From: Primorskyibacter flagellatus
Lineage (GTDB): Bacteria > Pseudomonadota > Alphaproteobacteria > Rhodobacterales > Rhodobacteraceae
Length of the DNA stretch: 64,000 nucleotides
Direction of reading: 5' to 3'
Assembly: GCF_014638275.1 (NCBI RefSeq)
Contig: NZ_BMFJ01000003.1
Location: forward strand, 1 to 64,000
The notes beneath the pieces were generated by a model, which saw only the letters and a program-made list of their open reading frames with translations, was not told where the DNA came from and did not search any database. This document shows, one piece after another, positions 1-64,000 of this stretch (position 1 is the first letter of the stretch; each line of letters begins with the position of its first letter). The translations under genes were made by a program, and so were the position numbers.

Positions 1-61
1 CTTCCGTTTCGACATCTCTGATCTCCTTCTCGTCGAAGATCAGCAGACTGCAAATCATAGC

Positions 62-412
62 TTATGTCAGTGTCCGAATTTCGGGGGGTAGCTCAAGGCG
101 CCGGTCGATGGTCGAGACCGATAGGGCAGGGGAGGGGCCCGACCCGGACGCCAGATCCGCGAGATACAGTCCGATCATCTCGGGGGAGGGCGGCAGCGGC
201 TCGGTGCCCTTCATCCGGCACCAGCGCGCGAAATGTTCCCAATCCTTCGCATAGGCCTTGAGTGTGTTCTCCGAGGCCGCGGAGCGCGCATAGTCGCGGG
301 CCGTGTCGACGAGGCGGTCAAGTGTGCCGGAACTGGCCACAGAGGCGGGGAGTGTGATCCGGTCGCTCTTGTCTTGATCGGGACTTGCACCTGACTTATA
401 CTCCTCATCCAT
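62..412 (-). pseudogene. Truncated site-specific integrase (N-terminal part only)
   Basis: About 116 residues remain of a phage-type tyrosine integrase. The SAM-like DNA-binding N-terminal domain is visible (NTLKAY at residues 49-54, GLYLADLA near 81-88). After the conserved STIDRRL stretch (100-106) the frame runs into an unrelated tail and stops, so the catalytic domain with its R-H-R-Y residues is absent. I chose the ATG at 412 because a GGAGA lies 6 bases upstream; an in-frame ATG at 418 leaves no room for it. The break lies near position 90 and the sequence to the window edge (1-61) holds no gene I recognise. It probably lost its C-terminus to a deletion or insertion, and it stands divergent from ccdAB. 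Confidence 0.75.
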
Positions 413-434
413 ACGCATTCTCCGGGAGGTCTCT

Positions 435-656
435 GTGGGCCGCGTGAAAGTCAATCTGACCCTCGACGCCGATGTCGCGGAATCGGCGCGGGCGCTTGGC
501 CTCAACATGTCGCGGCTGGCCGAGGCGGCGATCATCAAAGCCGCCAAGGTGGAACGCAACCGCCTTTGGCGAGAGGCGAACCAACCCGCAATCGACACCT
601 ATGCCGAAGAGATCGCCAAGGAAGGTTTGCCCCTCGCGGCCTTCCGCAGTTTCTGA
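435..656 (+). CDS. ccdA: CcdA-family type II antitoxin
   Basis: A 73-residue antitoxin. The N-terminal half has the ribbon-helix-helix pattern of CcdA (VNLTLDADV, then a helix with LGLNMSRLAEAAI) that binds the operon's own operator. The C-terminal half is charged and presumably disordered, wrapping the toxin. The start is GTG at 435, supported by GGGAGGT 5 bases upstream. The partner ccdB begins 12 bases after the stop. In the family, antitoxin and toxin together repress their promoter, and loss of the plasmid frees toxin. Only 22 bases separate this start from the divergent integrase remnant, so the promoter must lie partly inside the neighbouring frame. Confidence 0.88.
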   Translation: MGRVKVNLTLDADVAESARALGLNMSRLAEAAIIKAAKVERNRLWREANQPAIDTYAEEIAKEGLPLAAFRSF

Positions 657-668
657 GGACCACTTGGT

Positions 669-962
669 ATGGCACAGTTCGATCTGTATCGCCTCAAGGG
701 TGGCCAACTTGTCGTTGATTTGCAAACCGATCTGATCGGCATTGACGCCTCTCGTATCGTGGCGCCATTGCGCGAGGCAAGCCGGTATGTGGCCTTTCCG
801 GGTCTCACGCCCGCTGTCGCTTTTGAAGGGACGACGTTGATCGTGCGGGTTCAGGAACTGGCCGCGGTGCCGGGCGCGGAGCTTCGGGACCAAGTTGGAT
901 CTCTGGCCGATCACCGCGACGCTTTGAAGCGCGCCATGGACATCCTGATCGACGGGGTGTGA
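669..962 (+). CDS. ccdB: CcdB-family toxin (gyrase poison family)
   Basis: A 97-residue CcdB homologue, close to the family's usual 101 residues. It shows the typical opening MAQFDLYR, a central FPGLTPAV stretch and the C-terminal pattern LIDGV; in F-plasmid CcdB the last residues contact DNA gyrase subunit A. A GAGGA precedes the ATG. Known family role: it traps gyrase on cleaved DNA unless neutralised by CcdA. Here it should act as a post-segregational stabiliser of the replicon. I see no truncation. Confidence 0.88.
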   Translation: MAQFDLYRLKGGQLVVDLQTDLIGIDASRIVAPLREASRYVAFPGLTPAVAFEGTTLIVRVQELAAVPGAELRDQVGSLADHRDALKRAMDILIDGV

Positions 963-1103
963 ACCGATCCCAAAGTGGAGGCGGGTCAAATCCTCGACGT
1001 CAGAGCAATCTCTCTCGTTGTCCTCGCTGGACGAAGACCCGATTGGTGCTTCTGAGCTCGATTTCTCGTGATCTTCTGACATGTCGCGGAGCATATCTTT
1101 TCA

Positions 1104-1130
1104 TGTCCGATAAGGCAAACTTATTGGACA
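1104..1130. repeat. 27-bp inverted repeat resembling a serine-resolvase dimer site
   Basis: Within the 245-base stretch between ccdB and the next gene, TGTCCGATA and TATTGGACA form 9-base arms around a 9-base spacer, with one mismatch across the whole dyad. The half-site fits TGTCYRATA, which I recall as the consensus bound by resolvases of the gamma-delta/Tn3 class, and the overall length is close to res subsite I (28 bp). No resolvase gene is present in the window. It could equally be an operator for the DUF1403-scpB operon that starts 77 bases downstream. The rest of this gap shows no gene I can support. Confidence 0.5.
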
Positions 1131-1207
1131 TTGCGGGAAGCGGCAGGGTGGGGCGGTTATATCGCTATTTTCTGGAGAAAAGCGCCGTGCTGATGTAGGC
1201 TTCAGGC

Positions 1208-2092
1208 ATGACTTTTGCCCGGCCGGATCACATCAGCGACCTCGACACGTTACCCCGGATGCCCGCCTGGGTCACCTCTGCACGCGCTGAAACCCCTGAA
1301 GATGTTGCGTTTTTATCGGGTGCGGCGCTGAACCACCTGCATCTTGTGTTGGGGCGTGAAGAGGTACCCCACGCCCTGTTGCGGGACCGGCTCGCGTTAC
1401 GTGCGGCGGGGGCTTGCGTTGCGTTTTCCGGTCGTCCGGAGCGGGCAGGGGAGCTGCGCGATGCGGTGCACCTGTTGCGGTCCGGCGATCTTCCCGGACC
1501 CGCGGGGGAGACCTACCTGGCCTGGCGGCGCGCGGTGGAGCGGCCGGTGTCGGTCAAGGCTCTCGGTCGAGCCTTGCCGACCCTCGAGCCGGGCCAGATC
1601 GCGACGTGGCTCGATGCGGGGAGAGGCGCGCCGGTCACCCAGGTCGCGATGGTGCTCGAGGCGGTGCTGACAGACGCGCCGCGTGCCGACGCCCCGGCGC
1701 TGATCCTCGCGGATGCCGCCCTCGCCCAGGCGCTTGGCTGGGATCACCTCCTGCCGCTACTCGCCGCGGGCCTGAAACGCGTTGACTTGCGCAAGCATGG
1801 GGACGACTTGCGTCTCGCCTGTCATCGGTCGCTCGTCTCATCGGCGGTCGACGCCGTGCGGCAGGCCGCCGACCTCACGCGCCGGGCGGCGCATCTGAAG
1901 GCGGTCGCACCCAAGCTGCGGGCCAAGGGAGCGGGCGACGCGGTCGAGATGTTCCTGACCCGCGATGCCGTGGCGCCGTCGGCGTTGCCTTTGCCGGATC
2001 GCGCTGCGCGGCGGTTTTGCGAGCGGCTGGTCGACCTCGGCGCGGTGCGCGAACTGACCGGGCGCGACACCTTTCGGCTCTACGGGGTGTAG
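1208..2092 (+). CDS. DUF1403 family protein
   Basis: A 294-residue protein that I recognise as DUF1403, a family found mainly on plasmids and islands of Rhodobacterales and Rhizobiales, almost always directly before a ScpB-like gene as here (2-base gap). The sequence is alanine/leucine rich and helical throughout, with no signal peptide, no membrane segment and no catalytic motif that I can identify. The biochemical role is unknown. The constant pairing with ScpB suggests a chromosome or plasmid structural-maintenance function. The C-terminal region (CERLVDLGAVRELTGRDTF) resembles a small winged-helix-like end, but this is only an impression. Confidence 0.8.
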   Translation: MTFARPDHISDLDTLPRMPAWVTSARAETPEDVAFLSGAALNHLHLVLGREEVPHALLRDRLALRAAGACVAFSGRPERAGELRDAVHLLRSGDLPGPAGETYLAWRRAVERPVSVKALGRALPTLEPGQIATWLDAGRGAPVTQVAMVLEAVLTDAPRADAPALILADAALAQALGWDHLLPLLAAGLKRVDLRKHGDDLRLACHRSLVSSAVDAVRQAADLTRRAAHLKAVAPKLRAKGAGDAVEMFLTRDAVAPSALPLPDRAARRFCERLVDLGAVRELTGRDTFRLYGV

Positions 2093-2094
2093 CG

Positions 2095-2691
2095 ATGGCG
2101 AAGGATCGCTCTGACCCCGAACTGGATCGCGAGTTGGCCGACCTGCCGCCCGAGCTGCGCTGGCGCGAGTGGATGCGCCGGATCGAGGCGGTGCTCTTCG
2201 CCTCCGCCTCGCCGGTGCCGCGCGACGACCTGGTCCGCGTGGTGGGGCAGGGGGCTTCGGTCGATCTGCTGGTCGAGGACCTCGCCGCCGATCTGGACGG
2301 GCGGGCCTTCGAGATCGCTCAAGTCGCCGGCGGCTGGATATTCCGGACCCGGGCGGCCTACGCGCCCGCGATCCGCGCTGCGGCGGATGTCGGGGACCAG
2401 CTACTCGATCTGAGTGAATTCGACGTCGCGGTGCTGGCTGCCATCGCCTACCATCAACCGATCACCCGCGACGGGCTCAAGGACATCTTCGGCAAGGAAA
2501 TCAGCCGTGACCTGATCGGTCGGCTGAATGCGCGCGACCTGATCGGGACCGGGCCTCGGTCGCCTCGACGCGGGGCGCCCTACACCTTTGTGACGACCGA
2601 GCAGTTCCTTGTTGCATTTGATCTGGAGACTCTCGCGGATCTGCCAGAGCGGGAGCAGTTGGAGGACGCAGGTCTGGAAGGCGGGTCATAG
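2095..2691 (+). CDS. scpB: ScpB-like SMC-kleisin accessory protein
   Basis: A 198-residue homologue of ScpB, the winged-helix kleisin-interacting subunit of SMC-ScpAB condensin. Two winged-helix domains can be placed: the first around RIEAVLFASASPVPRDDL (28-45), the second around VLAAIAYHQPITRDGLKDIFG (about 112-132). No ScpA or SMC gene lies nearby, so this is an orphan plasmid copy. The ATG overlaps nothing and lies 2 bases after the DUF1403 stop, implying one operon. Family function: it supports SMC ring loading and segregation. Whether this copy joins the chromosomal complex or has its own task is open. Confidence 0.85.
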   Translation: MAKDRSDPELDRELADLPPELRWREWMRRIEAVLFASASPVPRDDLVRVVGQGASVDLLVEDLAADLDGRAFEIAQVAGGWIFRTRAAYAPAIRAAADVGDQLLDLSEFDVAVLAAIAYHQPITRDGLKDIFGKEISRDLIGRLNARDLIGTGPRSPRRGAPYTFVTTEQFLVAFDLETLADLPEREQLEDAGLEGGS

Positions 2692-2786
2692 GAATGGTGG
2701 CGGGCTGGCAATCCTCGTATTGGCCAAACGGTGAGGCATGTCGTGGACGTTTCGTGACGCTCTCAGTTGAGACTTATTGAGAGAAC

Positions 2787-3626
2787 TCAGGCTTCGATCC
2801 TGAGCCCGCTGAACAGAGCTTCGCAAGGGTCGCCATCCTCGGTCATTGCGCCCGGTTCCAAGTTTGCCATGTTCTCGTCGATGACTGCGTTGTGGTAGTT
2901 CTTGAGCCAGCTGTATTTGCGCCGCACCGTCGCATTGGGACTGTCGGCGAGACCGCTCTCCACCAACGTTTTGTGCCTACCCAGAAACTCGATCCAGCCG
3001 GCGTATTCGCCGTCGAGCTCGCTGAGACTGGCGCGAAGATAGTCGATGTAGTGAAGGCCTGACTCGTCCTGTCGTAGGAGGTTGTTCAGGTGACGCTCTT
3101 CATCCTCATAGGAATGTCCTTCCCGCCAGAGCGTTTGGTCCTGCCGGTGGCGTTCGATAACATCTTCGTGGATCGCAATGCGCGGGAAGATGACCTCGCC
3201 TTCTTCCATGAAATATGCCTGAACGAGGGCAGGCCCAAACACCGGACCACTGAAGTCCATGCCGAGATGCATGGGGCCGATCGTCATCGCGCCGCGCACC
3301 AATATGCCATTTGCCACGCATTCGATCTGGATGTGCAGCAGATCGATGAGCTCCCAGACCAAGGGGCCGGCCTGGTACTGAGTTTCAATGGTTCTGGTTC
3401 TCACGATCGCATCAGACACGATCTCGGCATGGACTTCGCTGATCATCCGCATTTCGTCGGAGCGGGTGGGCGGCGTGGCATCTCCTTCGGAAACCCTGCG
3501 AAACATGGAAAGCAAGTGCCTGATCTCTGCACCGCTTCGCGTGTGCAGGAGGTTCCTGAAACCGAGGACATCAAAAAAGGTCACAAGGCATTCTTCGTAG
3601 GCGGGGTCGTTCTCGAAAACAGTCAT
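2787..3626 (-). CDS. Hypothetical protein with nucleotide-cyclase-fold-like pattern, third gene of the AbiE operon
   Basis: A 279-residue protein. I chose the ATG at 3626 because it lies 13 bases after the abiEii stop; an upstream start would overlap that gene. The pattern FFDVLGF (about residues 17-23), a later VSDAIVRT and then RGAMTIGP is the spacing of two acidic residues and a beta hairpin seen in class III cyclase-like and related palm-domain proteins, many of which sit in defence islands. This is a weak resemblance and no enzymatic claim is made. The remainder (FGPALVQAY, FPRIAIHED) is shared with uncharacterised bacterial homologues of this type. It is probably cotranscribed with abiEi-abiEii. 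A short dyad CTCTCA/TGAGAG at 2760-2783 lies between its end and scpB. Confidence 0.75.
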   Translation of the reverse strand: MTVFENDPAYEECLVTFFDVLGFRNLLHTRSGAEIRHLLSMFRRVSEGDATPPTRSDEMRMISEVHAEIVSDAIVRTRTIETQYQAGPLVWELIDLLHIQIECVANGILVRGAMTIGPMHLGMDFSGPVFGPALVQAYFMEEGEVIFPRIAIHEDVIERHRQDQTLWREGHSYEDEERHLNNLLRQDESGLHYIDYLRASLSELDGEYAGWIEFLGRHKTLVESGLADSPNATVRRKYSWLKNYHNAVIDENMANLEPGAMTEDGDPCEALFSGLRIEA

Positions 3627-3639
3627 CTCTGGTCCATCT

Positions 3640-4557
3640 TCAGCCGAGGAGCTTCTCCAGCTCTTCCCCTTGGGTGGCATGCTTCTTGGGGTTTTCTGCT
3701 TTCAGCTTGTTCACGTTGATGAGCTTCCATCTGACCGCTGGAAGCTCGGCCGCCTGAGGGCGGTCGATCGCGTCGAAGTCGGGGGCGCCGTCATGCAGGG
3801 TTCTCAGGAACCTCTTCGCGCCCTCATCCAAGCGGGATTGGATATCACCGATCAGGCGGTCGCGCGTCGCGATCAATTCCCCGAGGTCGACCGCTTCCTT
3901 CGTCATGCCCTCGAATTCCCGGGCATAGGGCTGATCCAGATCGATCAGGTTTGGGTTCAGAAGTTCGTGCGGCGGGCGGGGTGAACTCGCGACGTAGATC
4001 AGAAAAGTACGGAACAACGCGTCGGTAAACCCTTCGTTCTCGTAGAGCAGTTTAACGTCGTAGAGGTCTCGCGGGTGCTGGCGATCAAGGGCCGCATGGA
4101 GCTTGCCGCCGAACAAATCCTCGAAGGATACGATGTTCATCGTCGCATATCCGAACGCCTCCTCGACGGCTTCGGAGACTTCGCGTTGTTCCGGATCATG
4201 CACGACGCCCCGGGTAACGGGGGAGGTTTCGATTTTGATTTCGGCTGTGCCGAGGCGGGCGAGCGCACGCGTAGCCCCACCGCCACCGCCGGCAATGCGC
4301 TGAGCTTTGGCGCCGGTGATGCCGCCTTCGATGGCGGCGGCGATCCGGTCCATCGCGTTGTTGATCTCGACGAGGCTTTCGCCGCGGTCCTTGACAGGCA
4401 GATAGGTCAAATCGATATCGACCGAGAGGCGCGGAAGGTCGCGATAGAAGAGGTTGATGGCCGTCCCGCCCTTGAGCGCAAATATCTCCTCCTTCGCGAC
4501 ATACGGAAGTACCCGCACGAGCAGGGCCACTTGGGCGGCATAGTCCTCACGCGCCAT
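3640..4557 (-). CDS. abiEii: AbiEii/AbiGii-family nucleotidyltransferase toxin
   Basis: A 305-residue nucleotidyltransferase-like toxin of the type IV AbiE system. The MNT-fold signature is clear: GG at residues 30-31 and SVDIDL at 45-50, giving the two metal-binding aspartates. In the family AbiEii modifies tRNA acceptor ends or otherwise blocks translation during phage infection, and AbiEi opposes this by repressing the operon. The ATG at 4557 overlaps the abiEi stop by 11 bases, which indicates translational coupling; a longer reading frame exists but would overlap abiEi heavily. The helical C-terminal part (RLIGDIQSRLDEGAKRFL) matches the family. Confidence 0.88.
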   Translation of the reverse strand: MAREDYAAQVALLVRVLPYVAKEEIFALKGGTAINLFYRDLPRLSVDIDLTYLPVKDRGESLVEINNAMDRIAAAIEGGITGAKAQRIAGGGGGATRALARLGTAEIKIETSPVTRGVVHDPEQREVSEAVEEAFGYATMNIVSFEDLFGGKLHAALDRQHPRDLYDVKLLYENEGFTDALFRTFLIYVASSPRPPHELLNPNLIDLDQPYAREFEGMTKEAVDLGELIATRDRLIGDIQSRLDEGAKRFLRTLHDGAPDFDAIDRPQAAELPAVRWKLINVNKLKAENPKKHATQGEELEKLLG

Positions 4558-5386
4558 GACCAAGTTCCTTTCCCACAAACTCTTCGGGCACCATGATCCT
4601 GTAGCGTGGATGTATCTTGCCGCCTTTGACCAATGCGCGATCCCCGCTGCCGAGGTCGAAGTCTTCTGGATCGAGACGCTTGCGCCAGGCATGGTCGTGG
4701 CGGTCGGCGAACACGAAGAACAGGCGTTTGACCTTGATCTTCTTGCAACTTCTGAGCAGTGCCGAGAGGGTTCTTGGGCGCAACGTCGTCAGGCTTTCGA
4801 ACACCATGTCGAGGTTGTGAAAGCTCTCCTGATCCGGCAACTCGTCCAGCGCCTCAAAGATCGCGCGTTCCGGCGAGGACATCACCAGTTTCCAGTCCCA
4901 TGGCAGGGACGATGCTGTCTCGTTGAGATTTTTTCGTGCGTCATTGACACCCAACTCTGGATCGAAGAACAGCGATACGCTGCGTGTGCGGAGTTCGGCG
5001 TTGAGCGGCAGTTTTTCGAGCCAGTTGGGGATTTTTGAGCCGTAGAGCCAGACTGTGCTCTTGTCGCCGAGTGAGAGATAGTGCGCATAGCCTTGCAGGT
5101 CCAATGCCGTCGCCCCCCCGACATGGACAGGGTAGTGCATGATGTGCTGGAGCGAGAGCAGGCAGGTCTTCCAATCGAGCGTATTCGTGGTGGCGCTGCC
5201 TGGTGCCGGGCGGCGGAAGACGCCGCGTCCAAGGCGTTCTAGCCAGCCACGCTGGACATAGGCGTAGGACGAACGCCGGCCTATCCCGTGGTGCTCAAGC
5301 CAGACCGAGTCCACGAGGAACCCCGTGGGAACAGCCTCAAGAAGGCCCTTTAGTTTTTCGTGTTCTTGTCCGCTCATAGGCGACAC
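4547..5386 (-). CDS. abiEi: AbiEi-family antitoxin / transcriptional repressor
   Basis: A 279-residue AbiEi antitoxin. It carries an N-terminal winged-helix domain (VDSVWLEHHGIGRRSSYAYVQRG, split around residues 24-46, then LERLGRGVF) and a large C-terminal domain containing GGATALDLQGYAHYL and a conserved region after SPERAIFEALDELP. In the family the N-terminal domain binds inverted repeats upstream and represses the operon, and the C-terminal domain is needed for neutralisation. It is first gene of the abiEi-abiEii-hypothetical operon. A second ATG nine bases in (5377) is an equally possible start. Confidence 0.88.
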   Translation of the reverse strand: MSPMSGQEHEKLKGLLEAVPTGFLVDSVWLEHHGIGRRSSYAYVQRGWLERLGRGVFRRPAPGSATTNTLDWKTCLLSLQHIMHYPVHVGGATALDLQGYAHYLSLGDKSTVWLYGSKIPNWLEKLPLNAELRTRSVSLFFDPELGVNDARKNLNETASSLPWDWKLVMSSPERAIFEALDELPDQESFHNLDMVFESLTTLRPRTLSALLRSCKKIKVKRLFFVFADRHDHAWRKRLDPEDFDLGSGDRALVKGGKIHPRYRIMVPEEFVGKELGHGA

Positions 5387-5638
5387 AATGATATATTTTT
5401 AAAGGGACCGCCACTTGTTTCAGTGGAAACCCACAAAATAGTCTGTCAAGGATGGACAAATTTTCTCATTTTCAAAGAGACCGGTGGTTGTCGGCTCTGA
5501 AACTCACCAGCAAAGCAGGGGGGATGCCCTCGAACAGCTGAGAAAACACCCGGCCATGTGGGCTTCGCAGATGAGCGACTACCGGTCGTTCCTGCGACGA
5601 GAAAACCGGTGTTTGTCTATCGGCGAATGTGGCCGACT
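5387..5638. promoter_or_regulatory. Gene-free leader region upstream of abiEi
   Basis: About 250 bases between the abiE start and the end of the patatin gene. Just upstream of abiEi the minus strand is AT-rich (near 5390-5402) and could hold the -10 region. CCACT (5411-5415) and AGTGG (5422-5426) form a 5-base dyad, a plausible but unproven AbiEi operator since AbiEi proteins autoregulate through inverted repeats. Nothing else is recognisable. Confidence 0.35.
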
Positions 5639-6706
5639 TTAAGTCCCGCCCGACGTGCTAAGCGGTCCGTGGTAAAATGCAGCCGAAGCCCGAGGAGCAT
5701 CAAAGAATGTCTCAAGCCGTTCGGCGTTTTCTTCGACAAGACGTTTCGCCTGCTGCGGAAGTTCGGCACTCGCTCGCGTGAAGTCATCAAGTGCAATGGG
5801 TTCGAGCGTCGGAGCGGATGTCAGACGAAGCATGCGGTCTCGCCCGATCAAAAGTCCGGCCTGTCCAAGGGCGTTCTGGCTTTGCAGGTGCATCGCGCTC
5901 TCGATGATTGTTCTTCAGTGGAACATGCCGCCGCGCTTGATCTGACCGTCAGTCATACGAAGGTCTTGATCGCCACAGCCTAGGCTCAGGATGTCGATTT
6001 TGTGTCTGTCTACGTTGAAACAGCTCATGGCATCGACCAGCACCACCATGACGGGGTTGTTCGCCCAAACACCGCCATCGGCAAAGTGCCGGGTGCCATT
6101 TCGGTAGGTCGAGAAGAATGTCGGCGCGGCTGACGTCGCCAATGCTACCGTGACCAGTTCTTCCTGCCAGTCGAGGCGGAAGTCAGGGTGGTGCGGGGTC
6201 TTGAGGACGTTGACCTCGTTGAACCCATCGAAGGCGGGAATGTTCAAACGCACATTGACGGAGCCCAATGTCCTGTTGCCAAAGCGATCTCGAAGCGCTC
6301 GTTCCAAGGGTTCGCGGTTGTATCGATAGACGGCAAGATCGCGGGCGAACTGGTAAGCGGATCGCATCGCGCGACCAATTCGAGTTGGAGGAGTCCAAGG
6401 CCTGGGAAATATTTCCGACCCGTGGCGCATATAGATTTCCAAAACCTCCTCTGCGCGCATTCCTGCTGCCATGCCGAGCGCGATTATTCCTCCGGTTGAA
6501 GTGCCGGCGATCATGTCGAAGTAGCTGGCTGCCGAACCGCCCTTCAAGAAGCGACGCTCACATTCCGCCAGCACCGCCGCAGGCAGAATGCCTTTTATGC
6601 CGCCGCCATCAATGGAAAGTACGCGAAAATCATCTGCGGGCCATTCGAGTTGATCTCGACGGTGAAAGATGGTGCCCTGCGAGCGGCGGGATTGAGGTTG
6701 TGCCAT
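5639..6706 (-). pseudogene. capV: Patatin-like phospholipase CBASS effector (CapV-like) with an in-frame TGA
   Basis: The gene reads as a patatin-like phospholipase: GGGIKG oxyanion motif at residues 34-39, nucleophile serine in GTSTGG (S70), catalytic aspartate in DGGVWANNP (D210). In CapV-type effectors cyclic nucleotide binding activates membrane phospholipid hydrolysis. Codon 264 is TGA (5915-5917); the same frame then continues for 91 residues with strongly family-like sequence (IIESAMHLQSQNALGQAG). The codon sits where homologues, as I recall them, have tryptophan, so a single TGG to TGA change explains it. Without readthrough the product lacks its C-terminal quarter. The start at 6706 is set by GGAGA 9 bases upstream. 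It is third gene of the CBASS operon and overlaps the E2 frame. Confidence 0.82.
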
Positions 6707-7199
6707 GAAATCTCTCCATAAGTGCCGCCAACCTGGATCGCCCGCCTGACTGACTTCTGATGTGTTTGCCGGTCCCAAACCATTTTCCCGAAGCGAGCCA
6801 GCTTTCGTAGCAGCTCAGCCAGTTGGACGCCCAGGGAATGGTCGTATTGCTGATCAGGTCATCTGGCGACCACTGATCCGCTTCGTCGTCGAAGAGGCAG
6901 AGGAATGGCCCCGTACGCTCTGTTCGCGGATGTGATACATAAACATGCGGTAGGGACCCTTCTTCGTTACCGAAACGCCTTTGCATGGTCGGTTCAAGAA
7001 CCTCAACAAGAGGCTGCAGGTACAGGTTCGATCTACCTTCGAGCAGTAGGGGTTCCGTATACTCTACCCGCAGCCGGTACGTCGTTCTGTGTGGCTGCAG
7101 GCGCCCCTCCCAGACACAAGTCCGTCTGCTCAGCCGGTCGCATGACCATTCCGAATAGACATCGGCCATGTCCGCAATCTGATCACCAACAGTTATCAT
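6630..7199 (-). CDS. E2-like conjugating protein of short type II CBASS
   Basis: A 189-residue protein matching the stand-alone E2 (ubiquitin-conjugating-enzyme fold) of short type II CBASS, which lacks the E1 and JAB parts of long systems. The signature is LPHVY (83-87), then LCLF with the candidate catalytic cysteine C101, then W110 and the helix IPWASNWLSCYESWLASG (121-138). In these systems E2 forms a thioester or conjugate with the C-terminus of the CD-NTase and primes signalling. It starts inside the last codons of the CD-NTase (17-base overlap). Homologues usually end soon after the GTGKH stretch (142-146); here about 43 more low-complexity residues run 77 bases into the effector gene, which may reflect a lost stop or frameshift. 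Confidence 0.75.
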   Translation of the reverse strand: MITVGDQIADMADVYSEWSCDRLSRRTCVWEGRLQPHRTTYRLRVEYTEPLLLEGRSNLYLQPLVEVLEPTMQRRFGNEEGSLPHVYVSHPRTERTGPFLCLFDDEADQWSPDDLISNTTIPWASNWLSCYESWLASGKWFGTGKHIRSQSGGRSRLAALMERFHGTTSIPPLAGHHLSPSRSTRMARR

Positions 7200-8550
7200 C
7201 AGGTACAGTGCCCCCCATGTTCGTATTCGCGCGCGCAGGCCTCACGAGGCCTGGTGCCGACGCGATCCCAGCACCCAAAGCTGGTGCAGCCAGAGACGAA
7301 ACAGGTGCCGCAGGTTTCAGATGCCCGCTCGGTGTCATGCCGAGCGCACCATGTTCGAGCTGGACAGTCTGTGCACGATGATAGGCCTGCAGAGCGGTCT
7401 CACCGGCCTTTTCACCGAACAGATCGTCGAACGTCGATTGGATAACCGCAGGATCGAAGCCAACCCGCTTCAGGTTTTCGAGGCGTTCGATGAGGGTGAG
7501 CAAGTCCGCCGCCCAAAGTTGCTGGTCGCTCCTTTGAGCCGGCCACCGATCGGTGAAGAGGTCGGGGTAATGTGCCGGATTGCGAACTTCCAGCAACCGC
7601 AGGTTCTGTTCAGCATTGCGGATCTGCCAGCGCATCCGCTTGGCAATCGCTATCACCTCATCGACCAGGCTATCGTTTGCAGGGCTGGCATCGATTGCAA
7701 TCGCTGCGATAATGACGGCCGGTGGTTTGCGTTTGCCACGGTGATCGTCGTGCTTGCGATAGCGTTTGTCGCGGAACCTCTTGATCAGTTGCAGGGCAAC
7801 CACGCGAGGCGATTTCTGGTCGAGCGGGACATGCACCGGCATCGGTTGGGTATCTGCCTTTTGCAACGCCAGACCAGACGTCTCATTTGAAAGCCGCGTG
7901 GCCAGTTCGGTGTAGGTTTCGCCATCGACGAGGTAACGACGCGCATCGAAGCGCTTCTGAAACGCCTCGCTGATCTCGACGCGAGCATTGAAGTGATCGG
8001 CAAACCCCTTAGGATTGATCTCCTTGTGGTACCGCTCGTCCGTCTCAGGCTTGTGGTGAAACAAGGTTGCCACGCGTTCTGGTGCCCCATCGATGCGAAC
8101 GACCGGCATCAGATCGACCGTGACGCCGTCCGGGTAGGTAACCGTGACACAGCGACTGTTTTTCTCAATCAGGTAGTCGTAGTACTTGCTGCCTTTTTCG
8201 CCCTTGATCGCTTTGTACAGTTGTTCAAGCACCCATGCCGGATCGGTGCCAGGAGCGATCGCGATCTCGAGCACGGCATCAACGTCGTGCTGGTCGGTCT
8301 TCAGGCGTGACCGAGTCGCGGCGTGGATTGCAAAGCTGCCAGAAGGGTAGATCTCAAGGACCAAATCTTCGAGAGGGCTGCCAGGGCGGTCGACATGCTG
8401 AGCGAGCCCGCGAAAATGGCGGTCGGCTTCGTCGTGCATCGTGCGGGTGATCTGGATGGCACGTGCAACGTCCATCAGCGCAGCTTCTACAGGGTCGATC
8501 TCCAGGCTGCGGGCGAAATCTTCGAGGTTCGTCCTGATATTCATCTTCAT
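7183..8550 (-). CDS. CD-NTase (cGAS/DncV-like nucleotidyltransferase) of CBASS
   Basis: A 455-residue cyclic-oligonucleotide synthase. The catalytic core is visible: GS at 71-72 (SGSFAIH), the metal-binding D89-x-D91 in HDVDAVL, and the third acidic residue D146 in GVTVDLMPV. It is first gene of the operon that continues with the E2 protein and the patatin effector. Family role: on phage infection it makes a cyclic di- or trinucleotide that activates the effector. The clade and product cannot be told from sequence alone. The last 40 residues are Ala/Pro/Gly-rich and flexible, suited to conjugation; a GG dipeptide lies eight residues before the end rather than at it. An alternative ATG exists two codons downstream. 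Confidence 0.88.
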   Translation of the reverse strand: MKMNIRTNLEDFARSLEIDPVEAALMDVARAIQITRTMHDEADRHFRGLAQHVDRPGSPLEDLVLEIYPSGSFAIHAATRSRLKTDQHDVDAVLEIAIAPGTDPAWVLEQLYKAIKGEKGSKYYDYLIEKNSRCVTVTYPDGVTVDLMPVVRIDGAPERVATLFHHKPETDERYHKEINPKGFADHFNARVEISEAFQKRFDARRYLVDGETYTELATRLSNETSGLALQKADTQPMPVHVPLDQKSPRVVALQLIKRFRDKRYRKHDDHRGKRKPPAVIIAAIAIDASPANDSLVDEVIAIAKRMRWQIRNAEQNLRLLEVRNPAHYPDLFTDRWPAQRSDQQLWAADLLTLIERLENLKRVGFDPAVIQSTFDDLFGEKAGETALQAYHRAQTVQLEHGALGMTPSGHLKPAAPVSSLAAPALGAGIASAPGLVRPARANTNMGGTVPDDNCW

Positions 8551-8597
8551 CTGCCCCCTCAGGCTTGACGGATTCGCTGATCCGTCTTACAGTTTTT

Positions 8598-8666
8598 GAC
8601 GTTTTCGTAGGATAGAAAGCGAAAAAAGAAGCCGCGAGCAAGCGGCAGTAATCCTACGATATCGTC
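8598..8666. promoter_or_regulatory. Paired inverted 16-bp operators between CBASS and capH
   Basis: The divergent promoter region (8551-8689) contains GACGTTTTCGTAGGAT at 8598-8613 and, on the other strand, GACGATATCGTAGGAT at 8651-8666. The two copies match at 13 of 16 positions and face each other across 37 bases. Each has an internal ACG-N4-CGT dyad; in the right copy it is the perfect palindrome ACGATATCGT. One copy lies near each gene start, the layout expected if the adjacent XRE-family protein represses both its own operon and CBASS. No experimental evidence is available here. Confidence 0.65.
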
Positions 8667-8689
8667 ATACTAACACATGCGGGAGCGTC

Positions 8690-9025
8690 ATGTCAAATTC
8701 TACGGATTCCAATGGTGGGTTCGGTGACAGGTTACGTCAAGCCAGAGAAGCGCGAGGGATCAACCAAACGGAACTTGCGGCGAAGACTGGGTTACAACCA
8801 TCAGCAATCGGCCATTTCGAGAAGGAGCGGCGCAAGCCTTCGTTTGCAAACATTAGGGCCCTCGCGAAGGCATTGAGCGTTACGTCAGACTACTTGCTAG
8901 GCAGGACCAACGACATGGCGGGAGCAACAACGGCATTTCGTGGTGAAGAGAACCTGTCAGACGACGACCGAGAGCACATTCAAATGATGATCGACCTCAT
9001 GAACCAGAGAAAGTCGGGTCGTTGA
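8690..9025 (+). CDS. capH: CapH-like XRE-family repressor
   Basis: A 111-residue helix-turn-helix repressor. The XRE domain spans about residues 12-67 (LRQAREARGINQTELAAKTG, IGHFEKERRKPS, YLLGRTND). It is followed by a short C-terminal tail (DREHIQMMIDLM) that may dimerise. It is divergent from the CBASS operon and coupled to a Zn-peptidase gene: the two frames overlap at TTGA. This is the CapH-CapP arrangement described for some CBASS loci, where CapH represses CBASS and CapP cleaves CapH upon DNA damage. The assignment rests on domain type and context. Confidence 0.78.
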   Translation: MSNSTDSNGGFGDRLRQAREARGINQTELAAKTGLQPSAIGHFEKERRKPSFANIRALAKALSVTSDYLLGRTNDMAGATTAFRGEENLSDDDREHIQMMIDLMNQRKSGR

Positions 9026-9909
9026 GCAAATTCCGAATTCATATGGCGCGGCGCCAAGGTGAACTCAAAGCAAAAGAAAATGGCTACGATGCCTTCCCCG
9101 TTGATCCGTTTGCGATCGCGGAGAGCGAAGACATCTTGGTCGAGCCAAAGGATCCGGGCCGGGTTGGCGTGAGCGGCGGGATCATCTTCCATGATGAGAG
9201 CGTTGGCATCTTCTATGCGACCGATATCAAGAGCGAGGGGTTTCGCCGGTTCACCGTGGCTCACGAACTTGGCCACTATTTTCTTGAGGGGCATCCCGAG
9301 GAAATTCTGAAGACTGCTCCGATCCACATGTCCAGGGCGGGGTTTTCACAAGGGACGAGTTCGATAGAGCTAGAGGCGGATCATTTTGCGTCTGGGCTGC
9401 TCATGCCGTCGAGACTCGTGGGCGAGGTCATCGGGGGCAGCCGTGTCGGTCTGGATGGGATCATTGCGCTAAGTCAGCTGGCCGAGTGCTCGCTCACGGC
9501 CTCTGCCATCAGAGCCGCCGAATGTTGCGACTATCCGATGGCGGTTGTCGTCAGTTCCGGCGACAAGGTCGCATATGCGTTCTTGTCTGACAGCTTCAAA
9601 AAGCTCGACAAGCTCACATTCCTCAAAAAGGGTACTCCGCTGCCACGAACCCATACCCTGCGGTTCAACGCTGATACGCAAAGCATCCGGTCCGCGCGCT
9701 CGATATGTGGACAAACCAGTCTTGCTGAATGGTTCTCTTGTGGGCGACGGCTTGCGTTGGATGAAGAAGTCATCGGTCTCGGCGCTTACGGCTTCACCCT
9801 TACCGTCCTTTCCAGCGAAGAACTTGCTGACGATCCCGATGACGAAGCCTACGAAGAAGAAGCCTTATTGATTGAGAGCTGGACCCCCAAGTTCGCGATA
9901 GGTCGCTAA
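9022..9909 (+). CDS. capP: CapP-like ImmA/IrrE-family zinc peptidase
   Basis: A 295-residue protein whose N-terminal half is an ImmA/IrrE metallopeptidase: HELGH at 81-85 supplies two zinc ligands and the catalytic glutamate, and E118 in ELEADHFASGLLMP is the likely third ligand. The C-terminal half (CGQTSLAEWFSCGRR) is a regulatory domain seen in CapP/IrrE proteins. The start is TTG overlapping the capH stop; an internal ATG at 9043 is possible. Predicted role: cleave the CapH-like repressor when a DNA signal binds and so derepress CBASS. The 186 bases that follow hold nothing recognisable. Confidence 0.8.
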   Translation: MSKFRIHMARRQGELKAKENGYDAFPVDPFAIAESEDILVEPKDPGRVGVSGGIIFHDESVGIFYATDIKSEGFRRFTVAHELGHYFLEGHPEEILKTAPIHMSRAGFSQGTSSIELEADHFASGLLMPSRLVGEVIGGSRVGLDGIIALSQLAECSLTASAIRAAECCDYPMAVVVSSGDKVAYAFLSDSFKKLDKLTFLKKGTPLPRTHTLRFNADTQSIRSARSICGQTSLAEWFSCGRRLALDEEVIGLGAYGFTLTVLSSEELADDPDDEAYEEEALLIESWTPKFAIGR

Positions 9910-10095
9910 AGCGGCCATTCGATGAAGATTGGTACGCGCGCTGGCAGAGAGGAAGACCATTGGGCATGGGTCGAAACTAGTAGCCACACGTGTCCAATTT
10001 GTGATGCGGCCGAACATGATCGCGACAACGTGCCGATTCCTACCACGGCATGCGCGGCGCCTCGCCACAAGCTGATGCGCCGCGCATGTATGTCA

Positions 10096-10428
10096 TCAGC
10101 TCTGATCGTTTAGCCTGGCATCGGGCGCATTGGCTTTTACCGAGGCAATGCCATTTTCGCGTGCGGCTTCGCTGCTATAGGCCTCGCTGGTTCCAATGAC
10201 TTGGCCGTTGCTGGCCTTGAGGTTGAACATAGGCTTTCCGGCCGCATTGGTCTTCCGCTCGTAGCGTGTGTCCAACGGTGCGTTGGTGCGCACCGAGGCT
10301 ATACCATTCTCGGCGCTGGCCTTCTGCTTATAGCCCTCGCCTGTCAAGATAATCTCACCATTTCCGGCCTTCAGACGAAACCGGTACTCCCCGGCCCTGT
10401 CCTCGTAGAGTTCGAATTTACCCGCCAT
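10096..10428 (-). CDS. YegP-family protein, two DUF1508 repeats
   Basis: A 110-residue protein built from two tandem DUF1508 units of about 45 residues. Each has a beta pattern (FELYEDRAGEYRFRLKA, then FNLKASNGQVIGTSE) and ends in a near-identical GIASV(R/K)xNAP. The family is small, widespread and without an assigned biochemical role. The start at 10428 is supported by GGAGGA about 8 bases upstream; a longer frame to 10560 is unlikely because it lacks such a site. It is monocistronic and separates the defence region from the Hxs operon. Confidence 0.85.
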   Translation of the reverse strand: MAGKFELYEDRAGEYRFRLKAGNGEIILTGEGYKQKASAENGIASVRTNAPLDTRYERKTNAAGKPMFNLKASNGQVIGTSEAYSSEAARENGIASVKANAPDARLNDQS

Positions 10429-10766
10429 TCTGTCACTTCCTCCGAAAGTCTGATTTCCGCGCGCAGTTGACAGGTGCGAGAAAGGCTTGGCAAGACCCGG
10501 TTTCCCTGACGCGGATCGAAATCGTTCCAACGCAATTGCGACGTTGTCCGGGGGTAACATTGCGTGAGCCAGCCGATGGTTCTGCTTTGGGGGGGCCGAT
10601 CCTCAGGGTCGGAAGACGGGTGGTGTCTTTGCGCCACCCGTTGCGGGAAGTTCACTTGACGTGCATTTCTTGGGCGTCGTGGGCATGAATTTTGCCACAT
10701 TCCACGCCCAATGAATGTTATAGCACACCGGATGTCAATTTTTGAGCAGACCCCGAGACCGCAGAT
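10429..10766. other. Gene-free region upstream of the Hxs operon
   Basis: No convincing gene in 338 bases. It holds the start region of the divergent YegP gene and a 7-base stem-loop (CGGGTGG at 10617-10623 with CCACCCG at 10634-10640) without a T-run. The AT-richer stretch at 10690-10760 is the likely promoter zone for hxsD. The Shine-Dalgarno before hxsD is weak (GAGA). Confidence 0.4.
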
Positions 10767-11024
10767 ATGTCCCTGAGCCCCGTTCTCGATATTTCCATAG
10801 ACCCGGAACTTCATCCCTGCATTCCCGCTGCACTTTTGCGCCTTGGATACCTCTATCCCGAGCTCGACTTTCTCGTGTCGGACAAGGGCGTCGCGGTGCA
10901 CGGCGCGTCGGGGTCCGATCTCGCGCGGCTCAAACGCGAGGTGACCTACCAAGTCTATCGCGAGAAGGTCTTCCGGCAGACCTTGTCCATGCGGCAGAGC
11001 CTCTACGCGATGTTGGCAGGCTGA
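10767..11024 (+). CDS. hxsD: His-Xaa-Ser system protein HxsD
   Basis: An 85-residue protein matching HxsD, the small partner of the Hxs system. It shows the family's C-terminal pattern around LKREVTYQVYREKVFRQT, where homologues end near an (L)NDYxLRE-like motif. Its role is unknown; by analogy with other radical SAM systems it may act as a recognition or chaperone subunit. Its stop overlaps the hxsB start (TGATG), so the two are translationally coupled. Confidence 0.8.
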   Translation: MSLSPVLDISIDPELHPCIPAALLRLGYLYPELDFLVSDKGVAVHGASGSDLARLKREVTYQVYREKVFRQTLSMRQSLYAMLAG

Positions 11025-12433
11025 TGCAGATCTGGCCGCTCCGTTTTCGCGATCTCGACGATCAAAGAACCATCCTCGCCGATGACTCCGGCGCTTATTT
11101 CCTGGCCGAGAGCGGGTTCGTCGATCGCTACGCGCGCGACGCGATAACGCCTCCGGAGGAACGGTTCCTGCGGGAAAAGGGCCACGCCTTCGAGTGGGCG
11201 GGCGATCTCGCCCATACCGGGTTTCTCACGAGGTGGTCGCGGCGCCAGCATGTGGGCGGCGGGTCGGCCTATGTGATCCTGATCCCGACGCTGCGTTGCA
11301 ATCTGAAATGCTCCTATTGCCAGGTCTCGCGCGCGCCGCTCGCGGCGCAGGGCTTCGACTGGGATTCGGAGACGCTTCAAAAGGTGCTGGGCTTTCTCGA
11401 CGGCCTGCCGGTCGAGGAGATCCAGATCGAGTTCCAGGGCGGGGAGCCGTTCCTCAGGCTCGACCTCCTGCAGGCCGTCGCCGCCTTCGCGCGCCGGCGC
11501 TTTCAGCGCGTCCGTTTCGTGGTCTGCAGCAACCTTCAAACTCTCGATGAGGACATCCTCGCGTTTCTCGACAGCGAGGACGTGCTGATCAGCACCTCGC
11601 TCGACGGACCGCACCAGATCCATACCCGTAACCGGACCGCAGATAGCGCGCTAACGAAGAACTTCCTCAGCAACCTCGAGCGGGTGATCGGCCTGATCGG
11701 TCCCGCACGGGTCTCCGCCCTGCCGACCATCGACATGGACGACCCGCCCGATCCGGAAGATCTGATCGCGGCCTACGAGGCGTTCGGCTTCACCTCGCTC
11801 TACCTGCGCCCCGTCAACTACCAGGGTTTCGCCCGCAAGAGCCATCCCGCGGCCCGGACCTCGACCGCCTGGAACGCCTACTATCGAGGTTTCATCGACA
11901 CGCTGATCGCGCGAAACGCGCTGACGGGCCGGGTGATGGAGGAGTTCTATCTTGCCCATTGCCTGCGACGCATCCTCGCTCCCGGGCTGGACGGTCACAC
12001 CGATCTGCGCAATCCCAACATCCCGACCGGCGCGAATGCGGTCATCGATTTCGACGGACAGATCTATCCCAGCGACGAGGCGCGCATGTTGGCGCGCATC
12101 CGGCGGGTCAATCTCGCCATCGGCAATGTGAGCGATGGCCTGGACCAGGAAAAGCTGGCCCTGCTCGCGCCGGGACACATCAACAACTTCGATCCCGACT
12201 GTATCCACTGCCCCTATCAGCCCTTCTGCGGCACCGATCCGATCGATGATCTCTCGCGCAGCGGTCGGATTGATGTGCCCCGCCAAGACAGCTGGTTCTG
12301 CCAGCGCCACCTCGCTGTCTTCGACCTCGCAATGGAGCTGATTTACAGCAAAGACCCAGCGGTCGAATTTACCCTGTCGCGCTGGTTCGGGCTCGAGACT
12401 CTTCCCGACGCCTTGAGGCCGATCGCGCCATGA
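11024..12433 (+). CDS. hxsB: His-Xaa-Ser system radical SAM maturase HxsB
   Basis: A 469-residue radical SAM enzyme. The [4Fe-4S]/SAM cluster motif C92-x3-C96-x2-C99 (RCNLKCSYC) is intact, followed by the glycine-rich FQGGEPFLR. A C-terminal cysteine group (CIHCPYQPFC) suggests a SPASM-like auxiliary cluster, typical of peptide-modifying maturases. I chose the ATG at 11024 because it is coupled to hxsD; the frame is open further upstream but that part overlaps hxsD. The presumed substrate is HxsA, encoded two genes downstream, probably at its His-x-Ser repeats. The modification chemistry is unknown. Confidence 0.9.
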   Translation: MQIWPLRFRDLDDQRTILADDSGAYFLAESGFVDRYARDAITPPEERFLREKGHAFEWAGDLAHTGFLTRWSRRQHVGGGSAYVILIPTLRCNLKCSYCQVSRAPLAAQGFDWDSETLQKVLGFLDGLPVEEIQIEFQGGEPFLRLDLLQAVAAFARRRFQRVRFVVCSNLQTLDEDILAFLDSEDVLISTSLDGPHQIHTRNRTADSALTKNFLSNLERVIGLIGPARVSALPTIDMDDPPDPEDLIAAYEAFGFTSLYLRPVNYQGFARKSHPAARTSTAWNAYYRGFIDTLIARNALTGRVMEEFYLAHCLRRILAPGLDGHTDLRNPNIPTGANAVIDFDGQIYPSDEARMLARIRRVNLAIGNVSDGLDQEKLALLAPGHINNFDPDCIHCPYQPFCGTDPIDDLSRSGRIDVPRQDSWFCQRHLAVFDLAMELIYSKDPAVEFTLSRWFGLETLPDALRPIAP

Positions 12434-13509
12434 TCCCGCTGCGTCTCAAATCGGAGTGCGACCGCACCCTCGCGCCTTTCGTGACCCGGATCGCCGAAGA
12501 GGAGCCGCGTTGCGCGGAGGATGCCACGCTTTGGTCGGAGGAGGCGGGCACCTTGGGCTACCAGACCGGACAGATCAAGTTCAGGCTTTCGGATGTCGCG
12601 CCCGCAGAGGTCGCGGGCGATGTGCTGCTCGTCGACCCGCGGCGCCAGATCGCCCATCGACTCATCCGGGCGGCCTCGCCGCACAACACGTTCCTGATTA
12701 CCGAGCAATGCGACCAGCTTTGTCTTATGTGTTCCCAGCCGCCGAAGCCGCAGCACCAGGACATGTTTGACCATTTCCTCGCGGCCTCCCGGCTGGCGCC
12801 GACGGGCGCGCAGATCGGGCTTTCCGGCGGAGAGCCGCTCTTGCACAAGGACGCCCTCTTCGCCTTTATCGACGCAGTTTTCGCGACCCGCGATGATCTC
12901 TGCTTCCACATCCTGACCAACGGGCAGTATTTCGAGCGCGCGGATTTGGCATGGTTGCGCAAGCACCGGGCACGGCTGCTTTGGGGCGTGCCAATCTATT
13001 CCGACAACCCCGCAACCCATGACGAGATCGTCGGCAAGCCTGGCGCCTTCGCACAGCTGTCTCCGAACCTCGCGCTCCTGGGCCTAGCCGGCGCCGCGCT
13101 CGAGCTCAGAACAGTTGTCCTGCGGCAGAACGCTCCTGGGTTGCCAAGTCTCGCCGACTTCATCGCGCGACATCTACCCTTCGCCGCAACCTGGGCGATC
13201 ATGCAGATGGAACGCATCGGCTATGGCCGGATGAACTGGGGCCGGTGCTTCTTCGACAGCAGCATCGACTTCGCCAGTCTCGGCGCGGCCATCGACCTGA
13301 TGCGCGCGCGCCGCCAAGACGTGACGCTCTACAATTTCCCGCTCTGCACGGTGCCTCCGGCCTATCGGGATCTCGCGGCACGATCGATTTCAGACTGGAA
13401 GCAGAAGTACCTCCCGGCCTGCGCAACGTGCAGCCTGCGCGACGACTGCGCCGGGTTCTTCGAGTGGTACCGGGAGGAGGACGGATTCATGGAGATACGG
13501 CCGCAATGA
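12430..13509 (+). CDS. hxsC: His-Xaa-Ser system radical SAM maturase HxsC
   Basis: A 359-residue second radical SAM protein. C94-x3-C98-x2-C101 (EQCDQLCLMC) forms the SAM cluster, SGGEPLL follows, and C331, C334 and C340 near the C-terminus could ligate an auxiliary cluster. ATGA overlap with hxsB. HxsB and HxsC always occur as a pair in this system, suggesting either sequential modification of the same peptide or a heteromeric complex. No residue is obviously missing. Confidence 0.9.
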   Translation: MIPLRLKSECDRTLAPFVTRIAEEEPRCAEDATLWSEEAGTLGYQTGQIKFRLSDVAPAEVAGDVLLVDPRRQIAHRLIRAASPHNTFLITEQCDQLCLMCSQPPKPQHQDMFDHFLAASRLAPTGAQIGLSGGEPLLHKDALFAFIDAVFATRDDLCFHILTNGQYFERADLAWLRKHRARLLWGVPIYSDNPATHDEIVGKPGAFAQLSPNLALLGLAGAALELRTVVLRQNAPGLPSLADFIARHLPFAATWAIMQMERIGYGRMNWGRCFFDSSIDFASLGAAIDLMRARRQDVTLYNFPLCTVPPAYRDLAARSISDWKQKYLPACATCSLRDDCAGFFEWYREEDGFMEIRPQ

Positions 13510-14045
13510 AGAAGATCGGAAAATTCGCCATCACGCTCGCGGCCGCGGGCTACCTGCCACAGGGGGCTCAGGCCGTGGTCGCACCACCGCGGCTCGATTA
13601 TGACGATGATGCGTCGGCCTCGCTGTTCCAGATCCTACGGGGCGAGCACAAGTACACGCTGGCCGGGCACCGATCACACTCGAGCCATGGCTCGCACGGA
13701 TCGCATGGCAGCCATCGCTCCTCCTCGAGCGGGGGATATTCGAGTGGGGGCAGTTCCTATCGCCCGTCGAAACCCTCAAGCAACAGCACGCCGCCATCCT
13801 ATGTCATGCCGCGCGCGTCGCAGGCGCCGAAAACATTGCCCGGCAACAGTACGGCCTTCACCGAGATTGTCAGGCGGGTTCAGACGGCACTCTATGCCTA
13901 TGGCTATTACACCGGTGCCATCGACGGGATCGTCGGCACCGGCACCAAAACTGCGCTCAGCAAGTTCCAGAAGGACTGGAACCTGAAGATCACTGGCACC
14001 ATCACCCCCGAGGTCCTCGATGCGCTCAATATCGTTGCGAAGTAG
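13506..14045 (+). CDS. hxsA: HxsA: secreted His-Xaa-Ser repeat protein with peptidoglycan-binding domain
   Basis: A 179-residue exported protein and the presumed substrate of HxsB/HxsC. It has a signal-peptide-like start (MKKIGKFAITLAAAGYL, then AQA). A block of six H-x-S triplets follows (HRS, HSS, HGS three times, HRS) at about residues 57-75, then a Ser/Gly/Pro-rich linker. Last comes a peptidoglycan-binding type 1 domain from about 118 (VQTALYAYGYYTGAIDG, GTKTALSKFQ). The product should sit in the periplasm against the cell wall. ATGA overlap with hxsC. The repeat block is short, so only a few sites could be modified. Confidence 0.88.
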   Translation: MKKIGKFAITLAAAGYLPQGAQAVVAPPRLDYDDDASASLFQILRGEHKYTLAGHRSHSSHGSHGSHGSHRSSSSGGYSSGGSSYRPSKPSSNSTPPSYVMPRASQAPKTLPGNSTAFTEIVRRVQTALYAYGYYTGAIDGIVGTGTKTALSKFQKDWNLKITGTITPEVLDALNIVAK

Positions 14046-14418
14046 CTGGCTCCGATATGCCCTGGTCCTGGCCGGTGGCGTGGTGATCGGCCAGATCGTT
14101 CCGCCGCTCTGGACCTGGGGGGTGATCCTCGTCGCCGAGCCGTCGTACCAAGAGGCGACCTATCGCTGTGATCGCTCGATGCGCGCGCATCTCCTGGCCA
14201 AACAGAAGCTGGAGGCTGCGCCTTCGGCTGAAAGTGTCCGGGACCTCGAGGCGAGCGAGATCGCGCTGATCGACTGCCAGGATTACGACCTGATGCGCAA
14301 GCGGCTGATGCTCGTCGGGCTTGACGAGACAGCCCTGTCCTACATGGCACTGAAGGCCATCGAGGCCAAGGCGACAGACCTGCAGGATGTGATCGAGATC
14401 CATGAAATCCATTACTAG
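14020..14418 (+). CDS. TIGR03982-type His-Xaa-Ser system membrane-anchored protein
   Basis: A 132-residue protein with one N-terminal membrane segment (YALVLAGGVVIGQIVPPLW, about 13-31) and a periplasmic helical domain with two cysteines (YRCDRS, IDCQDY). It matches the small accessory family found only in Hxs operons. The ATG overlaps the end of hxsA by 26 bases; a TTG at 14035 would shorten it by five residues. Its role is unknown; it could tether the periplasmic dihaem proteins or HxsA to the membrane. Confidence 0.75.
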   Translation: MRSISLRSSWLRYALVLAGGVVIGQIVPPLWTWGVILVAEPSYQEATYRCDRSMRAHLLAKQKLEAAPSAESVRDLEASEIALIDCQDYDLMRKRLMLVGLDETALSYMALKAIEAKATDLQDVIEIHEIHY

Positions 14419-15628
14419 GGTCTTCTTCGCGATCGCGCTGATCTGCGCCGCCCCCGCCATGGCCGAAACCATGCGCGAGGCCGTCCTGCGCAAGGCCGCG
14501 CTGGAGAATGGATTGCGTCCGGCCGAAGAGTCCTGGCCCGATTTCGAACCGGAAAAGGCGGCGGTCGGCAAACTCCTCTTCGAGAGCGAACTTCTCTCGC
14601 TTACCCGGAACGTCTCCTGTCGTAATTGCCACCTCGACGAGTTCGGCTCCGCGGATGGTCTGCCGCTTGGACATGGGGCAGGTGGTGTCGGCAAAGGCGT
14701 CGAGCGGATGAAGAGCCAGGCAGGGGTGCTCTCACGCAACGCCCTCGCCCTCTGGGGCCGCGGCGGGATCGGCTTCGACGTCTTCTTTTGGGACGGACGG
14801 GTAGATGCCAGTTCGGGTGCGGTCCGAAGCCAGTTCGGCACCATGGCGCCCTCCGACGACCCTCTGGTCGTGACCGCGCATCTGCCGCCGGTGGAGTTCC
14901 GCGAGATGATCGGGGAGAGCAATGACACGGAATGGCTCCGCCAGGGCGATGTCAACGCCGCGGCCCGGGTGCACCAGGAGATCGCCCGCCGCATTCGGGG
15001 GACGCCCGAGATCGCCGAGCCCCTGTCTGAAGCGTCCGGGCTTGACTTCGAGCAGCTCACCTACTTGCAGATCGCCGAGGCCATTGCCGCCTTCATCCGC
15101 TCCGAGTTCCGGCTTCGGGAGACCAAGCTCCATCGCTTTGTCTTCGAGCGTCAGGCGCTGACAGACCAGGAACTGGCCGGCGGCCTCCTTTTCTACGGCC
15201 GCGGGCAGTGCGCGGCCTGTCACAGTGGCCCCTATTTCTCGGACCTCAGGTTCCACGCGATTCCGTTCGCGCAGTTCGGGTTCGGGTTCAACGGCTTCGG
15301 CATCGACTACGGCCGCTACAATTTCACGCAAGACCCCCGAGATCGCTACGCCTTCCGCACGCCGCCGCTTTATAATGTCACCAAGACCGCGCCCTATTCC
15401 CATTCCGGGGTCGAGCCGGATCTCGCCGGCGCCATCCGGGCGCATGTCGATCCTTTGGCAGAGATCGATACCAGCAGACTTTCCGCGCTAGATCGGGCCG
15501 AGGTCTACCAGAAAATCGCGCGCTGGTCACTGGAGCCGAGCTACGCGGTCGAGCTCAGCGACGCGGAGATCGCCGAGCTCGTCGCCTTCCTGGCGGCGCT
15601 GGAGTTCGATCCGGAGCCCGGGCGGTGA
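14402..15628 (+). CDS. His-Xaa-Ser system MauG-like dihaem enzyme
   Basis: A 408-residue periplasmic dihaem protein. It begins with a clear signal peptide (VFFAIALICAAPAMA) and has two haem-binding CxxCH motifs, CRNCH at 73-77 and CAACH at 270-274, in the usual arrangement of the cytochrome c peroxidase/MauG family. MauG oxidises tryptophans of methylamine dehydrogenase to form a quinone cofactor; by analogy this enzyme may oxidise residues of HxsA after export. Overlaps the previous gene by 17 bases and the next by 4, so it is fully embedded in the operon. Confidence 0.87.
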   Translation: MKSITRVFFAIALICAAPAMAETMREAVLRKAALENGLRPAEESWPDFEPEKAAVGKLLFESELLSLTRNVSCRNCHLDEFGSADGLPLGHGAGGVGKGVERMKSQAGVLSRNALALWGRGGIGFDVFFWDGRVDASSGAVRSQFGTMAPSDDPLVVTAHLPPVEFREMIGESNDTEWLRQGDVNAAARVHQEIARRIRGTPEIAEPLSEASGLDFEQLTYLQIAEAIAAFIRSEFRLRETKLHRFVFERQALTDQELAGGLLFYGRGQCAACHSGPYFSDLRFHAIPFAQFGFGFNGFGIDYGRYNFTQDPRDRYAFRTPPLYNVTKTAPYSHSGVEPDLAGAIRAHVDPLAEIDTSRLSALDRAEVYQKIARWSLEPSYAVELSDAEIAELVAFLAALEFDPEPGR

Positions 15629-17199
15629 AGCGGGTGCGCCCGCGCGATGTGCTCGACCTCTTCACCCGGATCGCCATCATCGGGATCGGTCTATCCCTGC
15701 CGGTCTGGCTCTACCTGGCAGAGCTACGTCCGCGTTTCGTGCTTCACCGGACGGAGAAGGACCTCCGCGCGCTGGCCGCCGCCTGCGACCAAGCGCTGCG
15801 CAGCGCGGAGGCGACAGAGGAGACCCGTGCCCAACTGGACCCTGCGCAGGCGGCGCGCCTCGACCTGTCTCTCGAGATCGGCCGGTTGCCCTGCAAAAGC
15901 TACAGTGTGCTCACCGAACAGTTGCTTTCGGAGGGCGTATCGCGGCATGCGCTCGCGGCCCTCAACCTCTCTGCAACCTCCGATCCCGCTTATCCGGACT
16001 TGAGGGCGGTGCTCGCGGATGCGGACCAGCTTGATGCCCAGCTGCGCGTCACGTCCCGGCTCTTCGATCTCGCGCCGCTGCCTCTGAAGGAATATCTGCG
16101 CAATGCGAAGTTCCGGCTCGGCGAACGGTTATTTTTCGATCCACTCCTGAGCGGGCAGGGGGATCGCACCTGCGCCACCTGCCATGTCTTGGTCTCCGCG
16201 ACCGCGGACGGGGCGGCCTTGGAGACACATCTTGACGTATCGCCAGAATGGTTGCCCGGCGTTCCTGCGCGCAACGTGCCCGATCTCTGGAACCGCGACC
16301 ACAACGACGTCTCAACCATGCTCTGGGATGGTCGGGTTCAGGCGCTCGCCGCCGCGAATGAGGGCGGGCTCGTATCGCCCGAGCCCCTGCCGACGACGGG
16401 ATTCGAGAACCTCATGGCGTTGCAATCGATTCGGCCGATCATTATCCCGGCGGAGATGCTTGGCGAGCCCGGCGCCGGGAATGTTCTTGCTCCCAAGTCA
16501 CTCGGCGCGCCGCTCCCCGAAGCTGTGCTGACACGCCTCGCGACGCGACTCTACGAGGACGATGAGCGCGGTAAGGATACGGAGACATATCAGAGGTTGT
16601 TTCGCAAGAGCTACGGGGTCGGGGCTGCCGAAGAGGTGCGTCCGGCTCATCTCGGCAATGCGCTCGCGCATTACATCGAGATCGCCTTTCAGTCCCGGGA
16701 AACGCCTTGGGATCGCTACCTCGTCGGCGATCTTTCCGCCCTCACGGCGGATCAGAAACGCGGGGCGGTCCTATTCTATGGCGTCGGTAAATGCGCCGTG
16801 TGTCATGTGGGCGATGTCTTCAGTGACTTCGGGTTCCATTCCATCGGGGTGCCCGACATGCGGGAGGAGAAGGATTTAGGCCGCTTCTATGCCACCGGTT
16901 TGGCAGAGGACCGGTTTCTGTTCCGGACGCCGCCCTTGCGGAACGTCACGCTCACGGCGCCCTATTTCCATAACGGTCAGGGCAAAACTCTCAGCGAGGC
17001 GATCCAGCAACATCTCAATCCATATCAGTTTGCACGGGCCTACGCCGAAGGCGGAGAGCATCTGATGGGGTCGACAGAGATTGATGCGATTTCGCCGATC
17101 CTCGCGCCAAGATCTATGATCACCGATGCTCAAATCGAGCTTTTGATAGCGTTTCTGAAATCCTTGGAGGATCGCCGTGCCGACGCATTGTCGCCCTGA
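15625..17199 (+). CDS. Membrane-anchored dihaem cytochrome c peroxidase-like protein
   Basis: A 524-residue protein of the same superfamily as its upstream neighbour but longer. It has an N-terminal membrane anchor (IAIIGIGLSLPVWLYLAEL, about 17-35) and an extra helical segment up to about residue 150. The peroxidase part has CATCH at 183-187 and CAVCH at 390-394. GTG start, overlapping the MauG-like stop (GTGA). A second dihaem enzyme in one Hxs operon suggests a two-step oxidation, or an electron donor/acceptor pair. It could also be a true H2O2 peroxidase; the sequence does not decide this. Confidence 0.85.
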   Translation: MKRVRPRDVLDLFTRIAIIGIGLSLPVWLYLAELRPRFVLHRTEKDLRALAAACDQALRSAEATEETRAQLDPAQAARLDLSLEIGRLPCKSYSVLTEQLLSEGVSRHALAALNLSATSDPAYPDLRAVLADADQLDAQLRVTSRLFDLAPLPLKEYLRNAKFRLGERLFFDPLLSGQGDRTCATCHVLVSATADGAALETHLDVSPEWLPGVPARNVPDLWNRDHNDVSTMLWDGRVQALAAANEGGLVSPEPLPTTGFENLMALQSIRPIIIPAEMLGEPGAGNVLAPKSLGAPLPEAVLTRLATRLYEDDERGKDTETYQRLFRKSYGVGAAEEVRPAHLGNALAHYIEIAFQSRETPWDRYLVGDLSALTADQKRGAVLFYGVGKCAVCHVGDVFSDFGFHSIGVPDMREEKDLGRFYATGLAEDRFLFRTPPLRNVTLTAPYFHNGQGKTLSEAIQQHLNPYQFARAYAEGGEHLMGSTEIDAISPILAPRSMITDAQIELLIAFLKSLEDRRADALSP

Positions 17200-17293
17200 T
17201 CAGGCATGGCTCTTAGAGGAACCTAGAATCTGAAGAGTATCTATCGAATTAGGGCATAGGGCCGGTAACGATAATGGCCCCTCTTATCGTGCG

Positions 17294-17322
17294 TTGACAT
17301 TTGCGCGCGCCCAGAACAGCCT
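17294..17322 (+). promoter_or_regulatory. Candidate thiC promoter
   Basis: TTGACA at 17294-17299 stands 28 bases before the riboswitch. The -10 at the expected distance (CAGCCT) is poor, which is common for alphaproteobacterial sigma-70 promoters. Confidence 0.35.
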
Positions 17323-17327
17323 GCGGG

Positions 17328-20153
<2,826 letters not shown>

Positions 20154-20157
<4 letters not shown>

Positions 20158-20792
20158 GGCGCTGCCCTGACCTCTCGCTTTACCTCGTGCTTGATCCCGG
20201 CCTGTGCGCCGGGGTCGGCATGGTCGAAACCGCCCGCGCTGCCGTCGCGGGCGGGGCGACGGTTGTGCAACTGCGCGACAAGGCGGCAGGCACCGCGCGG
20301 ATGATCGAGACTGGCCGGGCACTGAAGGCGGCGCTGGCCGGAACCGGCGTGGTGCTGATCGTGAACGACGACGTGGAGGCCGCCGTTGCGATTGGTGCGG
20401 ACGGGCTGCACATCGGGCAGGGCGACATGGCCGTGACCGAGGCCCGCGCCCGGATCGGTCCGGCGATGGTGCTGGGCCTGTCGGTCGAGACACCCGCGCT
20501 GGCCGCCGCCGTCGATCCGGCGCTGGTCGACTACATCGGTGCGGGGCCGGTCTTTGCCACGCCTTCCAAGCTGGATCACAAGGCGCCTGTGGGTTTCGAA
20601 GGGCTGGCGGCGCAGGTTGCTGCCAGCCCGGTGCCCGCCGTGGCGATCGGCGGGCTGAAGGCCGAGCACGTGGCGCAGGTCCTGAAGGCCGGCGCGCAGG
20701 GCGTCGCCGTGGTTTCCGCCATCTGCGGCCAGCCCGACCCCGAGGCCGCTGCCCGCGCCCTCAGGGACAGGATCGACGCGCTAACCGTCTGA
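20154..20792 (+). CDS. thiE: Thiamine phosphate synthase ThiE
   Basis: A 212-residue TIM-barrel enzyme that joins HMP-PP and thiazole phosphate to thiamine phosphate. Conserved blocks are visible: VVQLRDK (substrate binding), LIVNDDVEAAV, GADGLHIGQGD, IGAGPVFATPSK and AIGGLKAEHV. GTG start overlapping the thiM stop. Its end overlaps the convergent thiD end by 12 bases. Confidence 0.95.
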
Positions 20793-21587
20793 CGCCCAGA
20801 GCGCGTGGAAATGATGCACCGGCCCGTGCCCGTGGCCCACGTCCAGCGCATCGCTTTGGGCCAGCACCGCATGCAGGTAGGCCTTGGCGCGGGTCACGGC
20901 CTCGGCCATGTCGTGATGCGGCAGGAGCGCGGAAATGGCCGAGGACAAGGTGCAGCCCGTGCCGTGATCGTTGGTCGTGGTGATGCGGGGCGCGCGCAGG
21001 GTCTGGATACCCTCGGGACCGGCCAGCAGGTCGGTGCTGTGCGCGCCCTCCAGATGCCCGCCTTTAAGCAGGACGTACTCGGAGCCGAGAGAAAGGAGGT
21101 CGGGCAGGGCGGCGGTCATGGTCGCGGTGCTCCAGTCATCGGGACGGTTCAGCAGGACGGCGGCCTCGGGCAGGTTCGGCGTGATGACCGTGGCCAGAGG
21201 CACCAGCGCCTCGCGCAGCGCCGAAACCGCTTCGGGATCCAGCAGCGCGTGACCGCTTTTCGCCACCATCACCGGGTCCAGCACGATGTTGCGCGCCGCG
21301 TGATGGCGCAGCCGGTCGGACACCGCGCGGGCGATCCCGGCGTTGGCGATCATGCCGATCTTCACCGCGTCGATGCGCACGTCCTCGAGCACAGAGTCGA
21401 TCTGGTCGGCGACGAAATCTGGGTCAAGCGCCTGGAAGGACCGAACGCCGCAGGTGTTTTGCGCCACCACGGCCGTGACGACCGAACAGGCATAGGCGCC
21501 AAGCGCCGACATGGTCTTGATGTCGGCCTGGATGCCGGCGCCGCCGGACGGGTCCGTGCCCGCAATGGTCAGGACGTTGGCGATCAT
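20781..21587 (-). CDS. thiD: Bifunctional HMP / HMP-phosphate kinase ThiD
   Basis: A 268-residue ribokinase-like enzyme that phosphorylates HMP and then HMP-P to HMP-PP, the pyrimidine partner of ThiE. Family hallmarks: [17 protein letters not shown] at the N-terminus, [16 protein letters not shown], and the catalytic [12 protein letters not shown]. It forms an operon with the upstream Nudix gene (ATGA overlap) under its own TPP riboswitch, convergent with thiCME. Confidence 0.95.
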
Positions 21588-22033
21588 GTCGGTGCCCCCG
21601 CCATCAGGGCTGCGGCCTGGTCCGCAACTGCGCCGACATCGCGGCTGAGCGCGAGGCTGCCATCCGTCAGCGCGGCAAGGTCGATCCAGCGCGCCTCGAG
21701 CGCGTCATCTGCGGCAACCGGAACCCCGGCGATCCAGCGGAACAGAACGGCGATCAGGATGAAATGGCGGCGCAAGGTGCCGGTGCCGTCGTGATCAAAG
21801 GCGTCGAGCGCCGTGATCACCCGTAGCGGGTCTGCGGAAACGCCGGTCTCCTCGGCCAGTTCGCGGATGGCTGCGTCGAACAGGGGTTCGCCCTGGTCAA
21901 TCTTGCCGCCGGGAAATCCCCAAAGGCCCGCATCGGGCGGATTGGCGCGACGCACGAGAAGCACCTGGGTGTCGCGCACGACTACGGCGATGGTCGCCGG
22001 GATCGGGCGTGGGTCTGTCGATTGATATGGCAA
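21584..22033 (-). CDS. Nudix hydrolase of the thiamine regulon
   Basis: A 149-residue Nudix protein with a recognisable Nudix box: GGKIDQGEPLFDAAIRELAE then ETG, matching Gx5Ex7REUxEExGU with usual substitutions. TTG start supported by GAGG 5 bases upstream. It follows a TPP riboswitch and overlaps thiD, so it belongs to thiamine metabolism. Known thiamine-linked Nudix enzymes hydrolyse HMP-PP, TPP or toxic analogues such as oxythiamine pyrophosphate; the exact substrate is unknown here. Confidence 0.85.
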   Translation of the reverse strand: MPYQSTDPRPIPATIAVVVRDTQVLLVRRANPPDAGLWGFPGGKIDQGEPLFDAAIRELAEETGVSADPLRVITALDAFDHDGTGTLRRHFILIAVLFRWIAGVPVAADDALEARWIDLAALTDGSLALSRDVGAVADQAAALMAGAPT

Positions 22034-22080
22034 AGCGGCCTCGTCATGCTGAGGCCGGCAAGGGCAAGAGGTCTGCGCGA

Positions 22081-22172
22081 TCCTGTCCCTTCGCCGGCAT
22101 GATCCGGATCAGGTTCAAAGGGTCACCGCGCTGCAATCGCCAGCGATATCTCAGCCCCTTGTCGGGACACCC
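22081..22172 (-). ncRNA. Second TPP riboswitch, upstream of Nudix-thiD
   Basis: Read on the minus strand, the element has GGCTGAGATATC (around 22146-22157), GACCCTTTGAACCTGATCCG and the sensor GCCGGCGAAGGGACA. P1 pairs TGTCCC (22164-22169) with GGGACA (22084-22089). It lies about 48 bases before the Nudix start. TPP should repress Nudix-thiD in parallel with thiCME. Confidence 0.92.
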
Positions 22173-22283
22173 CTAGGTGAGAGGCAGCTTATCAGGCTGA
22201 GCGCCCGGTTCAATGCCGGGCGGATGTGCTTGCGCCTGCTGTCGGTTGCTGAAACTTTGGGCAAAACAGACGAGGAAGCAGTC

Positions 22284-23435
22284 ATGGAATCCCTGTTCCG
22301 TTCGCTTGGCCCGGTCATCGGCCGTCCCTCGCCAGTCGAGGCCCTTCGTGCGGGGCTCGGCGCTCTGATCGGCCTTGGGGTGACGGGTGTATTCCTGTTG
22401 TCGCCCGTGGTCGACCTGACACTTGGGCTTTACCTGATTGCTCCGTTCGGTGCGACGTCGGTCCTGCTGTTCGCAGTGCCCAACAGCCCGTTGGCGCAGC
22501 CGTGGTCGGCGGTGGTGGGCAACACCCTCGCGGCACTGGTCGGTGTGGCGGTCTGTTCCGTGATCGCGGACCCTGTCCTGCGGATCGCCCTTGCGGTCGG
22601 GCTGACGATTACGGTCGGCATCCTGTGTCGCGCGATCCATCCCCCGGCGGGTGCGGTCGCCATGACAGCGGCGATGAGCCCGGAGGCGGTCGAGCGACTT
22701 GGGTTCTGGTTCGCGATCGCGCCCGTCGCCACGGGCACCCTCGCGCTGGTCGTCTGTGCTGCGATCTACGCCCGGCTCACGGGGCGCAGGTACCCATTCC
22801 GCCAGTTCGATGAGCCAAATCGCCACCGCACCGAAGATCCCGATCCCGCCAAGCGCATCGGGCTGTCCCGAGAAGAACTGACAGAGCTGCTGGACCAGTA
22901 TCGCCAGTCGTTCAATCTGGGTGTCGAAGACCTAGCGCGGTTGATCGGCGCGGCCGAGTTGCAGGCCGCCGCGCACCGGACAGGTCCGCTTCTGGCGACC
23001 GACGTCATGTCGCGTGATCTGGTGACCATTGGCCCGGACACTCCGCTGTCAAAGATTGCGGACCTGTTCAGACATCATCGCTTCACATCGCTTCCGGTGA
23101 CCGGGGTCGAGGGGCGTTATCTTGGCGTGATCTTCCAGATGCACCTGATCGACCGAGCGCGCGAGGATGCGCTTCGGCTCGACCGTGGCTATCTCGCGGC
23201 GTTTCGGCGCCTGATCGACCAGGATCGTACGCAGCCGGTTCGAGCCAAGGACATCATGAGCGTCGCCGGGCCTCGGGCGGTACCGGCGACTCCGGTCGGG
23301 GTGCTCCTGCCGATGATGGCCGATGGTGATGTCGATGCGGTGCCGATCCTTGAAAAGGGCCGGATCGTCGGCATCGTCACCAGGACGGATCTGATCGCCG
23401 CCCTCGCGCGGTCCGGGCTGCGGGCACAGGGCTGA
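22284..23435 (+). CDS. HPP-family membrane protein with tandem CBS domains
   Basis: A 383-residue inner-membrane protein. The N-terminal HPP domain has four hydrophobic segments (LGALIGLGVTGVFLL, LYLIAPFGATSVLLF, ALVGVAVCSVIA, LAVGLTITVGILC) and the name-giving HPP motif in AIHPPAGAVA. The C-terminal half carries two CBS domains (VMSRDLVTIGPDTPLSKIA; MSVAGPRAVPATPVG, ending GIVTRTDLI), which usually sense adenine nucleotides. HPP proteins have been linked to nitrite transport in plant plastids and cyanobacteria; the substrate here is unknown. GAGGA supports the ATG at 22284. Convergent with panC, 15 bases apart. Confidence 0.85.
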   Translation: MESLFRSLGPVIGRPSPVEALRAGLGALIGLGVTGVFLLSPVVDLTLGLYLIAPFGATSVLLFAVPNSPLAQPWSAVVGNTLAALVGVAVCSVIADPVLRIALAVGLTITVGILCRAIHPPAGAVAMTAAMSPEAVERLGFWFAIAPVATGTLALVVCAAIYARLTGRRYPFRQFDEPNRHRTEDPDPAKRIGLSREELTELLDQYRQSFNLGVEDLARLIGAAELQAAAHRTGPLLATDVMSRDLVTIGPDTPLSKIADLFRHHRFTSLPVTGVEGRYLGVIFQMHLIDRAREDALRLDRGYLAAFRRLIDQDRTQPVRAKDIMSVAGPRAVPATPVGVLLPMMADGDVDAVPILEKGRIVGIVTRTDLIAALARSGLRAQG

Positions 23436-23450
23436 GAGGCGGCGGCCCGG

Positions 23451-24338
23451 TCAGGCCGGTTCGAGCGGGTGATCTTTGCGAGTCGGGACGCTTGCGAGAC
23501 CCGCGACAGGGACATTGTCGATCAGGCGCACGCCATCGAGCCAGGCGGCGAGGAAAAGGCGACCGGGGCGGTCTGCCCTGGTCATCAGCTTGAGGTCGGG
23601 ATCGCTGCGCAACTCCAGGTAGTCGATCGTGTCGAACCCGGCAGAAAGCAGCGCCGCCCTGGCGTTATCGAGGGCCTGCGCGACTTGTCCGCCGCGGGAG
23701 ATGACACGCGCGGCGTCGTCCAGGACCTGGGCGATCACCGGCGCAATTTCGCGTGACCCGGGCCCGAGCCGGAGGTTGCGCGACGACATGGCGAGGCCGT
23801 CGTCCTCGCGCACGGTCGGACAGCCGACGATCTCGGTCTTCAGATCCAGATCCTCGGCCAGCCGGATCACCACCTGAAGTTGCTGGTAATCCTTTTCACC
23901 GAAATACGCGCGGTCGGCATCGCATTGCAGGAACAGCTTGGTCACCACCGTGGCCACCCCGTCGAAATGCCCCGGCCGCGCCCCGCCGCACAGGCCTTCG
24001 CTGACCCCGGTCACCGACACGGTCGTGGCAAAGCCTTCGGGGTACATCTGCGCGCCATCGGGGACATAGAGGATATCCGCGCCATAGGGCGTCAGCTTTT
24101 CGGCATCGCTGTCCTCGGTCCTTGGGTATTTCGCCAGATCCTCGGGGTTGTTGAACTGCTTGGGGTTCACGAACAGCGTCACGATTACCCGGTCGTTTTC
24201 GGCGCAGGCCCGCTCTACCAGCGACAGGTGCCCGGCATGCAGCGCGCCCATGGTCGGCACGACGCCGATGGTTTCGCCGGCCCGGCGCCAGCTTTCGGTC
24301 AGGGCGCGCAGGTCTGCCTTGGTGCGGATGATCTTCAT
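23451..24338 (-). CDS. panC: Pantothenate synthetase PanC
   Basis: A 295-residue enzyme that condenses pantoate and beta-alanine with ATP to pantothenate. The ATP-binding HxGH appears in [14 protein letters not shown] (residues about 27-40); [19 protein letters not shown] and [13 protein letters not shown] are further signature blocks, and the KMSKS-equivalent SSRN lies in GLAMSSRN. Second gene of the panBC operon, with ATGA overlap to panB. Confidence 0.95.
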
Positions 24339-25162
24339 GTGCCCGGTTCCTCCTGGGAAAAGACATGTTCGGGGGCGGGGAAGCTGCGGGCGCGGACCTC
24401 TGCCGCGTAGGTGCGGATGGCGGTGCGCGCATCGCTGGCCAGATCGCCATAGCGTTTCACGAACTTCGGCTTGAAGGCGTCGAAAAGGCCCAGCATGTCG
24501 TCGATCACAAGGATCTGTCCGTCACAGCCCGCCGAGGCCCCGATGCCGACCGTCGGGATGGCGATGTCCGCGGTGATCTGATCGGCCAGCGCGGCGGGCA
24601 CCTTTTCCAGCACGACTGAAAACGCCCCGGCGCGGGTCACCGCGCGGGCGTCTTCCAGGATCCGGTCCGCATCCGCGCCGCGCCCCTGCACCTTGTAGCC
24701 GCCAAGCGCGTTCACCGCCTGCGGCGTCAGGCCGATGTGGGCCATGACGGGGATGCCGCGATCGACGATAAAGCGGATCGTGTCCTCCATATGCGCGCCG
24801 CCTTCCAGCTTGACCGCGCCGGCCCCGGTTTCGGCCATCAGCCGGGCAGCGTTGCGAAAGGCCTGGGCGGGGGATTCTTCGTAACTGCCGAAGGGCATGT
24901 CGACGACCATCAGCGCGCGGCTGAGGCCACGGGCGACGGCGCGGCCGTGCAGCACCATCATCTCCATCGTCACGCCGAGGGTCGAGGGCAGCCCGTGCAG
25001 CACCATGCCGACGCTGTCACCGACCAGAACCAGATCGCAGTCCGCGTCCGCCAGCTGTGCCACGGGGGTCGTATAGGCGGTCAGGCAGACCAGCGGATCG
25101 GCCCCCTTGCGCGCACGGATGTCGGACGCGGTGAGGCTGCGTTGCGGGGCGGATTGGCTCAT
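24335..25162 (-). CDS. panB: Ketopantoate hydroxymethyltransferase PanB
   Basis: A 275-residue enzyme of pantothenate synthesis that makes ketopantoate from ketoisovalerate with methylene-tetrahydrofolate. Family blocks: [26 protein letters not shown] (metal-binding aspartate), DMPFGSY, KLEGG and [14 protein letters not shown]. The start at 25162 has a strong GAGGAGG; a longer frame to 25246 lacks this. The 124 bases between it and nadC are AT-rich and probably hold the panBC promoter; GCGTAATATTATTGCG near 25226 is a candidate operator. Confidence 0.95.
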
Positions 25163-25286
25163 GTCGGTCCTCCTCAGACAGGCTTCCGTGGGGTTACCCG
25201 GTTCGACATTATTTCGCAAGTGCAGCGTAATATTATTGCGATTCAATATAAGAAAAAGCCATATATGTGCGTGATGGGTTGTGGAC

Positions 25287-26147
25287 TCAGAAGTCCAGTC
25301 CCAAGTCCAGCACCTGCGCCGAATGGGTCAGCGCACCGGATGAAATATAGTCCACGCCCGTAGCCGCGACCTCGGCGATGCGGTCCAGCTTCATGTTGCC
25401 CGAGGCCTCCAGCACCACCTGACGGGCGGTCATGTCCACCGCCTTCGCCAGCATTGACGTGTCCATGTTGTCCAGCAGAACAACGTCTGCGCCACCCTCG
25501 TCCAGGACCTCGGCCAGCTGGTCCAGGCGGTCGACCTCGATCTCGCAGCGGATCATGTGGGATGCCCGCGCCTTGACCGATTGCAGCACGGGACGGATGC
25601 CACCGGCGGCGGCGATGTGGTTGTCCTTGATAAGGATCGCGTCGGACAGGCCGAAGCGGTGGTTGAACCCGCCGCCATGCAGCACGGCCTGTTTTTCCAC
25701 GATACGCAGGCCGGGGGTCGTCTTTCGGGTGCAGGTCACGCGGGTGTTCGTCCCGCGTGTCTCGGCCACGAAGGCGGCGGTCAGCGTGGCGATGCCGGAC
25801 ATGCGCCCGGCAAAGTTCAGCGCGACCCGTTCGCCCGACAGGATCGAGGCCGCGTCGCCCGAGATCTCCATCAGCAGGTCGCCCGGCGCGATCACGTCGC
25901 CATCGGCCTTGTGCGCGGTGATCTTCAGCGCGGGATCCACCAGCCGGAAGGCCAGTGCGGCAATCTGCAGGCCCGACACGACGCCCGGTTCGCGCGCATT
26001 CAGCCGCGCGGAATAGGTGGTGCCAGCAGGAATGACCGTGCGGGTGGTGATGTCGCCATAGGTGCCCAGATCCTCCATCAGCGCGGCGCGGACAAGGGGT
26101 TCAAGGATCAGGTCGGGCAGGGGGGCCGATTTTGCACGGGGGCTCAT
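25287..26147 (-). CDS. nadC: Nicotinate-nucleotide pyrophosphorylase NadC
   Basis: A 286-residue quinolinate phosphoribosyltransferase, the third step of de novo NAD synthesis. Signature blocks: [52 protein letters not shown] and the C-terminal SGALTHS. The ATG at 26147 overlaps the nadB stop (ATGA). Last gene of nadA-nadB-nadC. Confidence 0.95.
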
Positions 26148-27727
26148 GCCGGTTCCTTTCGGGTCGTGGTCGCGCGGAGTGCCAGCGCGTCGTTCAGGGT
26201 CATCAGCGACCGGGTGCCGATTGCGCCGTCCGCCTGCGGATAGTCCGACCGGAAATGCGCGCCCCGGCTTTCGCGGCGCATCAGCGCGGCGGCGGCGATC
26301 AGGGTGGCGGTGGCGGTCATGTTCTTCAGCGTCTCGCAACCGGGCTGCGCGGCTTCGATGTCGGCGATCTGGGTCAGCGTTTGGGTCAGGCCGTCTGCCG
26401 TGCGGATCACGCCCGCACCGTCGGTCATCGCCTGCCGCAGCCGTTTGACCAGCGCAGGGTCGGGCGTTTCCGCCGGCAGAAGGTCGGGCAGGGTGACGGG
26501 CGCGACATCCATGGGCGAAGGCAGCGTGGCATGAATCGCCAGCGCGCAGCGGCGGCCATAGACCAGCGCTTCGAGCAGCCCGTTCGAGGCCAGGCGGTTC
26601 GCCCCGTGCAACCCGGTCGAGGCGACCTCTCCACAGGCCCAGAGGCCCGGCAGGGTGCTGGCCCCTTCCGCATCCGTCGCCACACCGCCCATGTGGTAAT
26701 GCGCGGCGGCGGCCACGGGGATCACCTGTGTCACCGGGTCCAGCCCGGTCTGCTGGCAGGCGGCGGCGACGGCGGGGAAATCTGTCAGGATCTTTGCGCC
26801 AAGGGCGGCGCGGGTGTCTAGCGCGGGGGCCAGCCCTGCCTGCGTCTGGGCATAGACGGCGCGGGCCACGATGTCGCGCGGGGCCAGTTCCGCGTCGGGG
26901 TGCGCATCCAGCATGAAGCGCTCGCCCTGTCGGTTGACCAGTGTGGCCCCTTCGCCGCGCAATGCCTCGGTCGCCAGCGGGGCAGGGTCCAGCCCGCAGG
27001 CCATGGCCGTCGGGTGGAACTGCACGAATTCCGCGTCGGCGATCTGTGCGCCCGCGCGGGCTGCCATGCCGATCACCTGACCCCGAATGCGCGGCGGATT
27101 GGTGGTGAGGGCATAAAGCCCGCCCGATCCGCCCCCGGCCAGCAACACGGCGGTGCCGCGCAGGGTGACGCTCGCGCTTTGCCCCCGATCACAGCGGGCG
27201 ACGGCCACGCCGGTGACACGGCCGCCCGAGACCTCAAGCCCCGTGGCCATCACCCCTTCTAGCACCTGGATATGATCCGCCTCGCGCACCTGTGCGGTCA
27301 GGGCGCGCATGATCTCGGCCCCGGCCTGATCGCCCTGCACACGCACCACACGGGCGAAGCTATGCGCCGCCTCGCGCGACAGCACATAGTCGCCGTCTGC
27401 GGTGCGGTCGAAGGGCGTGCCCAACCCGGTCAGGTCAAGGATGTGATCGCGCGCCTCGGCTGTGACCGACACCGCCACGCCCGGATCAACCGTCCCCGCA
27501 CCGGCAGTGACGGTATCGCAGGCATGGGCATCGGCGCTGTCCGCCGGGTCCATCGCCGCCGCCACGCCGCCCTGCGCCCAGGCCGAGGAGGCGCCGGTTC
27601 CCAAAGCCTCGGGAGAGATCATCAGCACGGGACGCGGGGCCAGTTTCAGCGCGGCATATTGCGCCGCCAGCCCTGCGCCCACGATTATGACGCGGCCCGT
27701 GTTGATCGGCGTTTCGGTCGGGGTCAT
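26144..27727 (-). CDS. nadB: L-aspartate oxidase NadB
   Basis: A 527-residue FAD enzyme oxidising aspartate to iminoaspartate, the substrate of NadA. The Rossmann dinucleotide motif is near the N-terminus (VIIVGAGLAAQYAAL); other family blocks are SSAWAQGGVAAA, HPTA (in VQFHPTAMACG), the active-site arginine region and HYHMGGV. It starts four bases after the nadA stop and overlaps nadC. Confidence 0.95.
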   Translation of the reverse strand: MTPTETPINTGRVIIVGAGLAAQYAALKLAPRPVLMISPEALGTGASSAWAQGGVAAAMDPADSADAHACDTVTAGAGTVDPGVAVSVTAEARDHILDLTGLGTPFDRTADGDYVLSREAAHSFARVVRVQGDQAGAEIMRALTAQVREADHIQVLEGVMATGLEVSGGRVTGVAVARCDRGQSASVTLRGTAVLLAGGGSGGLYALTTNPPRIRGQVIGMAARAGAQIADAEFVQFHPTAMACGLDPAPLATEALRGEGATLVNRQGERFMLDAHPDAELAPRDIVARAVYAQTQAGLAPALDTRAALGAKILTDFPAVAAACQQTGLDPVTQVIPVAAAAHYHMGGVATDAEGASTLPGLWACGEVASTGLHGANRLASNGLLEALVYGRRCALAIHATLPSPMDVAPVTLPDLLPAETPDPALVKRLRQAMTDGAGVIRTADGLTQTLTQIADIEAAQPGCETLKNMTATATLIAAAALMRRESRGAHFRSDYPQADGAIGTRSLMTLNDALALRATTTRKEPA

Positions 27728-27731
27728 GGCC

Positions 27732-28784
27732 CTAGCCGGCCATCTTGGCGGACAGGTCGATCATGCGCTGAACAGCGACGCGGGCCTTTGCGGCGACCTC
27801 CGGGTCGACCTCGACCGCGCCCTGCATCGTGTGCAGCGACCACAGCACCTTTTCCAGCGTGATCTTCTTCATGTAGGGGCACATGTTGCAGGGGCCCACG
27901 AAATCCACATCCGGCAGCGCGTCCGAGATGTTCGAGGCCATCGAACATTCGGTCACGAGCATCGCCTTTTCCGGCCGCTGCTGCGTCACGTAGTCGATGA
28001 TGCCGCTGGTCGAACCGGAAAAATCGGCCTCGACCACCACATCGGGCGGGCATTCGGGATGCGCGATGATCCTTGTGCCGGGGTTCCATTCGCGGAAATC
28101 CCGCAGATCCTGCGCGGTGTACTGTTCGTGCACGATGCAGGCACCGTCCCACCACACGATGTTTTTCTCGGGCACGAGATTGGCGATGTTCTGCGCCAGA
28201 TATTTGTCCGGCGTCATGATGACCGTGTCGCTGTCCATCCCGCGCACGATCTGCACCGCGTTGGAGGAGGTGCAGCAGATGTCGGATGCGGCCTTCACCT
28301 CGGCGGTGGTGTTCACATAGGTGACGACCGGCGCGCCCGGATATTTAGCGCGCATTTCCGCGATGCCCTCCGCGGTGATGCTTTCGGCCAGCGAACAGCC
28401 GGCCTCCATGTCGGGGATCAGCACCGTCTTCGCGGGGTTTAGGATCTTGGACGTCTCGGCCATGAAATGCACACCGCATTGCACGATCACGTCGGCCTTC
28501 ACCTTCGTCGCCTCGATCGCCAGCTGAAGGCTGTCGCCGACCACGTCCGCGATGCCGTGATAGATTTCGGGCGTCATGTAGTTATGCGCCAGGATGACCG
28601 CGTTGCGATCCTTCTTGAGCTGATTGATCGCCGCGACATAGGGCGCATAGATCGCCCAGTCGGGGGGCGTCACGACACGGTCCATCCGGGCGTAGATGTC
28701 AGCATGTGCCGTGGCGATGTCGGTGGACGGAGAGAGATCGTAGTGATCGGCGAGTTCGGCGCGCAGCGCGATCTGGTCGAGCAA
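27732..28784 (-). CDS. nadA: Quinolinate synthase NadA
   Basis: A 350-residue [4Fe-4S] enzyme that condenses iminoaspartate and DHAP to quinolinate. Conserved cluster and active-site regions are present: LAHNYMTPEIY, VQCGVHFMAE, CSLAESI, HPECPPDVV and GPCNMCPYM. The start is uncertain: no good ATG exists, and I prefer TTG at 28784 with GGAA 8 bases upstream, which gives the N-terminus expected for the family (LLDQIALRAELADHYDL). A frame open to 28886 adds an Arg/Pro-rich extension unlikely to be translated. Confidence 0.92.
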   Translation of the reverse strand: MLDQIALRAELADHYDLSPSTDIATAHADIYARMDRVVTPPDWAIYAPYVAAINQLKKDRNAVILAHNYMTPEIYHGIADVVGDSLQLAIEATKVKADVIVQCGVHFMAETSKILNPAKTVLIPDMEAGCSLAESITAEGIAEMRAKYPGAPVVTYVNTTAEVKAASDICCTSSNAVQIVRGMDSDTVIMTPDKYLAQNIANLVPEKNIVWWDGACIVHEQYTAQDLRDFREWNPGTRIIAHPECPPDVVVEADFSGSTSGIIDYVTQQRPEKAMLVTECSMASNISDALPDVDFVGPCNMCPYMKKITLEKVLWSLHTMQGAVEVDPEVAAKARVAVQRMIDLSAKMAG

Positions 28785-28896
28785 GAGCGGAGTTCCTGAG
28801 GTTATTTCGGGTCGACGCGGAGGGCGCGACCGCACGCGGGTGGTGTCGGCTGGGAGGTGTTTACGGGCCGGCTTACCTAAGGGCAAGTGTGCGGGT

Positions 28897-28914
28897 CGTC
28901 ATATTTCAATGACG
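28897..28914. promoter_or_regulatory. 18-bp palindrome upstream of nadA
   Basis: CGTCATATTTCAATGACG has 6-base perfect arms around a 6-base spacer, located about 115 bases before the proposed nadA start in the nadA-pabB gap. The position fits an operator or promoter element for nadABC; dedicated NAD repressors exist in alphaproteobacteria but none is encoded in the window. Confidence 0.4.
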
Positions 28915-28957
28915 CACGCTAACATGTACCGAAAGCCACCGTCATACGATTATGGGC

Positions 28958-30139
28958 TCAGATGTCGGTGCGCGGGCAAGTCTTTGAATCCGGTCCAGAG
29001 GCGAAGCGGGCTTTCAGCAGGCATTCGTCGTATTCCGAGCGAACCTCGGAATCGAACACGATGCCGCCGCCTACGTTGAAGACGGCCTCTCCGCCTGCGT
29101 GCAGTGTGAGGGTGCGAATGGCAACATTGAAGCGCATCTCGCCGGACGGAGCGATGAACCCAATGGCCCCACAATAGATGTCACGCGGACGACTTTCCAG
29201 CGCACGCAGGATCTGCATCGCACGGATCTTCGGAGCTCCGGTGATCGAGCCGCAGGGAAAGAGCGCAGTGAAAGTATCGGAGACGGTCGTCCCCAGTGCC
29301 AGCCGCGCCCGAACGCGGCTGACCATCTGATGCACTGTGGGATAACTTTCGATCCGGAACAGCTCGGGTACATGCAGCGTGCCCAATTGGCAGATGCGCG
29401 AGATATCGTTGCGCAACAGGTCGACGATCATCAGGTTCTCGGCTTGGTTTTTCCCGTCCTGTCGCAAGGTCTCGGCCAGGGCGGCGTCTGCCTCGGGCGT
29501 CGATCCGCGCCGGATAGTGCCTTTCATCGGATGTGTCTCGATCCAGTCTTCCGCGTCTACCTGGAAGAACAGTTCAGGCGACCGTGAGAGGATGATGGGC
29601 CCACCCAAGTCGACCAGGGCAGCATAGCGGACCGGCTGCCTGGCGGTCATTTCTTCGAACAGCGCTATCGGATCTCCCGACCATCGCGCGGAGAACGGGA
29701 AAGTCAGGTTCGCCTGGTAGCAATCGCCTGTGCGAAGGTGTCGGTGAACCCTTTCGAAGCGCGACCTGTAATTCTCGAAGGCCCATTCTGGCCGGACATC
29801 CGTCAAAGTCGCCTTGCCTGTTGCCCGTGTCCCGACCGATCCAGTCTCGGGCGCGTTGAAGACCCCAATGAGCACGAGCGGCAGGCGGCGGCCTCCGGGC
29901 ATGATGTCACGCAATTTCGGCTCGAGAGCGTAACCGGCCTCGTAGCTCACGTAACCGGCACACCATTTCCCTGCCGCACGTGTGCGTTCCATTCGGTCGA
30001 GCGCGGCCTGGACTTCGTCCAGATGGTCGGCGCGGATCACCTCGCGTGGTGTGGCGAACCGCATCTCGGTACCGGCGAGGTCATCGCGCAGCAGAATGCT
30101 TGGCCCGTCCGCGCGATAGGCTGCTTCAGGCCTGTCCAT
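28958..30139 (-). CDS. pabB: Aminodeoxychorismate synthase component I PabB
   Basis: A 393-residue chorismate-utilising enzyme making 4-amino-4-deoxychorismate for folate. The chorismate-binding domain is complete: YQANLTFPF, SPELFF, HPMKGTIRRG (the lysine of PabB-type enzymes), KNQAENLMIVDLLRNDISR, FPCGSITGAPKIRAM and GAIGF. No fused glutaminase (PabA) or lyase (PabC) domain follows, so these must be elsewhere. It overlaps the upstream Dabb gene by 14 bases. Confidence 0.92.
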   Translation of the reverse strand: MDRPEAAYRADGPSILLRDDLAGTEMRFATPREVIRADHLDEVQAALDRMERTRAAGKWCAGYVSYEAGYALEPKLRDIMPGGRRLPLVLIGVFNAPETGSVGTRATGKATLTDVRPEWAFENYRSRFERVHRHLRTGDCYQANLTFPFSARWSGDPIALFEEMTARQPVRYAALVDLGGPIILSRSPELFFQVDAEDWIETHPMKGTIRRGSTPEADAALAETLRQDGKNQAENLMIVDLLRNDISRICQLGTLHVPELFRIESYPTVHQMVSRVRARLALGTTVSDTFTALFPCGSITGAPKIRAMQILRALESRPRDIYCGAIGFIAPSGEMRFNVAIRTLTLHAGGEAVFNVGGGIVFDSEVRSEYDECLLKARFASGPDSKTCPRTDI

Positions 30140-30443
30140 CGGGAGCCGTGAAGGCCTGGGCCTGATCGTAGTCCACCGCGAAGCGCAGTTCGCGCAGGGG
30201 TTTCACCCGGCGGATCGATTCCGCGTAGGTTTCGTGCGCCTTGTAGGCAGCCAGAGCCGCATCATTGGCGAATTCGCCATAGACGACGACGTCGATTTCC
30301 TTGCTGTTCGGATCTGACTTCCGATTGAGCGAGATTTCGAGGTGCTGGGCATAAGGGATGCCGGTGAGCATCTGGAGCCCTTTTCTGATGGATTCGATAT
30401 TGTCGTTGTTGATGGCGGTGAAGAAGACGATGTGGCGGATCAT
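30126..30443 (-). CDS. Dabb (stress-responsive alpha-beta barrel) family protein
   Basis: A 105-residue dimeric ferredoxin-like alpha-beta barrel protein. It shows the typical opening MIRHIVFF, a central strand EIDVVVYGEFAN and YAESIRRVKPL near the end. Dabb proteins include stress-induced proteins and small enzymes; no function can be assigned here. I chose the ATG at 30443 because it starts the domain exactly. Overlap with pabB suggests one operon. Confidence 0.82.
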   Translation of the reverse strand: MIRHIVFFTAINNDNIESIRKGLQMLTGIPYAQHLEISLNRKSDPNSKEIDVVVYGEFANDAALAAYKAHETYAESIRRVKPLRELRFAVDYDQAQAFTAPDGQA

Positions 30444-30828
30444 GGCAATCCCGGTTGGTTTCTGAGAACATGCGGATGCTCCCGACGCGTGGCCCGGAGT
30501 CGTCCGCAGACCGAGTTGTAGGGTCTGCCTCGCGTCGTTCAACCGGATAGTGCTGGGTCATAAAGGTGTGTGTCACCTGACCCTAGCCTGCCTTCTGGTC
30601 CTTCTCTGACCGGCGTCGCGCCATTCAAGAAGACTGTTGCCGACTACGATACGGCACCCAAACGCGACCACGGCTTCAACGTCGACCTCGGCAAGGATGC
30701 ATATGAGGACGATCCGTCCCTGCAGGCCACAATTTGTGGTCCCAAAGGCGCTGGCCTGCTCCCCTTGGTGTCCGCGTACTTCAGCTCGTTCTGTTTAGGT
30801 TTTGTCGTCGGATCGGTCCGGGTCTGCC
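30444..30828. other. Gene-free region
   Basis: No supported gene. A plus-strand frame (30570-30887) is open but has no family resemblance, poor codon usage for this replicon and overlaps the minus-strand remnant that follows. The stretch next to 30443 should carry the promoter for the Dabb-pabB operon. It looks like decayed spacer between the cofactor block and the tRNA genes. Confidence 0.4.
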
Positions 30829-30945
30829 CTAGATGCGGGAAAATTCTATCGGCAAGTTCGGTCCGCCAGACAAGAAATCGCCACTGATCTGAAGAGTTCG
30901 TGGGTCCCACTGGAGAGAACCCCATGCCAATATACCAATCTTCAT
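30829..30945 (-). pseudogene. 5' remnant of a gamma-glutamylcyclotransferase-like gene
   Basis: Only 38 codons survive: MKIGILAWGSLQWDP, then GPNLPIEFSRI and TAG. This opening is typical of gamma-glutamylcyclotransferase-fold proteins (usually ILAYGSLxWDP and LPVEFSRIS). A GAGGA lies upstream of the ATG at 30945. The frame after TAG shows no more homology and stops again at once, so the rest has been deleted. It is non-functional by this reading. Confidence 0.55.
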
Positions 30946-31083
30946 TCGTCCTCGACTTTGGATATGGGTTCTCCTTTGTCTTCTAGCGCGGTTATTCACT
31001 TGTCTATGGGTGCATGTGTCCACCACTCGACTTGCAAGGAACCAAACCGGCTTCCAGTCGCTGAAGGCGTTAGGCCTATGAAA

Positions 31084-31169
31084 TGGTGCGGACAGCGGGA
31101 CTCGAACTCGCACGCTCGATTGAGCAGGAGATTTTAAGTCTCCGGTGTCTACCATTCCACCATGTCCGC
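31084..31169 (-). tRNA. tRNA-Leu, anticodon UAA
   Basis: 86 bases including an encoded CCA. Acceptor GCGGACA pairs with TGTCCGC, anticodon stem GGAGA/TCTCC encloses CTTAAAA (anticodon TAA), and the long variable arm (TGCTC-AATC-GAGCG) marks a class II tRNA. The T-stem is imperfect: GCGAG against CCCGC leaves an A-C mismatch at position 52-62, unusual for a fully functional tRNA. Confidence 0.93.
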
Positions 31170-31170
31170 G

Positions 31171-31246
31171 TGGTGCCTCGGGCAGGATTCGAACCTGCGA
31201 CCTAACCGTTATGAGCGGTCAACTCTAACCGCTGAGCTACCGAGGC
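31171..31246 (-). tRNA. tRNA with anticodon CAU (elongator Met or Ile2)
   Basis: 76 bases including CCA. Acceptor GCCTCGG/CCGAGGC with A73, anticodon stem GACCG/CGGTT around CTCATAA, T-stem GCAGG/CCTGC around TTCGAAT. CAU can be elongator methionine or, if the cytosine is changed to lysidine, isoleucine AUA. The body differs from the common alphaproteobacterial elongator tRNA-Met that I recall, so I leave the identity open. It is one base from the tRNA-Leu gene and so probably cotranscribed. Confidence 0.92.
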
Positions 31247-31375
31247 ACGTGGGGATCACTAAATGAGCGAATTCGGTGTCTTGCTCAAGGATCTTAGGGT
31301 CAGCTTGGCGCGATTTCTGGGCTTCCGCTGGACTGATGCCGAAAGGCACTTCGTGTCAGTGATATGAAAAAAGTA

Positions 31376-31449
31376 AAAGCAAGCTTTGGGTTTTGCCGGA
31401 TCCAGAGTCACGGAATGGGGGTCTGGCAGGGTTCTGGACGGACCCTGCC
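31376..31449. promoter_or_regulatory. Upstream region of split ardC: AAAGC-AA-GCTTT palindrome and hairpin
   Basis: The palindrome AAAGCAAGCTTT (31376-31387, followed by GGG) recurs in variant form before two other genes of this cassette (39254-39265, 48635-48646). An 8-base perfect stem-loop (GGCAGGGT 31425-31432 with ACCCTGCC 31442-31449) follows. Both lie in the leader of the ardC gene that begins at 31523. A 34-codon frame at 31263-31367 upstream is open, but I cannot support it as a gene. Confidence 0.5.
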
Positions 31450-31522
31450 GTCCCCTCCAAGGGTGTTTTCCTGACGGTCGGTACCTCCGGGTCTGCACAC
31501 TTACCAGACATCGGAGATCATC

Positions 31523-32254
31523 ATGGCCAAATCCAGCAAGCCAAAGTTCGACGCCGCGGCGTCGATCACCAACGAACTCATTAAGATCATCGACCGGGGC
31601 GTGTTGCCCTGGCGCAAGCCCTGGACGGTCGGCGGCAGTTCTGTGCCGCTCCGCCAGAACGGCGAACCCTATCAGGGCGTCAACAACTTCTTGCTGACCA
31701 TGCGCACCTTGATGGCCGGATTCTCCTCGCCCTACTGGATGACGTTGAGGCAGGCGAATGAGCTCGATGCGAAAGTCATAAAGGGCTCGAAATCGTCGGT
31801 GGTCGTCTATTACGGAACGGCCGAGCGCGAACAGGCCGAAGGCGCCCACGGCGGGGAGGCGGAAACCGAAGACCCAAAAACCATCCCCTTCATGAAATCC
31901 TATCGCGTCTTTAACGCCGATCAGATCGAGGGGTTGGACCCTCGCTTCCATTCCGCTGCGGCCGAACCGGAAGTTCACCCCGAACGCGCACCGATCCCGC
32001 ATATGCAGAGCTTCTTCGAGGCAATCGGTGCCAATGTCAGCTTCTCTGGTCGCGAAACATGTTACGTCCCGAACCTCGACAAGATTTACATGCCCCCGAT
32101 CGAGCTCTTCGAGAACCCGCGGAATTTCTACGCCGTCTGGGGTCATGAGCTGGGTCACTGGACGAAACCCCGGCATCGGTTGAACCGAAGCTATGGCGAC
32201 GCTCGGTTCGGGAACACGGCATATGCCCGCGAAGAGATTGTGGCCTTATCTTGA
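31523..32254 (+). pseudogene. ArdC-like antirestriction protein, N-terminal part, interrupted by insertion
   Basis: The first 241 codons (to 32245) are an ArdC/DUF1738 protein: an N-terminal ssDNA-binding domain (FDAAASITNELIKII, LPWRKPW) and a zincin-like peptidase domain with HELGH (about residues 212-216) plus the following TKPRHRLNR. ArdC proteins protect incoming plasmid DNA from restriction. The frame then enters the inserted element and stops after three foreign codons. The missing end lies 6.5 kb away at 38771-38980; joining the two at the shared GTGGCC gives an uninterrupted protein of about 310 residues. GGAG precedes the ATG. Confidence 0.85.
32240..32245. repeat. GTGGCC direct repeat, left flank of the element
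   Basis: GTGGCC here and again at 38765-38770 bound the inserted element. In both places it encodes Val-Ala in the ardC frame. It is either a 6-base target duplication or the crossover core of a tyrosine recombinase. Confidence 0.8.
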
Positions 32255-32268
32255 CAGTCTGCACCGCA

Positions 32269-32295
32269 TGTCACCTTGCCGTAGGATGGGTGACA
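32269..32295. repeat. 7-bp-arm dyad near the element's left end
   Basis: TGTCACC (32269-32275) and GGTGACA (32289-32295) are perfect inverted arms around 13 bases, placed just inside the terminal repeat. This is a likely recombinase arm-binding site or an operator for the trio. Confidence 0.45.
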
Positions 32296-32308
32296 GGCGT
32301 CGACGGTA

Positions 32309-32372
32309 GGCAGTTTTCAGGCTGGCCGCCGCGCTTACCAAAGAGCTGGCGGCGGCCAGCCTGAGAACTGCC
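32309..32372. repeat. 24-bp inverted repeat / strong hairpin before the recombinase trio
   Basis: Arms 32309-32332 and 32349-32372 match at 23 of 24 positions (the exception can pair as G-U in RNA) around a 16-base loop. There is no T-run after it, so it is not a simple terminator. It lies 47 bases before the first recombinase start. It could shield the recombinases from read-through of ardC transcription, or serve as a structured recombination site. Confidence 0.7.
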
Positions 32373-32419
32373 GGGCCGAAGCGTGCACGGGGTGGGGGCA
32401 TGGGGAGGGTTTTGCGCTG

Positions 32420-33769
32420 GTGTCGATTATTTCAGTTTGCGAGCGTCGCGAGGCCGGGGGTCTCGACGCGCATGTGCCGTTGATCCTGCGCGGCGACACG
32501 CTCTACGACCCCGATCTGGATCGCTTCTTTCTCGACCAGCCGCTATCGGGGATTCGATCACGGCATTCGCTTCGCGCCCAGGCCTATGATGTGACGGTCT
32601 GGCTTCGCTTTCTCGATGCCTGCGGCAAGACCGTATGGGCTGCGACCCGCGACGATGTCGAGGCTTATCATCGTGCGCGCCGGCGCGGCGATGCTGGTCA
32701 GCGGATCACGGCGGCAAGCTGGAACAGGGCCGTCGCCAGCCTTGATCGCCTCTATCGCTGGGGCGAGCGGCAAGGGCTGATCGCCGATGCACCGTTCAAC
32801 CGTCGTGCCGTGTGGCGACCGGCGCAGGGTGGACGTCGCGGAATGATCGCCGCGCGCAACGATGCCTATGAACGTGTTGTGAAGCGGTCGGATGTCCGGT
32901 TCGTCACGATGGACGACTACCGCATCTTCCGCGAGGTCGGTCTACGCGGCCTCGCGCCTGACGGCAGCGAACGCCCCGGCGCGCGTGATCGGAACGGATT
33001 GCGTAACGCGCTCTTCGCTGATCTGCTCGTCACGACAGGTTTGCGACTGGAAGAAGCCTCAGGTCTGCTCGCCGGTGATCTCGCGGTCATCGTTCCGGAC
33101 GGCGATGAGAACCGGCAGCTCTGGCTGCGCCTGCCGCCGCCGCTCACCAAGGGCGATCGCGGACGAAGTGTTCTGGTCCCACGCCGGCTGCTTCGTCAGA
33201 TCGCGGCCTATATCGATGTCGAGCGCGCGGCAGGCGCGGCCAAATTCGTCGCGCGCGATGGCGCGGCGCGCTTTGACCGGCCGATCCATATTACCGACGC
33301 CGGTCTCGACCGCATGCGCGATGTCTGCACGCCAGAGGAACGAGGCCGTCTGATTCTGTGCAACGAGAACGGAACGCCGCGCGAGCCCGCGGCGCTATGG
33401 CTGACCGAGGTCGGACAGCCCGTTCGACCCAATTCCTGGGAGGTGATCTTCGCCCGCGCCTGCAAGCGCTGTAGAGACTATGGTTTCTCGTTGTCGATCA
33501 GCCCACACCAGCTGCGCCACACCTTCGCGGTCCATATGCTCGCTTTGCTGATCCAGGAGCGTCTGCGCGAAGCCGCATTGCCGGCGGGGCCGATGGAGAG
33601 CTACCGGCTGATCCTGGGCGACCCGCTGCAGCAGGTGCAACGCCTGCTCGGCCACGCGAGTCTCGCCACCACCTATATCTATCTCGACCATATCGCGACC
33701 CGCGCCGATACGGTGGATTCGGCGGTCGAGGAGTTGCTGGCACTGCTGCCGGGACCGCAGGGCGCATGA
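32420..33769 (+). CDS. Tyrosine recombinase A of the trio
   Basis: A 449-residue recombinase with a complete catalytic set. Arg I is in TTGLRLEEASGLL (about residue 209), the HxLRHTF box is HQLRHTFAVHM (about 362-372), and the nucleophile region is LGHASLATTYIYLDH (about 407-421). The N-terminal core-binding domain contains the SAM-like pattern YDVTVWLRFLDACGK. GTG start with GGGGAGGG upstream. It is the most canonical XerD-like member and probably the main strand-exchange enzyme. ATGA overlap with the next gene. Confidence 0.88.
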   Translation: MSIISVCERREAGGLDAHVPLILRGDTLYDPDLDRFFLDQPLSGIRSRHSLRAQAYDVTVWLRFLDACGKTVWAATRDDVEAYHRARRRGDAGQRITAASWNRAVASLDRLYRWGERQGLIADAPFNRRAVWRPAQGGRRGMIAARNDAYERVVKRSDVRFVTMDDYRIFREVGLRGLAPDGSERPGARDRNGLRNALFADLLVTTGLRLEEASGLLAGDLAVIVPDGDENRQLWLRLPPPLTKGDRGRSVLVPRRLLRQIAAYIDVERAAGAAKFVARDGAARFDRPIHITDAGLDRMRDVCTPEERGRLILCNENGTPREPAALWLTEVGQPVRPNSWEVIFARACKRCRDYGFSLSISPHQLRHTFAVHMLALLIQERLREAALPAGPMESYRLILGDPLQQVQRLLGHASLATTYIYLDHIATRADTVDSAVEELLALLPGPQGA

Positions 33770-35553
33770 GCGGGCGTCCCCGCAAGGGCAGGCCCGTCGC
33801 TTTCGCACCCGTCACGCCGGAGCGAGCCAAGCCCGATCCGGTGCTCGGCCTCAGGTTCGTCATCGAGGCGCGGCATGGCGGGACCGTCCTGGTCGACATG
33901 ACCGATCTCGATCCTCGTCCGCTCGGTATCGCCTTTGCCAGCGCGTTGCGCCGGTCGGCCGCGCTCGGCGGCCGGATCGGTGCGGCCAGCGTCATCAAAC
34001 AGTATGTAAACTCCTATCGCCGTTTCTTCACCTGGCTTTCCGATGAGGCGGGGGAGGTGGACGGGCCCGAAGACGTGCGCGCAGCCCATGTCGACGGTTT
34101 CGCATCGGCACTCGAACGCGGGGGAATGGGCGCGATCTACCGGCATGTGACGGTCAGCAAGATCGTCAATACGCTGCGTGCGATAGAGGCGGATCGGCCC
34201 GACAGGATCACGCCCGACCTCCATGAGCGGTTGCGCTATACAATGGCGACCTCGGCGGGACGCTCGACCCCGCGTGATGCCTACAGTCCCTTCGTCGCCC
34301 GCGCGCTGCGCGACGCGGCCCGTACGGACGTGGAAGCGATATTCCGCCGGATCGGCGCCGAGGATCGGACCGATGAGGGCGATCCGGTCATTGCCGGAGC
34401 GCGGGCCGATGTCGAAGCTCTCATCGCGCGCCATGGAGCCGTTCGGACCGAGAGCGTCGAGCTGCGCCGTCTCTATTTCATGCGCTTGCGGCGCGGCTTG
34501 CCGATCAGCACGCTGATCGACGACCTGCATCGCCGACATCATCTGCACGTCACCGATCTGCCGCCATTGCTCGTGCTGCTTGCTCTCGATACCGGCCTCG
34601 AGCCGGAATGCCTGAAGGCGCTGACGGTCGATTGCCTGGACAATCCCTCCGCCGGAACCGTCGAACTGCGATACCTGAAACGACGCGCCGGCGCCGCCGG
34701 GCACAAGAGCATGCGCGTGCGCGACGGCGGCCTCGGCACGCCGGGTGGCCTTATCCGCCGGCTGATCGAGATCACGACCGTCGCCCGTCAGCATCTGCCC
34801 AACGATTGTCTCTGGGTTTACCACAACGTCGGCGGTCTCCATGCAGGCATCCGTCATCCGCGCGAACGCCTCGACGCCTGGGTGGCACGGCACCGGATTG
34901 TCGATGAGGACGGCAAGCCGCTCCATCTTCTGCTGTCCCGGCTTCGCAAAACCCACAAGGCGCTGTGGTACACCAAAACCGAAGGGTACATCGCCCGCTT
35001 CGCGGTCGGCCACACGCCCGAGGTCGCGGCGCGCCACTACGCCGATCTGCCATCGCTGCGGCCCCTGCACGAGGCCACCGTCGCCGATGCCTTCCGCGAC
35101 GCTGTCGTCACCGCGATGCCGACCATCCTCGCGCCAGCAGCCGAGAAGACGCTGCGCGAAGCGCCCGAACAGGCCGGGCCGCTGATGCCGCCGGATGCGG
35201 TCGGTTCCATTCTCGATGGGGAGCAGGATCTCTGGCTCGCCGCCTGCGCGGGGTTCCATAGCAGCCCCTTCGCCGAGGCCGGCTCGCCATGCCAGCAGCC
35301 GTTCTGGGGGTGCCTCCATTGCCCCAACGCCGTCATCACCGCCCGCAAGCTCCCCGCGATCATGGCCTTCCTGTCCTTCGTCGAAGACCAGCGGCAGGGG
35401 CTTCCCGGTCCCGACTGGATGGTCAAGTTCGGGCAGGTTCATGCCCGGATCGTCCATCAGATCTTGCCCGCGTTTTCCGATACCGTTGTCGCCGAAGCGC
35501 GGTTACGCGCCGTGGAGGAGCGCCTCTATCTGCCTCCCGAGGCGCGCGCATGA
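33766..35553 (+). CDS. Tyrosine recombinase B of the trio (divergent)
   Basis: A 595-residue protein of the integrase superfamily with altered motifs. The Arg I region reads LALDTGLEPECLKALT, with glutamate where arginine is usual. Box II reads SRLRKTHKALWY, and the tyrosine region is FAVGHTPEVAARHYADL. Proteins with a GLEPE-type motif occur as second members in Tn554-like sets. It may be an accessory or architectural partner rather than an independent recombinase. The C-terminal 150 residues include a cysteine group (CQQPFWGCLHCPNAV), possibly a zinc site. Coupled to both neighbours by ATGA. Confidence 0.83.
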   Translation: MSGRPRKGRPVAFAPVTPERAKPDPVLGLRFVIEARHGGTVLVDMTDLDPRPLGIAFASALRRSAALGGRIGAASVIKQYVNSYRRFFTWLSDEAGEVDGPEDVRAAHVDGFASALERGGMGAIYRHVTVSKIVNTLRAIEADRPDRITPDLHERLRYTMATSAGRSTPRDAYSPFVARALRDAARTDVEAIFRRIGAEDRTDEGDPVIAGARADVEALIARHGAVRTESVELRRLYFMRLRRGLPISTLIDDLHRRHHLHVTDLPPLLVLLALDTGLEPECLKALTVDCLDNPSAGTVELRYLKRRAGAAGHKSMRVRDGGLGTPGGLIRRLIEITTVARQHLPNDCLWVYHNVGGLHAGIRHPRERLDAWVARHRIVDEDGKPLHLLLSRLRKTHKALWYTKTEGYIARFAVGHTPEVAARHYADLPSLRPLHEATVADAFRDAVVTAMPTILAPAAEKTLREAPEQAGPLMPPDAVGSILDGEQDLWLAACAGFHSSPFAEAGSPCQQPFWGCLHCPNAVITARKLPAIMAFLSFVEDQRQGLPGPDWMVKFGQVHARIVHQILPAFSDTVVAEARLRAVEERLYLPPEARA

Positions 35554-37754
35554 CCGCGCCCGCCCTTGCCCGCGCGCACGCGTTCGATGATCGGCCCGTG
35601 CTGGCGTGCGCGCCGCTCAAGCCGGGCCATGCCCGCGAGGACCTGTCGCGCGTCGGCGATCCAAGCTGGAATCTGGGTCCCGCCGTCTTCCGTGAGAACG
35701 CCCGGCGCTGCCACGTCACCGTGTATTTCGACGTGCTCGAAGATGCCGATGTGCAGGCAATGATGCGCGCCTATCTCTATGCGCGTCTCAATGTCGACCT
35801 TCCCGGCCATCGTCCGAAGCTGCCGCCCAGCTGCGTGCGGCAGGCGTTCAACCGGGCGCGGCGCTTCTTCGGCTTCGTCCGCGAACGATTGGGCGCGCTG
35901 GACCTTGCCCGCATTGATCCTCCGCTGATCGACGCCTATGCGCGGCATCTCCGAGAGGACCCGGCAAGGCGGCCCGTCATTGTCGGGCAGCTTCTCGAGG
36001 TCGTCATCGACTTCTATCTCTACCGCGAGCACCTTCCCGGCGGCGGCTTGTCGTTCGAACCGTGGGACGGGCGGCCACCCGCGCGCGTCGCGGGCTATCG
36101 TCATGTTCCCGAGAACCGGACCCCGCGCATCCCCGAGCCGATCATTGCGCCGCTTCTGGCATGGTCGCTGCGCTACATCACGGTATTCGCAGGGGACATT
36201 CTCGCCGCCCGGCGTGAGCTTTCCCGGCTCGAAGCGCGCCGCGACCGGCTCTTCGTCGCGGAACAGGGATTGCCGCATGCGGAGCGCCGCCGCCGGCAAC
36301 GGCAGCGACTGGCGCGCTATTTTCGGTCCCGCGCGCGGCAGGGCCGGGGCGTGCCGGTCTGGGCAAGCCCACCCAACGGTTCCGCATCCGTCGATCCGGT
36401 AAGCGGGGAGCTTCTGCCCGTCGTCAACGTGCAGCTTCTGCATCTACACGTCGGCGTCGATGCCGCCAGGGAGCCGGCGATGCATCTCGCTCTCGCTGGC
36501 GGCGCGTCCGATCTCATCGCTGCCGCCATCGCGGATATCGGGATCGAACCCGGCGGCATGGATACGCCAATCTCGGTCGATGCCGATCTCGGCCGGCCAT
36601 GGCGGCACCGCTTTGATGCCAAATCCCTCGTCCTGGAAGAGCGCATGCTGCAGGCAGCGGCTTATGTGGTCTGCGCCTATCTGACCGGTATGCGCGATTG
36701 CGAGGTGCAGGCGATGCGCCGGGGATGCCTGACGCTTGCGCGCAGCGAGGACGGCACCGTGTCACGACACCGCGTCCGTTCCACTGCGTACAAGGGAAAG
36801 GGGGGCCGGGGAGCGTCGGCGGAGTGGGTGACCATCGAGCCCGTCGCCCATGCGATCGGGGTGCTCGAACAGTTGACCCGGCGCGCGGCTGTTGCCCATG
36901 GTCTCGATACGCTCTGGCCCGTGCTGTCAGTGACGCGAAGTAGCAAACCGCACGTCTCCGCCGAGATCGTGCGCCAGTTAAACGCCTATCGTGACCACCT
37001 GAACAGGCTGTTCGGGACGGAAGAGGCGCCCGCCATACCGCCCGGGCCGGACGGTAAGCCCTGGCGGATCACGACGCGCCAGTTTCGTCGCACGATCGCA
37101 TGGCACATCGCCAACCGTTCCTTCGGAACGGTGGCCGGCATGATCCAGTACAAGCATGCATCCGTCGCCGCGTTCGAAGGCTACGCGGGTAGCAGCGCCT
37201 CGGGTTTCCGCGCCGAGGTCGAGGCGCAACGCCGGCTCGGCCAGATCGATGATCTGCTCGAGTATTTCGACAGGCGGCGCGGCGGAGCCGACCTTGGTGG
37301 GCCGGCCGGTCTTCGTGTCGCGCGTACCCTCGACGAGACAGCCACCGAGCTTGGGCCATTGCCGCCGATGATCGCCGACCGGTCCCGTCTGCGCACTATG
37401 CTCGCCAGTCTGGCCCGCACCCTGCATGTCGGACCGCTTGCCGATTGCTTCTTCGATCCGGCAACCGCCCTGTGCCTCAAGCGCGTGACGGATGCCGCGG
37501 CAGACCGCCCGCTGACAGCGCTTTGTGAACCGACCCGCTGCCCGAACGCCTGCATCGCGCAACATCACAGGCCCGTGTGGGAGCGGAGTGCCGATGAGGC
37601 ACGCATGTTGCTGCGCGAGAAGCGGCTGCCCGGATTGCAGCGGGCCGCGCTTCAGCAGGAAGTTGACCGGATCGAGGGTGTGCTGGCCCGGATCGCGCCG
37701 CCGCCCGTTCGGTCGGCGGTAAAGGGAGAGGAGGCTTGGGATCGGGGTGAGTGA
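35550..37754 (+). CDS. Tyrosine recombinase C of the trio (large)
   Basis: A 734-residue recombinase-like protein. Arg I is in AYLTGMRDCEVQAMRRGCL (around residue 380), box II is RQFRRTIAWHIANRSFG, and the tyrosine region is MIQYKHASVAAFEGYAG. Long N-terminal and C-terminal extensions flank the catalytic part; the C-terminal one has a cysteine motif (CEPTRCPNAC) shared in type with protein B. The ATG overlaps the previous stop. A frame open from 35289 overlaps recombinase B and is not the start. Confidence 0.83.
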   Translation: MTAPALARAHAFDDRPVLACAPLKPGHAREDLSRVGDPSWNLGPAVFRENARRCHVTVYFDVLEDADVQAMMRAYLYARLNVDLPGHRPKLPPSCVRQAFNRARRFFGFVRERLGALDLARIDPPLIDAYARHLREDPARRPVIVGQLLEVVIDFYLYREHLPGGGLSFEPWDGRPPARVAGYRHVPENRTPRIPEPIIAPLLAWSLRYITVFAGDILAARRELSRLEARRDRLFVAEQGLPHAERRRRQRQRLARYFRSRARQGRGVPVWASPPNGSASVDPVSGELLPVVNVQLLHLHVGVDAAREPAMHLALAGGASDLIAAAIADIGIEPGGMDTPISVDADLGRPWRHRFDAKSLVLEERMLQAAAYVVCAYLTGMRDCEVQAMRRGCLTLARSEDGTVSRHRVRSTAYKGKGGRGASAEWVTIEPVAHAIGVLEQLTRRAAVAHGLDTLWPVLSVTRSSKPHVSAEIVRQLNAYRDHLNRLFGTEEAPAIPPGPDGKPWRITTRQFRRTIAWHIANRSFGTVAGMIQYKHASVAAFEGYAGSSASGFRAEVEAQRRLGQIDDLLEYFDRRRGGADLGGPAGLRVARTLDETATELGPLPPMIADRSRLRTMLASLARTLHVGPLADCFFDPATALCLKRVTDAAADRPLTALCEPTRCPNACIAQHHRPVWERSADEARMLLREKRLPGLQRAALQQEVDRIEGVLARIAPPPVRSAVKGEEAWDRGE

Positions 37755-37805
37755 CGGGATGAGGAGAGCGGGAAAGGCCTGTTCCGCCCGTCCTGGAGAC
37801 CTGTC

Positions 37806-38708
37806 ATGTCCCGATCTTCCTCATCGGCCGGGCGCGCCGATGTTTATAACCGTATCACCACCGAGATCATCGCCGCCATCGAGGCAGGCGCCGGCGACTG
37901 GCGTGCGCCCTGGTTCCACGACGGGAGCAGCATCGCGCGTCCGACCAACGTTTCATCTGGCAAGCGCTATCGCGGCATAAACACCTTGGCGCTCTGGGCC
38001 ACGGGCTTTGCCGCCGGATATTGCGACGGTATCTGGGGAACGTACAAGCAATGGCAGGATGCCGGCGCGCAGGTGCGTAAAGGAGAACGCTCTACCACGG
38101 TCGTCTTGTGGAGGGAGATCAAGGTTTCCCAGCAGGCCGACGACGAAGACGATGATGACGGGCATCGACGGATGTTCGCCCGCGCCTTTTCTGTCTTCAA
38201 TATCGCTCAGGTGGACGGGTACGAGCGCCCGGCGACCCCTGTGCTGCCCGAGGCTGAACGCCTTGCCCATGCGGAAGCGTTCATCACAAACCTGGGCGTC
38301 AAGACGGAGTTCGGTGGATCGGAAGCCTATTACCGCCCGTCGACCGACACCGTGTTCATGCCGCCGTTCACTTCGTTTCGCGATGCCGCGTCGTTCTACG
38401 GTGTCTGGCTACACGAGAATGGTCACGCCAGTGGCGCAAAGCACAGGCTCAACCGCGACCTTTCCGGTCGCTTTGGTTCGGCCGCCTATGCCGCCGAAGA
38501 ATGCTGCGTGGAAATTCTCAGCGGGCTGGTCCTGGCAGACCTCGGGATCGCCCACCATCCACGCCCCGATCATGCCGCCTATATTGCCTCGTGGCTCAAG
38601 GTCCTGAAAGACGACCCCAAGGCCATCTTCACCGCCGCCAGCAAGGCGCAGCAGGCGGCCGACTGGATGCATGCGCAGCAGCCCCATGCAGAGGAGGTAG
38701 CGGCATGA
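37806..38708 (+). CDS. ArdC-family antirestriction protein carried by the element
   Basis: A 300-residue ArdC/DUF1738 protein. The N-terminal ssDNA-binding domain is typical (ADVYNRITTEIIAAIEAG, WRAPWF, RYRGINTLALW) and the peptidase domain keeps HExxH as HENGH followed by KHRLNRDLSGRFG. The C-terminal region HAAYIASWLKVLKDDPKAIF is complete. It differs clearly from the gene the element broke, so it is cargo and not a duplication. Preceded by GGAGA. Its end overlaps, by ATGA, a frame reading out into the severed end of the host ardC. Confidence 0.88.
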   Translation: MSRSSSSAGRADVYNRITTEIIAAIEAGAGDWRAPWFHDGSSIARPTNVSSGKRYRGINTLALWATGFAAGYCDGIWGTYKQWQDAGAQVRKGERSTTVVLWREIKVSQQADDEDDDDGHRRMFARAFSVFNIAQVDGYERPATPVLPEAERLAHAEAFITNLGVKTEFGGSEAYYRPSTDTVFMPPFTSFRDAASFYGVWLHENGHASGAKHRLNRDLSGRFGSAAYAAEECCVEILSGLVLADLGIAHHPRPDHAAYIASWLKVLKDDPKAIFTAASKAQQAADWMHAQQPHAEEVAA

Positions 38709-38980
38709 CCAAAACCGTTCTCATTGCCGAAAAATTTCAGAATGGGGCTGGACTGTCAGGATATGTGGCCGAATTTACCTCGGTGTTCCTGGGTCAGACG
38801 CTCGGCTTCACGGCGCATACGCTCGAGATGAATGCCGCCTACCTCCACAACTGGTTACGGGTCCTTCGGTCGGACAAGGGTGCGATCTTCAAGCACGCTG
38901 CAGATGCGCAGCGTGCCTGCGACTATCTGATCGCCAGATCGGAGACGGGCAGGGCAGGGCGCAGTGCCGAGGCCGCTTGA
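38705..38980 (+). pseudogene. C-terminal fragment of the interrupted ardC fused to the element's right end
   Basis: A 91-codon frame. The first 20 codons come from the element end; from codon 21 (GTG GCC) it is the missing C-terminus of the host ardC (VAEFTSVFLGQTLGF, MNAAYLHNWLRVLRSDK, AIFKHAADAQRACDYL). The frame is the native one, and the ATG overlaps the cargo ardC stop, so this orphan tail may be translated by coupling. It has no catalytic motif. Confidence 0.8.
38765..38770. repeat. GTGGCC direct repeat, right flank of the element
   Basis: Partner of the copy at 32240-32245. Removal of the element plus one copy gives continuous codons EEIVAEFTS across the join. Confidence 0.8.
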
Positions 38981-39003
38981 CCACACGGAGAACGGAGACA
39001 CCC

Positions 39004-39213
39004 ATGTCACGTAAGGAACCCAAAACGCTGCGGGTGGCCTGCTTCAACGACGGCCGCCGCAAGATCATCACCTTCAAGCGCCGTGCCTATTGGTGGAGCC
39101 CGTACGAGGGCGCTTATCCGCTCTCGGCAGCGCTCGAGAGCATCAAGCACCAAGGCGGCTGGATCGAAACCATCCCCAACCCGAATTACAGACCCAAGGG
39201 GCTGTTCGGGTAG
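39004..39213 (+). CDS. Small conserved plasmid protein, function unknown
   Basis: A 69-residue basic protein (KTLRVACFNDGRRKIITFKR, GWIETIPNPNYRPKGLFG). I know similar small proteins only from alphaproteobacterial plasmids in the same ardC-parB cluster. GGAGA upstream supports the ATG at 39004. No domain is recognisable; the charge suggests nucleic-acid contact, but this is not evidence of function. Confidence 0.7.
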   Translation: MSRKEPKTLRVACFNDGRRKIITFKRRAYWWSPYEGAYPLSAALESIKHQGGWIETIPNPNYRPKGLFG

Positions 39214-39253
39214 GGCACCTTCGGCCTCGATTCATCCGCCAAGCGGAAAAGAG

Positions 39254-39265
39254 AAAGCAGGCTTT
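39254..39265. promoter_or_regulatory. AAAGC-AG-GCTTT palindrome before DUF3768 gene
   Basis: The 12-mer AAAGCAGGCTTT, within GAAAGCAGGCTTTGGG, lies 36 bases before the DUF3768 start. It is the second of three copies in the cassette and a candidate binding site for a shared plasmid regulator. Confidence 0.5.
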
Positions 39266-39300
39266 GGGAAGGGTGTTCCAACTTCTCAAAGGAGATCCCC

Positions 39301-39690
39301 ATGCCCATGACCGTTCAACCCCTGCCAGACCGTCCCGATCCGACCGTGATCGCGGCGCAGAACGACGCGTTTCGCAAGCTCGCATGCCTTGGAGTGCCGC
39401 CCGCGCAGCCCATCCAGGGCCGCATGCATGTCACCCGCTCGCTTATGGAGGCCGGCGATGGCTTCATGGCCGAAGCGGTGAAGGCCACCGGTGCGTTCGA
39501 TACATTCGAGCCTGAGAATGATCCCGAAGGATGGCACGATTTCGGTGCGGTCGAGATCCGGGGCGAGACCGTGTTCTGGAAAATCGATCTCTATGAAGCA
39601 GACTCGGATTTCCGCTACGGGGCCGAGACCCCGGACAACCCCGCCACCACCATGCGCGTGCTGACCATCATGCTGGCGCGCGACTGGTAG
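39301..39690 (+). CDS. DUF3768 domain protein
   Basis: A 129-residue protein of the DUF3768 family, common on Rhodobacterales and rhizobial plasmids. Conserved parts: IAAQNDAFRK near the start, FDTFEPENDPEGWHDFGAV in the middle and TMRVLTIMLA(R/D) at the end. No known function. It has the cassette's recurrent leader (AAAGGAGATCCCC directly before ATG); a second ATG two codons in is possible. It is followed by a clear terminator. Confidence 0.85.
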   Translation: MPMTVQPLPDRPDPTVIAAQNDAFRKLACLGVPPAQPIQGRMHVTRSLMEAGDGFMAEAVKATGAFDTFEPENDPEGWHDFGAVEIRGETVFWKIDLYEADSDFRYGAETPDNPATTMRVLTIMLARDW

Positions 39691-39730
39691 AAGGGCAGGG
39701 GACTCCTCCCCCCTGACATCTGAGACGATG

Positions 39731-39767
39731 AAGGCCCGCTGCCCCTCAAAGGGAGAGTGGGCCTTTT
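39731..39767 (+). terminator. Intrinsic terminator after DUF3768 gene
   Basis: AAGGCCC (39731-39737) pairs with GGGCCTT (39759-39765), with further pairing inside the loop, followed by TT. It separates the DUF3768 unit from the ParB-like gene. Confidence 0.8.
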
Positions 39768-39848
39768 GTCGTGGTGATCCCTGAAGCCGGGGATTTGTCA
39801 CGCGCGCGAGTGCGTCGGCCACACCTCACCCACCTGAAAGGATATCCC

Positions 39849-41831
39849 ATGACTACGAACTTTGCCCCTCTCACCGTCGCCATCGGCGATCTGGTCCCGC
39901 ATCCCGCCAATGTGCGCAGCAACTCACCGGAAACTTATGACCTCGAGAACATCGCCCATCTGAAGGCCAGCATCGCTGTGCTGGGCCTGCTCCAGCCGCT
40001 TATCGTCCAGAAACTCGATGGGAAATACGCCGTCCTCGCCGGCGGCCGCCGCCATGCCGCGCTGAAGGAGCTGGTCGCCGACAAGGCCGCCAAGGGGTTC
40101 ACTGCGAAGACCAAGATCGACTGCCGCCTTGTGCCTGACGACTGCGACGTCACCACGGCCCTGTCACTTGCCGAGAACATCACCCAGGCACCGATGAACG
40201 CCATTGACGAGTTCGAGGCCTTCGCGCGGATGATGGAAGTCGACGGCCAGACGCCGGAAACGATCGCCAAGACATTTGGCACCACCGTGGCCACCGTCAA
40301 AGGCCGGTTGCGCTATGGCCTGATCCACCCCGATATCCGCGCCGCGGCCCGGGGCAAGACGATCACGCTCGACACGATGAAAGCTTTCGCAGAGCACCCG
40401 AGCCAAGAGGTGCAGCGCGAGGTTTTCGAGGCGCTCACGAAAGACGGCGGCTATCTGCAGGCCTATACCGTCCGTCAGGCCCTCAAATCCCGCGGGGTGA
40501 AGGTCAGCGATGATATCGGGGCCTTCGTGCGCGCAGACTACGAGGCCCGCGGCGGCGCTGTCGCGGCTGATCTTCTGGAAGAGCATTCCGTGCTGGAGGA
40601 TGCCGCGCTGGTCGAGACCATCCTGCTCGAGAAGCTCGGGGCCGCCGCCGAGGAGGCCCGTATGAGGCTGGGCTTTGCCTGGGCCGATGCGAGGGTGCGC
40701 TATGATTACGCGACCATGGCCGACTACGGCCGCGTCTATCCCGGCCCGATCGAGCCCGACGAGACCGCCCAGAAGCGCATCGATGAGATCAACGCCGAGC
40801 TCGAGCAACTCCAGCTTGAGATGGAGGATGAGGGGCTCGAGGACGGTGCCTACAATGCCCTTTACGAGCGCGTAGACGCCTTGGAAGATGAAGCGCGCGA
40901 TCTGCAGGAGGCCTACAGCGCCGAGGACCTCGCGCGGTCTGGGGTGATATCGTCGTGGTCGGCCGGTAAGGTCACGCTCCATGTGGGCCTCGTCCGCCCG
41001 GAAGACACCGTGAAAGAGGAAGGCGCGCGCGGCTCCTCGGCTAGCCCGACCGGGGAAGACGCCCCGGACGCCGGCGAAATCACCTATTCAGCCTCACTGG
41101 CCGAGGATCTTAAGACTGAGCGGGCGATGGCGCTCGGGGCCGCGATGGCGCTGCATCCGGAGGCCACGCTCGATCTGACGCTCTTCAAGCTGGTCAGTGA
41201 CGTTCTGGCCAGCGGCATGAGTGTCACGCAGGCGATCAAGATCGATGCCCGCACGGAATACCGCAGCCATGCCAAGATGGACGAGATCGACGAGACCTCG
41301 CTCGAGCAGGTGGCGGCGGCGCATGATGCGCTGGACCTCTCGTGGCTCGATGACACCCGCGCGCCCGCCGATCAGTTCGCGGCGTTTCGCGCGCTGGAGG
41401 CAGGCGAGAAGGCCAAGCTCGTGGCCTATGCCACGGCTAGCACCACGCAGTCCTGTTTCGCGCGGGACCGGCAGCGCGACAGCCTCATGCATGACTTCGA
41501 GATCGAGATCATGCCCGACATTCGCGCCCACTGGACGCCGAATGCGGCGCTGTTCAATCGCTTCAAGAAGGCCTGGCTCCTGAAGATCCTCGGCGAGGAT
41601 CTGGGTCTGGCTCAGGAGGCGGTGACGCTGGCCTCGTCGAGCAAGAAGGAGATCGTCGCCTTCTGCGACAAGCTCTTCGCCGAGCCCTTCGCCACGCTCA
41701 CGGACGCGCAGCGCGCTGTCGTGGCCGCCTGGTGCCCGCCGATGATGCAGACCGCCGGTGTCGCCTTTGATGAGGCGGAGCCCGCTGCGGAAACCCCGGA
41801 GCCTGACAACGAGGTCGCGCAAGCGGCCTGA
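39849..41831 (+). CDS. ParB/RepB/Spo0J-type nuclease-domain protein
   Basis: A 660-residue protein with an N-terminal ParB domain: IGDLVPHPANVRSN, then VLGLLQPLIVQ, AGGRRHAAL (the CTPase-type GxxRxxA region) and SLAENITQAPMNAIDEFEAF. A helix-turn-helix (TPETIAKTFGTTVATVKGRL) follows at about 135-155. The long acidic C-terminal part has a coiled coil (IDEINAELEQLQLEMEDE) and no ParA partner is nearby. Such large stand-alone ParB-like proteins on plasmids of this group are distinct from partition ParBs and their role is unclear. The ATG at 39849 has GAAAGGATATCCC directly upstream. Confidence 0.87.
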   Translation: MTTNFAPLTVAIGDLVPHPANVRSNSPETYDLENIAHLKASIAVLGLLQPLIVQKLDGKYAVLAGGRRHAALKELVADKAAKGFTAKTKIDCRLVPDDCDVTTALSLAENITQAPMNAIDEFEAFARMMEVDGQTPETIAKTFGTTVATVKGRLRYGLIHPDIRAAARGKTITLDTMKAFAEHPSQEVQREVFEALTKDGGYLQAYTVRQALKSRGVKVSDDIGAFVRADYEARGGAVAADLLEEHSVLEDAALVETILLEKLGAAAEEARMRLGFAWADARVRYDYATMADYGRVYPGPIEPDETAQKRIDEINAELEQLQLEMEDEGLEDGAYNALYERVDALEDEARDLQEAYSAEDLARSGVISSWSAGKVTLHVGLVRPEDTVKEEGARGSSASPTGEDAPDAGEITYSASLAEDLKTERAMALGAAMALHPEATLDLTLFKLVSDVLASGMSVTQAIKIDARTEYRSHAKMDEIDETSLEQVAAAHDALDLSWLDDTRAPADQFAAFRALEAGEKAKLVAYATASTTQSCFARDRQRDSLMHDFEIEIMPDIRAHWTPNAALFNRFKKAWLLKILGEDLGLAQEAVTLASSSKKEIVAFCDKLFAEPFATLTDAQRAVVAAWCPPMMQTAGVAFDEAEPAAETPEPDNEVAQAA

Positions 41832-41903
41832 GCCATCACGCGACCCGCGCGAGGCGTTCCCCGCGCGGGTCGACCCTTCCAAACCGAACAGAAAGACATC
41901 CCC

Positions 41904-42497
41904 ATGGCTATTCTCAAGTTCTCTGCCTCCGCAGTTGCGGCGCAGATCGCCCATGCGCGCGCCTGCAAAACCTTCCTGCCCAACTGGAACGGGCCCGTGG
42001 ACAGGCCCGCCCTGATTCTGATCGTCGGCAATGGTGTGCATCTGCGATCGAACGGCATCGACGGCACGACCACTCGTATTTTAACGACCGAGCAGGCCGA
42101 TCCCTCCTTCGCCTTCGCCGACGGCATGAACCCGTTTCGGGACACCGACTGGATGGCGCAGCGCCGCATGGCGTTTCGCGATCTGACCGGCCAGTTCTAC
42201 ACCGACATCCTGGATGACGTGCAGGTACTCATCGATCGGGGGCGGGGTGCGATCCGGCTCGCCACCGATGGCCACAGTATCCGCGTCTTCGTGCGCCGGG
42301 CCTCGGACTATCTCATCGGCGGGACCTACGAGGTGCCCTCGGGCCTCGGCGGCACCTTCCGGGTCATCCTCAAGGATGCCTGCGATACCTTCGCGATCGT
42401 GCAGAACTGCGGAAATTGCGAGGATTTCGACGTCATGCAGCCCTACCGCGTGCCGCTCGATGCGCTGATGGAACTCGATGATCGGAGGGTGGCGTAA
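41904..42497 (+). CDS. Plasmid protein of DUF3085 type
   Basis: A 197-residue protein that I match tentatively to DUF3085, based on the opening ILKFSASAVAAQIAHARAC and the cluster context. No catalytic motif, signal or membrane segment. A C-terminal pattern VQNCGNCEDFDV has two cysteines. It lies between the ParB-like and DUF6927 genes with the cassette's AAAGACATCCCC leader. Function unknown. Confidence 0.75.
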   Translation: MAILKFSASAVAAQIAHARACKTFLPNWNGPVDRPALILIVGNGVHLRSNGIDGTTTRILTTEQADPSFAFADGMNPFRDTDWMAQRRMAFRDLTGQFYTDILDDVQVLIDRGRGAIRLATDGHSIRVFVRRASDYLIGGTYEVPSGLGGTFRVILKDACDTFAIVQNCGNCEDFDVMQPYRVPLDALMELDDRRVA

Positions 42498-42600
42498 CGC
42501 GCCCTTTCTCAAACTAGCATCGCCAATACCCTACCGGGCCTGCGGCCCTCTCGGGACATTGGCGACAACAATTTTCCCCAACGACAGAAAGGACTCTGAA

Positions 42601-43257
42601 ATGGGTTGGCTCTTCTACACCGACGGCCGCGTCAAAACCTACGCGGATGAGAAAGCGGAAATCGCCCGGCTTTGTACCTTCGAGGGCGAAAAGCGTAAGA
42701 CGGAACTGGTCAAAGCCTGCAAGGTCGGCTCCACCTGGTATGCGGCGGCAAGGGTCATCAATCTCGACGGCACCCCTGTCGAAGACGCGACCTATGTGAC
42801 CGATGCGGATGGCTCCATCACTTTCGGGGCTGTTTTCCTCACCCGATACGATGACGGCTGCTGGGGCTACAAGGACATGGAGGAAAGCGCTGGCCCGAAC
42901 GAGTCTCGTGCTCCCCTTGGGCTGATCGAGCTTCTCTCCAACCTGAAAGACGAAGGCAGCTATGCTCATGCCTGGCGTCAGCGCTGCCGGGATTGGGCTG
43001 CGATCTCGGACTATGAGGAAGGCGACAAGATCAGGCTCGCCGCCCCTGTGACGCTCACCGATGGCAGCACCTGCCAGATCGTCACCGCGACCCACTACAG
43101 GTGTGGGCGGCAAAAGCGGCGCTGCTACCGCATCGAGGAAACCGGCGGGCTCGTACGCCTGTCGAAGGCCTCGCTTGCGGGCTCGGAGCTGCTCAGCTCC
43201 GCGAAAGGCGAGGCCAGTCCTGTGCTGGCGGAGTTCCTGGCGGGGCAGGGTGGCTGA
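42601..43257 (+). CDS. DUF6927 family protein
   Basis: A 218-residue protein with the distinctive start MGWLFYTDGRVKTYADEKAE of the DUF6927 family found in these plasmid cassettes. It continues with KVGSTWYAAARV and a DGCWGYKDMEES region. A basic, cysteine-containing C-terminal part (HYRCGRQKRRCYRIEE) could bind nucleic acid. The ATG at 42601 has AAAGGACT upstream; a frame open from 42478 overlaps the preceding gene and is not used. Function unknown. Confidence 0.82.
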   Translation: MGWLFYTDGRVKTYADEKAEIARLCTFEGEKRKTELVKACKVGSTWYAAARVINLDGTPVEDATYVTDADGSITFGAVFLTRYDDGCWGYKDMEESAGPNESRAPLGLIELLSNLKDEGSYAHAWRQRCRDWAAISDYEEGDKIRLAAPVTLTDGSTCQIVTATHYRCGRQKRRCYRIEETGGLVRLSKASLAGSELLSSAKGEASPVLAEFLAGQGG

Positions 43258-43315
43258 GTTTCCCGCTGAGACAACACCACGGGACCACTTGCACACATAC
43301 TGCCGACTTGAAGCC

Positions 43316-43333
43316 GTATCTCAAATGAGATAC
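43316..43333. promoter_or_regulatory. Palindromic operator before relBE
   Basis: GTATCTCAAATGAGATAC is a perfect 8-base-arm palindrome with an AA centre, 28 bases before relB. Ribbon-helix-helix antitoxins bind such sites and autoregulate, so this is the likely RelB operator. TTGCAC at 43289-43294 is a possible -35. Confidence 0.7.
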
Positions 43334-43361
43334 ATCACTCCCATCAACTGGAGGACCATCC

Positions 43362-43661
43362 ATGCCTGCCCAAACATCCATGCTTCATGTCCGTGTTGAC
43401 GATCAGCTGAAAGCACAGGCTTCGGACGCACTTGCGGGCGTCGGTCTGACGCTCTCCGACGCGGTGCGTATTCTTCTGACCCGCGTGGCCGCAGAAGGCG
43501 GCTTGCCTGCCGGATTGACTGCTGATCCGGATGCCTATGACGCCTGGTTCAGGGCGAAGGTACAGGAAGCGCTGGACGATCCACGGCCCACAACGCCCCA
43601 TGCCAAGGCGATGCAAGACGCCCAGGCATTGATTGACGGGAAGCGCCTTGCCAAATCTTGA
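43362..43661 (+). CDS. relB: RelB/DinJ-family antitoxin
   Basis: A 99-residue antitoxin with an N-terminal ribbon-helix-helix (SMLHVRVDDQLKAQASDALA, LTLSDAVRILLTRVA) and a disordered C-terminal half that would bind the toxin. GGAGG precedes the ATG. The toxin gene overlaps its last 14 bases. Confidence 0.87.
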   Translation: MPAQTSMLHVRVDDQLKAQASDALAGVGLTLSDAVRILLTRVAAEGGLPAGLTADPDAYDAWFRAKVQEALDDPRPTTPHAKAMQDAQALIDGKRLAKS

Positions 43662-43923
43662 ATGGAAAGCCACGGCCATAGCCGACTTGCTGGCAATCAT
43701 TGACTACATCTCTGACGACAACCCGGATGCCGCCCAAGTTCTCAAAGACGAGATTGAACACAAGACGTCCCTCCTTCCAGAACGCCCTCAGATGTACCGC
43801 GCGGGCCGTGTGGACGGGACTAGGGAGATGGTTGTTCGGCCGAACTACATCGTGGTTTATGCTGAAAGCCCTGAGATGGTGACCATTTTGCGCGTTCTTC
43901 ATGCTGCGCAGCAGTGGCCATGA
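43648..43923 (+). CDS. relE: RelE/ParE-family toxin
   Basis: A 91-residue toxin of the RelE/ParE superfamily: WKATAIADLLAIIDYISDDN, then YRAGRVDGTREMVVRPNYIVVY and a C-terminal VTILRVLHAAQQWP. The pattern is closest to ParE/RelE toxins, which either cleave mRNA at the ribosome or poison gyrase; the sequence does not settle which. The start is TTG at 43648 with GGGAAG upstream; an earlier TTG at 43633 is possible. Confidence 0.85.
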   Translation: MPNLEWKATAIADLLAIIDYISDDNPDAAQVLKDEIEHKTSLLPERPQMYRAGRVDGTREMVVRPNYIVVYAESPEMVTILRVLHAAQQWP

Positions 43924-43954
43924 TCGGGGTGCAGGCCCCCCGCTAAGAAATTGC

Positions 43955-43991
43955 CCGCTCTACGCCTTCAAAGTGTAGAGCGGCCTTTTTG
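43955..43991 (+). terminator. Intrinsic terminator after relBE
   Basis: CCGCTCTAC (43955-43963) and GTAGAGCGG (43975-43983) form a perfect 9-base stem followed by CCTTTTTG. Confidence 0.88.
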
Positions 43992-44029
43992 TCCTTTGGA
44001 ACTCAGACCCTGATCCAAAGGAAATCCCC

Positions 44030-47000
44030 ATGTCCAAGCCCAAACTGGCAAACCCGGCTCTCTCAATCTCCGACGCTGATCTCACCTCTGCGCTGGCGCA
44101 AATCGGCGCGGAGATCGACCACCAACCCCTGCGCAGCTCGGCGCTTGCGCGCATCATGCGCGAGACGTTTCATGGCAGCGATGCCGGCGGTGCCTGGGAC
44201 TGGCGCATGGCCTATGACCTGATGCAGGCCGCGGCCGTCCAGGTGCTGCTGCGTGGGGCCGACGCGGCAGGTGACATCGCTGCTGCAAAGCTGCTTGCCT
44301 CACGGCTGCTGACGGAAACCCGCCGGTCAGAGCAGCAGATCCGGCTGCAGCAGTTTTCCACGCCGCTGGCATTCGCGACCATGGCGGTTCGCGCGGCGGC
44401 GATCCGCAAGGCCGAGACCGTGCTGGAGCCCTCGGCTGGCACCGGTGCCTTGGCCGTTTTCGCCGCCCGGGCGGGTGCCAAGCTTTTGCTCAACGAGATC
44501 GACCCCTTTCGCCAGAGCCTCCTGCGCGCGATCTTCGGCGGTGAGGTGACGGGTCACGACGGCGGGCATATCGACGATCTGCTGCAGACACCGGTTCTAC
44601 CCGATGTCGTGGTGATGAACCCGCCCTTCACCTCCTCGGTCGACCGCTCCCGGGACAAGCACATCGCTGCCAAGCATCTCATTGCGGCTGCCAAGCGCCT
44701 GGCCCCCGGCGGGCGGCTGGTGGCGATCATGCCGCCGGGGTTCACGCCCGAACGCGATGCCGCGCATTGGTCCCGCGCCTGCGGTCTCCTGGCGCCGCGA
44801 TTGGCGCTGACGATGCCGGGGCAGGTTTATCGCAAGCTCGGCACCTCGGTGGAAACCCAGCTCATGGTCTTCGACAAGTTGCAGGAGGACGGCGGGATGA
44901 TCCGCGCAACGGTTCAGGATCTGGAGGAAGCCCTTCCTTTTGTCGACACCGTGGCCGCAAACCGGCCTGAGACGCGGCCCGCCCAACGGGCGGCGAAAAA
45001 CCCTTATGCGCGATCGGTCGGTCCAGTACCTGTCACGCGCAAGCGCCCAGTTGCCAGAGTTGCGGCGTCCAACGCTCAGACCAACGCCGCCATACCGCTC
45101 ACTTTCACAAGCCTTGAGGCCCCGCGCGACAACACGCCCGTCTCGGACATCTATGCGCGCTACCGCCCGCAGCGGATCGAGATCGCGGGTGCGCAGGAAC
45201 ATCCCACACCGCTGGTCGAAAGCATCGCCATGGCTTCCGTGGCTCCGCCCGCTGCCTTAGGCGCGGCCAGTGCGGAATTGCGCCTGCCTGCCAAGCTGAT
45301 CGAGGAGGGACATCTCTCCGAGGCGCAGCTCGAGACCATCATCATGGCGCATGATGCCCATGGGCGCGACCTGCCAGGACGGTTCACCATCGATGACGAC
45401 CAGACCAAGCTGACGCGCGCCGATGCATACCCGGAGGCATGTGCCTATCGCCTCGGGTATTTCCTCGGCGACGGCACCGGCTGCGGCAAGGGGCGCGAAT
45501 GCGCCGGGCTCATCCTGGTGAACTGGCTGGCCGGCCGCAGGAAGGCGATCTGGGTCTCCAAATCCGCGACGCTCATCGAGGACGCGATACGCGACTGGAC
45601 CGATCTCGGCGGCTCGCCTGCCGACATTCAGCCGCTCTCCAAATGGAAACCGGACCAGCCCATCCCGATGGGCGACGGTATCCTCTTCGTCACCTACGCC
45701 ACGCTGCGGTCCGCGGGCAAATGCGGCACCACGCGGCTGAGCCAGATCCTCGACTGGATGGGCGAAGACTTTGAGGGCGTGCTGGCTTTTGATGAAGCCC
45801 ATGCCATGCAGAACGCCGCAGGGTCCGAGCAGGGCAGGGGGGTCAAACCCTCCCAGCAGGGCCTTGCGGGCCTGCGTCTGCAACTGGCAGCACCCCGCGC
45901 ACGCGTCTTCTACATCTCGGCCACGGGCGCCACGAGCGTGCATAATCTGGCCTATGCCGCGCGGCTGGGGCTCTGGGGGCAGGGTCCCGAATACCCCTTC
46001 CCAAGCCGCGAGAGCTTTGTGTCGGCGATGGAAGCTGGCGGCGTTGCTGCCATGGAGGTGGTGGCCCGCGATCTCAAGACGCTCGGGCTCTACACGGCGC
46101 GCGCCCTCAGCTTCGATGGCGTGGAGTATGACGTGCTCGAACATGCGCTCACCCCGGCCCAGATCGAGATCTACGATGCTTATGCGACCGCGTTTCGGAC
46201 GATCCACCACAATCTGGAAGCCGCACTGACTGCGACTGGCGTCAATGGCGCCTCGGGGGAGACCAATGCGTCAGCCGCCCGGGCCTCGGCCAAGTCCCGC
46301 TTCGAAAGCACGAAGCAGCGCTTCTTCAACCATCTTCTGATGGGCATGAAGGCACCGACCATCATCCGCGCCATCGAGGACGACCTGACAACGGGCCACG
46401 CGTGCGTCATCCAGGTGGTTTCGACAGGTGAGAGCCTGCTGAAACGCCGGCTTGACACGATGGACCCCGACGACGAGCTCGTCGAGGGTGCCTTGACGCC
46501 GCGCGACTACGTCTTGGGCTACCTCGAACAAGCATTCCCGATCCACGCGCAAAAGCTCGTGGAGATTGACGGCAACATGGTGGCCGAGCCGCTCCGGGAT
46601 GAGACTGGCGCGCTGGTCGTCTCGCGCGAGGCGCTCGCCCTGCGCGATGCGGCCATGATGGAGTTGATGACGCTGGCGCCCATCCCCTCTGCCCTCGATC
46701 AGATCCTTTGGGCCTTTGGCGACGAGGCTGTTGCCGAGGTTACGGGACGGTCCATCCGCCCATTGAAGGCCGAGGATGGTCATCTCTTCATCGAAAAGCG
46801 CAGCGCCAGCAGCAATTCGTCTGAGACCCAGGCCTTCATGGACGGCGAAAAGGATATCCTGATCTTCTCCGATGCGGGCGGGACGGGCCGATCTTACCAT
46901 GCTGCGCAGACGGCGAAGAACCAGAAACGACGCCGACACTACCTTCTGGAGCCCGGCTGGCGTGCCGATGCGGCCATCCAGGGGCTCGGCCGCACCCATC

Positions 47001-48292
47001 GTTCGGCGCAGGTCAGCGCGCCCTTCTTTCGGGTCTGCACCTCCGATGTGCATGGCGAGAAGCGCTTCACCTCGACGATCGCCAAACGCCTTGATCAGCT
47101 GGGGGCCCTGACCAAGGGCCAGCGCGAGACCGGCTCGCAAGGCATGTTCCGCGAGGAGGACAATCTCGAAAGCCCGATCGCACGGGCGGCATTGCGTGGG
47201 TATTTCGCCGATCTTGCCGCCGGGCGCGCCGAGGCGATGAGCTACGAGCGCTTCACCGACTGGACAGCCCTGCGGCTGATCGACAAGGACGGGGTGCTGC
47301 TCGAGGAGCTTCCCCCGATCCAGCGGTTTCTGAACCGGGTGCTGGCGCTGCCCATCCACATGCAGAACGCGCTCTTTGCGGAATTCATGAGGCGGATCGC
47401 TGATCAGACCGAACGGGCGCGTGCGGTGGGCACGCTCGATCTCGGCGTCGAAACCCTGCGCGGCGAAAAGATCGAACAGGTCTCCACCGAGGATCTCTGG
47501 ACCTGCCCGAAATCCGGTGCGGTCACACGGATCATTGGGCTCGAAGTGACGGACCCGGTCCATGTTCTGGGTGCCGAAGAGGCTATGTCGCGCAATCCGG
47601 ACAAGCTGCCCATGGTCAATCGCGCGTCTGGACGCGCGGCGCTGATCTCGGCGCGGCCCATACAGATGTATGACGAGGACATCGTCACGCTGATGCGCAA
47701 GGCGGTGCGGCCCAACGGGTCGAGCTACCTGGAGGAGACGCGGTTCGATTCCTCCGCCTGGGAAGAGATCGGAAGGCCTGAGTTCGAACGGCTTTGGGAT
47801 GCCGAGGCTGCGGCCTTGCCTAAAACCACCACGACCAAGCTCTACCTGCTGACCGGGCTGCTGCTGCCGATCTGGAAGGACATTCCGACCACGAATGAAC
47901 GCATCTACAGGGTCACGCCTGACGGGGCGACGGCCATGATCGGGCGCACGCTGAGCGAAGAAGGGGCGGCCGCGCTGCGCGCCCGCTTCCTCGTCTCCAA
48001 TCCGCAAACGCCGGAGGATATGCTGACCGCCGCCCTCGGCACCACCGTACCTGTGGATCTGGGCCGGGGTCTCACCCTGACCCGTCGCCGGGTCGCAGGC
48101 GAGATGCGTCTCGAGCTGGGCGGTGCGGATCGGGGCATGATTGAAGGTCTCAAGGCCATGGGGTGTTTCACGGAGATCATCGCCTTCCAGCTACGGGTGT
48201 TCCTGCCGCATGGGGACGGGATCGACACGGGCCGCATTCTGACTCGGATCGTGGGGCAGGCACCAGATGCCGCTTCAGTGGCAGCAGAATAG
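44030..48292 (+). CDS. Strawberry-notch-type helicase fused to a methyltransferase-like domain
   Basis: A 1420-residue protein. The N-terminal part has an adenine-methyltransferase-like fold: VLEPSAGTG (about 130-138) as SAM motif I and NPPF at about 197-200 as the catalytic motif. A superfamily 2 helicase of the strawberry-notch group follows: GDGTGCGKGR (Walker A, about 478-487), DEAH (about 586-589), and a C-terminal helicase lobe with GLGRTHRSAQ. Related proteins are common on alphaproteobacterial plasmids and phages. The role is unknown; protection or remodelling of incoming DNA is plausible. The leader AAAGGAAATCCCC precedes the ATG, and a terminator isolates it from relBE. Confidence 0.87.
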   Translation: MSKPKLANPALSISDADLTSALAQIGAEIDHQPLRSSALARIMRETFHGSDAGGAWDWRMAYDLMQAAAVQVLLRGADAAGDIAAAKLLASRLLTETRRSEQQIRLQQFSTPLAFATMAVRAAAIRKAETVLEPSAGTGALAVFAARAGAKLLLNEIDPFRQSLLRAIFGGEVTGHDGGHIDDLLQTPVLPDVVVMNPPFTSSVDRSRDKHIAAKHLIAAAKRLAPGGRLVAIMPPGFTPERDAAHWSRACGLLAPRLALTMPGQVYRKLGTSVETQLMVFDKLQEDGGMIRATVQDLEEALPFVDTVAANRPETRPAQRAAKNPYARSVGPVPVTRKRPVARVAASNAQTNAAIPLTFTSLEAPRDNTPVSDIYARYRPQRIEIAGAQEHPTPLVESIAMASVAPPAALGAASAELRLPAKLIEEGHLSEAQLETIIMAHDAHGRDLPGRFTIDDDQTKLTRADAYPEACAYRLGYFLGDGTGCGKGRECAGLILVNWLAGRRKAIWVSKSATLIEDAIRDWTDLGGSPADIQPLSKWKPDQPIPMGDGILFVTYATLRSAGKCGTTRLSQILDWMGEDFEGVLAFDEAHAMQNAAGSEQGRGVKPSQQGLAGLRLQLAAPRARVFYISATGATSVHNLAYAARLGLWGQGPEYPFPSRESFVSAMEAGGVAAMEVVARDLKTLGLYTARALSFDGVEYDVLEHALTPAQIEIYDAYATAFRTIHHNLEAALTATGVNGASGETNASAARASAKSRFESTKQRFFNHLLMGMKAPTIIRAIEDDLTTGHACVIQVVSTGESLLKRRLDTMDPDDELVEGALTPRDYVLGYLEQAFPIHAQKLVEIDGNMVAEPLRDETGALVVSREALALRDAAMMELMTLAPIPSALDQILWAFGDEAVAEVTGRSIRPLKAEDGHLFIEKRSASSNSSETQAFMDGEKDILIFSDAGGTGRSYHAAQTAKNQKRRRHYLLEPGWRADAAIQGLGRTHRSAQVSAPFFRVCTSDVHGEKRFTSTIAKRLDQLGALTKGQRETGSQGMFREEDNLESPIARAALRGYFADLAAGRAEAMSYERFTDWTALRLIDKDGVLLEELPPIQRFLNRVLALPIHMQNALFAEFMRRIADQTERARAVGTLDLGVETLRGEKIEQVSTEDLWTCPKSGAVTRIIGLEVTDPVHVLGAEEAMSRNPDKLPMVNRASGRAALISARPIQMYDEDIVTLMRKAVRPNGSSYLEETRFDSSAWEEIGRPEFERLWDAEAAALPKTTTTKLYLLTGLLLPIWKDIPTTNERIYRVTPDGATAMIGRTLSEEGAAALRARFLVSNPQTPEDMLTAALGTTVPVDLGRGLTLTRRRVAGEMRLELGGADRGMIEGLKAMGCFTEIIAFQLRVFLPHGDGIDTGRILTRIVGQAPDAASVAAE

Positions 48293-48310
48293 GCAATGGG
48301 GGGAAAGATC

Positions 48311-48613
48311 ATGACACTCGATGAAATCAAGGCGGCCGTCGATGCCGATCAGACCGTGCATTGGGCCAATACCGGCTACGTTGTCCAGAAGGACAGTCTC
48401 GGTCAGTACCTCATCACCTATTTGCTGAATGGTAGCTGTATCGGCCTGACCGACCGGAGCGGGCACCGGTTGAACGGTAAGGAAACGGAGTTCTTCATCG
48501 CGCGATCGGAAGATGGCGTGGAAAATCCGGGCCGCCAATCAAGACCAGACGGGCAGGGGAGGGGCGTAGCACCCGGAGGCGCGGGGGCATCCCCACTCGG
48601 ACGGCAGCTCTGA
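48311..48613 (+). CDS. Small hypothetical protein
   Basis: A 100-residue protein starting MTLDEIKAAVDADQTVHWAN, with VVQKDSLGQYLITYL. I chose the ATG at 48311 because GGGGGAAAG lies just upstream, itself containing an earlier ATG (48296). The last 30 residues are Gly/Arg/Pro-rich. I do not recognise a family; it follows the helicase gene closely and may be cotranscribed. Confidence 0.6.
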   Translation: MTLDEIKAAVDADQTVHWANTGYVVQKDSLGQYLITYLLNGSCIGLTDRSGHRLNGKETEFFIARSEDGVENPGRQSRPDGQGRGVAPGGAGASPLGRQL

Positions 48614-48634
48614 CCCGTGGGCGGGGCTGAAAGG

Positions 48635-48646
48635 AAAGCAGGCTTT
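48635..48646. promoter_or_regulatory. AAAGC-AG-GCTTT palindrome before DUF736 gene
   Basis: Third copy of the cassette palindrome, in the context GAAAGCAGGCTTT identical over 13 bases to the one at 39253-39265. It lies 91 bases before the DUF736 start. Confidence 0.5.
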
Positions 48647-48737
48647 CTGATTTGTGATCCCTCAAGGGGTCGAGAAAGCAATCCCGGATGTGCCGGCAAG
48701 AACGTCAGGCACCGACCAATCTGAAAGGAACCATCCC

Positions 48738-49466
48738 ATGTTCGCAGGAACCCTTACCCGCAATGTCGAGACCGCAGCCGCTCAGTATACCGGCATGATT
48801 CACTCGACGCGTTTCGACATCGCCATCCAGCTGGAAGCGCGGGCCAAGATGTCCGCGCGCAGCCCCGATTACGACGTGACGGCGATCAACAAGTCGGGCC
48901 GCAAGGTGCGCATCGGCACGGCCTGGAACGAAACTGGCAACACCAGCGGCAACCCCTACATCTCGATGCAGCTCGATGTTGGCCTGGGCCCGTTCCGGGT
49001 CAACGCGGTGCAGACGAAAGAGGCGCGCGCGGCCCAGAGCGGCGAATTCGAGATCATCCCTCTGGTCTCGAACGGCCTGATGAAATCCGGCTCGATCTCG
49101 GGTGAGCTGACCGCCATGGACGCCGACAACGCCTTCACCGGCTACATCGCCAACATGATGTTCGATCTGGAGTTCATGCTGATCGAGAACAGCTACAAGA
49201 CCGAGGAGACCCACCCTGACTACCGCATCGAGGTCAGCTCGCCCCGGGGCACGCCGATCCGCGTCGGCTCGGCCTGGATGGCCAAAAGCAGCCGCACGGG
49301 AAATGACTACCTGTCGCTGCTGATCAACACGCCCGATGGCGACCTGCGCGTGAACGCCGTGCAGAACGAAGAACAGCGCGGCGGGCAGACCTTCTCGATC
49401 ATCCCGTTCATCGACAGCGGTGAGCAGCCGCAGGACGCAGGCGCGGGGCTCTCGCTGGTCGCGTGA
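48738..49466 (+). CDS. DUF736 protein with two DUF736 domains
   Basis: A 242-residue protein containing two DUF736-like units. The first is around PDYDVTAINKSGRKVRIGTAW and LDVGLGPFRVNAVQ, the second around PDYRIEVSSPRGTPIRVGSAW and LRVNAVQNEEQRGG. Each has the family's K/R-V-R-(I/V)-G-(T/S)-A-W signature. DUF736 proteins are small, plasmid- and ICE-borne and of unknown function; a double-domain form is longer than usual. AAAGGAACCATCCC leader before the ATG. Confidence 0.85.
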   Translation: MFAGTLTRNVETAAAQYTGMIHSTRFDIAIQLEARAKMSARSPDYDVTAINKSGRKVRIGTAWNETGNTSGNPYISMQLDVGLGPFRVNAVQTKEARAAQSGEFEIIPLVSNGLMKSGSISGELTAMDADNAFTGYIANMMFDLEFMLIENSYKTEETHPDYRIEVSSPRGTPIRVGSAWMAKSSRTGNDYLSLLINTPDGDLRVNAVQNEEQRGGQTFSIIPFIDSGEQPQDAGAGLSLVA

Positions 49467-49496
49467 TTAGCGCGCGAGAGGAGACGATCTGAACCG

Positions 49497-49530
49497 AAAG
49501 GGGAGCCGTGGGACCACGGTTCCCCTTTTG
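49497..49530 (+). terminator. Intrinsic terminator after DUF736 gene
   Basis: AAAGGGGA-CCGTGG pairs with CCACGG-TTCCCCTTTT, a long stem with a T-run. On the minus strand its A-run end makes it usable for the converging ABC-3C operon as well. Confidence 0.88.
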
Positions 49531-49567
49531 GTCGTGTTGTTTCAGCTCAAAGATCAACGAGCAATAC

Positions 49568-51514
49568 CTAGGCCTCACGTACAGGCCAATCGTCTGGGAT
49601 CAGCTTGATACCGTTGGCTTTAGTCCAACGTTCAACTGTGGCGTCAACATAGCGATCATCATTCTCCATATATGCATGTTCGATTAGTAGAACTTGGAGG
49701 CCATTAGCTTTGGCTGTCTCTTTGAAGATGAAGTCCATTATTCTTGCCATGGAACGACGATCATCATCCTGCGCCATTTCTTCCAAGCTGCGTTCGTCGC
49801 GAGCCTTTTCATCCTTGGGATAATACGGACGGCTAATCTGATCGATAACGAGCAGGCCGGGCACCGGCGATGCAACCTGCTCAAAGTGCTTGTGCAAGCC
49901 AAATAGTAGTGCCAAATGAATTGCGAGATAGTTCTGATCTGAACCAACATCGACGAGATTGAGCTGGCGTTGACGCTCCGCTTCAATAATGCGAATTCTG
50001 CCATCGGCAAAGAATTGTAGGCGGGCATCTGTGAGTGGAGCGGTTGAGGGAAGGGAAGGAAGCATCTCAGATGCGTAGTTAGACACCATGTTTTCGGCAT
50101 GTGCGATCTTGTCGCGAAGAGCTTGCGGATCGACAAATTCTCTTAACCCTTCGATTTCACTTCGAAGACTGCCAAAATCAACCGGAGCCTGCTCGAAATC
50201 CTCAACGGTCGTTTCTAAAAACTGCTCTACGCGGCCAAGAGTGATTGCGCGCGCCTGAGCCAGATCATCAGCTCGTCTAAGGGCATCGCTTTGCTGAATG
50301 GCACTTCGAATCTGGCGCTCAATTTCCCTGATCCGATTATTAGCGGACTGCAAATTTTCTTCTGCCTGCTCTAATTGATCAAGCAACTCTGGGGTCACTT
50401 GCTGAACTGAGGCAACTTCCTTCTCAATGAGCGAAAGAGAGGCAGCAATGTCCTTAGCAATTTTTGCACCTATCTGACTCTTTTCCTGGCACACTGGGCA
50501 AGTTTCGTTGTCGAGGTGCAGGTGATTTACTAGGTTCAACTTCTGAAACTGCCCAGAGGTTGTCGTTTCAAAACCAGAAGCGTCTTTGACTAGCGCTTTC
50601 AAGGCATCTCGCTTTTGGCGATTTTCTGAAGCCAATCGAACTGTTTCCCGCCGATCCTGTTCTAAGGCGCCAAGCTGATCGCCAGTCTCCGTATCGGTCC
50701 GAGTGATCTCGAAAGATGTTACCTCTCTCAGAAGATCAAGAAGTTCATGTTCTGGGAGCGTGGGGTCTGGTGCGTCAGACATTCCTAGGCCAGCGGATTG
50801 GGTAAGCAATGCTATCGCTCGCTCGGTAAGCAGAGATCGGCTTTTTTTTCTTGCCTTGTCCTGACGTTCAAGCCGCGCTAACGCCGCCTCTAATTGGCGC
50901 AATCGTCTTTGTGCCAAGACAGTTTCCTGATCAACCGCTTGAAGGAAGTAAGGCAATGTTGCCCTGATGTCCTTTGCCTTGTCGGGATCATTCAGGTCAT
51001 GAAGAACGGTCTTGTTGCTGATAATCACGTCTGCGGTGAGAAACAGATAGGGTGTGGTGTGCCTGATTGTGGCCTTTCCAACCGTCGACTTCTCGTCTGC
51101 GTCCGCATCGTCTATGTCGGAGATCCGGAATGCTCGTTCGATTAGTTTTCTGGCAGTCGCGCGAGGGGCGGGCCCTTCAATTTGTTCAAACGAAGTAGGC
51201 AACCGTAAATTGCGCCCCGTCTTAACGAACATTTTTTCTGTTCCCACGCCACTGTCGGGAACGACGCGTCCAACTATCAAGTCGGTTTGATCGTTTTTCC
51301 AGTGAACTGCGACACCGATAGTACGTCGCCGCACATAATCAGGGAGCTCACAGCTTCTGGAGCCAAGGCAATAATCAATTCCTGAGATGATGGCCGATTT
51401 GCCTGTTCCGGAGCGGCCAGTAAGTATTGCTACTTCATTTGGGCGCAACTGGATTGTTCTTCTCCGGCCTTCCAGACCAAAGAACGCGATCTCAGAGATA
51501 TTCCAACGTGTCAT
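49568..51514 (-). CDS. ABC-3C system ATPase (SMC/Rad50-like, DUF3732 type)
   Basis: A 648-residue ABC ATPase. Walker A is GRSGTGKS at 33-40. A long coiled-coil region occupies about 200-470 with a zinc-hook-like CPVC at 339-342 (ETCPVCQE). The signature region VDVGSDQNYL (521-530) and Walker B GLLVIDQI (553-560), with Q after the D, are as in DUF3732 proteins. I chose the ATG at 51514 because it overlaps the middle-component stop (ATGA). It is the last gene of a three-gene operon that fits the ABC-3C conflict systems: ATPase, middle component and effector. Expected role: sense invading nucleoprotein and trigger the effector. Confidence 0.83.
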   Translation of the reverse strand: MTRWNISEIAFFGLEGRRRTIQLRPNEVAILTGRSGTGKSAIISGIDYCLGSRSCELPDYVRRRTIGVAVHWKNDQTDLIVGRVVPDSGVGTEKMFVKTGRNLRLPTSFEQIEGPAPRATARKLIERAFRISDIDDADADEKSTVGKATIRHTTPYLFLTADVIISNKTVLHDLNDPDKAKDIRATLPYFLQAVDQETVLAQRRLRQLEAALARLERQDKARKKSRSLLTERAIALLTQSAGLGMSDAPDPTLPEHELLDLLREVTSFEITRTDTETGDQLGALEQDRRETVRLASENRQKRDALKALVKDASGFETTTSGQFQKLNLVNHLHLDNETCPVCQEKSQIGAKIAKDIAASLSLIEKEVASVQQVTPELLDQLEQAEENLQSANNRIREIERQIRSAIQQSDALRRADDLAQARAITLGRVEQFLETTVEDFEQAPVDFGSLRSEIEGLREFVDPQALRDKIAHAENMVSNYASEMLPSLPSTAPLTDARLQFFADGRIRIIEAERQRQLNLVDVGSDQNYLAIHLALLFGLHKHFEQVASPVPGLLVIDQISRPYYPKDEKARDERSLEEMAQDDDRRSMARIMDFIFKETAKANGLQVLLIEHAYMENDDRYVDATVERWTKANGIKLIPDDWPVREA

Positions 51515-51999
51515 GGTCGCACCTCTAAGGCGGAAAAGATAGTAGCCGGGCCGCCGATACCAGACATCCATGTCCCAAGTCGCTCAGCCCTCGAGACAGC
51601 CTGCTTTGGCATATTAGACAGCTTGCTTTTGGTGTTTTCTGGGGGCTTCTTCGCGCCGCCAAACTGCATGGTTCCATTGTTCCCTAACTCTAACAATTGG
51701 CTGAAGAGGGCGGCACGAATTCCCTGATCAGTAGTATTTCTTGCTACCTCAATGTCTTGTTGAAGTCCGATACGGACTTCGGGAAAACGGTTGAGCCAAG
51801 AAAGAAAACCTGTTGCAGAATTTGTTGAAGAAAAACTGGCTTCTAAGCGTTGTGACACGGCCAAGGGCACAACAAGATACGCTAGACTTATGTGTGGGGC
51901 CTCATCACTATCGCCTGAATAGCTTTTCACAAATCGATAGAGGAGAAATGACACAAAGGCCGGGTTTGTTTCAGCAAAAAGGTCATAAGTCGTTCTCAT
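51511..51999 (-). CDS. ABC-3C system middle component
   Basis: A 162-residue protein in the position and size of the ABC-3C middle component: TNPAFVSFLLYRFVKSY near the start, then YLVVPLAVSQRLEASF and a C-terminal basic helix-rich end. Members of this family are defined mainly by context and probably bridge ATPase and effector. It is linked by 4-base overlaps to both neighbours, so the three proteins are made together. No catalytic motif. Confidence 0.75.
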   Translation of the reverse strand: MRTTYDLFAETNPAFVSFLLYRFVKSYSGDSDEAPHISLAYLVVPLAVSQRLEASFSSTNSATGFLSWLNRFPEVRIGLQQDIEVARNTTDQGIRAALFSQLLELGNNGTMQFGGAKKPPENTKSKLSNMPKQAVSRAERLGTWMSGIGGPATIFSALEVRP

Positions 52000-53204
52000 T
52001 CTGAAAACCCCAGACGTTTGCGATAGTCAGGGTGCCATCCGACCCGACCCTCAATTGACAAAACCTGATAACTTCCTCGCACGTAGAAGGGCGATGTCAC
52101 TGTGCTTTCAATAGTTCCTACCTCTTGAGCAGCTTCTTCCAAGACCCATCGCAGTACTGATTGCCCGTTAATGACCAATTCAGTTTCATTTCCGGCCTCG
52201 GTGTTTTCGCATGCACTTTCGTGCCTGTAGGTCCACTCGGAGACAAGTCTTTCGTCGTATTCCACGATTTTGCTATGTTTGGATGGGGCTTCAATTGACC
52301 AAGCCGCTCTTTGATTTCTAGCTTGCCATTCTGAAATACGAGCCAGCTTCACCATTGCTGGCTTGGCTTCCACTAGCTCGCATTGTTTCGCCAACATCTC
52401 ATGAGTATCAAAAACAGGAGGCGGTTGTTTGCTGCTAAAGCTATCCAATAGAGCTTCTGATGTAAGCATTGCGCTAATCTCGGAGAGTTGCTCGAGCAGT
52501 TCATACCTTTTAATGAAGCGATCTCGCTTACCGTCAAAAGACAACAACATCTGCCGATCCCACCACTCACCGAGTTTCGCCGCGAGCGTCGCCCGTTGAG
52601 TTTTCGGGTAGGTGTCAAGACGCTGAGCAAGTTTGCCTTCCAAGCTACTGATCGTCCCTACTTCTGACTGTATCGAAACCCTTTGAAGCAAGCTTGCCCT
52701 CTGACTTTCAGACAATGCAAGAAATGCCGCAGCCCCAGAAGCCTTCTTCTTATGAGGCTTTGTTCTGCCTTCAGGTTCTGCTGTTTCGACGTCTTCAATG
52801 ACGCGCTTCGCCTCTGCTTGTAACTCAGACGACAAAGAAGCGCGGTCTGAGCCTTCCGTTTCTAAGCAACGAAGACTGGAATTAGAGGCAATCGGAGCAA
52901 CTGCAATCAACGCAAACTTGGTACATTCTAGATTTAGGTTTGGAAGTAGCTCACACCAGATCCTGAAGGTTGTCCAAAGGTTCACCGATTTAATTGTCAG
53001 TGGCTTGGGGTTTGGAACAAGCGAATGCTTTAGTTGCTCAAGAATATCTACGCCGTTGGCCTTAAGCTGAACGTCATCAAGAGCCTCAACTGCTACTGCG
53101 GCCTCATCATCGTTTGTCTCGAGTAGCTGGAGAAGGGCAAAGCGTTCCTGGTAGCGGAACCCTAGTGCCGAAGCTGTTGCGTCGTGTTGCGATTGTGAAG
53201 TCAT
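51996..53204 (-). CDS. ABC-3C effector with Cap4/DUF4297-like nuclease N-terminus
   Basis: A 402-residue protein. The first 60 residues (ALGFRYQERFALLQLL, then E40, D43-D44 in VEALDDVQLK, and Q57-x-K59 in EQLKHSL) match the PD-(D/E)xK-type dsDNA nuclease layout of DUF4297/Cap4 proteins. A helical middle and a C-terminal domain specific to three-component systems (RVGWHPDYRKRLGF end) follow. It is first gene of the operon. I chose the ATG at 53204; a frame to 53228 exists but adds only MHRYLSRR. Predicted role: DNA-degrading effector held inactive by the ATPase and middle component. Confidence 0.78.
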   Translation of the reverse strand: MTSQSQHDATASALGFRYQERFALLQLLETNDDEAAVAVEALDDVQLKANGVDILEQLKHSLVPNPKPLTIKSVNLWTTFRIWCELLPNLNLECTKFALIAVAPIASNSSLRCLETEGSDRASLSSELQAEAKRVIEDVETAEPEGRTKPHKKKASGAAAFLALSESQRASLLQRVSIQSEVGTISSLEGKLAQRLDTYPKTQRATLAAKLGEWWDRQMLLSFDGKRDRFIKRYELLEQLSEISAMLTSEALLDSFSSKQPPPVFDTHEMLAKQCELVEAKPAMVKLARISEWQARNQRAAWSIEAPSKHSKIVEYDERLVSEWTYRHESACENTEAGNETELVINGQSVLRWVLEEAAQEVGTIESTVTSPFYVRGSYQVLSIEGRVGWHPDYRKRLGFSE

Positions 53205-53869
53205 TCTTCTGCTTAAATACCGGTGCACACCTTTTGCGAGAGTAGCCGTAAATCAATGAAACACAAAGGCTTATCGAGGCAAACCTATTCCTCCTCAGTG
53301 ATGGTATCTTGCGCGTCGGTAGTTTACTGGCTTCTGCCCCCCTGCTCGGCTTCGCGTGTCGCAGGGGAGAACGGCCCTTCGGTCCGTCGCGCATTCGGCC
53401 ATGCGGCCTCACCGCGGCGTCGCGCCTGGCATCCCGGTTTGCCCGCCTCGCGAGCACGTCCCTCCCCGGCCGCTCCGCCGGATTGCTCTCTGGTCTGTTT
53501 TGGCCCGAGGCCAAAACGATCCCGCCGCTCCATCCGTCTTCCGCGTCCGGTCGGGCCGTTTGCCTGCTCGGGTCGGGCAAACCTACCGTCAAAACACACA
53601 CACATGAGTGCGGAAGCATATCCTCCGGATGGCCCCCAAATCAGCCCGCGTCAAGGATCGCAAAACTTTTCGGCGAGGGCGGCGCTTGTTGTGCGGCGCG
53701 GTCCCGTGCGTGAGGGCGCGCGTGTCTCGGGTGTTGCGCGCGGAAAACTTTTGCGCCCGGCAAGCCGGCGGCTGCGCCGTCCCTGACCCGGGCAGATTCG
53801 GAAACCAGGCATTCGGCCATGCCCCCACACTCATGTGGTGGCCTTGGAACCGAACACTGGAGACCAAAC
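53205..53869. other. Gene-free region with paired AAAACTTTT elements
   Basis: 665 bases between the divergent ABC-3C and DUF2493 genes. The part next to 53204 is AT-rich and likely the ABC-3C promoter. The middle is very GC-rich. CGCAAAACTTTTCG (53659-53672) and GGAAAACTTTTGCG (53742-53755) are near-inverted copies of one element, 83 bases apart, upstream of the DUF2493 gene, probably regulatory. Frames that are open here on both strands look like GC-driven noise. Confidence 0.45.
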
Positions 53870-54799
53870 ATGGCTTACGACACCGCAAACACCTACGAGA
53901 CCATCGAACTTTTCGGACTGACCGAGAAGGACGCGCAGCTGCCGATCCCGGAAGATCACATCCTGACCGACCGCATCATCCGCGAAAGCTTCGAGGCTTT
54001 GCTCGGGCAGCTGCGCGGGACCGGGCTTGAAGCCGAAATCGAACCGCTGGCCCATGGGCTCGCGACGATCCTGCAGCGCCGCAAGGTGGCACTCGGCAAG
54101 GAGGTCGACCGCACCGCCGACAAGATCGGCGCGCTGGCAAAATCCCACGACGGATCGGAGATCGCCGAGACCGCTCTCGAAGAGGCGCAGGCGCGCTTTG
54201 TGCAGCTGCGCGAGATTGTCAGCGCCATCGAGGTGATGAGCGAGGCAGCGGCGGAATGCTACGAGATCGAGACCGGCCACGCCTACATCCCGGCAGCCGG
54301 GTCGCGCGCAAGCGTCCGGGCGAAAGAGACCGGGGCGGTCTTCGAGGCGCGGCAGCTCCTGGAGCAGCACGACCGCGAAACCGCCGAGAAGTCGAAAGTC
54401 GAGGGGGTGCCCCTGATCGTCTCAGGCGCCACCGACTGGACCGATGTCGATGTGATCTTCAACACGCTCGACAAGGTTCGCGAACGGATCAAGCAGAACC
54501 GTAACCACGAGATATTCCTCTGCCACAAGGGTGGCAAGCACGGGGCGGAGATGATTGCGGCTCGGTGGGCCCGGGCACGCGGGATAGCACAGGCGCGCTT
54601 TGATCCGCGCTGGTCCGCGCACGGGCGGGCGGCACCGTTCAAGTGCAACGACGAAATGCTGGACGACAAGTTCGCGGCGACGGGGGTTGTTCTCTTCGGT
54701 GGCAACGGGGTCGCGCTGAACCTCGGCCAGAAGGCGGAAGCGAAAGGTCTGACGGTCATGCGGGTTGCTGACCCGGTGAAGAAGGCGTCGCAGGATTGA
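53870..54799 (+). CDS. DUF2493 (SLOG-like) domain protein
   Basis: A 309-residue protein. The C-terminal half is DUF2493, a SLOG-superfamily Rossmann-like domain: VSGATDWTDVDVIFNTLDKV, HKGGKHGAEMIAARWARARG, HGRAAPFKCNDEML and a nucleotide-binding GVVLFGGNGVALNL. The N-terminal half is helical (EVDRTADKIGALAKS). SLOG domains bind or process nucleotide-derived ligands; this plasmid family has no established function. The ATG at 53870 starts the conserved MAYDTANTYE sequence. Confidence 0.85.
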   Translation: MAYDTANTYETIELFGLTEKDAQLPIPEDHILTDRIIRESFEALLGQLRGTGLEAEIEPLAHGLATILQRRKVALGKEVDRTADKIGALAKSHDGSEIAETALEEAQARFVQLREIVSAIEVMSEAAAECYEIETGHAYIPAAGSRASVRAKETGAVFEARQLLEQHDRETAEKSKVEGVPLIVSGATDWTDVDVIFNTLDKVRERIKQNRNHEIFLCHKGGKHGAEMIAARWARARGIAQARFDPRWSAHGRAAPFKCNDEMLDDKFAATGVVLFGGNGVALNLGQKAEAKGLTVMRVADPVKKASQD

Positions 54800-54806
54800 A
54801 GAGAGG

Positions 54807-54830
54807 GGGTCGCGCTTGGCGCGGCCCTTT
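54807..54830 (+). terminator. Intrinsic terminator after DUF2493 gene
   Basis: GGGTCGCGC (54807-54815), loop TTG, GCGCGGCCC (54819-54827, one G-U pair), then TTT. Confidence 0.75.
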
Positions 54831-55329
54831 CGTCATGTCTCATGGCGCGTGCGGTCGGTTACGCAAGATCGACAGGCTGCGACGCCCAGCACCGTTATCC
54901 CTCTACCCGGTCCGTCAGAGTGCGGCCCATCCGCATCGGTACGGGCTGGGGATGGTGCGTACCTCGCACATCGTCAGCGGGGCAAGACGCGAGGGGTCGA
55001 GACGTCGCACTTGAGGCTGAAGACTTGCGCGTCCCTCGGGTAGTGTTTCGGAATATCGCATCCACGCGGGCGGGCTCCGTCAGCACCCCGGCCAGGCTCG
55101 GCGGGACGCGGATGGTGGCGGCTGCGTGATGGCAAGGGTCATCCGGATCACTCCTTTTTGCTCATAGATGTGGATCGCACGGGGTCGGCCCGTCCGTGCC
55201 CTCAGCTCATGCTTCGGCAAGCACAAATACGGCTTCCACGGCTAGCCGCGGACCCTCCGCATTTGCGCTTGCGACCGGGCCTCCTGCCCCCGTGCTGGGT
55301 GATCCCCATCGCAACAAGGAGTAACCCAA
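54831..55329. other. Gene-free region
   Basis: About 500 bases without a supportable gene. Several short frames are open on both strands, but none has a good ribosome site or family resemblance. CTCCTTTTTGCTCATAG near 55151 is a short AT-rich island. The 3' end supplies AAGGAG for the next gene. Confidence 0.4.
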
Positions 55330-55536
55330 ATGACCAACCACTACGTCGCTACCGTCCCCGTCAAGTTCACCGATACCGATGGCCAGGAGCGCACCCGTTT
55401 TCAGCGCGTGGGCGCGATGTTCCGCAACACCCGCAACGGGGACGGCTCGGAGTTCTTCAGCCTCAAGCTCGACTTCCCGGTCGCGGTCTCGGAGCTGGTG
55501 ATGTTCCCGCCGAGCGCAAAGGACCCCCAGGACTGA
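55330..55536 (+). CDS. Small conserved plasmid protein, function unknown
   Basis: A 68-residue protein (HYVATVPVKFTDTDGQERTRF, FRNTRNGDGSEFFSLKLDFP, ending MFPPSAKDPQD). AAGGAG 8 bases upstream of the ATG makes translation likely. It looks like a small all-beta domain that recurs on Rhodobacterales plasmids upstream of mobilisation genes. No function known. Confidence 0.72.
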   Translation: MTNHYVATVPVKFTDTDGQERTRFQRVGAMFRNTRNGDGSEFFSLKLDFPVAVSELVMFPPSAKDPQD

Positions 55537-55552
55537 ATCCTCTGACGAGGAT

Positions 55553-55601
55553 GGGCCGCCCCAGGATGATCTTGGGGCGGCCCGATCCCTGTTCCAGGGA
55601 T
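55553..55601. terminator. Two tandem hairpins after the small plasmid gene
   Basis: GGGCCGCCCCA (55553-55563) pairs perfectly with TGGGGCGGCCC (55573-55583). Directly after it, ATCCCTG (55585-55591), TTC and CAGGGAT (55595-55601) form a second perfect hairpin. Neither has a T-run. On the minus strand the first loop contains CATCCTG, resembling the ATCCTG nick motif of several relaxase families, so an oriT role is an alternative to termination. Confidence 0.55.
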
Positions 55602-56044
55602 GCCGGTCCCTGCGCGTTCAACGGACGCACTACACCCGGAATGATCAGGCCGCGACAGGGCGGCCAGTCAGCCTCAAGGGGGCCATCCACAAAAACCTAT
55701 CGGCCAGGGCCTCCCGGTTTTTGCGGCAGAGATTTGGTACCCAAATCTGGCCTCCCTTGACCCTGTCTGTCAGCCCCGTCGGAAGGAAGGCGCGCCGCCC
55801 CTCGCGTCCGTCCAAACACGGGTTGCCCCGTGTCCGGACAGACCCTCGGGCGCGGGCGCGATCATGGGCGGGCGTGGCGCTGTCGGAGAGGGAGGCTGGC
55901 GCCCCTTCGGGCCGCGGCCGAGCGCCCCCGGTTTCACCGGGGCCGCTCGGCGGAAAACGGAATTCGAGGCCGCCCGCGCACTGTTCATACGATCATATAT
56001 CATTGACACGTTGATATAGTTTCGTATGGTGGAGGCGACCTCGT
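55602..56044. other. Region upstream of mobilisation genes, probable oriT zone
   Basis: About 440 GC-rich bases with no supportable gene between the tandem hairpins and mobC. Several short inverted repeats (for example GGGGCC-type arms around 55920-55960) are present. Origins of transfer normally lie beside the relaxase-accessory gene, so this is the most likely place, but I could not fix a nick site. Confidence 0.4.
55987..56027. promoter_or_regulatory. Nested 41-bp dyad over the mobC promoter
   Basis: Outer arms ATACGA (55987-55992) and TCGTAT (56022-56027) and inner arms TATATCA (55996-56002) and TGATATA (56012-56018) share one centre at 56007. TTGACA (56003-56008) lies in the middle, and TATGGT 17 bases on could be the -10. 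A dimer or tetramer binding here would cover the -35. The MobC-like protein encoded next has a helix-turn-helix and may autoregulate through it. Confidence 0.65.
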
Positions 56045-56662
56045 ATGGAGATGGCAGGAAATAGGGGGGCTTTCTTCCGCATGAGCAGAGCGAAGCGACT
56101 GACCGAGACGGAGCGGATGGAGATCGTCCGGGAGGCGGCTGAGGGCGTGTCCACGTCCGAGCTGGCTGCGCGTTTCGGGGTCACGCCGCGGGCGGTGCGG
56201 TACACGGTGAAGGCGGACGCCGAGCGGCGGCGCGACACGGCCGTTCCAGTCGTCGCCGTCAGCGTGAAAGTGACGGCGGAGCAGATGGCGGCCTTTGACG
56301 CGGCGCTGTCAGCGGCGGGGATCGAGACGCGGGCCGACGGGCTGCGTCGGTTAATGCAGGGGGCAGGCGGTGTCTTCGTTCCGGACGCCCGCGTGGCGGC
56401 CGAAATGGGGCGGCTCCGGACCTCTCTGAACGAGGTGGGAAACGGGGTCGCGCAGATCGCCAAACGGATGGCCGAGGCCAACCGGACGGGGGGCGGCGCA
56501 GGGGCGGAATTCTCGGACCTGCGGCTGGCGCAGATGCGGGCACTGGCGCGGTTCGTCCTGGACGCGGCGGATGAGATCGACTTGCTGGTGCGCCGCCGCC
56601 GGGACGCGATGCAGCTGGAGGCTGCGGCCGTTCTGAGGGAGTTTGCTCATGCGGCTGAATGA
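56045..56662 (+). CDS. mobC: MobC-like relaxosome accessory protein
   Basis: A 205-residue protein. An N-terminal helix-turn-helix (TERMEIVREAAEGVSTSELAARFG, split, about 22-45, then RAVRYTVK) is joined to a ribbon-helix-helix/MobC-type segment (VSVKVTAEQMAAFDAALSAAG) and the MobC signature region RTSLNEVGNGVAQIAKRMAEA (about 120-140). Such proteins bind oriT and help the relaxase open DNA. The start may be the ATG at 56045 (GGAGG upstream) or the one at 56081 (MSRAKRL). The relaxase gene overlaps its end by 14 bases. Confidence 0.83.
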   Translation: MEMAGNRGAFFRMSRAKRLTETERMEIVREAAEGVSTSELAARFGVTPRAVRYTVKADAERRRDTAVPVVAVSVKVTAEQMAAFDAALSAAGIETRADGLRRLMQGAGGVFVPDARVAAEMGRLRTSLNEVGNGVAQIAKRMAEANRTGGGAGAEFSDLRLAQMRALARFVLDAADEIDLLVRRRRDAMQLEAAAVLREFAHAAE

Positions 56663-59345
56663 TGCGGTTCATGATGTCACGGGCGAGATCTTCCGGGATG
56701 GCTGGAGCCGGATCCGAGGCTCCATGCAGGGCCTCCATGTCTCGAAACAGAAACAACTCGTCCGGGCCGCGGCCGGTCATCGCGCGGCGGTCTTCAAGGC
56801 GATCCGGAGCGGCGGAACCCACACGAAATCGCAGCTGACGAACCAGCTCGAATACCTCACCACGAAGTCGAGTTACATCGTCGACAGCAGCGGGTTTCTG
56901 GACGGGAAGGAGAAGCTTGAGACGGGCGAGATCAAGGACCTCACCGAGCGCTTCGCGAAGAGGTGGGACGGCAGGTTCAAACCCAAGCTCGGGCAGACCA
57001 CGCACTTGCTGATGTCCTTCCCGATCGGCACTCGTGGGGTGGATGTGCGCGACATCGCCTCGGATGTCGCGGAGCGGTTCTTCCAGAACGATGAGGGGCA
57101 CTTCGATTACATCATCGCGGTGCACGAGGACCGGGATCATCCGCACGCCCATCTTGTGCTGAACCGCCGGTCGCAGGAGGGCGAGTTCTTCTATCTCGGC
57201 CGGAACCACCGGTTCAACTACGACGACTTCCGCCTCGCCATGGTGGAGGAGGCGGAGAAGTACGGGGTCCGACTGGAAGCGACGCGGCGGATCGACCGGG
57301 GCGAGGTGCATTACCCGCCCCGGACGCGCGAGGTCTACGCGGCGAAGGCGGAGGGTCGCATGGCCGCGCCCCGGGCCCGCGTCGGGGCCGACCTCGACCG
57401 GGCGCTCCAGGAGATCGCCAATACGCGGACCGTCTACCGCTCGCTTGCTGCGGAGGCCTCGAAGGACGCCCGTGAGGATATTGCCGATGCCCTCTTCCGG
57501 GCCGGGGAGCTTCTGGCGAAGGGCGGCAAACTCACATCGGAAGGAGGCGTCTACATGGCCGAGGATCAAACGTTCGACGACCTGCGCACGCGCTATGCCG
57601 AACAGGTCGAGCGCATTCAGGGGATGATCGCCGAAAAACCCGAGGCCGAGCGGCCGCGGCTCGAGAAAAGCCTCAACGAGATCCAGTCGCGGCTCGCGCA
57701 TATGCAGCCGCTTGGTCTCCGATCGCAGACACTGACAGAGCGACCGTCTGAAGGCGGGGTCTATTCTGAGCAGAACATCGATGCGGCCCATCTCGATCGG
57801 TTGCGCGACCCGGAGATCCGCGCGCAGGTCGACACCGCGTTGCGCGGCACCGGCATCAGCAGTTCGGTGGTGGTCGCGCGGATGGAGACGGGCGCGCAGA
57901 ACGCCGCGCTCGAGCGGCAATGGATCGCGGACGATCTGAGCCGGGTGGCGGAGCGGGACGGTCTGAACCTCGAGCGGCGGGCCGATCTGGAGACGGCCCG
58001 CGAGACGCTTAACCGGGCGCATGTGCAGCTCGGGACCGCATTGGAGCGGGCCGGGGTCCTGCGCCGGGATGGGGTGACGGAGGTCGAGACGGTGACGGAG
58101 CGGGTCCATTACGATCCAGAGTCGGTCCGGGCAATGGAAGGGACCATCCGTCGCGAGATGCGGGTCGAGGGTCTGACGGATCGTCAGATCGACACCCGGG
58201 AGCGGGAAGTGGTCTCCCGTGCGGAACGGCGGATTGAGGTCGAGCAGCGCGACTGGCTGGCCGGGCATCCGGAGATCCTGTCGCGACCGGGCGACGTGAT
58301 CGACCGGTCCGAGCCCTACCGTGAACACATCACCGATGACGCCCGGGCCGCTGACATTGCGCGCGAGGTCGACCGGATCATGGACGGGCGCGATGTCCGG
58401 ACGCCAGTCGCGGAAGCGGTCTCGGAGAGTTTCCGGGACCGGTACCCGGACATGCCCGCGCATCTCGCCCGCGGGCTTGGCGCGACCTATACCGCTGTTG
58501 CGGAGGCGCGGGATACTGAGGCGATCAACGAGGTGCGGCGCGCGGCAGAACGGGACAGTCACTCGACCGTCACCGAGATCACGCGCGGCGTGGCCGATCA
58601 GTTCGACCGGGCACCGAGCGAGTTCACGCGGTTCGAACGTGTCGTGGTCGAGCGTGATCTTCTGGAAAATGATCGCCTGCAGGACGGGAGTGGCGTCCAC
58701 CTGAGTTCGGCGGTTCAGGACCTGAATGACGATCTCAAGGCCGGTCGGCTGGATCCGGTCGCGGCGCAACGGGCTGAGGTCCTGATCCGGGAGACGATCG
58801 AGCAGCATGGTGATCGCATGACCCGGGACGTCAACCGGGACTATTGGGAGAGGATGTCAGCCCGCGAGACCGCGCTTCTGTCGGGGAGCGACGGCGACAG
58901 GACCGTCACCGAAATGGACTACGAACGGATCCGGTCTGATCGGGAGGGGCTCGGCACACTCCTGCGGGAGTATGCCCCGGCCGCAACCCGCGAGCGCGTC
59001 GAGTCTGATGAGGTCCGCCGCGTCATCAATCATGAACGCGCGGCGGATTGGTCGTCGCCCTTCGAGACCGCAGAGCATCGGGCGACGTACCGCGACGCCA
59101 TTGAGCGGGACCTGAACGAGGCCCAGATCGACCGGTTGCGCGACGGCGATGTCGACGTCCTGAAAGACCAGATCGAAGATCGGCTCGACCGGCTCTACGC
59201 GGCAAAGCACTACCTGCAATCCGACGCCGCGACCGCCAACAGCGCGGCGACGCGAGCCGTGGTCGAGGAGATCGCCGATCGGGAGTACGAGCGGGACCGG
59301 GCCGATCTGACTGACGGCGAGACCGAACGTGGGGAGACCCACTGA
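56649..59345 (+). CDS. VirD2-like relaxase
   Basis: An 898-residue relaxase. The N-terminal 250 residues contain the family motifs: THTKSQLTNQLEYLTTKS (about 57-74) and the metal-binding histidine cluster in HEDRDHPHAHLVLNR (H159, H164, H166, H168). It would nick one strand at oriT, stay covalently attached and be exported with the DNA. The long C-terminal part is charged and helical (many E/R/D), as in large alphaproteobacterial relaxases, without a helicase motif. The ATG at 56649 has GGGAG 7 bases upstream. Its stop overlaps the next start (TGATG). Confidence 0.9.
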   Translation: MRLNDAVHDVTGEIFRDGWSRIRGSMQGLHVSKQKQLVRAAAGHRAAVFKAIRSGGTHTKSQLTNQLEYLTTKSSYIVDSSGFLDGKEKLETGEIKDLTERFAKRWDGRFKPKLGQTTHLLMSFPIGTRGVDVRDIASDVAERFFQNDEGHFDYIIAVHEDRDHPHAHLVLNRRSQEGEFFYLGRNHRFNYDDFRLAMVEEAEKYGVRLEATRRIDRGEVHYPPRTREVYAAKAEGRMAAPRARVGADLDRALQEIANTRTVYRSLAAEASKDAREDIADALFRAGELLAKGGKLTSEGGVYMAEDQTFDDLRTRYAEQVERIQGMIAEKPEAERPRLEKSLNEIQSRLAHMQPLGLRSQTLTERPSEGGVYSEQNIDAAHLDRLRDPEIRAQVDTALRGTGISSSVVVARMETGAQNAALERQWIADDLSRVAERDGLNLERRADLETARETLNRAHVQLGTALERAGVLRRDGVTEVETVTERVHYDPESVRAMEGTIRREMRVEGLTDRQIDTREREVVSRAERRIEVEQRDWLAGHPEILSRPGDVIDRSEPYREHITDDARAADIAREVDRIMDGRDVRTPVAEAVSESFRDRYPDMPAHLARGLGATYTAVAEARDTEAINEVRRAAERDSHSTVTEITRGVADQFDRAPSEFTRFERVVVERDLLENDRLQDGSGVHLSSAVQDLNDDLKAGRLDPVAAQRAEVLIRETIEQHGDRMTRDVNRDYWERMSARETALLSGSDGDRTVTEMDYERIRSDREGLGTLLREYAPAATRERVESDEVRRVINHERAADWSSPFETAEHRATYRDAIERDLNEAQIDRLRDGDVDVLKDQIEDRLDRLYAAKHYLQSDAATANSAATRAVVEEIADREYERDRADLTDGETERGETH

Positions 59346-61369
59346 TGGGACCGCTCGCACCCGCCAAGCTCGCCTTCGGGGTCCTGTCGGTCACGCTCGT
59401 GGCGGTGGCCATGGGCTACGTGATCGCCTCGGCCGTCCTGACGTTCCGCGATGTCGGCTTCCAGGCCGAGATCGATTTTTCCTACATCGCGCGGAACTAC
59501 CTCTCGATCCGGGCGTACCGCCCCGAGGACTTCCGCCTGATCAACCTCATCATGGGCGGGGCAGGGGTGGCGGGTCTCCTGATGAGCCTGGCGATATCCG
59601 GATCCGCTCTCACCCGGTTCGGCATGACCCACTGGCAGACCCGCCGCGAGATGAAGCGCAACGGGTTCTTCGGCGCCCCCGGCACGGGCTTCATCATCGG
59701 CAAATTGGGCAAGCCCGGATCGCGGGCACCGTTTCTCTCCTCGACGGTGTTCCCGCATGCACTGATTGTCGCCCCGACCGGGCGCGGCAAGACCACGGGG
59801 TTCGTGATCCCGAACCTGCTGACCTGGCAAGGCTCGGCGGTGGTGCTCGACGTGAAGGGCGAATGCTACGAGGCGACCTCCCGGCATCGCGCGGCGCAGG
59901 GCGATCGTGTTTACCGCTTCGCACCGACCGACTGGGAGGGCCAGCGGACGCATCGCTATAATCCGCTCCTGCGCATCTATGGCCTCAGAAACCCCGCCCG
60001 CCAGCAGATGGAGTTGCAGCTCCTGGCGACGCTCTTCCTGCAGAACGACAACGACCGGGTCCAAGGCCTCCTGAAAGGCGGCATCGATCTCTTCGTCGCG
60101 GCAGGGTTGCTGGCCTTCCAGCGTCGCCGTCCCACGCTTGGCGAGATCTATCGGATCTCCGCCTCAGGCGGCAACAAGCAGAAAGAATATCTGGCCCGGG
60201 CGCATGAGGTCGACAACCGGGCGGCCAAGCTGATCTTCATCCGGCTCGCCTCGACGAACAACGACACGCTGACCTCCTATGTCTCGCTCCTGATGACCTC
60301 CGGTCTCGATCAGTGGCAGAACCCGGCGATCGACGAGGCGACCTCGGTCTCCGATTTTGATTTCCGGACGATCCGGCAGACCCCGTTCAGCGTCTACCTC
60401 GTTGTCCAGCCTCTGATGGTCAAACCGCTCGCGCCGCTGATCCGGCTGTTCTTCTCGGACCTGCTCTCTGCGTTACAGGACAAGGAGCCGGGACCGGACG
60501 AACCTTGGCCGGTCATGATCATGCTCGACGAGTTCAACCGGCTCGGAAAGATGCCGATCGTGGCGGAAAGCATCGAAGTGCTTCGGCACTATCGTGGCCA
60601 CCTGGCCGTGGTCACGCAGACCATCCCGGCGATCGACGAGATTTACGGCGAGAACACCCGTCGCGCGCTTCAGGGTAACGCCGGCGTCAAACTCTACCTC
60701 ACCCCCTCGGACGAGAAGACCATCGAAGAGCTGAGCAAGGCTGTCGGCAAGACCACGAAGACCGTGGTTACGCGCTCCCGCTCCATCGGCAAGAACCCCT
60801 TCGAGGGCCGAAGCCAGTCGACGCGGACAGAAGAGACCTCACTCTTGCCCGAGGACGAGGCGCGACGGTTGCCGCTTGATGAGATCGTCGTCGTGGTCGA
60901 TGCCCAGATGCCGATCCGGGCGAAGCGGGTCGTCTACTATGAGGACCCCTTCTTCAAGGAAATCCACGCGGCGCAGGACGGGGAGATGCCGTTCCCGAAG
61001 GGGCCAGTCCCACAACCATCGGCGAACGTGCCGTTGAGTGTGCAGGCGATGCCGATGGCACCGCCGGCCAGGGGTACAGCGGATCGTGAAGCCGTTGTGA
61101 ACCCCTCGCAGGGCGAATTGAAATTAGAGGCTGACCATGTTCGATCGGCAACTGAGACCAAGAAGCGGGCCGAAATCCTGGCGGCGGATGGGCGGCAGCT
61201 TGAGATGGATCTGACGGGGAGCGCTGAGTTGATGGTCGAGAACCCGACCAAGCGAGACGTTGCTGAGGTCGAAGGGGCCTTGGATGATCTCAACAAGCTG
61301 GAAGGGGACATCGCTGCGGGGATGGAGGAATTGGACCGAAGGACGGGTGTGAAGGTTGGAGTTCGTTAG
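59345..61369 (+). CDS. VirD4/TraG-type coupling protein
   Basis: A 674-residue inner-membrane ATPase that feeds the relaxase-DNA complex to a type IV secretion channel. Two N-terminal membrane segments (FGVLSVTLVAVAMGYVIASA, about 11-30; LIMGGAGVAGLLMSLAI, about 68-84) precede Walker A APTGRGKTTG (143-152) and Walker B VMIMLDEF (390-397). The last 150 residues are variable. No virB channel genes are seen in the window, so the replicon is mobilisable, and self-transfer would need genes elsewhere. Confidence 0.93.
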   Translation: MGPLAPAKLAFGVLSVTLVAVAMGYVIASAVLTFRDVGFQAEIDFSYIARNYLSIRAYRPEDFRLINLIMGGAGVAGLLMSLAISGSALTRFGMTHWQTRREMKRNGFFGAPGTGFIIGKLGKPGSRAPFLSSTVFPHALIVAPTGRGKTTGFVIPNLLTWQGSAVVLDVKGECYEATSRHRAAQGDRVYRFAPTDWEGQRTHRYNPLLRIYGLRNPARQQMELQLLATLFLQNDNDRVQGLLKGGIDLFVAAGLLAFQRRRPTLGEIYRISASGGNKQKEYLARAHEVDNRAAKLIFIRLASTNNDTLTSYVSLLMTSGLDQWQNPAIDEATSVSDFDFRTIRQTPFSVYLVVQPLMVKPLAPLIRLFFSDLLSALQDKEPGPDEPWPVMIMLDEFNRLGKMPIVAESIEVLRHYRGHLAVVTQTIPAIDEIYGENTRRALQGNAGVKLYLTPSDEKTIEELSKAVGKTTKTVVTRSRSIGKNPFEGRSQSTRTEETSLLPEDEARRLPLDEIVVVVDAQMPIRAKRVVYYEDPFFKEIHAAQDGEMPFPKGPVPQPSANVPLSVQAMPMAPPARGTADREAVVNPSQGELKLEADHVRSATETKKRAEILAADGRQLEMDLTGSAELMVENPTKRDVAEVEGALDDLNKLEGDIAAGMEELDRRTGVKVGVR

Positions 61370-61612
61370 GGCGCGTGAATTGGTAAGTGCGGCCCAAAGC
61401 CGTCGCTCGCCGTCAGCGTGGACAATGTCCGCTTCGCGCCCCATATCGGTCGTTCGATGCAATTAGTTCGGCTCCCCGAAAGCGGCCATCGAGCTATGCA
61501 CCAGATCCCAAATCTTCACGACAGTGAATTACTTCGTGGATTTTGTGCAGTGCCATTGCTCTACTAGCAAAGCTGGACCACCCTGATGCCGCGCTTTCGG
61601 AGGGGTTTTAGC
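61370..61612. other. Gene-free spacer after the mobilisation module
   Basis: No gene and no clear terminator hairpin recognised. The composition becomes less GC-rich towards 61550, suggesting promoter sequence for the MBL/E2-E1 locus. Confidence 0.35.
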
Positions 61613-61747
61613 ATGTCCGAACCGCAGCCGCAGCAAATTGCTTCCCCCCTCTTGCACACGCCCTTCCGCGCCTTAAATTTGGTTAATCAGCGGTTTTTTG
61701 CCGAGGTGTGGAACCAATCTTGGGGAAATGAATGTTCGCAAGCGTGA
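61613..61747 (+). CDS. Candidate 44-residue small protein upstream of the MBL gene
   Basis: ATG at 61613 with GGAGG 9 bases upstream opens 44 codons (MSEPQPQQIASPLL, then HTPFRALNLVNQRFFAEVWN) that end 16 bases inside the next gene. The good ribosome site and the overlap suggest a translated leader peptide or small subunit coupled to the MBL gene. It is too short for a ubiquitin-like fold. I recognise no family. Confidence 0.4.
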   Translation: MSEPQPQQIASPLLHTPFRALNLVNQRFFAEVWNQSWGNECSQA

Positions 61748-62892
61748 GCGGTCCATCGTTCATCTTCTGGCCGGTCGGCACGGGGGATACAACGACTATA
61801 GTCATTAGCGAGAACGAGGTCATGCAGGTTGACCTCAACGACAAGCAAATGGCGGACGAGGAGGGTAATGAGCATATCCCGATCGTGGATGAGCTGGTCT
61901 CGAAGCTGCCGGTCGTGAATGGCCGACCTTATCTTTCCTGCTTCGCTCTGACCCATCCCGACCTCGACCACTGCCGGGGCTTTGCCGAATTGCTCGAACG
62001 CGTTGACATCGGCGAACTCTGGCACACTCCGCGCGTTTTCCGCGAATATGAAGACACGTATGAGCTTTCAGCCGACGCCCGTGCCTTCCGCACCGAGGCT
62101 CACCGCCGCGCCGAACGCAGCATCGAAGTGGGCGGCGATCCGGGCAGCGGCGACCGCGTGCGGATCATCGGGTACAGCGAATTGTTTCAGGAAGGCGAAC
62201 GCTACTACGGTTTCCCCGAGGAAGATTTCTATACACGGCCGGGCAATTCGATTTTCACCCTGGATGGCAATGACGTGTCAAACCGGTTTGAGGCCTTCAT
62301 CCATGCGCCATTCAAGGAAGGCATGGCCGACGCGCGCAATGAAACCAGCCTTGCCATGCAGATTACCATCGGCGGTAGTACGCCCTTGCGTGGCCTGTTC
62401 CTAGGCGACCTCTCTTACCCCACGGTGATGCAGGTCTTCGACGAGACCCATAGCCATGGCAACGAGGACAAGCTGCAGTGGAATGTCCTCCTTGCTCCGC
62501 ACCACTGCTCGAAGAAGGTGATGTACGAGGATGGGTCATTGCGTCAGGACGTGATGGACGAGTTTGCAGCCTGCCAGCTTGAACCAGGCTACATCGTCTC
62601 AAGCTCCAACGAGTTTAAGGGCCGCAACGAATCCGGTGACAATCCCCCGCACCGGGTGGCCCGCAACCGCTACGAAGAGATCGTCAACACCCAGTTCGTC
62701 TGCACGGGCGAGGTGAGCACGCCGGAAAACGTCCGGCCGATCATCTTTTCCTCTACCGCTCTTGGAATTGTCGCCGACGGCGAAGACTACGAGATGTCAG
62801 ACATGGCCGAGAGTACGCTGATGGCGGCGATTGCGGCGGCTGAAGGTACCGACAGTCCACCTGCGACGAAGGTTGGCTTCGGCAGGGTATGA
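61732..62892 (+). CDS. Metallo-beta-lactamase-fold hydrolase linked to E2-E1
   Basis: A 386-residue protein with an MBL-fold core: TGDTTTIVI near the N-terminus, the metal motif ALTHPDLDHCRG (residues about 63-74, HxDxDH form), a later GDLS (metal-bridging aspartate) and APHHCSKK (histidine). There is no signal peptide. The fold resembles ComEC/Rec2-type hydrolases found in defence contexts. ATGA overlap with the E2-E1 fusion gene fixes the partnership. MBL proteins beside E2/E1/JAB genes have been noted in surveys of prokaryotic ubiquitin-like systems; the substrate is not known. Confidence 0.82.
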   Translation: MFASVSGPSFIFWPVGTGDTTTIVISENEVMQVDLNDKQMADEEGNEHIPIVDELVSKLPVVNGRPYLSCFALTHPDLDHCRGFAELLERVDIGELWHTPRVFREYEDTYELSADARAFRTEAHRRAERSIEVGGDPGSGDRVRIIGYSELFQEGERYYGFPEEDFYTRPGNSIFTLDGNDVSNRFEAFIHAPFKEGMADARNETSLAMQITIGGSTPLRGLFLGDLSYPTVMQVFDETHSHGNEDKLQWNVLLAPHHCSKKVMYEDGSLRQDVMDEFAACQLEPGYIVSSSNEFKGRNESGDNPPHRVARNRYEEIVNTQFVCTGEVSTPENVRPIIFSSTALGIVADGEDYEMSDMAESTLMAAIAAAEGTDSPPATKVGFGRV

Positions 62893-64000
62893 AGTCGGAG
62901 GGGCAAACTTGGGCTGTTGCCCAACTCGGCGAAATTACAGCCGTATCGCCCGAGGCGTTTGAACTACTTGAGGTCATTGACCCGGCGGGAGAAAACGAGG
63001 GCATGACGGTCGTCGTGTCCGTGAACTGCAAGCCGTTCGAAAGAAGAGAAGGTGGCATTCCCCTAAAGGCAAGGGAGCGTCTGCGGATCTCCGTGCCTTG
63101 GGACTTCCCGCTGGAACGGCCGACGGTCAACTTTACCCACGACAGGTATGGCGCATTCTCCCATGTGCAATGGGGTAGCTCCATTTGCGTACATCAAGCG
63201 CCCGATGTGGAGTGGCAGGCCACTAGGGGGATGTTTGGCTTCATGCAGCGGCTCGGAGAGTGGTTAAGGGCCGGTGCGGCCGGCGAACTTGACCCGGTCG
63301 GGATGCCGCTCCATCCGCCGGTGGCCTACCCGGTTGCCAACTTTCGTGTCGTTCCCACCCAAAACGCACCTGAACCCACGGAGACCTATTGGAGCGGCTA
63401 CGTCGAGATCACGCGGGAGGCGTCCCACGCTGCCGAGTTGGGTCGCTGGATCGAGAAGTCGGAAGAGGTTCCCGATATCCGACTGGCCTCGGTGATTCTG
63501 CTTCCCACCACCATGCCCTTCGAGTATCCCACCACCGTCTGGGACCTCATCGTCGCGCTTATGGAGCGGGGCGTCTCATTGACCATGATACGCCTCTTGA
63601 TGACGATCGGCGTGCTGCGTACCGGGGAAGGCAAATGCGCCATTTTCGTCCTTGGAGCGGCCATGCGTGGCGTTTCCGGCGGACGACTTCTCCAGCACCT
63701 TGCCTGTTGGCGTATGGATGTAGCGCAGACGGACAAATTGAGGGCGGCTGCGATCGCCCGAACTGACGACAATCCGATTGATGAGCAAGTGTTCTACGCA
63801 TGGGCATTCGAGGCCAAGGTCGAATGGTGCCGGGTTCTGGAAGACAGGCCGGAAATCGTCGAACGACGTGACAGTGTTTCGCCTGCGGCCTACTGGCGCG
63901 GTAAAAGCGTGACCTTGATGGGGTGTGGCGCCATCGGCAGTGCCGTCGCGATGATACTTGCCAAAGCGGGCGTAGCAAAGCTCCGCCTCTACGATAACAA
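62889..64000 (+). CDS. E2-E1 fusion protein (Cap2/ThiF type), cut by window end
   Basis: At least 370 residues with no stop before the window edge. The N-terminal part is an E2-like domain: VPWDFPLERPTVNFTH, then SSICVHQAPDVEW with a candidate catalytic cysteine (about residue 100), then a helix FMQRLGEWLRAGAAGEL. A linker domain follows (IRLASVILLPTTMPFEYPT), then the start of a ThiF/E1 adenylation domain, MGCGAIGSAVAMILAKAG, with its GxGxxG nucleotide loop. This is the Cap2-like order E2-E1 (JAB may follow outside). In related systems the protein activates and conjugates the C-terminus of a partner. No CD-NTase is nearby, so the target is open. Confidence 0.82.
   Translation, partial: MKSEGQTWAVAQLGEITAVSPEAFELLEVIDPAGENEGMTVVVSVNCKPFERREGGIPLKARERLRISVPWDFPLERPTVNFTHDRYGAFSHVQWGSSICVHQAPDVEWQATRGMFGFMQRLGEWLRAGAAGELDPVGMPLHPPVAYPVANFRVVPTQNAPEPTETYWSGYVEITREASHAAELGRWIEKSEEVPDIRLASVILLPTTMPFEYPTTVWDLIVALMERGVSLTMIRLLMTIGVLRTGEGKCAIFVLGAAMRGVSGGRLLQHLACWRMDVAQTDKLRAAAIARTDDNPIDEQVFYAWAFEAKVEWCRVLEDRPEIVERRDSVSPAAYWRGKSVTLMGCGAIGSAVAMILAKAGVAKLRLYDN

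Follow-up and report, generated by a model that had tools for sequence, protein, structure and literature searches.

A full His-Xaa-Ser (Hxs) gene set with two haem enzymes in a marine bacterium: comparison of relatives suggests that its radical SAM and haem halves are each coupled to a different part of HxsA

Do the radical SAM and dihaem enzymes of an Hxs operon act on one and the same part of their presumed target HxsA, or does each half address a part of its own? The question is raised by a locus of the marine bacterium Primorskyibacter flagellatus, within the first 64,000 nucleotides of contig NZ_BMFJ01000003.1 (hereafter the window), which holds the full Hxs set in its version with two haem enzymes. 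The Hxs genes were reportedly first defined through comparative genomics, the founding paper, by Haft and Basu, being cited in an excerpt of PMC9062424. The literature searched is in line with the initial annotation, which gave the system no assigned product: no product was found in it, six TIGRFAM numbers gave no matches, and the genes were mentioned, among the matches listed, only in passing.

The seven-gene operon

The proposed complete operon with two radical SAM and two dihaem proteins is confirmed, all seven genes lying in the order hxsD-hxsB-hxsC-hxsA-TIGR03982-TIGR03981-second dihaem gene on the forward strand between positions 10767 and 17199 (Table 1). All genes overlap, by 1, 4, 4, 26, 17 and 4 bases in operon order, so that the joins of 4 to 26 bases originally claimed stand for every pair except hxsD and hxsB, which share a single base. 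The downstream border is formed by the TPP riboswitch of thiC, which lies outside the Hxs system. CBASS-like genes accompany five of 62 loci (the window, L046, L047, L058 and L104) at varying places, which makes them look like shared islands, and they were dropped as a candidate Hxs component.

Table 1. Coordinates of the Hxs genes and of the downstream border in the window
Feature	Description	Length (aa)	Position	Strand	Evidence
hxsD	divergent HxsD, by profile comparison	85	10767..11024	+	profile-profile match to HxsD set; AlphaFold model
hxsB	radical SAM maturase	469	11024..12433	+	TIGR03978 402.9 bits, cut-off 370
hxsC	radical SAM maturase	359	12430..13509	+	TIGR03977 298.6 bits, cut-off 267.9
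hxsA	HxsA	179	13506..14045	+	TIGR03979 137.4 bits, cut-off 121.65; PF01471 1.7e-14
TIGR03982 gene	TIGR03982 protein	132	14020..14418	+	105.5 bits, cut-off 40
first dihaem gene	MauG-like TIGR03981 protein	408	14402..15628	+	450.5 bits, cut-off 340
second dihaem gene	TIGR03982-type N-terminal domain + dihaem domain	524	15625..17199	+	
TPP riboswitch of thiC	downstream border, outside the Hxs system; thiC at 17426		17326..17444	+	RF00059 67.2 bits

Family calls for HxsB, HxsC, HxsA, the TIGR03982 protein and one TIGR03981 protein rest on bit scores exceeding the curated cut-offs, and in these the window agrees with the known Hxs system (TIGR03976-TIGR03982). Both radical SAM maturases are thus Hxs members, as is HxsA, which also has the HxS repeats; it comprises a signal-like N-terminus (by inspection), the HRSHSSHGSHGSHGSHRS tract, an NSTPPSYVMP motif and a PG_binding_1 domain. 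The window departs from that system in a HxsD out of reach of TIGR03976, in a second dihaem protein that falls below the TIGR03981 cut-off and is fused to a TIGR03982-type domain, and in the dihaem-linked motif of HxsA.

The initial annotation had proposed searching with the Hxs TIGRFAM models, and these recover hxsB, hxsC and hxsA above cut-off but fail for hxsD. TIGR03976 gives no match to it at E values up to 10, nor do NCBIfam and Pfam at 0.01, although with TIGR03976 the two relatives tested each yield an HxsD above the cut-off of 50 (61.2 and 93.6 bits). Comparison of profiles with hhalign, however, aligns the window protein with an HxsD set over 80 columns at 91.3% probability (E 9.6e-7 for one comparison), against a maximum of 0.7% for eight column-shuffled controls. 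The gene call as hxsD is therefore retained in the sense of a distant relative rather than a TIGR03976 member: judged by its profile, the product is a divergent HxsD. A miscall was dropped in view of this match and of related proteins at the same place before hxsB. The AlphaFold model (pLDDT 91.5) has the order strand-helix-strand-strand-helix-helix, and a Foldseek search of the PDB with it returned no match at E 0.001. PqqD has a three-strand winged-helix order, from which the predicted order differs, and a PqqD-like recognition role for HxsD was dropped on this ground and for want of a PDB match.

A linker motif correlated with the dihaem genes

Besides the HxS tract, HxsA-type proteins of dihaem loci carry a second motif near STPPxSVLP. 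Under a strict pattern, ST[PT][PREDN].{1,4}[LM]P, it occurs in 37 of 41 dihaem loci and in none of the 17 loci without a dihaem gene (Fisher 3e-11), a contrast to be read with the pattern having been composed after the sequences were seen and with uneven sampling, the dihaem loci coming mostly from a dihaem-protein pattern scan and the dihaem-free ones mostly from plasmids. Three of the four exceptions (L058, L072, L080) hold near variants by eye and the fourth, L089, holds none, and a looser pattern, [ST].P.{2,5}[LM]P, finds 40 of the 41 dihaem loci and one dihaem-free locus of the 17 (L048). When N was required two or three residues before the motif, only 30 of the 41 were retained; among those missed were the window and all six of the other loci in which the fused copy lies downstream, so that these loci carry a motif variant. 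At least seven changes in dihaem presence are needed on a tree of HxsC from 59 loci, and over seven independent contrasts (57 rows scored for both characters) motif and dihaem genes shift together in 5.4 on average and in opposite directions in 0.0 (sign test, median p 0.031, range 0.031-0.125).

The HxS tract and the motif sit on different proteins in four loci (L077, L082, L083, L085), which occupy two distinct branches of the HxsC tree; the HxS protein of L082 is an HxsA2, and the motif protein of L082 and L077 has PG_binding_1. Given this separation and the coupling of motif and dihaem genes, the radical SAM enzymes probably act on the HxS repeats, and the dihaem unit probably recognises the STPPxSVLP-like motif. 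Comparison of relatives thus suggests that HxsA has one part for the radical SAM half and another for the haem half, and the earlier proposal that the dihaem enzymes act on HxS repeats already modified by the radical SAM enzymes is disfavoured. In the literature searched no description of the dihaem-linked motif was found. It contains no Trp and no conserved Tyr, and since MauG and CorB-type enzymes are associated with Trp oxidation (excerpts of PMC3912023), the motif may be a docking site only.

The dihaem proteins and what they may do

The TIGR03982 protein has an N-terminal membrane helix (by inspection), two conserved Cys and a conserved C-terminal tail (EIHEIHY in the window), and its gene lies immediately 5' of the dihaem gene in 42 of 43 dihaem loci, the exception (L066) starting at a contig end. 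An HxsA-type gene is present in 41 of these loci, the other two (L066 and L073) beginning at contig ends, and the first-type dihaem gene adjoins hxsA in 41 of 43. The window dihaem proteins each have two CxxCH and a His at the axial position (His348 in the first, which also has FFWDGR, and His463 in the second). Against TIGR03981 the second scores 254.3 bits, and its residues 19-117 give a weak match to TIGR03982 (24.9 bits, E 1.6e-5, under the cut-off) in which Cys and other residues align with those of the separate TIGR03982 proteins. Originally called a second, membrane-anchored dihaem peroxidase, it is indeed a second dihaem protein, but its sequence is more aptly read as a fusion of a TIGR03982-type domain with a dihaem domain. 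The geometry of the fusion in its predicted model was set aside, the pLDDT being too low (mean 70.1; 48-79 per ten-residue block, first 120 residues).

With MauG, known for tryptophan tryptophylquinone maturation, the dihaem proteins share sequence kinship, the CxxCH pair, the WDG Trp and a conserved Glu, but their scores of 62.4 and 121.3 bits on TIGR03791 lie far below its cut-off of 443.85. MbnH/CorB-type systems resemble the locus in that the gene of the dihaem enzyme adjoins that of its presumed target; however, the window proteins reach 85.1 and 108.7 bits on TIGR04039 (cut-off 362.85), and 6e1c ('Di-heme enzyme'), which we take to be MbnH, has a Tyr at the axial position where they have His. 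Bacterial cytochrome c peroxidases are the best PDB sequence matches of both, but a His aligns with the axial Met of the high-potential haem in 1zzh, and the window dihaem genes are linked to the operon of a target protein. At the sixth-ligand position all 53 readable dihaem proteins have His at the same offset, whereas the MauG chain has Tyr294, a Tyr being the axial ligand of the six-coordinate haem in MauG, which makes bis-Fe(IV) chemistry of the MauG type unlikely on sequence grounds and yields a prediction for spectroscopy of the purified protein. According to excerpts of PMC6405878, MauG and BthA no longer form bis-Fe(IV) when the Tyr is changed to His, and a BthA variant of this kind still acts as a peroxidase when given an external donor.

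These properties bear on what the dihaem enzymes would act upon. A MauG- or MbnH-like further oxidation of the modified HxS repeats, giving a redox-active or metal-binding peptide, would accord with membership in the MauG superfamily, with the position beside hxsA, with a His at every third residue, suggestive of metal binding, and with the precedent of methanotroph CorA/MopE, a kynurenine-containing copper protein co-transcribed with a dihaem protein gene (excerpts of PMC3912023). It is nonetheless unlikely: dihaem-free loci carry the same kind of HxS tract, the presence of dihaem genes correlates with a different motif that in four loci sits on another protein, and the axial residue is the one with which MauG and BthA lose bis-Fe(IV) (excerpts of PMC6405878). 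We hold equally improbable a role as ordinary peroxidases of the periplasm, in which the dihaem proteins would shield the cell or the HxsA product from peroxide without modifying HxsA, and the TIGR03982 protein would be their tether or electron donor. Their peroxidase-like features (two CxxCH, WDG Trp, conserved Glu), the PDB matches and the residual activity of Tyr-to-His BthA (excerpts of PMC6405878) fit such a role, which however offers no reason for an HxsA motif that comes and goes with the dihaem genes, nor for their tight Hxs linkage.

Very unlikely, in our estimate, is that STPPxSVLP serves solely as a structural spacer whose correlation with dihaem genes stems from shared ancestry or joint horizontal transfer. 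Independent contrasts are few, and in L106, a locus without dihaem genes, the stretch that corresponds to the motif of its relative L060 looks degenerate; yet not one contrast runs in the opposite direction, the motif is retained on separate proteins beside dihaem genes in four loci on two branches, and if the motif drifted once the dihaem genes were lost, this in turn would imply that it serves the dihaem unit.

A proposed two-module pathway and the recurrence of its haem half

The reading we prefer has in our judgement an even chance of being correct: a protein of the cell wall would be modified along a pathway that spans two compartments and consists of two separable modules. This reading takes gene set, fusion, recurrence, motif-dihaem coupling and axial His from the sequence, and adds to them, by inference, substrate assignments, export, use of peroxide and order of steps. 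In the cytoplasm, HxsB and HxsC, aided by the small HxsD, would modify the HxS tract of HxsA. After export, probably through Sec, the C-terminal domain would keep HxsA at the peptidoglycan. On the periplasmic side, a TIGR03982 protein tethered to the membrane would pair with its dihaem protein in a unit that recognises the linker motif of HxsA and applies peroxide-derived oxidising power to HxsA or to something presented beside the motif. With a radical SAM-HxS module set apart from a dihaem-STPP module, one can say which mutant should alter which part of HxsA. A bolder version, which we regard as possible though doubtful, makes the TIGR03982-dihaem unit an independent His-ligated protein-modification machine for STPPxSVLP on a wall-bound carrier, able to work without HxS repeats; Hxs would then be two modification systems with one shared target, and the two-dihaem form a natural fusion of enzyme and partner.

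Within the two-module pathway the two-dihaem version would represent a duplicated TIGR03982-dihaem unit, and the fused protein hints at which proteins are physical partners. A second copy occurs in 10 of the 43 dihaem loci, fused in eight (the window, L037, L051, L052, L053, L055, L086, L087) and as adjacent separate genes in two (L056, L081); a one-off duplication was dropped in view of this recurrence in several arrangements. The suggestion that the two-dihaem form is a useful variant is supported. In two of the eight fused loci, L086 and L087, a transposase gene interrupts the first dihaem gene, which may thus be dispensable.

A dihaem-linked motif in HxsA

Relatives' Hxs loci were collected by a profile scan built on four aligned first-dihaem sequences (40 loci), supplemented by eight loci from genome searches (L037-L039, L096-L100), the dihaem-bearing Thioclava plasmid locus L049 and 13 other plasmid loci (L046-L048, L101-L110). 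The full sample comprises 62 loci, the window counted, 43 with a MauG-like first-type dihaem (TIGR03981) gene and 19 without. Omitted from it was one of the 40 scan loci, L050, from Pseudooceanicola atlanticus 22II-s11g, whose first dihaem protein was identical to that of the window in the contig profile scan.

HxsA of the dihaem loci carries, between its His-Xaa-Ser (HxS) tract and its peptidoglycan-binding domain, a motif with a consensus near RNxxSTPPSSVLPSSPA, which in the window reads SSNSTPPSYVMPRA. In its strict form this motif is present in 37 of the 41 dihaem loci in which an HxsA-type protein was recognised vs 0 of 17 dihaem-free loci (Fisher 3e-11); dihaem loci L066 and L073, which have no such protein, are unscored, and the 17 exclude L096 and L101, whose short HxS peptides were missed by the profile and neither of which shows the motif by eye. 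Near variants are visible by eye in three loci missed by the strict pattern (L058, L072, L080), and none in a further one (L089). A very loose pattern matches 40/41 vs 1/17 loci, and one requiring N two or three residues before the motif 30/41 vs 0/17, the latter missing all seven loci with a downstream fused second dihaem copy. Since locus counts are non-independent, an HxsC tree of 59 loci was built by a quick method, with 57 rows scored for both motif and dihaem. Dihaem presence changes at least 7 times on this tree, and over 7 independent pairs motif and dihaem shift together in 5.4 on average and oppositely in none (sign test, median p 0.031, range 0.031-0.125).

Four loci divide the HxS tract and the motif between different proteins: L077, from an alphaproteobacterial MAG, L085, from the PS1 clade, and the two Polynucleobacter loci L082 and L083. 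The HxS protein of L082, encoded upstream of hxsB, is an HxsA2 (77.4 bits, cut-off 48), and the motif protein of this locus, encoded between hxsC and the TIGR03982 membrane-anchor gene, retains a peptidoglycan-binding domain; in L077 the gene for the HxS protein lies together with hxsB and hxsC in a run on the opposite strand, and that for the motif protein stands before the TIGR03982-dihaem genes. HxsA of L060 (dihaem) and L106 (no dihaem) share 65% identity over 197 columns and identical HxS tracts; of the two, L060 alone has an intact motif, a degenerate-looking stretch taking its place in L106. On the simplest reading, the HxS tract would be the target of HxsB and HxsC, and the motif would serve the TIGR03982-dihaem unit. 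Most likely, the tract would be modified in the cytoplasm by the radical SAM enzymes, HxsA would then be exported and attached to the wall, and one or two membrane-tethered dihaem units would act next, with recognition through the STPP motif.

The TIGR03982-dihaem unit and its haem ligand

A TIGR03982 gene directly precedes a dihaem gene in 42/43 dihaem loci, the sole exception (L066) beginning at a contig end. Ten of the 43 have a second dihaem gene, a lower bound because contig ends limit the view (e.g., L054, L063), fused or as an adjacent pair (Table). One pair occurring both fused and separate is a classic sign of physical partnership. The window's second dihaem protein shares 47% identity with the separate second copy of L056 and 38% with that of L081, more than with the first-copy proteins in the same alignment (24-34%, n=21), and both copies are thus of the second type. 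Separate TIGR03982 proteins scoring over 80 bits, a set of 42 excluding these two second-type copies, carry HEI or HEF within the last seven residues in 41 cases and a C-terminal Tyr or Phe in 38; the HEI/HEF tail is absent from the fused TIGR03982-type domain and from the L056 and L081 second-type copies. A loose two-Cys pattern covers 51/52 separate and fused TIGR03982 sequences. In two fused-type loci, L086 and L087, a Mutator-family transposase gene interrupts the first dihaem gene and the second is intact, which may point to partial redundancy between the two units or to decay of the systems concerned.

The C-terminal haem sixth-ligand position was read 14 residues C-terminal to the His in the PYxH(D/N/S)G-type motif, an offset checked by alignment on solved proteins. 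In contrast to the Met of 1zzh, the Tyr of 6e1c and Tyr294 of MauG, this axial position is His in 53/53 readable Hxs-locus dihaem proteins or pieces, the N-terminal pieces from L086 and L087 being unscorable; a laxer pattern also matched an unrelated HGAGG stretch (Ser) in several first-dihaem proteins, which the stricter one removes. Weaker family matches (L018-L033) have 12 Tyr, 4 Met and 0 His, L026 and L027 being unreadable. Among proteins outside Hxs with TIGR03981 scores of about 230-290 bits, 9/9 readable distinct ones have His (4 unreadable), so that His marks a wider clade and not Hxs alone. In the BthA study (PMC6405878), replacing Tyr by His is reported to abolish the bis-Fe(IV) signal in both BthA and MauG, the BthA variant keeping peroxidase activity; with an axial His, the Hxs dihaem proteins would therefore be expected to carry out oxidation driven by peroxide but not to reach the bis-Fe(IV) state of MauG. 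Hxs is a known kind of system; the features added here are the second unit in its fused form, the HxsA motif and the His at the axial position; no description of these three was found in the literature searched, which leaves out most subscription papers.

Weaker TIGR03981-like dihaem proteins are present in genomes where HxsC was not found (e.g., G022, G154, G252), limiting the Hxs linkage to the first-dihaem type rather than the whole superfamily. A third TIGR03981-like gene lies elsewhere in the window's genome (L040, G000:C1:1433111-1434292; 261.7 bits, below cut-off).

Operon composition, distribution and neighbours

Successive genes of the window operon overlap by 1, 4, 4, 26, 17 and 4 bases. 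The initial annotation had named a complete Hxs set; NCBIfam curated cut-offs are passed by HxsB, HxsC and HxsA, as by the TIGR03982 and first dihaem proteins. The HxsD model TIGR03976 matches nothing in the window's genome (4.6 Mb, 10 contigs) at E up to 10. The second dihaem protein scores under the TIGR03981 cut-off (254.3 vs 340), with a weak TIGR03982 match within its first 117 residues (24.9 bits, cut-off 40). TIGR03976 detects HxsD in both relatives tested. Profile-profile comparison of 17 proteins from the window's hxsD position with 11 HxsD-position proteins, of which 2 were checked with TIGR03976 and 9 picked by place and eye, gave a probability of 91.3% over 80 columns (E 9.6e-7, for one comparison), and eight column-shuffled controls at most 0.7%. 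The window HxsD structure model is confident (pLDDT 91.5), with no significant relative in the PDB. In sphingomonad-type loci L065, L068, L069, L072, L074 and L078, the custom profile detects no HxsD, nor did inspection of the open frames immediately upstream of hxsB reveal one. Rhizobial plasmids L108, L109 and L110 have a separate, divergent peptidoglycan-binding protein gene just upstream of the hxsD position.

Features of the window and of second-copy loci
Feature	Locus	Position	Strand	Remarks
AbiEii toxin-family nucleotidyl transferase gene	window	3640-4689		upstream of Hxs
CBASS-like anti-phage operon	window	5915-9909		upstream of Hxs, one gene between
DUF1508/HVO_2922-family gene	window	10096-10560	-	between CBASS and Hxs
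Seven Hxs genes	window	10767-17199	+	
TPP riboswitch, then thiC	window			downstream, beyond operon end
Fused second dihaem	window, L051, L052, L053, L055, L086, L087			directly downstream
Fused second dihaem	L037		divergent	upstream of hxsD
Second pair, adjacent separate TIGR03982-like and dihaem genes	L056 (Oricola)		same	
Second pair, adjacent separate genes	L081 (gammaproteobacterial MAG)		opposite	TIGR03982-like match only 22 bits with custom profile
Mutator-family transposase genes	L086; L087	3962-5397; 10218-11479		insertion places differ, judged by lengths of remaining pieces

Hxs is an accessory gene set: HxsC was found in 3/394 family genomes at E 1e-30, the sole other genome of the genus not among them, and in 7/385 class genomes at E 1e-20, the window's own genome included in both counts. 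Hxs occurs commonly on plasmids, with HxsB matches in 415 of 72,556 plasmid records (316 of the 415 from Klebsiella). An hxsC is annotated in Leptospira phage record KF114877.1 (78994-80082; 32% identity to the window's HxsC).

The window's CBASS-like operon comprises a patatin phospholipase (-), a CD-NTase (-; PADLOC cyclase, 531 bits) and capH and capP regulators (+). CBASS genes lie near Hxs in 5/62 loci, as a raw count: the window, two Mesorhizobium plasmids and Aminobacter pAA02, where they adjoin Hxs (L046, L047, L104), and Jiella (L058), at about 7 kb. The AbiEii-family gene upstream is consistent with a defence island. Annotated AbiE-type genes occur near Hxs also in L049, L105 and L109.
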